A DNA stretch of 30,295 bases from a virus: positions 1 to 30,295 of IMG/VR virus record IMGVR_UViG_3300042862_000023. One strand, given 5' to 3'. Below the pieces are notes generated by a model, which did not search any database, was not told the DNA's origin, and saw only the letters and a program-made list of their open reading frames with translations. Of this stretch, positions 1 through 30,295 are shown one piece after another. The position numbers and the translations under genes were made by a program. Position 1 is the first letter of the stretch; every line of letters begins with the position of its first letter.

Positions 1-1565
1 GCTTCTATGTAATCATTAGTTGATCCCCCATTAGCAGCAAAATTAAGTTCTTCATTAGAATTATTATTTTTAGAAATAGTATTCATCATATCTAAAATCT
101 GTTCATCAGTATAAACACTTTTTAATTGTCTTAATTGATTAGCATCTACTTCATTAGGATTTTGTTGATCATGAATCTCTAATAATTTTTGGTATGTTTC
201 TGGTGTTACTTTTTCAGTAAAAGGATCATATATACCATACTCTTTACCATACATTCTAACAGCATTTAATCTAGCTCTTGTTTCTGTTGGATTAGTAAGG
301 TATCTTAATTTTTGATCTATAGTTCCATATCGACCTGGTTTACCACCTTCACTTACAAAAAAACTATCTGGTAATTGTGATTTAACAAACTCATCATAAG
401 AAACTGAGTTATCATAGTCACCTTCTAAATAATTATCTTTTAAATATTTATTAAAGTTTGTTTCATATAATTTTTTATCTGTTTGATAAGATCTTCTAGA
501 AGGATAATCAGTTTTAATAGCTTTTGTTAACTCTTTATCAAATTCTGGTGTCCATCCTCCATCAGGATTATATTTTTGATTTAATTCATTTTGAGGAACA
601 TTAGTAACATCTTTATATTTATCAATTAATTCTTTATCTGATTTTGGAATTAAATCTCCAGCCATATCTTGATTATGACTATATTCATGAGGATAAACAT
701 AAGCATGATTACCTGGTAAACCTTTTGTAAAGAAGTTTACAGGACTTGCAAAAGGTACAGGCTTATCTTCAAGATTAGTTGTTCTATAAGTAAGAAGATT
801 TGGATCATACATCGTTGTTGAAAGAACTTTATTGTTCTTATCTATCATGTCATCTAAACTTCTAGGTTCAGCATATCCCACAGAAAAAGCATTTTCTGCA
901 CTACCTACATTAGCTTTACCTTCTGTTAGTTTTCTTCTTAATGTAGCTACATTTTTTGTTAATTGTGTTACATCTTTATTTGGTTTATCTTTTTGAACAG
1001 ATGCTTGTAACATTTCTTTAGCTCTTGGAGATTCCACCCAATCTTGCATAAATTTTTTACCAGAGGCTGCTTTTTCTTCTTCTGTCATAGCAACACACTG
1101 ATTCAATTTAGAATCATACTTATGAAAAGGTGGGCAAACTAATTCTCCACCATCTTGAAAGTACTTAGCATTAGGATCAAAGATTCTTTTCTTAGATAAT
1201 TTTTTAGGCTTTTTAAATAAAGCTGACTCAGCAAAAAAACGGTTAGTACCTTCTATATTTCTTGTGTACTTTTTAGACTTTAATCCACCACCTCTTTTCA
1301 TTTGTGGATACTCATCTACATAATTAGCTCCTGGAAAATTATAATTAGCTCCTGGTTGCATTAACACAGGTTGACCTTTATCTGGTACACCATATACAGG
1401 ATAATTAACTCCCTGCATTGTTATTGTATCAGAAGGTATCCGGGTAACTTGTCCCGGATACTTCCATTGACCCATAGGATCTGTAATTATATCTTTTCTT
1501 TTAGCAGGAGCTTTTGCCTTGTCAAGCTCCTTTACTGCAGTCTGAAGAACCTTTTTATTATACAT
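1..1565 (-). CDS. HExxH metalloprotease-like tail-module protein (3' end outside window)
   Basis: The reading frame is open from an ATG at 1565 to the window edge, so about 521 residues are visible and the C-terminus is missing. A zinc-metalloprotease signature HEYSH lies at about residues 293-297 (nt 675-689). A Glu in a NPTETRAR context at about residue 428 is a plausible third zinc ligand, giving a gluzincin-like arrangement; this is inference. The N-terminal part is basic and carries a KYTRNIEGTNRFF segment (residues 99-111) and Gly-Gly motifs QMKRGG (88-93), YFQDGG (135-140) and a late NGGS near the left edge. These resemble the KMQxGG motifs of the small basic proteins at 17.7-19.75 kb. 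The ATG overlaps the stop of the upstream muzzle gene by one base (TAATG), so translation is probably coupled. Likely roles are virion protein processing or cell-envelope degradation during entry. The protease call rests on the motif and context only. Confidence 0.72.
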   Translation of the reverse strand, partial: MYNKKVLQTAVKELDKAKAPAKRKDIITDPMGQWKYPGQVTRIPSDTITMQGVNYPVYGVPDKGQPVLMQPGANYNFPGANYVDEYPQMKRGGGLKSKKYTRNIEGTNRFFAESALFKKPKKLSKKRIFDPNAKYFQDGGELVCPPFHKYDSKLNQCVAMTEEEKAASGKKFMQDWVESPRAKEMLQASVQKDKPNKDVTQLTKNVATLRRKLTEGKANVGSAENAFSVGYAEPRSLDDMIDKNNKVLSTTMYDPNLLTYRTTNLEDKPVPFASPVNFFTKGLPGNHAYVYPHEYSHNQDMAGDLIPKSDKELIDKYKDVTNVPQNELNQKYNPDGGWTPEFDKELTKAIKTDYPSRRSYQTDKKLYETNFNKYLKDNYLEGDYDNSVSYDEFVKSQLPDSFFVSEGGKPGRYGTIDQKLRYLTNPTETRARLNAVRMYGKEYGIYDPFTEKVTPETYQKLLEIHDQQNPNEVDANQLRQLKSVYTDEQILDMMNTISKNNNSNEELNFAANGGSTNDYIE

Positions 1566-4500
1566 TATCTTAGAGATATCTGATTTTTACTATTGAACAA
1601 CTTAAAGATCATATTCACATTACCTGAAACATCCTTTCTCAAAGTTAAGAAATTTAGATAGTGTCTGAATTTTTTTCTTTGCATTGATGCTTTATTATAA
1701 TTCATGTTAGCAGGATTAAGAACTCTTGTGTATCCATCTGGTTCTGTTAGCCAAATAAAATCACTTGAGTAATTACCTTGTAGAATTGTTGTTCCCGGAA
1801 TTAATGCACCTGTAGGAGGATAATTTGAACCTACTGGAAACTCTGCTCTATCTTTTGTTATATCCCAAAATTGATTAATTCTATATTTTTGTTCTTCTTT
1901 TGAGAAGAGTACATCAAAAGATGAAAGATTAGTATTTAACTTTGGATAGTCTAAACTTAAAGTAATATTGTTCTTAGGAAATAAATTTAAATTTAAGTAA
2001 CCAGAGACTTGTTCTGTATTATATACAACAGCATGGTCAAAATTAAAATCTAATACATGGTGCTGATCTACACAATTGATTGCTGATCTTCTATATGATT
2101 CAAGAATGTATTCAACTGATTTAAGGGTAGTAACAGTTTGTCCAGTTGGTAAAGGTACTTCAATTTCAAATGGATAGTCTTTACCATAGTAATTACAAAA
2201 ACTATCACATACATAATTATGTTTCCATAATCCAGTTCCTTTTGTTGTCAAAAATATATCTTTACTTGGTATCATTAAGTCAGGATGCCAGTCATGGAAA
2301 CTAATCCAGTATTTATTTTTAGGGTCATAACTTATTGTCCAAGATGCATTATCAAATACAACAGGATCACCTAATAAGAATCTTGTTCCCGGTTGATTTA
2401 TAATTTCAAAGTAATCCCCTAAGAAATTAGAATCTAATGGAACATATCTTAATTTACCTTTGTAAGCTTGTTTAACAGCATAATCTTTTTTAGCATAGTA
2501 AAGAATAGTATTATTATTATCATATACTCCTTGAATACCAATTCCAGAAACCGGGTTATCTTGATAAGGATAATCAGGGAAATCATCTGTAAGTTTGTAT
2601 GGCATAAATAAAAGAAACCACCACTTCATTCCATTTTGTGAAATCTCAGTTAAACCTTGACCATAAGAAAATATCTTACCTTGGTTTTGAGAAACATAAA
2701 ACATTCCCGCAGGTGTTGAAATAACAGATAATCTATTTTGTGATGATCCATACTCATAAGGTTTATCAGCATTGGATACAGATTGACTAGGTTGACTAAA
2801 TAAAAGTCCATCACCTATTGTAACTTTAGTACCTAAATCTGTTTGAAGAGTATCTACACCTTGGTACATTATAGGACTATCATTTTTGAATGTAATAAAT
2901 ATACCACTCTTGTTAATAGATTTAACTCCACTAATTTGTGATCTAAATTGTTTGTAGTTATTTATTAAATAGATAAACCAACTATCTTTAATTGCTTCAA
3001 TTTGTTGAGGCAATGAATAGATTAATCTATCAGGATAATATGTATAACATAACTTAGCCACATTAGGGTCATAGTATCTACTTTGTATTATACCTTGAGA
3101 AAAATACTGATTATATAATTTAGATACACTTAAAGAGTAATCATATATGTATGTATTACCTCTACCTAAAATAGTAGGGTCAGCATTAAACATTGGATAA
3201 AAGTTTGTGTATCTATATGGATCATAATGTTTCTCCCATTCATAGTCACCTTGTTTTCTAAAGTCTATTAATACATCAGACTCAACAAAGAAATCTTTAA
3301 TAGATGAACTAGCAATATAAAACTTAGCGTCATAAACCCCATATAGTCCATCATAATTACCTGGGTTATTTGATGCGTAGTTATAACCAGCCCAATCTAA
3401 ATTATAAAAATCAGAAGGTTGTCCACCTGTACCCGGTATAGAAGGTGAAGTAATACTTACTAGTTGGGCTAAATCAGAAGTATCATATTTAATACTGTTA
3501 ACACTAAACTTAACTGTTGGAATCATTTGATACAAATAGTAATTGTATTCAAATCCATCAGGTTGACCATATAACCAGTTATGAAAGAAACACATTGTAT
3601 TTTTTTCAGTATATCTATTTATATAAGTATCACCATTAAATAAGATCTGTGTATTTGCTATTAACTTATAACTAAATGTACCTACAAATCCTGGTACTGA
3701 ATAAGGCCCAATAACTGGTAAAGTTAAAGGATCAATTTTTTGTTCACACGGAGTAATACCAATTTGTTTTATACCATCTAATTGACCATATTGATTTCTT
3801 ACTCTACCTTTAATTGCTGCATAATGGCTTTGTATTGGTAAACTAAAAGGTATATCAAAATTATCAAAACTAGGTAATGTTCCAACAGGATATGAAGGTG
3901 TACCTGCCCAACTTGGTCCTTTAAGTAATGTACCTAAAGTTACTAATGACTTATCACCTAAAAGTAATTTAGGACCTATAGTCACACCGTCTGGATATGC
4001 TGGATTAAAATAAGGACCAGATACAGTTCTAATAACTACTGAGTCAGGTCTTTTAATATTATTAATACTATATGAATTTGAAGCACCAGTATTAGTTTGG
4101 TATCTAGATACTTCTTGGATATTATCTCTTAAATAAAAAGCTTCCTCCATTTTAAATCTATAAAGATCTGTTGTAAGATTTCTATTCATTCCACTGTAAA
4201 AACCATATGATATTTGTTGTAAAGCATATTGTCTATATGGTAATAAAGCATATATTAATTGTAAAGTTACATCAGCACCTTCAGAGAAATAAAATAATAA
4301 TTGAGAGGCACCTTGTAAAATTCTTAAAGGTCCTGGTAAATAAGCAAAGTCTGGTAATTCTATAGATCCTGAAACTTGTAAAGGGCTCATGAATAAATTA
4401 TTTGCCTCACCATTTACGGCATCAACAAATGATGATTCAGCTATACCAGCAGTTGTTCCTGAATAACCACTAGTTATCATGAATGCTACGTCAGCAACAG

Positions 4501-6934
4501 CTAAGCCAGAGGAATAATAAGTATCCCAGAATTCATTATATAAATCAACTGCACCAATAACTGGAGTATTAAGGATTGCTTGCGAAGTTTGTTGAGAAAT
4601 ACTTTGTGAAAATACACCACTTCCCGAAGTAAGAGAAGTTGTACCATAACTAATATTATATGGTCCAGTCTGAGGCATGTTCATAGTTCTTTTACCAATT
4701 GATGATATAATTGCTTCAGCAACCCCACCAATTATCATAGGTATAAGTGCCTCATCTGCAAGAAGTTTAAACTTAGGATGCTTGTCCGGTTCAACAAATT
4801 GTTGACTTGTAAAACCAGATAGATTACCATAAACTTTAACTTCAGTAGTAGATAGGAACGGAGTCCTAAACATTGTATCAGGTGAGTGAAAAGAAAATAT
4901 ATCTACAGGTACAAATTGATGGGGTCCTTTAATATAAGGATCATCATAACTTATCATCTGATTTGAATTTGGACTAATAGGAAAAATAGTATTGAAAGGA
5001 TAGTTAGCATATAAACCTGTACGGCCTTTAGCTGCATTTCCTTTGATCTTATAACTTCTAAAGTTATTGACCATACCTTTTGCTATAATAGTCTTATTAC
5101 CTTCTCTAGAACCTCTTAAAATTTCATAACCTGCAATACCAGGAATATCATTTCCATTTTGATCTTTTGGTAAAACAATATTCTCAAAAAATACTCCCAT
5201 CAATCTAATAAAGTAATCATTACCTGCTGTACTTGGATTAGGATTATTTCTAAAATGTATTGTTGTTGTAGCCGCACTATTATTTAAAAAGTCTTCTGGA
5301 AACTTATGATGTCTAACGTATTGACCACATAAATCAAATTGAGGATTTTGTCCTGCTTGTGTAGTCCAACCATAAGTACTTGAGTTCCAAATATCTGGTC
5401 TATCATCTGGATATTGTTCCGTAGATTGCCAGTATCCCATATCACCTACATCTAATATAACACCTCCATCAGAAAGCGTAGTATTAACTAAAGGTCCACC
5501 TGTTGAATATGCTGTATTATATACTTCAAACACTTTATCATCTGTAGCTAAACTGTTTGCTAAAGGAACAGTACTACTTTCTAAATATGAATTTGTAGTC
5601 CCAGGAATTGTAAAATTCTTAGGTGCTCTACCAGGAATGTGATATGAAGATGATTTATCTCCTGTGTCATATACCCAACGGATAAAGAATGAATAAACTT
5701 CATCCCTTAAGTAATTAGTTTTATTACCTCCATTTACATAATAATCAGCTGGATACTCAACTGAAGCCCACTTAGCTCTAATTAAATTAGCTAATGGTTG
5801 ATAATTAAAATCAAATTTAGATCTTGGTCCAACACGTATTAAGTAATTATTTACATCTGCCATTTGATCAGATGTTTCAAACACAGGTGTCTGAATTGGA
5901 AGTTGTTCAATAGGAATGGTAAGTACACTAGGGTTTACTTGATCTATTGCAATAGTTGTAGTTTTTGTAGAATAATATCCAATTTGTTTTGCAACAGTAC
6001 CTTGATTAATATTCTGTACTAAGACTAATACAAACTCATCAAAGTTTTCACTATCTGCAGATACTTCTATAACTAAAGAACCTTCTAAATCATTTGGAGT
6101 AAATACAAATTGATTATTACTTTGAGCAAAATAGTCTGTTACTTTCTGACCTTTAATTGTATATGCTATAGTTGCAAAATAAGTACCATTAGCCATGGTC
6201 CCACCTTGCTGTCCTAATTTTAAATTAAGACATGGTGTCTTCATTAATCTTGCTAGTCTTATATGTTCACAATCTAATGAATTTAAATCTGTGTATGTAG
6301 TACAGTTGTTTACAGTAGTTGGTGTTTGATTCCAACTAACTCCTGGCCAAAGTAAAGTTTGACCGGCAGCATTTCCATAATAGTTAATAGTAGCGGGACC
6401 ACCACCTAACCAATTATAACTTGGGTCAGGCCATGTTTTAGGATCTCCTATGTTTAAGTATCTATCTGGATTTAAACCATTTGCCCAATACACTTGCCAT
6501 GTACAATCTTCTTTTTCTCTAGCTGAACCTGATATAAGGAATCTTTTATCAAAACCTAAACAAGCATCTTGCACAATTGGTCTATATCTGCATACAGCAT
6601 CTTCAAATAATCCTATCTCAGATACAGTAGGTTGCCCTAAACCATTATGCCCAGCAGTAAAGATTATCCATTTATCTGAAAATAATTGTATAGCACCAAC
6701 AATATATTTATTAGTTACAGAAGTAGGTAATGTTGCTCCTGCCTCTGCACATAAAAAGTTTGATGTTTCATTTGACAAAGTACCCACATCACCTTCTGAT
6801 GTATTATTCATTGCATTTATAGCATGCGTCCACATACCATCAGTTACATATGATGGATCAGAATCTTTATTAAGTCCTTTTACAAATGACTTAGTTTGAT
6901 TGTCTGTGGTATTTTGTATATTATTTTTAGCCAT
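1565..6934 (-). CDS. Very large tail protein, crAss-like muzzle / tail stabilisation protein
   Basis: This 1789-aa protein is by far the largest in the window. Its N-terminus has the pattern F-x-KGLNKD-x-DP at residues 17-27, followed by an NETSNF segment near residue 55. I recognise this pattern from the large 'stabilization' or 'muzzle' proteins of crAss-like phages, which form the distal part of the short tail. The rest is rich in Tyr, Asn, Gly and aromatic residues with no membrane segment, as expected for an extended beta-rich virion protein. It sits last in a chain of tail/ring genes, overlapping the upstream gene and the downstream protease gene by one base each (TAATG). A P22 gp10-like or T7 gp12-like tail nozzle role is the family inference; no enzymatic motif is evident. 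Confidence 0.8.
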   Translation of the reverse strand: MAKNNIQNTTDNQTKSFVKGLNKDSDPSYVTDGMWTHAINAMNNTSEGDVGTLSNETSNFLCAEAGATLPTSVTNKYIVGAIQLFSDKWIIFTAGHNGLGQPTVSEIGLFEDAVCRYRPIVQDACLGFDKRFLISGSAREKEDCTWQVYWANGLNPDRYLNIGDPKTWPDPSYNWLGGGPATINYYGNAAGQTLLWPGVSWNQTPTTVNNCTTYTDLNSLDCEHIRLARLMKTPCLNLKLGQQGGTMANGTYFATIAYTIKGQKVTDYFAQSNNQFVFTPNDLEGSLVIEVSADSENFDEFVLVLVQNINQGTVAKQIGYYSTKTTTIAIDQVNPSVLTIPIEQLPIQTPVFETSDQMADVNNYLIRVGPRSKFDFNYQPLANLIRAKWASVEYPADYYVNGGNKTNYLRDEVYSFFIRWVYDTGDKSSSYHIPGRAPKNFTIPGTTNSYLESSTVPLANSLATDDKVFEVYNTAYSTGGPLVNTTLSDGGVILDVGDMGYWQSTEQYPDDRPDIWNSSTYGWTTQAGQNPQFDLCGQYVRHHKFPEDFLNNSAATTTIHFRNNPNPSTAGNDYFIRLMGVFFENIVLPKDQNGNDIPGIAGYEILRGSREGNKTIIAKGMVNNFRSYKIKGNAAKGRTGLYANYPFNTIFPISPNSNQMISYDDPYIKGPHQFVPVDIFSFHSPDTMFRTPFLSTTEVKVYGNLSGFTSQQFVEPDKHPKFKLLADEALIPMIIGGVAEAIISSIGKRTMNMPQTGPYNISYGTTSLTSGSGVFSQSISQQTSQAILNTPVIGAVDLYNEFWDTYYSSGLAVADVAFMITSGYSGTTAGIAESSFVDAVNGEANNLFMSPLQVSGSIELPDFAYLPGPLRILQGASQLLFYFSEGADVTLQLIYALLPYRQYALQQISYGFYSGMNRNLTTDLYRFKMEEAFYLRDNIQEVSRYQTNTGASNSYSINNIKRPDSVVIRTVSGPYFNPAYPDGVTIGPKLLLGDKSLVTLGTLLKGPSWAGTPSYPVGTLPSFDNFDIPFSLPIQSHYAAIKGRVRNQYGQLDGIKQIGITPCEQKIDPLTLPVIGPYSVPGFVGTFSYKLIANTQILFNGDTYINRYTEKNTMCFFHNWLYGQPDGFEYNYYLYQMIPTVKFSVNSIKYDTSDLAQLVSITSPSIPGTGGQPSDFYNLDWAGYNYASNNPGNYDGLYGVYDAKFYIASSSIKDFFVESDVLIDFRKQGDYEWEKHYDPYRYTNFYPMFNADPTILGRGNTYIYDYSLSVSKLYNQYFSQGIIQSRYYDPNVAKLCYTYYPDRLIYSLPQQIEAIKDSWFIYLINNYKQFRSQISGVKSINKSGIFITFKNDSPIMYQGVDTLQTDLGTKVTIGDGLLFSQPSQSVSNADKPYEYGSSQNRLSVISTPAGMFYVSQNQGKIFSYGQGLTEISQNGMKWWFLLFMPYKLTDDFPDYPYQDNPVSGIGIQGVYDNNNTILYYAKKDYAVKQAYKGKLRYVPLDSNFLGDYFEIINQPGTRFLLGDPVVFDNASWTISYDPKNKYWISFHDWHPDLMIPSKDIFLTTKGTGLWKHNYVCDSFCNYYGKDYPFEIEVPLPTGQTVTTLKSVEYILESYRRSAINCVDQHHVLDFNFDHAVVYNTEQVSGYLNLNLFPKNNITLSLDYPKLNTNLSSFDVLFSKEEQKYRINQFWDITKDRAEFPVGSNYPPTGALIPGTTILQGNYSSDFIWLTEPDGYTRVLNPANMNYNKASMQRKKFRHYLNFLTLRKDVSGNVNMIFKLFNSKNQISLR

Positions 6935-7986
6935 TAGATAACTCTATTATTGCCAACTCTTGTATAATTTCCAAACTGATATGACTTAAACATATCATAG
7001 TACTTAGCATACTGTGCACGTCTATTAGTCCACCAAAGTTCTTCCATCTCTCTGAAGTTAGGTGTATTAACTAAACTGATTGCTTGATTTCTTGCCGCTT
7101 TATATTCTGGAATAATTAATTGTAATCTTTGTGCTACATCTTCTCCATTCAAAGCAAGGTTCTCAATTATTCTTTTCTTAAAAGCATACTCATAGTAATC
7201 ATTTAATAAGGCATGATCAGGAACCATTAAGTTTCCGTTATCATCAACAAGTTCACCCATATAGTTTATATAAACTTTACCTGTATCAAATGTTGTAAAT
7301 AAATAACCATTTTTAATCCAACCTTCATTTGGAGTATTATAATATAAGTTAGGACATTCACAGTGAATTTCTTGACTTCTTTTCATTCTTAAAGGAACCA
7401 AAGAATTATAAACTCTAGTTAAACTAGGATTTATCACTTGTACAATTTCCCACTTCTCTCCTTTACAATTCATAAATACTCTTGGAGCAATACATGTATC
7501 TCCATATGGATTGTTTGGATCATACTGTGTAGGTATTGGATCTACTATAGGATGATTAAGATCACAAGCTGCTGTATGATTACATGGGTTTGAATTACAT
7601 GTTCTACAGTTTACAGTTGGTGCAGCACATTGAGCAACAGTACTTGGTGTTTCACTATAAGAAATTCCTCTATAGGGAACCTCTTGTATATTTGTTCCAC
7701 CAGCTAAGCCATCATAACCTACTGCCTCTGTAAACTCATTACATACAAGACCGTAGTTCCATGTGTAAAAATCATCTGGTAATTTTACTCTACCATGACA
7801 GATATCTAACACAGCTTCTTTTTGCTGATTAATTCTTAGACCCAACTCATAATTTAATTTTCTAGCTAATTTGATAAGCTGTTGTGGCTCAATCATATTC
7901 TCTAAAGCAAATGTATTAAGGTCAATAGTAACATCTTCCAGTAACTGATCAAATGTTCTGTAACGTAATGTGTAATTAAAATCCAT
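6934..7986 (-). CDS. crAss-like tail/ring structural protein with Cys-rich insert
   Basis: A 350-aa protein. The N-terminus (FNYTLRYRTFDQLLEDV, then a helix with LIKLARKLNYELGLRI, then RVKLPDDFY) has the pattern I associate with a conserved tail/ring protein of crAss-like phages. A compact cysteine-rich stretch at about residues 118-170 (APTVNCRTCNSNPCN and following) looks like an insert, probably metal-binding or disulfide-bonded. The C-terminal half is predicted helical (ALNGEDVAQRLQLI, then EYKAARNQAISLV). Both ends overlap neighbouring genes by a TAATG junction. The protein probably forms part of the collar or tail tube between portal adaptor and muzzle; the exact position is inference. 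Confidence 0.7.
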   Translation of the reverse strand: MDFNYTLRYRTFDQLLEDVTIDLNTFALENMIEPQQLIKLARKLNYELGLRINQQKEAVLDICHGRVKLPDDFYTWNYGLVCNEFTEAVGYDGLAGGTNIQEVPYRGISYSETPSTVAQCAAPTVNCRTCNSNPCNHTAACDLNHPIVDPIPTQYDPNNPYGDTCIAPRVFMNCKGEKWEIVQVINPSLTRVYNSLVPLRMKRSQEIHCECPNLYYNTPNEGWIKNGYLFTTFDTGKVYINYMGELVDDNGNLMVPDHALLNDYYEYAFKKRIIENLALNGEDVAQRLQLIIPEYKAARNQAISLVNTPNFREMEELWWTNRRAQYAKYYDMFKSYQFGNYTRVGNNRVI

Positions 7987-8648
7987 TATCTAAGTGCATT
8001 TTGGCCGTCATCTGCTCCATCACCTGGTACAGACATAGACATTGTTAATTCTTTTATTACATATTGTTCAGCCTCAGAGAATAAATACTCTGGTAATACA
8101 AATTGGTCATCTTGTCTTGATAAACAAGGATCACTATCACATGTATCTAATTGGCCATCAAAGATTGCTTCAATTCTAATAGCATCCCAATCTACATTAG
8201 GGCAGTATATATAACCTTCAAGATACCAGAAGTATTGTTTTCTATTATACTTAAAAGTAGTAGACTTAGTTATTGAAGACCATGTTCCGGGATCTGTTCT
8301 AAACATTTCTGTAGTACCATCAATTGAAGATGTAGTACGGATAATTGGACCAAACATTCCATTTAATATTGTAGGAAGTTTTTCTTTAGATCTTTTAAAG
8401 TAACAGTCAGAGTAAACTCCAATACAACCTGCTTCAACTTTATCTACATCAATCAGTTCTACATAAGGCAATACCTTAAATATCTGACTCATCTTCATAA
8501 GTCTAAACTGATTGTCTTCTCTCTTTATAAGAGTCTGTGCATACTTGAGTAAAGAATTGTATATCATTCTATCCGTTAAGAAAGGATCTTCCTTAACAGC
8601 TTTTAATGTATTTCTTACTCTTGAAATTGCTTGTCCAATTGTTGTCAT
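7986..8648 (-). CDS. crAss-like tail tubular / ring protein
   Basis: A 220-aa protein starting with a helical segment (GQAISRVRNTLKAVKED) that resembles the first helices of head-tail adaptor and tail-tube proteins. The middle (LNGMFGPIIRTTSSIDGT, then KYNRKQYFWYLEGYIYCPN) is typical of a conserved structural protein next to the muzzle gene in crAss-like phages. The start overlaps the upstream gene by four bases (ATGA) and the stop overlaps the next ATG by one base (TAATG). I infer a ring or nozzle component of the tail. No enzymatic motif is seen. Confidence 0.66.
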   Translation of the reverse strand: MTTIGQAISRVRNTLKAVKEDPFLTDRMIYNSLLKYAQTLIKREDNQFRLMKMSQIFKVLPYVELIDVDKVEAGCIGVYSDCYFKRSKEKLPTILNGMFGPIIRTTSSIDGTTEMFRTDPGTWSSITKSTTFKYNRKQYFWYLEGYIYCPNVDWDAIRIEAIFDGQLDTCDSDPCLSRQDDQFVLPEYLFSEAEQYVIKELTMSMSVPGDGADDGQNALR

Positions 8649-9226
8649 ATTTCAAATTCATTATAAGTCTTTAAAGCTTCAGTAGTTTCTTTGATTATTA
8701 TGTCTTTGTATATAGCTTTAGAGTATGCAAGTTTAACTTGTTTGTTTGGCTCAATCTCTACATACATATTCCAATTTTCAGGATATGTTTTTGCAACTGT
8801 TCTTTTAAAATCCCTACAACCTACAAACTTCCAATACTCTCTATTCTTTATCTTATGTTTAGGTGCAAAATTTGAAAAGAATATCTTTGCTAACTTTCCA
8901 TCTGTTGCCCAGTTATTGTTACTTACTTTAACACCATACTGTTTTGATTTATTAAAATCAACATTTTGTTTTTTACTTTGTTGGCATGTACCAATAAATA
9001 GCCAACCAAGTTGTTCTGGAAGTTCCACTCCATCCCGGTTATCTATAACAGCCTGGTATATAGTTTGGTTAAATGTTTTGCCTATCTTTCTTAACATAAC
9101 ATTATCCATATCTTTATACTTAGGATGCTTTTCCCTAAAGCTATCAAAGAACTTTTTGTTCATTACATTGTAAACTCCTGGTCTAAACCTTGGAGCTTTA
9201 ACATCTGGTTTATTAAATTCCTTCAT
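8645..9226 (-). CDS. HU/IHF-like fold candidate at the head of the tail operon
   Basis: A 193-aa protein when started at 9226. An in-frame upstream ATG at 9292 exists, but it lies inside the hairpin of the preceding terminator and would add 22 hydrophobic residues unlike the rest, so I prefer 9226. Residues 20-80 follow the HU/IHF order: a first helix (MNKKFFDSFREKHP), a turn, a second helix (LRKIGKTFNQTIYQAVID), then a strand with VELPEQLGWLFIG that mirrors the HU strand 'GekVqLpGFGtFev'. crAss-like phages are reported to carry IHF-like genes in the tail module, which fits this position. The C-terminal half is basic and aromatic. It may be a collar ring protein built on the HU fold rather than a DNA-binding protein. 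The next gene starts within its stop codon (ATGA). Confidence 0.6.
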   Translation of the reverse strand: MKEFNKPDVKAPRFRPGVYNVMNKKFFDSFREKHPKYKDMDNVMLRKIGKTFNQTIYQAVIDNRDGVELPEQLGWLFIGTCQQSKKQNVDFNKSKQYGVKVSNNNWATDGKLAKIFFSNFAPKHKIKNREYWKFVGCRDFKRTVAKTYPENWNMYVEIEPNKQVKLAYSKAIYKDIIIKETTEALKTYNEFEI

Positions 9227-9267
9227 AATAATATAGTAAAAATAAATGACTTTAGCAAATATAGGTA

Positions 9268-9297
9268 TAAAACAAAACCCCTGCAAGTGCAAGGGTT
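9268..9297 (-). terminator. Rho-independent terminator after the 246-aa fibre gene
   Basis: On the minus strand ACCCTTGCA pairs with TGCAGGGGT (nine pairs, one G-U), with a two-base CT loop, and is followed by TTTTGTTTTATA. It lies about 45 bases past the stop at 9340 and before the ATG at 9226, so it separates the fibre genes from the tail operon. Confidence 0.8.
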
Positions 9298-9339
9298 AAG
9301 TCGTTGTTGTCACAGAAACCAACAAACTGTAACTTCTTT

Positions 9340-10080
9340 TTATCCAATAATAGTTACTCTTACAGTAACTGGTGGATCAACGGCTGGTAAACCTAATGTA
9401 ATTGAAATATTTCCCGTGATATTATTTGCTTGTACAATAACCCCTGCTTGATTTGTAAGACTAATCCAATTTCCTGCAAAAAGATACATAATGTTAAATG
9501 TAAAATCTGATGCTTTAGTTGTGCTAACACCACAAGCTGATGATAATAAGCCACATGCTGTAAGTTCTGCACCTGCTATAGTTATTACTTGACCATCAAA
9601 TTCTATACCTGTAAATTCTTTTACAAACTTCTTAAGTCCATTTGCACTTATTGTATATTCAGTATTAGTACCTACAACATTTGAAGTAACTAAAATTCCA
9701 TTATCGCCAAGTATAGATACTGTTGGTAAGTTAGCAATTTCAGTACAAAAATAATTAGTTATTGAAACTAAAGCACCTAACACAGGAGTTCCTGAAACTA
9801 CTACTACATCTGTACCACATACTATGTTAGCACTAGTTGTAGTTCTACTACAAAAATAATCTACAATGTTATTGATAGCAGCTTCCATATTTGTATCATT
9901 AGGAACCACCACATCTGTGCCACATAAAATACTATCTCCTATATATATAGTACATTGTGCTTCTAAAACAAAATCACATTGAGGAGGAGTAGGACATGCT
10001 ACCGGAGTTGGGCATGGTGCAGGCGTTGTCAAGAAATTATCTTCACATCCACATTTTGCACATTTAGTATTTAAACCCAT
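9340..10080 (-). CDS. Cys-rich tail fibre / appendage protein
   Basis: A 246-aa protein. The N-terminus is a small Cys/Pro-rich module with CAKCGC at residues 7-12 and repeated PCPTP/ACPTP (21-33). Next come two copies of a roughly 35-residue unit starting near residues 51 and 86, each with CGTDVVV and ending in a hydrophobic-YFC helix. The C-terminal half is beta-rich (GDNGILVTS, GNWISLTNQAGV) and resembles trimeric fibre stalk and tip sequences. It follows the 509-aa fibre-like gene by 11 bases and is closed by a terminator. The short Cys-rich N-terminus is the likely virion-attachment segment. Host-receptor binding is inferred from context; there is no enzymatic motif. Confidence 0.6.
   Translation of the reverse strand: MGLNTKCAKCGCEDNFLTTPAPCPTPVACPTPPQCDFVLEAQCTIYIGDSILCGTDVVVPNDTNMEAAINNIVDYFCSRTTTSANIVCGTDVVVVSGTPVLGALVSITNYFCTEIANLPTVSILGDNGILVTSNVVGTNTEYTISANGLKKFVKEFTGIEFDGQVITIAGAELTACGLLSSACGVSTTKASDFTFNIMYLFAGNWISLTNQAGVIVQANNITGNISITLGLPAVDPPVTVRVTIIG
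9742..9930 (-). repeat. Two tandem ~35-residue coding repeats in the fibre gene
   Basis: Residues about 51-78 and 86-113 both run [IV]LCGTDVVV or IVCGTDVVVV, a variable loop, then a helix ending DYFC or NYFC. The spacing is 35 residues. The copies are diverged, so this is an old duplication within the gene. Confidence 0.65.
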
Positions 10081-10091
10081 GATAATATATT

Positions 10092-11621
10092 TTAATTTTG
10101 AATTAATTCTTGTATTAATAATTGAGCTTGAGTTAAAACAGAATTAGTTGAAGTATCTTTTGTTTTAAATTTCAAACTTATTGTTTCTCCTGGATTTAAT
10201 GTTACAACACTCATAAATGAAATATTATTATTTAGTTGACCATTTGAAAATCTAAATTCAACAGGATCTCCAGAAGGTGTAGTTAAAACTTTATCTGTTG
10301 ATACAGTATTTACAATATCTGTAATTAAAGCACCATCAAATAAATAACCACTTAAAAATGTTCTACCGGCAAAACTTTGATATTGAACTGTATCTACAAC
10401 ACCTACTGTTTTAACAATAGCACCATCAACCCAGTTTCCAATATCGGCATTATTTATAATTGAACCTGAAAACATTGTACTTACATCATAAGAAACTTGA
10501 ACTACAAATGTTGCTACAGTAAGTCCTAATGGGTATGTATAAGTTAAAGTAGAATATCCTGTAGGAAAATGATATACATCTACTGAAGGAACTAAATCAT
10601 CTTTAATCTGTACTGTTGAAACAATTTGATTAAAGAAATTTTCCTTTGGTTTAGTTACACCTGATACAGTATAAGTTTGACCACCATATACGTTAGGTGT
10701 AGATGTTGTTGTGAATGAAACACTTTCTGGTAAACCCAAATCTATAAATTGATATGTGCTATATCCTGATCTTAAATCACATAGAGCAACCCATAAATTA
10801 TTTACAGAAGCCGCTAAAGTTAATGGTGCATCTATCCAATTACTATAAGCCGTTGTCATTGTGTCCTCATTAAATGCAACAGATGTATCACTTGCAACTA
10901 CACAAATAGAACCTAAACTAGAACTAATATCAGCTATAGAACCTACTACTGTATAAAATGGACACCATAAATTATTTATAAAGGCATCTAATATAACATC
11001 AATCTGATAAGAATTGCCGCCAACAACTGTTGGAGATAATGTACAGTCAATAAAAACAGTTGGTAATGTAAAACTTGGAGCTGGCGCGTTTTCCAAAACA
11101 GTTACTCTTGCATCAATGTTATTAATTTGATTTTGCATTGTTGCAATAGTATCAATTAAATCACATAATTTTTCCGCAATCATTGTAACATAATCTGTTA
11201 ACTGCATAGTTGTTTGTGTACCAATAATAAAACATGGTGCTACAGAAACTACACAATCAGGACATGTATTTGATTGAGGGTAACTTATTGGATATGTTGT
11301 ACTTGTAGTATTAGGAGGATTAATTGTAGTTACTGTAACTACATTAGCATTCTCTAATGCACATATGTGTTCAATTAAAAATTGAATCAGTGCTTTAAAA
11401 TCTACTGGAGGACAGGCTGTTGAATTAAAACATGTTAGATCATAGTTATCTACATTAAGTTGATCTAGGATAGTACATAATTCTGTAGCCATTTTAGCAA
11501 CAACATCAGAGACTGTATCTCCCTTACATAATTTAATACATGCCAAGTCTGGTCCTTGCCAAATAACACAGTTACTTGATATAGGACTACATGGTGAATT
11601 ATCTAAATTTAACGGCTTCAT
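10092..11621 (-). CDS. Probable tail/head fibre protein with coiled-coil segments
   Basis: A 509-aa protein. The N-terminal signature CVIWQGPDLACIKLCKGD (residues 18-35), followed by a helix VVAKMATELCTILDQLN, recurs in fibre-like proteins of crAss-like and other Bacteroidota phages as I know them. A related helical unit recurs at about 140-177 and ends in a heptad-like TMQNQINNIDARVTVLEN, probably a trimeric coiled coil. The remainder (about 190-509) is beta-rich with many Thr, Val and Ser. About 16 cysteines lie mainly in the N-terminal half. A promoter-like motif lies just upstream at 11640-11652. Probably a virion appendage; head fibre versus tail fibre cannot be decided from sequence. 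Confidence 0.62.
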   Translation of the reverse strand: MKPLNLDNSPCSPISSNCVIWQGPDLACIKLCKGDTVSDVVAKMATELCTILDQLNVDNYDLTCFNSTACPPVDFKALIQFLIEHICALENANVVTVTTINPPNTTSTTYPISYPQSNTCPDCVVSVAPCFIIGTQTTMQLTDYVTMIAEKLCDLIDTIATMQNQINNIDARVTVLENAPAPSFTLPTVFIDCTLSPTVVGGNSYQIDVILDAFINNLWCPFYTVVGSIADISSSLGSICVVASDTSVAFNEDTMTTAYSNWIDAPLTLAASVNNLWVALCDLRSGYSTYQFIDLGLPESVSFTTTSTPNVYGGQTYTVSGVTKPKENFFNQIVSTVQIKDDLVPSVDVYHFPTGYSTLTYTYPLGLTVATFVVQVSYDVSTMFSGSIINNADIGNWVDGAIVKTVGVVDTVQYQSFAGRTFLSGYLFDGALITDIVNTVSTDKVLTTPSGDPVEFRFSNGQLNNNISFMSVVTLNPGETISLKFKTKDTSTNSVLTQAQLLIQELIQN

Positions 11622-11631
11622 ACTTTTTTAC

Positions 11632-11652
11632 TATTAATATAATATACAAATT
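11632..11652 (-). promoter_or_regulatory. Candidate late promoter motif upstream of the 509-aa fibre gene
   Basis: On the minus strand AATTTGTATATTATATTA occurs 10-30 bases before the ATG at 11621. The core TTTGTATATTATA is identical to that upstream of the scaffold candidate gene and differs by one added T from that upstream of the 561-aa gene. It is a shared motif in intergenic DNA; no start site is known. Confidence 0.45.
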
Positions 11653-11656
11653 ATAA

Positions 11657-13894
11657 TTAAGAATTGCAACTATTACATCCACAATCACTTGATTGATTAC
11701 ACCCACAGCTATTTGCTGGAGTACAATTAAAATCAGGATTATATAATGCTGCTATATCTATTAATTCTTTTTTAACTAACCAGTATTCATCATCTTCTGG
11801 GCAACAGTTTGCAATCCCATATCTTAAGTTAAGAACATTTCTATAGAGTATTTGAGATGCTCTACAAGAAATATTTTCATACTTTTCAATACTACATGCT
11901 GGTGTGTTATATCCTGGTTTAATACTTCTTTTAGGATATATAGTTGCAGGACATACTCCATTATTGCAATCACCAAAATAAGTATAATAACTTTGACAAG
12001 GATTAGTAACTACTGTAGTAGGTACTAAATTTGGTATACTTGAATACGGATGCCAAACTCCTATTGGACATTTTGCATCTGATGGTGGTAAATAATAATC
12101 AGGAATTCCTAAACTATTTGTTTTAACCCATTGAGTACCATTATAAAAAATACTTGCTACACCAACTACTTCCCATGAAGGTCTATAGTTAATTAGTGTA
12201 CCAGTAGAAAATAAAATGTTATACGTTGTTGTTGTTCCTACTGTAGTTGCTATAATAAGACAATTGCAATCTACAGGTTCTAACCATTTTATTAAACATA
12301 TTTTAGGACTAGTTTCTCCAGGAGCTACCGTAATAGATTGTACATCACCATAACAATCAATATAGTCATATGTATAGTTTATTGCATTATCATTTCTAAC
12401 ATTAGAACAAATACATGGTGCAGTAGTTATACACTCTAAACATGTTACAAAAGAATCTGTTACCGTAACAATACTTGGATTAACTGGAATTATAATTAAT
12501 TCAACTTCATAACAACCATCACAATTTGCTAGCTTTACAATCTTACCTATGTAGGCACCTAAGTCACTAGAAGTATCTATTGTTTCTTCTGTACTACATT
12601 CAGTTAATCTATAGTAGGGTCTTTCACATGTTGCACAATCTCTAAAAGATGTAATAATAGTTATTACTTGTATAGAAGGCGGGGCATAATTAATTAATTC
12701 TACTATGAAACATCCACAGTCTGTTAATAATGTTTCACCAACATATTGTGATAAATCTTGGTATGTATATTGAGTAGTATATACTCCAGTACAACTAGTT
12801 AATTTATAAGCCACTACAGTTTTACAAATTGCACAAGTAGCTGAACTAAAAGTTACACTAACATCAATAGCACACTCACAATCATCCTCAGTAGTTTCTA
12901 CTCTCCAACATTCTGTAAATCCTGCAATTTTAATTACATCATCATTAATAGCATGTGGTAATAAAACAAATGATGTACTATATTGAATATTTAATGGATC
13001 TTCACAATCAGTAAGTTTATAACATTTTTGTGGACATACATTATCTATACATGGTCCTAATGGTGTTATAATATAATTTGTATTAATATTACCTACTATA
13101 GGAAATGTTTTAGAACATATGGTTAACCATGGTAATGTTCCTGCTGGAGTAAACTCAACTAACTGATCTGACTCATCAACATACTTAACATAAGTAATTC
13201 CTTGAGCTCCTTCAATATAATAACATACAGTTTCACAATCACATGTTATTTCTGGATTAATTGTAACACTAACAGCACCTGAACAATCTGTACTTTCTAA
13301 TGTTGTTACGTATACACATCCTGTATAGCTACCAGAGGTAATATTAATAAATTGATCTAAATAACCTCCTAAGTCAATTGTTGTACTTACAAAAGGTTCT
13401 GTTACTCCATCACATGGAATTAAAACATAACAATCACAAGCAACAGAAGGAAATGACCATGAATAAAATCCATCACTTGCAATACATATTCCATCAACTA
13501 AAGTATATGATATAGTTTCTGAAGATTCAGGACATTCATTACAATATGTAAATGAATTACAATCAGGACATAGATCTGAATCTAAACATGTAAAACCTAC
13601 AACATATAAATCACCTAATAATCCGACCTGTGTAGTTGGAGGCATATTAAACATAGTTAAAACTACAGATGTTAAAGCAATAGGTGTTTCAACATAATAA
13701 CATCTACCAGGTACTAAAAACGCACCATAAGAATCTACATAAGGAGCCGGTCCAGTATATATATAAGTTCCAGGTTCATAAACCAATGGGCCTAAAAAAC
13801 CAGACATACTAAAAGATACTACATCATTTGAATCACAACATGATGTAAACTTATAATATCTTATTAACGGACTATCAACCGGATCTACTTTCAT
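11657..13894 (-). CDS. Large cysteine-rich repeat protein, probable virion appendage
   Basis: A 745-aa protein with 57 cysteines. The centre is built of ~62-66-residue modules, clearest at about 291-357, 362-424 and 427-488, with older copies at about 155-224 and 224-290. Each module runs Y-x-L-T-x-C, a beta segment, often 'DL..Y[IV]G', then C-x-C or C-x-x-C and a closing C-x-x-C. The N-terminal 112 residues look like a diverged module. The C-terminus (about 640-745) is different: it has YPKRSIKPGYNTPACS, a helical segment near 676-690 and a final run of CGC/CNSC pairs. I know this module type from large, uncharacterised phage virion proteins, but no function is established to my knowledge. 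It lies between two probable fibre genes and two small Cys-rich genes. No signal peptide or membrane helix is seen, so it probably folds in the cytoplasm and is stabilised by metal or, after release, by disulfides. Confidence 0.6.
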   Translation of the reverse strand: MKVDPVDSPLIRYYKFTSCCDSNDVVSFSMSGFLGPLVYEPGTYIYTGPAPYVDSYGAFLVPGRCYYVETPIALTSVVLTMFNMPPTTQVGLLGDLYVVGFTCLDSDLCPDCNSFTYCNECPESSETISYTLVDGICIASDGFYSWSFPSVACDCYVLIPCDGVTEPFVSTTIDLGGYLDQFINITSGSYTGCVYVTTLESTDCSGAVSVTINPEITCDCETVCYYIEGAQGITYVKYVDESDQLVEFTPAGTLPWLTICSKTFPIVGNINTNYIITPLGPCIDNVCPQKCYKLTDCEDPLNIQYSTSFVLLPHAINDDVIKIAGFTECWRVETTEDDCECAIDVSVTFSSATCAICKTVVAYKLTSCTGVYTTQYTYQDLSQYVGETLLTDCGCFIVELINYAPPSIQVITIITSFRDCATCERPYYRLTECSTEETIDTSSDLGAYIGKIVKLANCDGCYEVELIIIPVNPSIVTVTDSFVTCLECITTAPCICSNVRNDNAINYTYDYIDCYGDVQSITVAPGETSPKICLIKWLEPVDCNCLIIATTVGTTTTYNILFSTGTLINYRPSWEVVGVASIFYNGTQWVKTNSLGIPDYYLPPSDAKCPIGVWHPYSSIPNLVPTTVVTNPCQSYYTYFGDCNNGVCPATIYPKRSIKPGYNTPACSIEKYENISCRASQILYRNVLNLRYGIANCCPEDDEYWLVKKELIDIAALYNPDFNCTPANSCGCNQSSDCGCNSCNS
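12431..13432 (-). repeat. Coding repeats of ~64 residues in the 745-aa protein
   Basis: At least three clear modules and two weaker ones are arranged in tandem. Each starts with Y[KRV]L[TI]xC and ends in C-x-x-C or C-x-C. Protein-level similarity is clear, but DNA identity is low, so the copies are old and kept by selection on cysteine and aromatic positions. Confidence 0.65.
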
Positions 13895-13903
13895 CTTCTT
13901 TAA

Positions 13904-14104
13904 TTATTTATTGTATCTATCTGGACCCCAAGTAGTTGCTTTAATAACACGCGGTTCAGTAACTGATTTTGCACCTATTTTTGCAGCTTTGATTGAAGCC
14001 TCTAATGTATTAATGCATGATGAACATGCCGTTGCTCCGTTTGAAGCTGCTCTTTTTTGACATCCGCAGGACATATTAGCCCCGCAATTTGCACACTTTG
14101 CCAT
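13904..14104 (-). CDS. Small zinc-ribbon-like Cys-rich protein
   Basis: A 66-aa protein with six cysteines as C4-x-x-C7, C13-x-C15 and C27-x-x-C30, within a basic and Ser/Ala-rich context. This spacing suggests one or two zinc-binding knuckles. The start MAKCANCG resembles the MAKKCMSCGG start of the 206-aa basic protein at 17962-18582 and the KCAKCGC start of the 246-aa fibre gene, so a short Cys tag recurs in this region. It is tightly packed between structural genes, suggesting a minor virion or assembly component. I do not recognise a named family. Confidence 0.55.
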   Translation of the reverse strand: MAKCANCGANMSCGCQKRAASNGATACSSCINTLEASIKAAKIGAKSVTEPRVIKATTWGPDRYNK

Positions 14105-14125
14105 AACTTATTGGTTTTTAGTTTA

Positions 14126-14668
14126 TTAACAATTTACACATCCCATTTTCTTCAAAAGTTTTACAGCATAATTATATAAGCTCATTCCCTTTTGAGGTTC
14201 ATGACATGTTTCTACTTTTGCTTTTGCAGCTTGAAGATACATAAATATCATTCTTAATGCTTCAAGTTTTTCTTTAATTGCAAAAGGAGGATCACATGCA
14301 TTAACATCTACTCCACATAGAATATTGTTATACATGTTTAATGCTTTTGATATTCTCAAATGATTGTATTCTACATACACTTGTTCATTTGGAGATACAC
14401 TATATTTAATTATATAAATTCCATCTGGTATATCTACATAACTTGTACCACAGTCTGCTGTTTGTAAACCTAAGTCACAAGCAGTAATGTTTTCAATAAA
14501 TCCTGCAGTAACAGGAAGTTCAACTGAGTAAGTAAAACCTGGTACTGTAATAGCTAATGTCTCACACGTAACCGGAATAAGGTCCGTATAAACACTAGTA
14601 TCCATAACAGTCATTACACATGTATTTAAAACTGTAGGTACTTCTAAACTTAAGACGTGATTTGCCAT
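14126..14668 (-). CDS. Conserved structural protein, function unknown
   Basis: A 180-aa protein with nine cysteines. The first ~110 residues are beta-rich (LSLEVPTVLNTCVMTVMD, then VPGFTYSVELPV, then IPDGIYIIKYSV). The last ~70 are helical (IKEKLEALRMIFMYLQAAKA, then MSLYNYAVKLLKKMGC). A beta domain followed by a helical hairpin suits a tail, collar or fibre-adaptor protein. The ATG is only ten bases past the T-tract of the terminator of the upstream 561-aa gene, so it is expressed either by readthrough or from an A/T-rich promoter overlapping the terminator end. I recognise similar proteins as hypothetical virion-module proteins only. Confidence 0.55.
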   Translation of the reverse strand: MANHVLSLEVPTVLNTCVMTVMDTSVYTDLIPVTCETLAITVPGFTYSVELPVTAGFIENITACDLGLQTADCGTSYVDIPDGIYIIKYSVSPNEQVYVEYNHLRISKALNMYNNILCGVDVNACDPPFAIKEKLEALRMIFMYLQAAKAKVETCHEPQKGMSLYNYAVKLLKKMGCVNC

Positions 14669-14677
14669 AGTATATAA

Positions 14678-14717
14678 TAAAAAAAGGGGATAGGAGTTTA
14701 GAACTCTTCTCCCCTTT
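14678..14717 (-). terminator. Strong rho-independent terminator after the 561-aa gene
   Basis: On the minus strand AAAGGGGA and GAGTT form the 5' arm and AACTC and TCCCCTTT the 3' arm, with a three-base internal bulge on each side and a CTA loop, followed by TTTTTTATTATAT. It sits 25 bases past the stop at 14743. Confidence 0.85.
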
Positions 14718-14742
14718 ATGTTTTTTAAAATTGAGTTACTTA

Positions 14743-16428
14743 TTAGTTACAAGCAACTGTATTGTAAGGATTGTATTTAGGAATAGCAGGGAATGCAATT
14801 GGAACATCACATTCCGTATCACAAGCATATGCATTATCTAATACATTAGTTTCACATACACCACAAGCCTCTAACCAACCAGAAGTATCCGTTGCAAAAG
14901 TATTAAGAGCAACTAAAGAGAATATCTCTAACATGTACTGATCAGAATCAAATGTACCAGAAGGATTATAATTTCTTGGAACATTATGTTGTAACATATA
15001 TCTGTAGTATAAAGCACCTCTGTTAACTGAACTAATGATTTGGTTACCTTGAGTAATCTCACGGATACGTAAGTCTGTAGCTAAGAAGTTTTGTCTGTAA
15101 GATTCTGACATAGTCATATCTCTTACAACTGATTCTCCTAAACCTTGAACTTGTAATCCTTGACACTCAGTAACAACACATAATGAATCAAATGTACATG
15201 GGTCACCAGATAAGTCTACTTCAGAAGCATATAATCTAACTGGCTCAACTTCATAGAAGTCAGTCAATTGGAATGTACAATCACCAAATTTAGTATCAAC
15301 ATAAGCACCATTTAAGATTAAACCTGCACAAGCTCCGTCTGTATGACCAGCAGATACATAGTTATCCCAAGTAATAGCTCCATTAGCAGCTAAGAAAGTA
15401 GCAGAAGTTCCTGGTGCATATAATAACTGACCATCTTCTGCTTGTACAACTACTTGTACAAAAGGAGATACAATTGGATTGTTTGTAATTCCGCTAGCCC
15501 ATTTGATCATTACTTCAGTAGAGTCAACTGCAACTGGTGCAATAGATCCTTCTGGGCAACATCCTGTGTATGCATCAGCAGTATAGTAAGCATTGTGATT
15601 TAAGAAACGTAATGCTGGAGAACCTTTAACATCAATACGTAAGTTATAAGTCTCACCACATAAAAATTCTTTACAACACTCAGTTGTAATACCACATCCT
15701 ACTTGTGCATGAGCTTCAGTTAGAACAAGTACATCAGTTAATATAGCATCATTGTTACCACCTACAATTGTAAGATCATCATTTATAGTATATCCTTTTC
15801 CAGGATTTACAATAGTATAACTATCAATAGTACCACCAGTTACAACGATTTCTACAACAAGACCTGTTCCTGTACCACCTGTAGTAGTAGCAGTATAAGT
15901 ACCATTAGCATAACCTGTACCAGCAGTAAAAGTATCAAAATCTAAAATACCACCACCTGCAGTCCAATATGTAGAACCTACGTGGATTACATTATTTTGT
16001 GGAGTACATGGATTTACTTGATAAAATCTAGATACATATTTAGGGTTAACCATTTTAGACTTGTTAGTCTCTTGGTAACCACCTGCTAAAGGACCAATCT
16101 TATCATTTGAATAAATTGCTGAACCAGCAAGATATAAATTACAACAAGGTGCAAATCCTTCATCATTGATATCAACTGATAAATTTGTTTTTGGGTTAAA
16201 CCATCCAATGTACCCATCAGTAGTTTCTGTAGTAGCTGTACCGTAAGTACCAACTTTAATTGCAGATAATTGATTTAAACCATAAGTAGGAATACCATTT
16301 GATACCAAATAACCTAAAGATGTTGTAGCATTAACAGTAGTTCCATTTGGAAGAGTAACAGGAAACGCATTTTGTGTCGGTCCTGTTGCTAGAAAGCTTT
16401 TTTTGAAAGCATGATTAAAATAAGCCAT
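14743..16428 (-). CDS. Probably abundant virion protein of unknown role
   Basis: A 561-aa beta-rich protein with 19 cysteines. The N-terminus MAYFNHAFKKSFLATG, the segment AIYSNDKIGPLAGGYQE (about 104-120) and the C-terminal part (SESYRQNFLATDLRIRE and following) read as one conserved structural protein, which I know only as uncharacterised. Residues about 161-233 look like an inserted cysteine-free domain: GTGYANGTYTATTTGGTGTG, then GGTIDSYTIVNPGKGYT. This Gly/Thr-rich beta repeat type is common in phage tail and baseplate proteins. The gene has its own promoter-like motif (16460-16476), an A-rich leader and a strong terminator, the arrangement expected for a highly expressed virion protein. 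Candidates are a head decoration or fibre protein, or a major tail component; the sequence does not decide. Confidence 0.6.
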   Translation of the reverse strand: MAYFNHAFKKSFLATGPTQNAFPVTLPNGTTVNATTSLGYLVSNGIPTYGLNQLSAIKVGTYGTATTETTDGYIGWFNPKTNLSVDINDEGFAPCCNLYLAGSAIYSNDKIGPLAGGYQETNKSKMVNPKYVSRFYQVNPCTPQNNVIHVGSTYWTAGGGILDFDTFTAGTGYANGTYTATTTGGTGTGLVVEIVVTGGTIDSYTIVNPGKGYTINDDLTIVGGNNDAILTDVLVLTEAHAQVGCGITTECCKEFLCGETYNLRIDVKGSPALRFLNHNAYYTADAYTGCCPEGSIAPVAVDSTEVMIKWASGITNNPIVSPFVQVVVQAEDGQLLYAPGTSATFLAANGAITWDNYVSAGHTDGACAGLILNGAYVDTKFGDCTFQLTDFYEVEPVRLYASEVDLSGDPCTFDSLCVVTECQGLQVQGLGESVVRDMTMSESYRQNFLATDLRIREITQGNQIISSVNRGALYYRYMLQHNVPRNYNPSGTFDSDQYMLEIFSLVALNTFATDTSGWLEACGVCETNVLDNAYACDTECDVPIAFPAIPKYNPYNTVACN

Positions 16429-16459
16429 TTTATTTTTTTTTTAGTTAATAATATAATAT

Positions 16460-16476
16460 ACTATAATATAACAAAA
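16460..16476 (-). promoter_or_regulatory. Candidate late promoter motif upstream of the 561-aa gene
   Basis: On the minus strand TTTTGTTATATTATAGT lies about 32 bases before the ATG at 16428, inside a 66-base intergenic gap. The ATATTATAGTATA segment is shared exactly with the motif before the scaffold candidate gene. Confidence 0.5.
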
Positions 16477-16494
16477 CTTTTTGAATTAACAAAA

Positions 16495-17013
16495 TTATTT
16501 CAAGAAAAGTAACTTATACTTAGTGCTGTTAATTGAATCTTTTACAAGATCCAAATTGTTGACAATTTCTGAATAAGGCATCATACCTTGTAATTTATTT
16601 ACCATGTTGTACATGTCTCTTAAGTAACCTATAGCATCTGACACAGTATCTAGAGTTCTAATAGGTGAATCTTTATATGATAAAAGTTTTTCACATACTC
16701 CTTGATATCCTTCTATTAGTGTATCTGCTTGATCATGAAGCCCTTCATAAAAATTTCCAAGAGCTTTATGTGCTGCATAAGAACCATCTCCTTTTACTTT
16801 TAAATGAAGTCTATGAAAACTGATTGCTGCATTCATCATCTCTGTTGCACATGCTGCAGTCATTGTATCCAATGAACTTCCACCAACTCCTGTATCTGGA
16901 GTAGGTTCAGCTTTAGCAGGTTCATCTTTAGGTTGTGTAACAATAGGTTGGGGTCTACTAAGTGTCTTAGTAGGTTCTGGATTTCTTTTTAGTAATCTTG
17001 CTTTAGTTTCCAT
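16495..17013 (-). CDS. Dps/ferritin-like protein in the virion module
   Basis: A 172-aa protein. Residues 1-48 are a disordered basic/Pro-rich leader, and residues 49-172 form a helical domain. The segment around 67-104 (SFHRLHLKVKGDGSYAAH, then ALGNFYEGLHDQADTLIEGY) aligns without gaps to helices A-B of Dps. Against E. coli Dps ferroxidase ligands H51, H63, D67, D78 and E82, this protein has H70, H82, G86, D97 and E101: four of five at identical spacing. The 'KGxxS[FY]' turn also matches. Phage proteins of this kind exist as an uncharacterised family (I believe labelled DUF5856). A Dps-like role in binding iron or DNA, perhaps protecting packaged DNA, is inference; it could instead be a purely structural four-helix protein. 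It lies two bases after the ring/adaptor gene. Confidence 0.68.
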   Translation of the reverse strand: METKARLLKRNPEPTKTLSRPQPIVTQPKDEPAKAEPTPDTGVGGSSLDTMTAACATEMMNAAISFHRLHLKVKGDGSYAAHKALGNFYEGLHDQADTLIEGYQGVCEKLLSYKDSPIRTLDTVSDAIGYLRDMYNMVNKLQGMMPYSEIVNNLDLVKDSINSTKYKLLFLK

Positions 17014-17015
17014 AT

Positions 17016-17714
17016 TTAGTTATTTCTTTCAGCACCTTCTGTACCTCTAGCATATTGATTGCTTGATTCAATATCACCAGCTAGTATAGCAACTGCTTCA
17101 TCTATTATTACTTCTATAATATCATCTTTAAATTCACACTCTACATTAACTGGAGACTGTAAACTTGTATAAGGGTCAACACATCCTTGAATCTGAATTT
17201 TAATTGGCTGTCTGTAATATACAAAATCAGCTGAACCAACTTCAAAATCATTGTTAGTATATACATGAACCTGATTACCTATTAATGTTGCAAATGTTTC
17301 AGCCCATTCAAAACTAGGTTTCTTATTAGCATCTCTTAATAACTGGTTAAGGTTACCTTCTTCAGCAAGATAAACTGTCATTCTTCTTTTATCACAACAA
17401 TCCTTTTTAGCAAATACATCTACACGTTTCCATTGTAAATATTCACCTGGTAAGGCTGCAGTAGAATAATCTCCTTTATCTGTAAAAGATAAAGTTTGAG
17501 TAGACAATAAAACTTGTAAGTCATCTTTTCTTCTAGTGGATTGCTCATCACCTTCTTTAACAAGGTTGATACCATGAAGTTGTCTTCTAGTCCATTCAAC
17601 CTGTGCTTTATTAAAGCTCTCAACAATTTGCCAGCACTCTATGTTATCATAGTCATTAGAATCCAATTTATTGAGACGTTGTTTTATTTTTATTGTAATG
17701 GTACTATTTAACAT
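17016..17714 (-). CDS. Portal-proximal ring / head-tail adaptor protein (P22 gp4-like position)
   Basis: A 232-aa protein. The N-terminal helices (TIKIKQRLNKLDSNDYDN, then VESFNKAQVEWTRRQLHG, then EGDEQSTRRKDDLQVLL) have the pattern I recognise in crAss-like head-tail connector proteins, often called P22 gp4-like or ring protein. A beta-rich middle (QTLSFTDKGDYSTAALPGEY, then VYLAEEGNLNQLL) and an acidic C-terminal helix with VIIDEAVAILAG follow. The protein would dock on the portal after packaging and seal the head. It lies two bases from both neighbours, between the basic cassette and the Dps-like gene, so it is co-transcribed with both. Confidence 0.7.
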   Translation of the reverse strand: MLNSTITIKIKQRLNKLDSNDYDNIECWQIVESFNKAQVEWTRRQLHGINLVKEGDEQSTRRKDDLQVLLSTQTLSFTDKGDYSTAALPGEYLQWKRVDVFAKKDCCDKRRMTVYLAEEGNLNQLLRDANKKPSFEWAETFATLIGNQVHVYTNNDFEVGSADFVYYRQPIKIQIQGCVDPYTSLQSPVNVECEFKDDIIEVIIDEAVAILAGDIESSNQYARGTEGAERNN

Positions 17715-17716
17715 GA

Positions 17717-17959
17717 TTATTTATTTTTAGCCATTTTTTTCAAAGTGATAGCAAGAGCTTTTCTCTTAGGTGTGCATGTTTTTTTAGTAAGTGGAGTGCA
17801 ATAACCTTTGTGTGCAGGATTAATAGCTTTTTGAATCCATTTCTTATCACCAGTAGAACCACCTTTTTTCATTGATGGTCTTTCTTTAACACATGATCCA
17901 CTTGCAGATCTAACCTTTGTATTTTTACAAGAAGTTTTTACAGCTCTAGTTGTTGCCAT
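17717..17959 (-). CDS. Small basic conserved protein (Cys/Lys-rich)
   Basis: An 80-aa protein with Lys plus Arg near 30 percent. It has a SMKKGGSTG motif (29-37) and a tail with KKWIQKAINPAHKGYCTP (39-56) and KKTCTPKRKALAITLKKM (59-76). I recognise this C-terminal pattern from small proteins recurring next to structural genes in many phages, but know no function. Four cysteines (11, 23, 54, 62) could bind a metal. The RKAL-x-x-LKK ending resembles that of the 169-aa protein at 18595-19104. A nucleic-acid-binding or head-content role is inferred from charge and position only. Confidence 0.6.
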   Translation of the reverse strand: MATTRAVKTSCKNTKVRSASGSCVKERPSMKKGGSTGDKKWIQKAINPAHKGYCTPLTKKTCTPKRKALAITLKKMAKNK

Positions 17960-17961
17960 GA

Positions 17962-18582
17962 CTATTTCTTTTTAACAGATTTTTTTGCACCAGCAATTCT
18001 ATCTGCAGCAGTAGCTCTTGGATTTTTATCTACACCAGCTTTAACTGATAACATACCAAAGTTAGTAGCTCCACCTTTTTGCATTTTTTTAACTATTCCA
18101 CCAGTTTTAAAACTTAATGTTTCTTTTTTCATAGATTTTAATAAAGGTTTAACATCTTTTCTTTTTACAGTACTTTTGTTATAACCCGCATTTCCTGTAT
18201 AAATTTGATCATAATTTGGTTTACCTTTTGAGTAACCTGTTGTATCAATACTTAAAACATCTGCTGGACCATTTTTTTTATTTTTTGTAGAATATACAGT
18301 TCCTTTATTTGTTGCAACATATGAAGCTGAAGAACCATCTTTTTTATTTACAATTACTTGATCTTTAGCATATTTATTAGGACCAACTTTTTTAACAGTT
18401 TTCCCATCTTGAGCTTTAGGTAAAGCTTTTTTAACAGCACCACCTTTTTTAGCAGTAGGTTGGAATTGACTAGATGTTCCAATGTTTTCTTGAGGAATAC
18501 CGTAGATACCCATCTTAACATTACTTCCACCTTTTTGCATTTTTTTCATTGCACCTCCGCAACTCATACATTTTTTAGCCAT
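17962..18582 (-). CDS. Basic KMQKGG-motif protein with N-terminal Cys pair
   Basis: A 206-aa protein ending in TAG just before the next ATG. It opens MAKKCMSCGG and has two exact KKMQKGG motifs (13-19 and 165-171), another KKGG (45-48) and a conserved-looking C-terminus NFGMLSVKAGVDKNPRAT followed by ADRIAGAKK. The middle is a Lys-rich, Tyr/Asn-rich low-hydrophobicity region. The motifs divide the protein into segments of comparable size, consistent with flexible linkers or processing sites. I recognise this as a recurring type in gut and marine phages near the capsid genes, without assigned function. A packaged internal protein is a reasonable inference. Confidence 0.55.
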   Translation of the reverse strand: MAKKCMSCGGAMKKMQKGGSNVKMGIYGIPQENIGTSSQFQPTAKKGGAVKKALPKAQDGKTVKKVGPNKYAKDQVIVNKKDGSSASYVATNKGTVYSTKNKKNGPADVLSIDTTGYSKGKPNYDQIYTGNAGYNKSTVKRKDVKPLLKSMKKETLSFKTGGIVKKMQKGGATNFGMLSVKAGVDKNPRATAADRIAGAKKSVKKK

Positions 18583-18594
18583 GATATATTTATT

Positions 18595-19104
18595 TTAACA
18601 GTTCCACTTTTTTAATGAAAGAGCCTTTCTAGTAGGTCTTCCTTTTTCATCCTTCATAGGACCTTTTACTCCAGACATTCTAGCACAAAAAGATTTTCTT
18701 CTTTTAGCATCTTTACTATCTGGATCTAATTTAGATGGTTTAGTTGTAACAGCCATCTTAAGTTTGCTACCAGGATTTTCTCTTCTATAAGAAGCAACAC
18801 CTTTAGCATTTAATCCACCTGTAGGATTTTTTCCTTCTTTTTTAGTCCATGCAGGAGTAGAACCTCCGGTTTTCATTTTAGGTGCTTTATCATTTTCCTT
18901 ATGCCATTTTTTTTCAGCAGAAACACCTTGCTTTACAGTCTTAGCATTAGCAGTTCTAGTTAAACTAATAGTATCATAAGTTCCCTTATTTTTACTAGTA
19001 TGGTTGACCATAATGTCACCAACTTTACCTTCACCTCTTTTAGTAGTCTTTTTATAAACTACATGTTTTTCTTTGCCGGTATTAAATTTAACTTTGTCTG
19101 CCAT
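18595..19104 (-). CDS. Basic two-module protein with DUF6321-like C-terminus
   Basis: A 169-aa protein. The first module (about 5-75) includes KHVVYKKTTKRGEGKVGDIM and NHTSKNKGTYDTISLT. A KMKTGGST linker (76-83) follows. The second module (84-169) contains PAWTKKEGKNPTGGLNAKG, then KRRKSFCARMSGVKGPMKDE, then GRPTRKALSLKKWNC. The second module matches a small phage-associated family that I believe is labelled DUF6321. Both modules are strongly basic. The GG linker separates two recognisable units, supporting the idea that this motif marks module boundaries. Function is unknown; DNA binding inside the head is a guess from charge. Confidence 0.6.
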   Translation of the reverse strand: MADKVKFNTGKEKHVVYKKTTKRGEGKVGDIMVNHTSKNKGTYDTISLTRTANAKTVKQGVSAEKKWHKENDKAPKMKTGGSTPAWTKKEGKNPTGGLNAKGVASYRRENPGSKLKMAVTTKPSKLDPDSKDAKRRKSFCARMSGVKGPMKDEKGRPTRKALSLKKWNC

Positions 19105-19106
19105 GA

Positions 19107-19259
19107 CTATTTCTTTTTTGAAGTTGCTTTAATCTTCTTCTCTTGCTTAAGCATTGCTGTTGTAGGTTTCTTTCCAGAACCTTTATTAGCACGGATGTTA
19201 TCCCAGAGTCCTCTCTGGGAATAACTACCATCCTTTCTTTTTAGCATTTGCTTTGCCAT
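19107..19259 (-). CDS. 50-aa GLWDNI-motif basic microprotein
   Basis: An ATG at 19259 opens a 50-codon frame ending in TAG at 19107-19109, exactly filling the gap between the 163-aa and 169-aa genes (one base after one stop, two before the next ATG). The product runs MAKQMLKRKDGSYSQRGLWD, then NIRANKGSGKKPTTAMLKQE, then KKIKATSKKK. The GLWDNI-[RH]-A-K-x-x-x-GSG-[KE]-KP motif recurs, as I recall, in short stretches of many phage and some large eukaryotic DNA virus proteins, where it is unexplained. Charge is extremely positive (about one third Lys/Arg). Its exact packing between genes supports a real gene despite its size. Confidence 0.72.
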   Translation of the reverse strand: MAKQMLKRKDGSYSQRGLWDNIRANKGSGKKPTTAMLKQEKKIKATSKKK

Positions 19260-19260
19260 T

Positions 19261-19752
19261 TTAGCAAGATTTCTTTTTCATGCTACCACCCATTTTCATT
19301 TTTGGTGCAGCAGCTTTTGGAGCTTTAGAAACTCCACCTACTTTACCTGTAGCTTTTTTAGCTGCAGTTCTTGGTTCAGCAGATTTAGCAGGTCTACCTT
19401 TAGCAACTTTAGATGCAGTAACTTTTGCATTAGAATTTACCATTCCACCTGTTTGCATTTTTGCAGGAAAACCATTATTATCAAAACCAGGCATACTTTT
19501 TCTTGTCTGTCTTCCCACATCTTTTTTAGCTTTTTCAGCTTTTTCATAGGCGTTTTGTGAGTTTTCAGATTGACCTTTTACACCAGCAAGCCTATAACCT
19601 GCATCTTTATAATACTTATATTTATCCACATAATAATTTGTACTATCTGTAGTAGGTTTATTATTTGGAGGTGTAAATTTAGGTTCTGCTGTTTTTTTAG
19701 CAGTAGATTTAGGTTTTACTCCACCACCTTTTTGCATTTTTTTTGTTGCCAT
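19261..19752 (-). CDS. Lys/Ala-rich protein with three K-M-x-x-GG motifs
   Basis: A 163-aa protein with motifs KMQKGG (5-10), KMQTGG (98-103) and KMKMGG (151-156), near the N-terminus, middle and C-terminus. The region 36-90 is Tyr-rich and has a plausible helix (YVDKYKYYKDAGYRLAGVKG). The region 105-150 is a Lys/Ala/Pro-rich tail similar in composition to H1-type histone tails. The start follows an A-rich leader (AAAACAAAATAAA). It is the first gene of the basic cassette, 12 bases after the 338-aa gene. A role in condensing packaged DNA is inferred from composition. Confidence 0.58.
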   Translation of the reverse strand: MATKKMQKGGGVKPKSTAKKTAEPKFTPPNNKPTTDSTNYYVDKYKYYKDAGYRLAGVKGQSENSQNAYEKAEKAKKDVGRQTRKSMPGFDNNGFPAKMQTGGMVNSNAKVTASKVAKGRPAKSAEPRTAAKKATGKVGGVSKAPKAAAPKMKMGGSMKKKSC

Positions 19753-19764
19753 TTTATTTTGTTT

Positions 19765-20781
19765 TTAAGAGTTCCAATACTTTTCACAAGCAGCATTCAA
19801 GTCTTTTAAAATGTCCTCATTTAAAGGGTTCTTCAAGTACTCTAATACATCAGACACATTTCTTCCTAGCATTGAACTAGTTTTAACATGATAGATGTAT
19901 CCATCTGCCTTAGTTATAATATACTTAAAAAATACGGAATCTCTAACAATTGATTTAATTTTTAGTGTTTCCATATCTAAGTTTACAGCATCAATAAATG
20001 ATTTAGCTGCTCTTTCTTTGTTGGTTTCTCCACCAAATCCATTAATGTAGTTATCCATATTCTCATAGATAACATCATTAGGAGTTGACTTTTTATATTG
20101 TGTACTGTTAATATCTACAACTTTTGCAATGTAGAATAACTTAGTACTATTTTTGTCAAATAATTTCTGAAGTTCAGACAATGCTTTATTACGCATTTTC
20201 TTGTATTCAGTTCTTGCCATCACTGTCTCTTCTGTTTTATCTAAGTAAAACTTAGGAGCTACAGCTCTAGATCTTGCATCATCAAAACTTTTTGCTATAA
20301 TAGCAAAACCTCCTGCTTCAATTGCATGCAATTTAATTCTATCATATGGATCTTTTGGATCCAAGAATAATGGATCATTACCACATGCAATACTAATTCT
20401 ATTCCAGAAATCCGCATTATCAGGTTTAAGTAACTTTACCAAATTCCAAAACTGTGGATCTTCCACATCAATTACATTAGCTGCAAGTTCTTTTTCTAAT
20501 TCACTTATTGCAGATCTAATTTCTTTTACTCTTGCAGCTTTATCATCTGCATTAAGCAATCTAATTTCTGGAGCAAATTCATTAAGTCCAGTTAAGTATC
20601 TTACGACACCATTATTTTCTAAGCATGCTAATTGTTCATGATGTGTTACACCATCAAAAAGAGACATACCATAATCTTCTAAACCCATATTAGAAGCATT
20701 TGCATCAAAGAATGGTCTAACTGCAATAGCAGTTTGTTTTACTGATCCCTTCCCTGTTTCTACCATTGTGAAATTTTCCAT
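19765..20781 (-). CDS. Conserved head-associated protein following the MCP
   Basis: A 338-aa soluble, largely helical protein with no cysteine-rich region. Notable segments are VKQTAIAVRPFFDANASNMG near the N-terminus, a long helix AARVKEIRSAISELEKELAA (about 81-100), DPQFWNLVKLLKPDNADFWN, and YKKMRNKALSELQKLFDKN. I do not recognise an enzyme motif. Position directly after the MCP and its terminator suggests a head auxiliary, cargo or assembly protein. It starts behind a long A/C-rich leader without a Shine-Dalgarno site. Function unassigned. Confidence 0.55.
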   Translation of the reverse strand: MENFTMVETGKGSVKQTAIAVRPFFDANASNMGLEDYGMSLFDGVTHHEQLACLENNGVVRYLTGLNEFAPEIRLLNADDKAARVKEIRSAISELEKELAANVIDVEDPQFWNLVKLLKPDNADFWNRISIACGNDPLFLDPKDPYDRIKLHAIEAGGFAIIAKSFDDARSRAVAPKFYLDKTEETVMARTEYKKMRNKALSELQKLFDKNSTKLFYIAKVVDINSTQYKKSTPNDVIYENMDNYINGFGGETNKERAAKSFIDAVNLDMETLKIKSIVRDSVFFKYIITKADGYIYHVKTSSMLGRNVSDVLEYLKNPLNEDILKDLNAACEKYWNS

Positions 20782-20815
20782 GTTGTTGTTGGTTTTTTAT
20801 TTTTTGTTGGTTGTT
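20782..20815 (-). promoter_or_regulatory. A/C-rich untranslated leader of the 338-aa gene
   Basis: On the minus strand the leader contains two ACCAACAA copies (ACAACCAACAAAAAA and AAAACCAACAACAAC) before the ATG. AAAAACCAACA also occurs directly before the ATG of the scaffold candidate gene at 23789. It has no Shine-Dalgarno site and no secondary structure. It may help ribosome binding in a Bacteroidota host. Confidence 0.4.
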
Positions 20816-20822
20816 TAAATTT

Positions 20823-20857
20823 AAAAAAAGAGAGAAGAACAATGATGTCCCTCCCTC
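20823..20857 (-). terminator. Rho-independent terminator after the major capsid gene
   Basis: On the minus strand GAGGGAGGGACA pairs with TGTTCTTCTCTC (12 pairs, three of them G-U) around a TCAT loop, followed by seven Ts. It begins 17 bases past the MCP stop. Confidence 0.8.
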
Positions 20858-20873
20858 CTTAGTTTATTATAGA

Positions 20874-22490
20874 TTAGAATGATCCACCAGTAATTGGATT
20901 TCTCATAACAATTTTCAAAACTTTAGTTGGATCTTTAACCCAAATAGCTGGCATTGTTTGAGACATCATTACACGGTATCCATTGAATTGTCCAGAAGAC
21001 TGGAATCCTTGGGTACGTCCCATGTAATCCATTGTTCCATTTTGGTACCACCATTTCAATTGATTATCCCAAGATAATTTCAACAAGAAGATGTTGTCAT
21101 TAGTATTATCTGTGATATCAAAAATAATGTATGAGTAAGAAGATAACGGGAAACCATCAATGATTGGGTTCTCAATATCATTAGTATGAACATTGTCAAA
21201 TGCTGGGTTCAATACAAACTTAACATTTGCCAAGAAAGGAATTACATAAGATGTGTAAGCAAATCCAAAATTCAAGTCCATACCTTTACCAGTGATTGCA
21301 CCAATGTCAGCAGCCTGAATTAATAAACCTGAAGATACAGCTTCTTTTTTGATAGCCTCATTAACCATACGCATACCACCCATACCAGTTTGTACAACCA
21401 ATGAGCGTTTTGGATCTGGTCCTTGGAACTCAACTTTTCCGTTGAAGAAGTTGTAGATCTCAGAACGGAACAAGTCCAATGTAAAGTTATTTTTATTGTA
21501 GATTCTTTTGAAAGAGTTATCCAACTGTTTCCAAAGACCCACAGATAAACGCATGTCATCTGGACCATCTTGTTTGATACGTCCACCTTGACCCCACATT
21601 AAGTAAGTTTCAATATCCGTTGCTACTTTAGATAAGTGAGCAGCTTCCATTCCAGTAAGGAAAGTTCTAGATAAGTCACCATTATCAAATGCTTTCTTAA
21701 CTTTATCTTTACCCATTACTTTAACCATATCTTCCAAAGAAGTAACAGATGGATCATTAGTAGCACCAAAGTTTCTCCAGATCTCAGTTACAGGAACTGT
21801 ACCATCTGCATTCATTCCACCTTTGATCATCAAGTCTGCACGAGAAGATACTGAATAGTGAACGTGAGCTTCAGCTCCACCTACATAGTTGTAGAATTCA
21901 CGGAAACCAGTTCTTGTAGTAATGTCAGAGAATCTCTCACCATACTCACCTCTTGCAGAACCTTTACGGAATACTTTAGTACCGTTAGCTAAGTATTTGC
22001 TATCTAAGTATTTAAAGTTGTCATTGTTTACTAACTGTACAGTATAGATATATCCATCACCAATTGGTAAGATATCCTCTGCTGTAATATACATCTCAAC
22101 ACCGTTATATTTGTCATAAGTGATGATATCACCATGTCCAAACTCACGTCTGCTTAATTTGATACGGAATGTAGTCCCATCAATACCTTTGAAATCATTT
22201 GATGGCTCAATGTCTTCAATTACATATGGAAGATCTGTAGATACAGGAGTCTGCCATTTGTACTCTCCACGAGCATTATCAACCATGATTACATTTTTAC
22301 CACCAAATGATGACATTTGATAAAGTGGCATTTCAACTTTTTGAGCCATAGCCCATAAATCAACTGGGCCTAAGTCCATAGGCTCAGCATCTTTCAGCAT
22401 GTTTACCAAGTGGTATGAATCCACATGGGAACTTGCATTGTAAGCGGTATCTCTGAGGAATATACCATTGTTCATTACTGGAGTTGCCAT
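20874..22490 (-). CDS. Major capsid protein (HK97-fold, crAss-like)
   Basis: A 538-aa protein with no cysteine at all. The N-terminus (NNGIFLRDTAYNASSHVD, then EPMDLGPVDLWAMAQKV) and the following YQMSSFGGKNVIMVDNARG, EYKWQTPVSTDLPYVIED and REFGHGDIITYDK match the pattern I know from major capsid proteins of crAss-like and related phages. Length suits a roughly 500-aa HK97-fold subunit. The position is diagnostic: portal, scaffold candidate, MCP, terminator. The leader before the ATG is A-rich (AACAAATAAAAACAAATAAATA in two parts) without a Shine-Dalgarno site. The fold is inferred from family, not seen directly. Confidence 0.87.
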   Translation of the reverse strand: MATPVMNNGIFLRDTAYNASSHVDSYHLVNMLKDAEPMDLGPVDLWAMAQKVEMPLYQMSSFGGKNVIMVDNARGEYKWQTPVSTDLPYVIEDIEPSNDFKGIDGTTFRIKLSRREFGHGDIITYDKYNGVEMYITAEDILPIGDGYIYTVQLVNNDNFKYLDSKYLANGTKVFRKGSARGEYGERFSDITTRTGFREFYNYVGGAEAHVHYSVSSRADLMIKGGMNADGTVPVTEIWRNFGATNDPSVTSLEDMVKVMGKDKVKKAFDNGDLSRTFLTGMEAAHLSKVATDIETYLMWGQGGRIKQDGPDDMRLSVGLWKQLDNSFKRIYNKNNFTLDLFRSEIYNFFNGKVEFQGPDPKRSLVVQTGMGGMRMVNEAIKKEAVSSGLLIQAADIGAITGKGMDLNFGFAYTSYVIPFLANVKFVLNPAFDNVHTNDIENPIIDGFPLSSYSYIIFDITDNTNDNIFLLKLSWDNQLKWWYQNGTMDYMGRTQGFQSSGQFNGYRVMMSQTMPAIWVKDPTKVLKIVMRNPITGGSF

Positions 22491-22517
22491 TATTTATTTG
22501 TTTTTATTTGTTACTAA

Positions 22518-23789
22518 TTAAAACCTCTTAAACAAGTTATTCTGTCTAGGAAGTGTTCTTTGTGGTCCTTTAGAAGCAGGTCTTCTGCTTTCTTCTGCAC
22601 CAGTATTTGTTGAAGAGCTTGAAAGTTTTCTTGCTTCTTCTGTTTTTAATTTTCTTACTGTATCTTCTACAGCTTTTTTAGAACCTTGTTCTCTTACTTT
22701 ACCTTTGTAACCATCTGGATCTGCAAGTAACCATAATGCTTCAGCAATAAGGTCATGTCTTGGTTCTACAAATTGGTACTTCTCAAGTAAGTGTCCTAAC
22801 AAGTTTGTCTGTTTACCAGAGATAGATGGGTAATTAGGTTGTACTAATCCTGAGTATAACATACCTTGAACTTTTCTGTCAAGTTTAACTCCTCCTAGTT
22901 CACCTATACTTAATGTATTATACACATTATCTTGGTAATCTTTAGCTTGTTCTGCTTGTTGTTGTTTCTTATACTCTTGCTCAGCAAGTTTATGTGCTAC
23001 AACTTCTTCATGCATTCTATCCAATTTTGGTTTGAATTGTCTAGCTTTTTGTCCAAGCTTATCAATATCCAACCAATCTTTGATTTCTTCTTCAATCTCT
23101 TCTGGTGTACCAAAGTTTGTAGCATGCAAATATTGTCTTGCTATTTCTTCTTGGTGTTGTTCATTATCAGCATCTAATTCAAACACTTCTTCTACTTGAG
23201 CAAGTGTTCTAAACAGACCTTTTAAATCTTGACCACCATCAGCTACATATTTTGCAGCTACTTGTAGTTCTTCAGGTAGAGATTGGAAAAACTCTTTTGG
23301 AGTATTTTCTCTGATTGCATTTTCTCTTTCTTGAAAGTTTGCTTCAAATAATTCTCTGAAATCTTTAGTAGTGTAATCTTCTAATGGTTTGTCATCATCA
23401 AAAGGAACTAAAGCACCTTCTTCAATCATTTTTTGTGCTAACTCAGCAAGACCAGATTTATCTACTTTTGGTCTTCCTTTATTACCTGCATCTTCTTCTT
23501 GAGAAATTAAATCATCAAGCTCTGCAATTGCCTCATCTACATCTGCTTTAATCTCAGCTTTTTCAGCTTTACTTTCTGCAGTTGTACCTGGCTTGTCAAG
23601 GAACGAAACATCTACATTCTGGTTAGAGAATAAAGATTTTGGTTTGTTATCTTCTTCACCTTCTGCAGGAAGCATAATGTTTTCTGCACCTGGTGAACCA
23701 AATAACTCATCAATATTTACATCTACTTGGTCTACCGTTGTAGTGTCCAATACCTGAGCGTCATCAGGATTTTTTGTTGGTTCTCCCAT
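22518..23789 (-). CDS. Acidic scaffold-like protein between portal and MCP
   Basis: A 423-aa protein without cysteine. It is strongly acidic and disordered at the N-terminus (VDVNIDELFGSPGAENIM), then mostly helical with coiled-coil-like segments (EVVAHKLAEQEYKKQQQAEQ), and ends in a basic, Ser/Arg-rich tail (SRRPASKGPQRTLPRQNNLF and KRF). An acidic helical rod with a basic C-terminus, encoded directly before the MCP, is the classical layout of a capsid scaffolding protein such as that of P22, where the basic end contacts the coat. Homologues in crAss-like phages are conserved here but not proven scaffolds. A promoter-like motif lies in the gap before it. Confidence 0.6.
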   Translation of the reverse strand: MGEPTKNPDDAQVLDTTTVDQVDVNIDELFGSPGAENIMLPAEGEEDNKPKSLFSNQNVDVSFLDKPGTTAESKAEKAEIKADVDEAIAELDDLISQEEDAGNKGRPKVDKSGLAELAQKMIEEGALVPFDDDKPLEDYTTKDFRELFEANFQERENAIRENTPKEFFQSLPEELQVAAKYVADGGQDLKGLFRTLAQVEEVFELDADNEQHQEEIARQYLHATNFGTPEEIEEEIKDWLDIDKLGQKARQFKPKLDRMHEEVVAHKLAEQEYKKQQQAEQAKDYQDNVYNTLSIGELGGVKLDRKVQGMLYSGLVQPNYPSISGKQTNLLGHLLEKYQFVEPRHDLIAEALWLLADPDGYKGKVREQGSKKAVEDTVRKLKTEEARKLSSSSTNTGAEESRRPASKGPQRTLPRQNNLFKRF

Positions 23790-23809
23790 TTTTGTTGGTT
23801 TTTATCTAT

Positions 23810-23826
23810 ACTATAATATACAAATT
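23810..23826 (-). promoter_or_regulatory. Candidate late promoter motif before the scaffold-MCP pair
   Basis: On the minus strand AATTTGTATATTATAGT lies about 21 bases before the ATG at 23789 in a 92-base gap, followed by TATAGATAAAAACC. It shares TTTGTATATTATA with the motif before the 509-aa gene and ATATTATAGTATA with that before the 561-aa gene. It would drive the scaffold candidate and MCP up to the terminator at 20823-20857. Confidence 0.5.
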
Positions 23827-23849
23827 AAACTTGAGAAATTTATTATAGG

Positions 23850-23866
23850 GTTAAACATTATTTAAC
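23850..23866 (-). other. Short inverted repeat GTTAAA-N5-TTTAAC after the portal gene
   Basis: A perfect six-base inverted repeat with a five-base loop lies between the portal stop and the candidate promoter. It is too A/T-rich and lacks a T-tract, so it is not a convincing terminator. It might be a protein-binding site. Confidence 0.25.
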
Positions 23867-23881
23867 ATTATATGGCTAAGC

Positions 23882-26635
23882 CTATTTTTTATTCTCTTTA
23901 TTTTTTCCAGGAGCATCAAATTTGTTCTTATTTTCTTGTGCTATCTGTAATTGTTTGTTAGCAATTTCTTTTTGAGCTGCTATCTTTTCTCTTTCAATTT
24001 GATTTTTTTGTGACTCACCATTCATACGGTTAGTCTCTTTTTCTCTCTGAAGATTTGTTTGATCTTGAAACTCTTGTGAGCTCTTAATCTCTTTCATAGC
24101 ATCAAGATAATCTGATTCTTGGTTTTGGTTAATATCAACCATAGATCCCATACCTGCTGCTCTAATTTCTGCAACAAGAATATCTCTTTGTCTATTTTTC
24201 TCATCTTTAATTGCCTCAGCATCAATCCCCATTTGTGTTTGTTCTTTCTGTGCAGCAAGTTGTTGTTCTTGCATTTTTTGTTGAGAAGCTTGTTCTTCTT
24301 GTTTCTGTTGTTGTTGTTTTTGTTCAGATGCTTTAAGAACAGTATTAAGTTGAGCAATTGAATCTGACTGAACAATTTTACCAAGATCATAGATACTTGC
24401 ACCTGTAGTATTATTCTGCATAGCCATTTGTTTAAGCTGTTCAAGAATAGCTCTCTGGTTTGCAGTAGTTGTTGCATAGATATTTAAATCACGCAACAGT
24501 AAATCAGTACCATTTATCTCAAAGTTTACTTTCTCATCCGCGCCTGTCATGTAAGTTAATCTTGCAGAAGGTTTAGTTGAGTTATAATATTGAGCTAAGT
24601 CTGTACGCATTTGATGCACTCTTGGCATTAAATAATCACAATGTTGTATAAAGAATACTTCTGTTTGTGCATAAGATGATGCCATTGCTTGTTCTACACC
24701 TGTAGCAGTTGTTTGTGCTAACTGTTGTCCCATTCTTTGAGGATTAACTCCAATTACTTCATATGCTTGTTGCTTAAAGTGATTAGCCAATTGTATCCTT
24801 GACATTAATCTTTCTGTCTGAGATAGATCTAGTTTTTGGAAATGGTTAAAGTTTAATGCATTCTCTGTATTTGTAATAGATGTATCTAAAGGTAACATCT
24901 GGAAATTCTTCATTGCTACATAAGCTTTAGATAAATTTCCTTTACCCCAATCTTCACCTAATGAGTGTCTAGGTAATGAATTCTGATCTAACATAATTAC
25001 AGTACCTAACTCATCCACTAAAATATCAGCAATCTGATTGTTTACAATATTGTATCCAATCTGGTATGGCTTCATTAGATCTAATAATGCAGTAGACTTA
25101 GTATTTCTATCTGAGAATACAGCACCTTCTACTGGAAGTTTACAACCATATAATGTTGAATCACCTTTAAATTGAAATTTAAGAGGTGCAATATGATTCT
25201 TTTCTACACCAATATAGATAGGAGAGAATCCACCAGGATTATTCATACCCCAGAATGAAGGAAGATTTGGTCCAACTTTTACACCACCCCATACTTCATT
25301 AATCCATATCCAATCAATATGTTCTCCAAATACTAAATTATCTTTAGATTTGTTTTTAAACAACCTTGTATCATAAATTGCTTTATCTGTAATTTTATAA
25401 TCTTCAGTTATAATTTCTGTTTCTACTTCTCCAATCTCATTAATCTTAGTAAGATGTCCCACCTTTCTTTGAGATTTCCAGTATGCAGTAGTACAACGTA
25501 ATAAGTATGCAGTACCTTGGTCATAATAATCTTCACCTTCTGAAAGGATCTGGTTAATTATATCTCCACCATCATATACAGAACCAGCTTTAAATGAAGT
25601 ATATTGTCTATATGCTAATGAGGGCATGCTAGTATTCCAGTCATGAGACTTAGTAGCATCATAGAATGATCCATCATTTTGCATACCACCAACTGAGTAT
25701 CCAGCAGATCTGATAGGATAAATAGCTTCTAATGCTTCCATTTGCTCTTGTGTCATCAAGTATCCATACTTATCAATAACATCTGCTACAGTAAGCATAT
25801 CAACTTTACCAACCCAGTTAGATTGAGATATATATCTTGCATCTGGAGATTTGTGATAGAATGTTAATGGTGGATTCCACAGTTCAACTTCATAGTCATC
25901 TTCCATCATTTTGAAATGCCAGAACTCTCTATCTGTAATAAGCATATCACGGAAACCTCTTTCTTCTAACTCATCAATTCTAAACCTTTCAGTATCTACT
26001 TGATGTTGATGTGAAGCCCATTGTTCTATCATTGATCTGTAATCCTTTTTAAAGAATCCTTCAATCTCAGGTAATGTTTTTAATTTATCAGGTTGTAATT
26101 GTTCATTAGCTTCTTGTGAATTAGGATCTAATCCTTGTTCCACTAATGCAGCCATAATTTTAGTTTGAGCATCTGCCATTAATGTGTCCTCAACCATCTT
26201 ACGTTTCTGTTCCATCATCTCATTATATGAGAAGTCATCTACAGCTCTGTATGTAAGTTTAGTTGATCTTTTAGCAAATTCAGCTACTAAGACATTAATA
26301 ACATTTGGAATAATTGGGTAGAACTTTAACTCTAAAGCAGATTGATCTTCTTTAGTAAGCACCTCAACAATGTCTCTCATTTCATTGTCTTCCTCTACAA
26401 TGTAATCAGTTTTATCAATAATACCTTTAGCAAGTTTATAGTTCTTCATTAACCTGCGGGCATTTCTACGGATTTGTTTTAGCCCATTCCATTCAAGCCA
26501 ATCCAAGTTCCAAGCAGCCCACTCATCATCTTTATCTTTTTTAGATAAAAATTGTAAAGGTTGGGTAATACTACCCATTCTATTGTGATTGGCTTTTGCG
26601 CCTTTCTTTAAATCTAATGCGTTATATATTTGCAT
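23882..26635 (-). CDS. Portal protein
   Basis: A 917-aa protein between TerL and the scaffold candidate. The N-terminal part contains NARRLMKNYKLAKGIID and repeated MEQKRK and MSxxY-type helical segments. The core has IMLDQNSLPRHSLGEDWGKG and ANHFKQQAYEVIGVNPQRMG followed by TATGVEQAMASSYAQTE, a stretch typical of large portals of crAss-like phages and related podoviruses. The last ~150 residues are an extended Gln/Lys-rich coiled coil (KQQQQKQEEQASQQKMQEQQ), like the barrel/crown of P22-type portals. Twelve copies would form the DNA channel and bind TerL and the 232-aa ring protein. The ATG lies five bases after the TerL stop. Confidence 0.87.
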   Translation of the reverse strand: MQIYNALDLKKGAKANHNRMGSITQPLQFLSKKDKDDEWAAWNLDWLEWNGLKQIRRNARRLMKNYKLAKGIIDKTDYIVEEDNEMRDIVEVLTKEDQSALELKFYPIIPNVINVLVAEFAKRSTKLTYRAVDDFSYNEMMEQKRKMVEDTLMADAQTKIMAALVEQGLDPNSQEANEQLQPDKLKTLPEIEGFFKKDYRSMIEQWASHQHQVDTERFRIDELEERGFRDMLITDREFWHFKMMEDDYEVELWNPPLTFYHKSPDARYISQSNWVGKVDMLTVADVIDKYGYLMTQEQMEALEAIYPIRSAGYSVGGMQNDGSFYDATKSHDWNTSMPSLAYRQYTSFKAGSVYDGGDIINQILSEGEDYYDQGTAYLLRCTTAYWKSQRKVGHLTKINEIGEVETEIITEDYKITDKAIYDTRLFKNKSKDNLVFGEHIDWIWINEVWGGVKVGPNLPSFWGMNNPGGFSPIYIGVEKNHIAPLKFQFKGDSTLYGCKLPVEGAVFSDRNTKSTALLDLMKPYQIGYNIVNNQIADILVDELGTVIMLDQNSLPRHSLGEDWGKGNLSKAYVAMKNFQMLPLDTSITNTENALNFNHFQKLDLSQTERLMSRIQLANHFKQQAYEVIGVNPQRMGQQLAQTTATGVEQAMASSYAQTEVFFIQHCDYLMPRVHQMRTDLAQYYNSTKPSARLTYMTGADEKVNFEINGTDLLLRDLNIYATTTANQRAILEQLKQMAMQNNTTGASIYDLGKIVQSDSIAQLNTVLKASEQKQQQQKQEEQASQQKMQEQQLAAQKEQTQMGIDAEAIKDEKNRQRDILVAEIRAAGMGSMVDINQNQESDYLDAMKEIKSSQEFQDQTNLQREKETNRMNGESQKNQIEREKIAAQKEIANKQLQIAQENKNKFDAPGKNKENKK

Positions 26636-26640
26636 ATCCT

Positions 26641-28842
26641 TTATTTAAAATTTTTAAAAGGTGATCTTTTCTGACTATTATCCCCTTTGTAAAATGATTT
26701 ACCCATATGTCTAAATGGACTACTAACTAATTTAAACAAATTTTCTGACTTTTGCAAGTTTTTAGCAGCATCATCCATGATAACTCTTTTTGCATAACCT
26801 CTATTTGCTTGTTGTATTCTCATAAATGCTACAAGTGCGCAAAAAGAAACTAATCTATCCACATTGACACCTGGAGCATATTCTCTCATCTCTACTAATA
26901 ACATAGGATCTGGTATTCTTTCTATACCGTACTTTGTCCGTACAATTGTACCATCTGTTTTTGTTTCAATATCTAACTCTTCTTTAGTATACTCTATTGC
27001 ATAGTTAAGAAGATGTTGTTTAAATAATGTGCCTGTATTTTTCCATCCATACTCCTGGAAGACGTTAGCATTAGAACCAAGATCTTTCAAGAACATGATT
27101 TGACTTTTAGGTACTAAGAACCTTTGTTTCTTTCTGGATATCATATACTGAATAAATAGTGAGATATTGTTCTCAATAAGTGTCCATGCATTATACCATT
27201 CTATAATCAATTCTAATCTCTGGTGTGTTTTATTAAGATCATCAAATCTACCACACCATGCAGCTACAATCTTATCAGGTTCTATGTAAGTTTCAGTTTC
27301 TACTCCTGTTACTTTAGTAACTTCTACAGGAGCTTTCATAATATAAATAGTACATAATGATTCAGAGGTTGTAGTTTTTCCCTCGGAAACAGGATCTATA
27401 GAGGCATAGTACTGTCCAAATGTTGGATCTTTAATTGGTCTTTCCCATACTACTAAACAACCTGTTTTATCTTCAGTCTTTTTAGTAATTGGAAATTCTT
27501 TAATTGGTTGTTTATTAGATGCTTTAACAGTAGGTTTACCATTCTCATCTGTAGTTATATCTAAGTATTCATATGCATATTCTTTCTCTTCTATTCTTCT
27601 AGCTTGTGCAGCAACAAGATGTGGAGGAAATACAGATACAGATCTATGTGCAAAAGCTTCTTCAATGTTTCTTGGTCTCTGAGATATTCTTAACTGATAA
27701 GTTTCTGGATCAAGTTCTTTCTTCCAAATTGCAAATTGCTCATCTAAAGCTTTTAATGCTTCTTCTACAAGTGAATTACCATAATCATCTATATATGGAG
27801 GCATTGACCATTGCTCAGGAATAAATAAACCTGACATACCATGAGTTCCTTTTGAATCAATAAGATCGGTTTCAACAGCGTATACATCACTATCTCCAGG
27901 AGACAATATCATTTTTCTTAATGGCTCACATTGAGATAAATCCCCTACAGATCCTGCAGCAATAAACATTCCTGTAGTAATTAAACCAGAAGCCATTGCT
28001 GGACGCATGTACTCATATGTTAAATCCATCTTAGGAGCAATACCAGCTTCCTCATGAAAGAAGTATTTTACCGGACCCCCTACACCATTTGTAGGATCTT
28101 TCTCAAAAGACATACCTTGCATAGTACCCTTTAAACCTACTTCTGTTTTTCTGTCTCCTTTTCTAACTTCAATCTTCTGTTGCCACATTAATACTTTATC
28201 CGGAGACATTGGTCTATACCATGCAGTATGTTCATTTAAGAATGCTGCATATTCAGACATAAACTTCCAAGAACCTTTCTCATTAATATAATCCTTAAGA
28301 CTAGCTCCCATCTTTAAAGTTACCCCTGCTTCAAACCAAAGTTGATTAAGTAACTTAGACATGTGGAAATATGATGAAGCTATCTGACGTTTCTTTAGAA
28401 TAGCTACATGCTTATAATTAAGTTCTGCTAATAGTTCATATAATGCCATGTGATACTGAGCATCTCTTACTTTAGCAAATCCAAAGTTTTGTTCTTCTTT
28501 ATCAAAGATAGGTAAGAAGTTTAACCACATGTAATAGTCTCTAGTAATAAACCACTTCTTATCTTTGTTTATATAAAAGACTCCTTTTCTACATTTAATT
28601 TTTTCATTATCCCAGTAGGTAATAAAATCCTTAGATTTAAAAGGAGCTGTGCAGTATACTTTATTCTGATTAAATTTTATAGATTGTTCATTAAATATAA
28701 AACTTGTTTCATCAAACTGATACTGACCTGGTTCTTTAAAAAGTTCTTTTATAGCATTAGCATATTCTTCTCTAGACTCAAAACTAACTGTAGTCCAAGT
28801 ACCATTATCCCAACAGGGTATATCTTGATAGATCTCACTCAT
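26641..28842 (-). CDS. terL: Terminase large subunit (ATPase-nuclease packaging motor)
   Basis: A 733-aa protein. The N-terminal ATPase has a deviant Walker A, LKKRQIASSYF at 149-159, with lysines before the Arg-Gln and no GK[ST]. Walker B is KYFFHEEAG (259-267), with Glu264/Glu265 as the likely catalytic pair and His instead of the usual Asp. The coupling motif is FIAAGSVGD (293-301). The C-terminal RNase H-like nuclease shows acidic residues at D483 (YYASIDPVSEGK), E557 (TLIENNISLF) and D662 (VNVDRLVSF). The upstream YYMWLNFLPIF segment (103-113) is typical of crAss-like and related TerL proteins. It would cut and pump concatemeric DNA through the portal encoded next. Confidence 0.92.
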   Translation of the reverse strand: MSEIYQDIPCWDNGTWTTVSFESREEYANAIKELFKEPGQYQFDETSFIFNEQSIKFNQNKVYCTAPFKSKDFITYWDNEKIKCRKGVFYINKDKKWFITRDYYMWLNFLPIFDKEEQNFGFAKVRDAQYHMALYELLAELNYKHVAILKKRQIASSYFHMSKLLNQLWFEAGVTLKMGASLKDYINEKGSWKFMSEYAAFLNEHTAWYRPMSPDKVLMWQQKIEVRKGDRKTEVGLKGTMQGMSFEKDPTNGVGGPVKYFFHEEAGIAPKMDLTYEYMRPAMASGLITTGMFIAAGSVGDLSQCEPLRKMILSPGDSDVYAVETDLIDSKGTHGMSGLFIPEQWSMPPYIDDYGNSLVEEALKALDEQFAIWKKELDPETYQLRISQRPRNIEEAFAHRSVSVFPPHLVAAQARRIEEKEYAYEYLDITTDENGKPTVKASNKQPIKEFPITKKTEDKTGCLVVWERPIKDPTFGQYYASIDPVSEGKTTTSESLCTIYIMKAPVEVTKVTGVETETYIEPDKIVAAWCGRFDDLNKTHQRLELIIEWYNAWTLIENNISLFIQYMISRKKQRFLVPKSQIMFLKDLGSNANVFQEYGWKNTGTLFKQHLLNYAIEYTKEELDIETKTDGTIVRTKYGIERIPDPMLLVEMREYAPGVNVDRLVSFCALVAFMRIQQANRGYAKRVIMDDAAKNLQKSENLFKLVSSPFRHMGKSFYKGDNSQKRSPFKNFK

Positions 28843-28863
28843 AAGTGTTTGATTATTAATAAG

Positions 28864-29379
28864 TTAAGAATCATACGCTAATCCCTGGCCTCCGCGCACT
28901 TTGCTAGATTGTTCATCTTGAAGATCTTTATATACCCCTTTAAATGATGCTCTAATCTGGTCAAAGTTTTTGGCTGCAGCAACTAGTGAATTAATGTTAC
29001 CATCTCTTCCTGCTGTAATACTTGTAGTTTCCATATATCTAGCTAATCTATCTAACATAGATGCCATACCTTTGTATGCTCTAGATGTTGGAGTCTCATA
29101 CATTCTTTTACAAAATTCTAATGCAATAAATATATCTGTGTCCTCTGTAGAAAATTCTGCTTGAATCTCTGTTAATATGATATGTTCTTTATCTATTTCA
29201 GGAGTATGAAAGAAAGGATTCATATCTGGATTAGGACAAGTCATATAAAATAAATACAAATAGATCTTAAGATAATCATCAGGATAGTTATCCATAACAT
29301 CCTTAAGTGCCTTTAATGTATAGCAATGTTCTGTGGGAACTACTACACCATTTTGTACATCAAATAATCTTACTATCAT
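28864..29379 (-). CDS. Small protein before terL, candidate small terminase subunit
   Basis: A 171-aa protein, mostly helical, starting within the stop of the upstream nuclease gene (ATGA) and ending 21 bases before terL. Segments include KALKDVMDNYPDDYLKIYLY, YLFYMTCPNPDMNPFFHTPE, and a C-terminal part with ASMLDRLARYMETTSITAGR, then NSLVAAAKNFDQIRASFKGV. Position and size fit a small terminase subunit, but I see no clear helix-turn-helix, and terminase small subunits are generally not recognisable in this group. The call is positional. Confidence 0.5.
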   Translation of the reverse strand: MIVRLFDVQNGVVVPTEHCYTLKALKDVMDNYPDDYLKIYLYLFYMTCPNPDMNPFFHTPEIDKEHIILTEIQAEFSTEDTDIFIALEFCKRMYETPTSRAYKGMASMLDRLARYMETTSITAGRDGNINSLVAAAKNFDQIRASFKGVYKDLQDEQSSKVRGGQGLAYDS

Positions 29380-30212
29380 TTCTTTTTAATTTTATGTTTA
29401 TTCTGTTGCAAATAATGAATAATACTAATTACTTCATCCACTAAATATGGTATAGGAATAGGAATAACTTCTTTTACAATTGGGTTACCATCATTATCTA
29501 GTTGAGTAATAGGATATCCATAATCATCTTCCCCAGCTTGTTCAAATATAACATGGTGTATAAATATTCTACCAGGTTTTAATTTTGGGTTATGCTTTAA
29601 TATAATATACATATAAATACTAAGCTGTAGTGCATAATGATTAAAGTTACAATCATCTAAATGATTTATAGGCTCAAGCAGTTTATCAGAGGCTCCTTCC
29701 CAGTTTACAAATGATTCTGTCTTAATTTCTTTATTAGTCTTATAGTCAATGATATTTACTTTACCATTAACTACTTCTACTAAATCTGATTGACCACAAA
29801 TACCTGCAGACTTTAAATATACCATATGTTCTGGATATATTCCAGCCTCTAGTTTCTGTATAGGTGCAAATCTTAATCCATTTGTTTCACCAGAAGGTAT
29901 TATAATTGGAATAGTAACACCTTCTCTTTCCATAGAAGCAAGAGAACATAAATCAGTCTCTCTTTGGTTATGATAGAATGTTCCTAATGTAGTAGCTCTA
30001 TCAGCTTCATTTTTCCAAATAGATTCTATTTTAGCTGGTTCAATACCATACCATTTTGATCTTTTATTTTTAGAAACTTTTGCAGCTGTTGATTTAGCAT
30101 CAAAAGATTTCTTTAAATGTGATATCAAAGTAGTAACACTAACCCAGTCAATGTTATCTGTATCATCAATACTTTTGTATGAATGATCACTAGCACTAAA
30201 TAGTATACTCAT
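29376..30212 (-). CDS. PD-(D/E)XK nuclease of the RecB/Cas4 type
   Basis: A 278-aa protein with the ordered motifs of this superfamily: GTFYHNQRE (77-85), with the family's G-x-x-x-H; CGQSDLVEV (139-147), with D143 as the first metal ligand; NIIDYKTNKEIK (153-164), carrying D156 and K158; and ALQLSIYMY (194-202), the Q-x-x-x-Y motif. These are the hallmark residues of RecB-like exonucleases and Cas4. No iron-sulfur cysteine cluster is seen, so it is closer to RecB-type phage exonucleases than to Cas4 proper. It is coupled to the next gene by ATGA. A role in DNA processing for replication or packaging is inferred. Confidence 0.85.
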   Translation of the reverse strand: MSILFSASDHSYKSIDDTDNIDWVSVTTLISHLKKSFDAKSTAAKVSKNKRSKWYGIEPAKIESIWKNEADRATTLGTFYHNQRETDLCSLASMEREGVTIPIIIPSGETNGLRFAPIQKLEAGIYPEHMVYLKSAGICGQSDLVEVVNGKVNIIDYKTNKEIKTESFVNWEGASDKLLEPINHLDDCNFNHYALQLSIYMYIILKHNPKLKPGRIFIHHVIFEQAGEDDYGYPITQLDNDGNPIVKEVIPIPIPYLVDEVISIIHYLQQNKHKIKKK

Positions 30213-30295
30213 TTGTCATTTGTTCTAAGGCTAATATAGCCAAGTTAGCATTATCTTTGTCTGGAGATTTTAACATTTCTATTAACCTTTCTCCT
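30196..30295 (-). CDS. C-terminus of an upstream gene (truncated at window edge)
   Basis: From the right edge one frame stays open for 32 codons and ends with TAG at 30196-30198, overlapping the nuclease start by 17 bases. Its end reads GERLIEMLKSPDKDNANLAI, then LALEQMTNEYTI, a plausible helical protein end. Too little is visible for a function call. Confidence 0.45.
   Translation of the reverse strand, partial: GERLIEMLKSPDKDNANLAILALEQMTNEYTI

Follow-up and report, generated by a model that had tools for sequence, protein, structure and literature searches.

A variable cassette of small basic proteins with a KMxxGG motif at module joints in aquatic crAss-like phages

Adenovirus and African swine fever virus have basic core proteins whose precursors are cut at GG-X sites. 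Among phages, the T-even internal proteins (IPs) are described in excerpts of PMC3012670 as highly diverse small head proteins that contact the DNA and have only a short sequence in common. For the crAss-like phage phiCrAss001, the proteins gp45, gp46, gp47, gp49 and gp50, of 60-277 kDa, have been proposed as virion cargo (PMC10172136, in the portion available); among the matches listed, as far as their text was accessible, no described crAss-like system of small basic proteins or of Gly-Gly motifs corresponded to the locus reported here. No papers on DUF6321 were found, and DUF5872 was met in one giant-virus paper, in the accessible part of which it is merely listed.

The window, i.e. the whole stretch of 30,295 nucleotides that was analysed (IMG/VR record IMGVR_UViG_3300042862_000023, positions 1 to 30,295), is assigned from its sequence to an aquatic crAss-like phage (Crassvirales). 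The major capsid protein (MCP) matches Pfam Crass_capsid (2.9e-31, 108.9 bits versus a cut-off of 27), and past the MCP, where Crassvirales encode a ring protein of their tail barrel, the product of 17016-17714 is similar to the csAssE-Sib "ring protein" (31.9% over 40% of length, E 2e-6). The order on the minus strand is MCP, a 338-aa gene, the cassette and the ring-type gene:

20874..22490, minus strand: MCP (Crass_capsid), Pfam match
19765..20781, minus strand: upstream flank, 338-aa gene with no assigned function, ORF call
19261..19752, minus strand: cassette gene a, 163 aa, basic, three KMxxGG copies, no Pfam or PHROG match
19723..19740, minus strand: KMQKGG in a, residues 5-10
19444..19461, minus strand: KMQTGG in a, residues 98-103
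19285..19302, minus strand: KMKMGG in a, residues 151-156
19107..19259, minus strand: cassette gene b, 50 aa, basic, motif-free, of the KRKDGSYSQRGLWDNIRANKGSGKKP family (13 of 43 cassettes), no Pfam or PHROG match
18595..19104, minus strand: cassette gene c, 169 aa, N-terminal module, KMKTGG joint and C-terminal DUF6321
18862..18879, minus strand: KMKTGG in c, residues 76-81, the joint preceding DUF6321
18604..18834, minus strand: DUF6321 domain (PF19846) of c, above the curated Pfam cut-off
17962..18582, minus strand: cassette gene d, 206 aa, two KMQKGG copies
18526..18543, minus strand: KMQKGG in d, residues 14-19
18070..18087, minus strand: KMQKGG in d, residues 166-171, preceding a GMLSVKAG module
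17717..17959, minus strand: cassette gene e, 80 aa, N-terminal part, MKKGG joint and WIQ-type domain
17858..17872, minus strand: MKKGG in e, residues 30-34, preceding the WIQ domain
17016..17714, minus strand: downstream flank, 232-aa ring-type protein, match to the csAssE-Sib "ring protein"

The original prediction of five small basic genes tightly packed between head and ring genes was borne out, the ORFs being separated by 1-12 bases and all on the minus strand, and their products having a pI of 10.2-10.7 and 22-32% K+R. Four of the five carry one to three motif copies, as had been claimed: KM[QK]xGG is found three times in a, once in c and twice in d, while e has MKKGG and b has none. Against these six KM[QK]xGG copies, 20,000 residue shuffles of the five proteins gave 0.012 on average and never more than 2; the 19 other called proteins of the window contain no KMxxGG, and one of them (3-1565) has a lone M[KQ]xGG. 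The DUF6321 domain of c is full-length (1.4e-25, 90.1 bits versus a curated cut-off of 28.5), and the structural model of c (mean pLDDT 57) places the motif in a stretch with pLDDT below 50 and gives the DUF6321 helices about 74-84. Searches of solved structures with gene c or with a possible DUF6321 analogue returned nothing convincing (best E 0.41 and 0.6), and a weak match of that analogue to phrog_220, "minor head protein and DNA pilot" (E 0.0026), was not used. Neither for protein d nor for a motif-rich relative did tblastn, with low-complexity sequence masked, give a direct homologue in named phages. The suggestion of histone-like proteins was not upheld, as no histone, HU or IHF family matched any of the five proteins up to E 0.1 in Pfam and PHROGs. 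Mis-called ORFs were rejected as a cause, since several of the modules are kept at the protein level in other phages.

Both flanking genes are contained in 42 of 80 related loci, which together with the window give 43 cassettes of 1470-5001 bp with 5-11 called genes each; genes were called from ATG with at least 30 codons, so that a few are truncated or missed (e.g. 30-aa DUF6321 pieces in L024, L045, L047 and L053), and near-duplicates (L002 and the window, L012 and L013, others) were kept in the cassette, motif, family and codon counts. The cassette has a single slot, flanked by the 338-aa gene and the ring gene, which lie 7-57 bp apart in cassette-less relatives. Thus, the five-gene cassette of the original prediction holds for the window, but five is not a fixed number. 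A second, alignment-based capsid scan for remote relatives recovered mostly the same clade; its 58 new locus ids yielded 36 loci with both flanks, some repeating contigs already in the set, where at 78-93% MCP identity the slot measures from 7 to 4241 bp. One related capsid gene is located in a MAG of Chitinophagaceae. The MCP tree, built without ten duplicate contigs, L001, L002, and rows having a short or broken MCP or lacking any of the three marker genes, contains 75 rows, with the cassette large in 57, small in 5 and absent in 13. The "absent" state requires at least 5 changes on this tree, 4 of them forced by starred branches, against a mean of 12.2 when shuffled. DUF6321 is likewise found in 9 of 9 large cassette-bearing records (of ten, L024 being left out) and in L131, versus none of 11 records with little or no cassette. 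By these comparisons the cassette is an accessory element that some close relatives have and others lack, and it grows and shrinks; the cassette-less sisters show that it can be dispensed with.

Across the 43 cassettes, KMxxGG occurs 126 times in 327 proteins, versus 3.0 in shuffles, and twice in 195,518 residues outside them; in ten large records the cassettes hold 30 of 33 DNA matches to the motif while making up 28,523 of 964,680 bases (3%). The motif is thus almost restricted to the cassettes, and the view that composition, motif and position mark one system was supported. The consensus is K-[M/Y]-[K/Q]-[K/T]-GG-[S/A/T], and of 186 K[MYF]xxGG copies 58 (31%, versus 13% expected) begin no further than 20 residues from the N-terminus. 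This near-confinement and the N-terminal enrichment would be expected of a head-targeting tag that docks to the scaffold or to the inner capsid face during assembly, like the capsid targeting sequence that, according to excerpts of PMC3012670, is all that T4 internal proteins share. Such a tag is nevertheless distinctly unlikely: only 84 of the 327 proteins carry KMxxGG (111 with the wider K[MYFLIV]xxGG), copies are found also in the interior, at joints, and most DUF6321 copies in the cassettes are standalone and motif-free (20 standalone proteins, not deduplicated, versus 11 distinct fused contexts). For the same reason a docking tag required by all members is improbable; a shared docking tag had been one of the options of the original prediction.

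The cassette proteins, small and lysine-rich, are mosaics of basic modules, including DUF6321, DUF5872, "WIQ", an EF-hand-like loop and others; they form 105 families, a number that depends on the clustering. The position of GG relative to these modules was scored in distinct contexts, counting any GG rather than the full motif; of 13 module start patterns, 8 had fused forms and were scored, 4 gave nothing and 1 was skipped. For five modules, all 43 distinct fused contexts have a GG among the 12 residues that precede the module, where about 13 were expected (DUF6321 11/11, WIQ 11/11, EF-hand-like 7/7, GMLSV 8/8, FAALA 6/6); counts were weaker for F6 (5/6), IYGIP (4/5) and F2 (3/11). The anticipated tendency of the motif to sit between modules is thus supported, and the motif and its variants mark joints where modules are gained or lost; counting against this reading, the 58 N-terminal K[MYF]xxGG copies have no folded module ahead of them.

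The gain or loss of a module is seen in L070 and L071, whose MCPs are identical and which differ by 132 residues inserted exactly at the motif; the module inserted in L070 is similar to the middle of protein d. The end of the insertion falls at the motif, whose GG end is spanned by an 11-base overlap, a pattern that would suit a motif spreading only by seeding recombination between modules, with no function at the protein level. We consider this very improbable, as synonymous codons vary freely (KMAKGG is encoded by 10 different 18-mers), glycine codons at the motif are used much as they are elsewhere, and M is frequently replaced by Y or F, with unrelated codons. K-[M/Y/F]-x-x-G-G and its close variants are thus conserved at the protein level; a Shine-Dalgarno or other DNA-only cause of GGNGG was considered and rejected.

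The joints might also be specific processing sites, with a protease cutting after GG during head maturation and N-terminal copies releasing short propeptides; fused genes would then give rise to the very modules for which other phages have separate genes. In favour of cleavage are the location of GG at joints, the occurrence of the two halves of gene c as two separate genes in L022, a consensus more specific than a plain linker requires, the excess of copies near N-termini, and the GG-X cleavage of the adenovirus and African swine fever virus core proteins. Against it, no C39, C48 or C5 peptidase was matched at E 0.1 in any of ten large, possibly incomplete records, in a search where the positive control was strong for C39 only, the C48 control was silent and two C5 controls responded, though under the cut-off. 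The 423-aa gene that separates portal and MCP genes is predicted to be all-helical and scaffold-like rather than a protease (model, mean pLDDT 62), and processing at KMxxGG is accordingly rated as unlikely.

Several cassette modules are also found in unrelated marine phages, where genes for the head or for packaging are often close by. Relatives of DUF6321 and DUF5872, the latter (PF19197) detected in related cassettes at 4.2e-13, lie near head genes in cyanophages and pelagiphages, and of 13 hand-picked phage contexts 10 have DUF6321 or a look-alike adjacent to scaffold, capsid or terminase genes or only a few genes away; in three of the last six contexts examined it is not clearly beside head genes. 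GG-free homologues carrying the basic domains are common, one half of what the original prediction had named as grounds for abandoning it, but the other half, a scattering away from the head or packaging genes, does not apply to most of those examined. One DUF6321 protein, gp137 of S-CREM2 (490 aa, with a C-terminal DUF6321, and not basic overall, its net charge being -0.04 per residue), was detected in CsCl-purified virions by 4 unique peptides (PMC10665884, Table 3); its coverage of 4.1% need not include the DUF6321 part, and the authors warn of possible co-purification for regulatory proteins (PMC10665884). No virion analysis of a cassette-bearing phage was found in the literature, and no per-protein table that could be used was present in the accessible parts of the papers on S-SZBM1 and S-SCSM1. 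The label "structural protein, T4 GC0119" of S-E7 was set aside as structural evidence, because T4-GC119 is called hypothetical in the available part of Sullivan 2010 (PMC3037559); Fusellovirus VP2 matches for WIQ (E 0.026 and 0.053), under the cut-off, were not used.

The S-CREM2 protein and the gene contexts make packaging of the cassette proteins in the head plausible, if indirectly, and their charge suggests DNA binding. They may instead be late proteins that bind DNA or RNA or counter defences within the producing cell, and that are placed in this slot because it tolerates insertions. Their dispensability and hypervariability, a similar gene pair at a second site in the L077 genome, and endonuclease VII-like genes in some cassettes fit such a role outside the virion, which we regard as somewhat unlikely given the recurrence of module relatives beside scaffold, capsid or terminase genes in several phages and the one DUF6321 protein found in virions (PMC10665884). 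That the cassette is a hypervariable, T4-internal-protein-like set of head-associated proteins, produced by module exchange, is a reading to which we give an even chance. The proteins would then enter the head together with the DNA, neutralise or organise it there, and be delivered when the phage infects, forming a hypervariable set of early helpers that, by analogy with the T4 internal proteins, would most likely act against host defences. Selection would maintain the motif as a joint, an exposed and unfolded stretch linking the modules, which may in addition be recognised or processed. More speculatively, and rather doubtfully, KMxxGG could be a plug-in joint by which this lineage adds any basic module to a payload delivered from the head: modules would be swapped by recombination there, and recognition of the same peptide, by cleavage after GG or by head binding, would make the inserts packageable and separable. 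If true, the phages would have a modular system for loading cargo, which would be to the T4 internal proteins a counterpart resembling a polyprotein, and whose renewal would outpace change in the capsid.

These results link DUF6321, DUF5872 and modules without a name, all orphan families that recur in common phages of the sea and of fresh water, into one testable system, identify the points where modules meet, and provide in L070 and L071 a natural pair in which a module was gained or lost at the joint with the capsid protein unchanged. If the proteins are packaged, aquatic crAss-like phages would own a rapidly renewed set of injected helper proteins, and the joint could serve to load chosen proteins into a phage head.

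Compared with known systems, the cassette proteins resemble the T4 internal proteins in being small, basic, hypervariable and encoded with head genes; they differ in that the five window proteins have no homology to them (no Pfam or PHROG match) and in that the shared element is mostly at module joints and is missing from many members; 58 of 186 K[MYF]xxGG copies are N-terminal. With the basic core proteins processed at GG-X they share basic character and GG sites, whereas the spacing is different, homology is lacking and no matching protease was detected in the ten records searched. Like the cargo proposed for phiCrAss001 they would be virion cargo of a crAss-like phage, and they differ from it, as far as the accessible part of PMC10172136 describes it, in size (50-206 aa in the cassette). 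The DUF6321 and DUF5872 domains are common to the cassettes and to marine viral families; in T4-like cyanophages, however, the modules are parts of one large protein (S-E7), and in those records the KMxxGG joint system is not seen beyond single GG motifs.

The original prediction placed five open reading frames between the head and ring genes; all five are found at the predicted coordinates by ORF calling, and the features of the region are as follows.

20874-22490, gene for the major capsid protein (MCP)
19765-20781, 338-aa gene upstream of the cassette
17717-19752, minus strand, cassette of five small basic genes (a to e, a being first in gene order)
17016-17714, ring-type gene downstream of the cassette
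16495-17013, gene following the ring-type gene

The cassette frames are spaced by 1-12 bases, with 2 bases to the ring-type gene and 12 to the 338-aa gene, and their products have a pI of 10.2-10.7. The motif predicted in four of the five genes was also recovered: KM[QK]xGG occurs three times in a, once in c and twice in d, e contains one MKKGG and b none. These six copies compare with a mean of 0.012 in 20,000 shuffles of the five proteins, and KMxxGG is absent from the other 19 proteins called in the window. The gene following the ring-type gene matches DUF5856 (6.4e-15) and also a PHROG annotated as a starvation-inducible transcriptional regulator (1.2e-18), its product being an odd neighbour for structural genes. 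At about 13904-14104 (seen as L002:16460-16660) there is a 66-aa frame with many CxxC motifs (CANCGANMSCGCQKR). Counterparts of it occur in three relatives, L022, L039 and L077, and its product resembles a small zinc-binding protein.

The window, 30,295 bases long, is a virus record whose MCP gave a match to Pfam Crass_capsid (2.9e-31); PHROGs identify the portal and the terminase large subunit. A Bacteroidota host is likely, because MCP relatives occur in a Chitinophagaceae MAG (83%) and in a Patescibacteria bin (65%). In the more distant phi4:1, Lbo-JY46 and csAssE-Sib a single gene separates the MCP from the ring-type gene, abutting the latter, and no cassette is present in this interval; phi4:1 gp062, at the ring position, is annotated as structural from MS/MS, and the preceding gene carries no such annotation.

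A capsid scan gave 80 related loci, and both flanks were present in 43 sequences, window included. In these, the slot between the flanking genes measures 1470-5001 bp and holds 5-11 called genes, 327 in total, with a median net charge of +0.19 per residue (above +0.1 in 94%), against a median of -0.02 outside the cassettes. After motif masking, the proteins formed 105 families, of which 58 are singletons and 43 have KMxxGG in at least one member. In a wider scan, 36 loci at MCP identities of 78-93% had slots ranging from 7 to 4241 bp. With absence defined as a slot below 100 bp, the cassette is absent in 13 of the 75 rows of the MCP tree, small in 5 and large in 57, and absence requires at least five changes (four forced) versus a shuffled mean of 12.2. 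DUF6321, the C-terminal domain of gene c, was not detected in any of 11 records in which the cassette is absent (9) or small (2), several of them fragments, but was detected in 9/9 of the large cassette-bearing records given, plus L131; the cassette of L112 is built of other modules and its DUF6321 match is sub-threshold only. DNA coding KMxxGG is missing from 10 of the same 11 records, several being fragments, while L098 has two matches. The L131 and L112 cassettes lack the exact KMxxGG pattern and have MKKGG or YKKGG. Because it varies or is missing among relatives, the cassette is an accessory system that the head does not require.

Some cassettes contain further recognizable genes and modules, listed here.

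L022:13961-14533, endonuclease VII-like gene (PF02945)
Family F13, in 5/43 cassettes and represented by L067, endonuclease VII-like (PF02945)
L022:14546-15220, L115:14327-14707 and L085:6690-6956, EF-hand or dockerin-like loop
L121:13521-13826 and L112:10259-10546, module RKKSYYARHNAQ...ARYWSHKVKW (phrog_7595, 2.6e-33)

The recombination endonuclease VII-like genes (1.3e-14 and 7.3e-25) could drive cassette reshuffling. The loop, F[P/K]DLxxDGxxTxxDxLxGRG, gave no such match in Pfam; it immediately precedes the WIQ domain, another recurrent module, in L115 and in pelagiphage HTVC027P gp44. The RKKSYYARHNAQ...ARYWSHKVKW module weakly resembles DUF6321 in Pfam (E 0.038) and may be its analogue. 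In the DUF6321 domains of gene c (18604-18834) and relatives, the C-terminal part is interchangeable between at least three forms: GPMKDEKGRPTRKAL, KKKLTSxKTANDPNSRINK and one with QMAxFP. Cyanophage proteins contain counterparts of the first two, which suggests exchange within the domain itself.

Across the 43 cassettes, KM[QK]xGG was seen 84 times versus 0.7 in shuffles and KMxxGG 126 times versus 3.0, and each cassette has at least one K[MYF]xxGG; outside cassettes (578 ORFs, 195,518 residues) KMxxGG occurs twice, both in one L029 protein. Around 699 GG pairs the preferred residues are K at -4, M/Y at -3, K/Q at -2 and K/T at -1, followed by S/A/T and V/T. Ten large records, together 964,680 bases, contain 33 DNA matches to KMxxGG; of these, 30 lie inside cassettes spanning 28,523 bases and the other three fall in two small basic proteins. 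A reversed control pattern gave no match. The motif is encoded by different 18-mers (10 for KMAKGG, 9 for KMKTGG), and its glycine codons (GGT 246, GGA 86, GGC 27, GGG 13) are used similarly to those elsewhere (2151, 1063, 179, 109); it is thus kept as protein sequence. One of the cases outside the main cassettes is in the L077 genome, which has a second site far from the MCP (L092:2818-4194, same record), a mini-cassette with a KMKMGG protein near a DUF6321 gene; the latter (L092:3922-4194) is the sole DUF6321 match of the record, the main cassette having none.

The position of the motif is illustrated by L070 and L071, whose MCPs are identical and whose flanks are 82-90% identical in DNA. 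The DUF6321 gene of L071 encodes N-terminal module, KMAKGG, DUF6321; that of L070 reads N-terminal module, KMQKGG, then, 132 residues on, KMKTGG and DUF6321. Identity in the parts common to both is 90% and 89%, and the blastn pieces share 11 bases that span the motif's GG end. The module inserted in L070 is similar to the central part of window protein d (32% over 91 residues, E 4e-6 in a single comparison). In alignments, free-standing DUF6321 proteins mostly begin MAK[T/S][P/A]AW, and those with an N-terminal partner have a GG joint, mostly KMxxGGS, directly ahead of [P/A]AW. Scoring any GG within 12 residues upstream in distinct contexts (the printed cases show KMxxGG or a variant of it, for example MKKGG or AKKGG), it was found for 11/11 fused DUF6321 (2.2 expected) and 11/11 fused WIQ (2.5); the corresponding values are 7/7 for the EF-hand-like module (3.1), 8/8 for GMLSV (3.3) and 6/6 for FAALA (1.9), and weaker for F6 (5/6), IYGIP (4/5) and F2 (3/11). 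In L022 the halves of gene c are two slightly overlapping genes, 13437-13721 and 13684-13959. In the AlphaFold model of c, the motif ends a stretch with pLDDT below 50, ahead of DUF6321 helices at about 74-84; this placing is weak, since the mean is 57. At the sequence level, the motif marks joints between modules.

Such a position favours a linker or a cleavage site, and the specific consensus together with N-terminal copies favours a cleavage site or a tag; sequence alone cannot choose among the three. Cleavage after GG may occur; C39, C48 and C5 peptidases were not detected in the ten large records (strong control for C39 only). For the 423-aa gene located between those of the portal and the MCP, a helical, scaffold-like product is predicted (pLDDT 62).

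Gene c matched 543 phage records by tblastn, mostly cyanophages and pelagiphages. Of 13 contexts chosen by hand, each with DUF6321 or, in CRP-7, something that resembles it by eye, 10 have head or packaging genes next to it or no more than about 3 kb away.

Contexts near head or packaging genes: HTVC119P, P-SCSP2, HTVC027P, MEP402, CRP-7, S-E7, S-CREM2, KBS-P-1A, ACG-2014f, Sf-CH8

Vibrio 5P1a, with a putative terminase about 2.7 kb off and many small genes between, was left outside the ten; in the stretches opened of HTVC203P and MaMV-CH02 no head or packaging genes were seen. The small genes of HTVC119P and P-SCSP2 sit between scaffold and capsid. In HTVC027P, DUF6321 shares one run of small genes with a WIQ module (78.6% identical), a module of PSAYA type and one resembling DUF5872 (E 5e-4, below cut-off). 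A 529-aa protein of S-E7 carries, judged by eye, ACYxKVKSRY and CWKGY modules together with DUF6321. S-CREM2 gp137 (108049-109521), with DUF6321 at its C-terminus, was detected in virions purified on CsCl, through 4 unique peptides that cover 4.1% of it (PMC10665884, Table 3); this only experimental virion link found is weak, because it concerns one relative, at low coverage, and a protein not basic overall.

The comparisons of sequences bring out the slot, its turnover, the module pool and the joints; the lysine-rich proteins would enter the head along with the DNA and might be delivered at infection. The original prediction is confirmed as an observation and holds in part as an interpretation: composition, motif and position are supported as signs of one system, with the motif tending to lie between modules, and a docking tag needed by every member is unlikely. 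No published description of this cassette and joint system was found among the open-licence papers searched. The cassette may be compared with the internal proteins of T4, which it resembles in charge, diversity and placing; one of these, IPI*, is described as injected and as inhibiting a restriction enzyme (PMC3012670). It is not a member of that group, however, since no homology was seen and its shared element is a joint absent from many members. The cassette is best read as a set of hypervariable head-accessory proteins of phages, a known kind, with an unusual shared joint.
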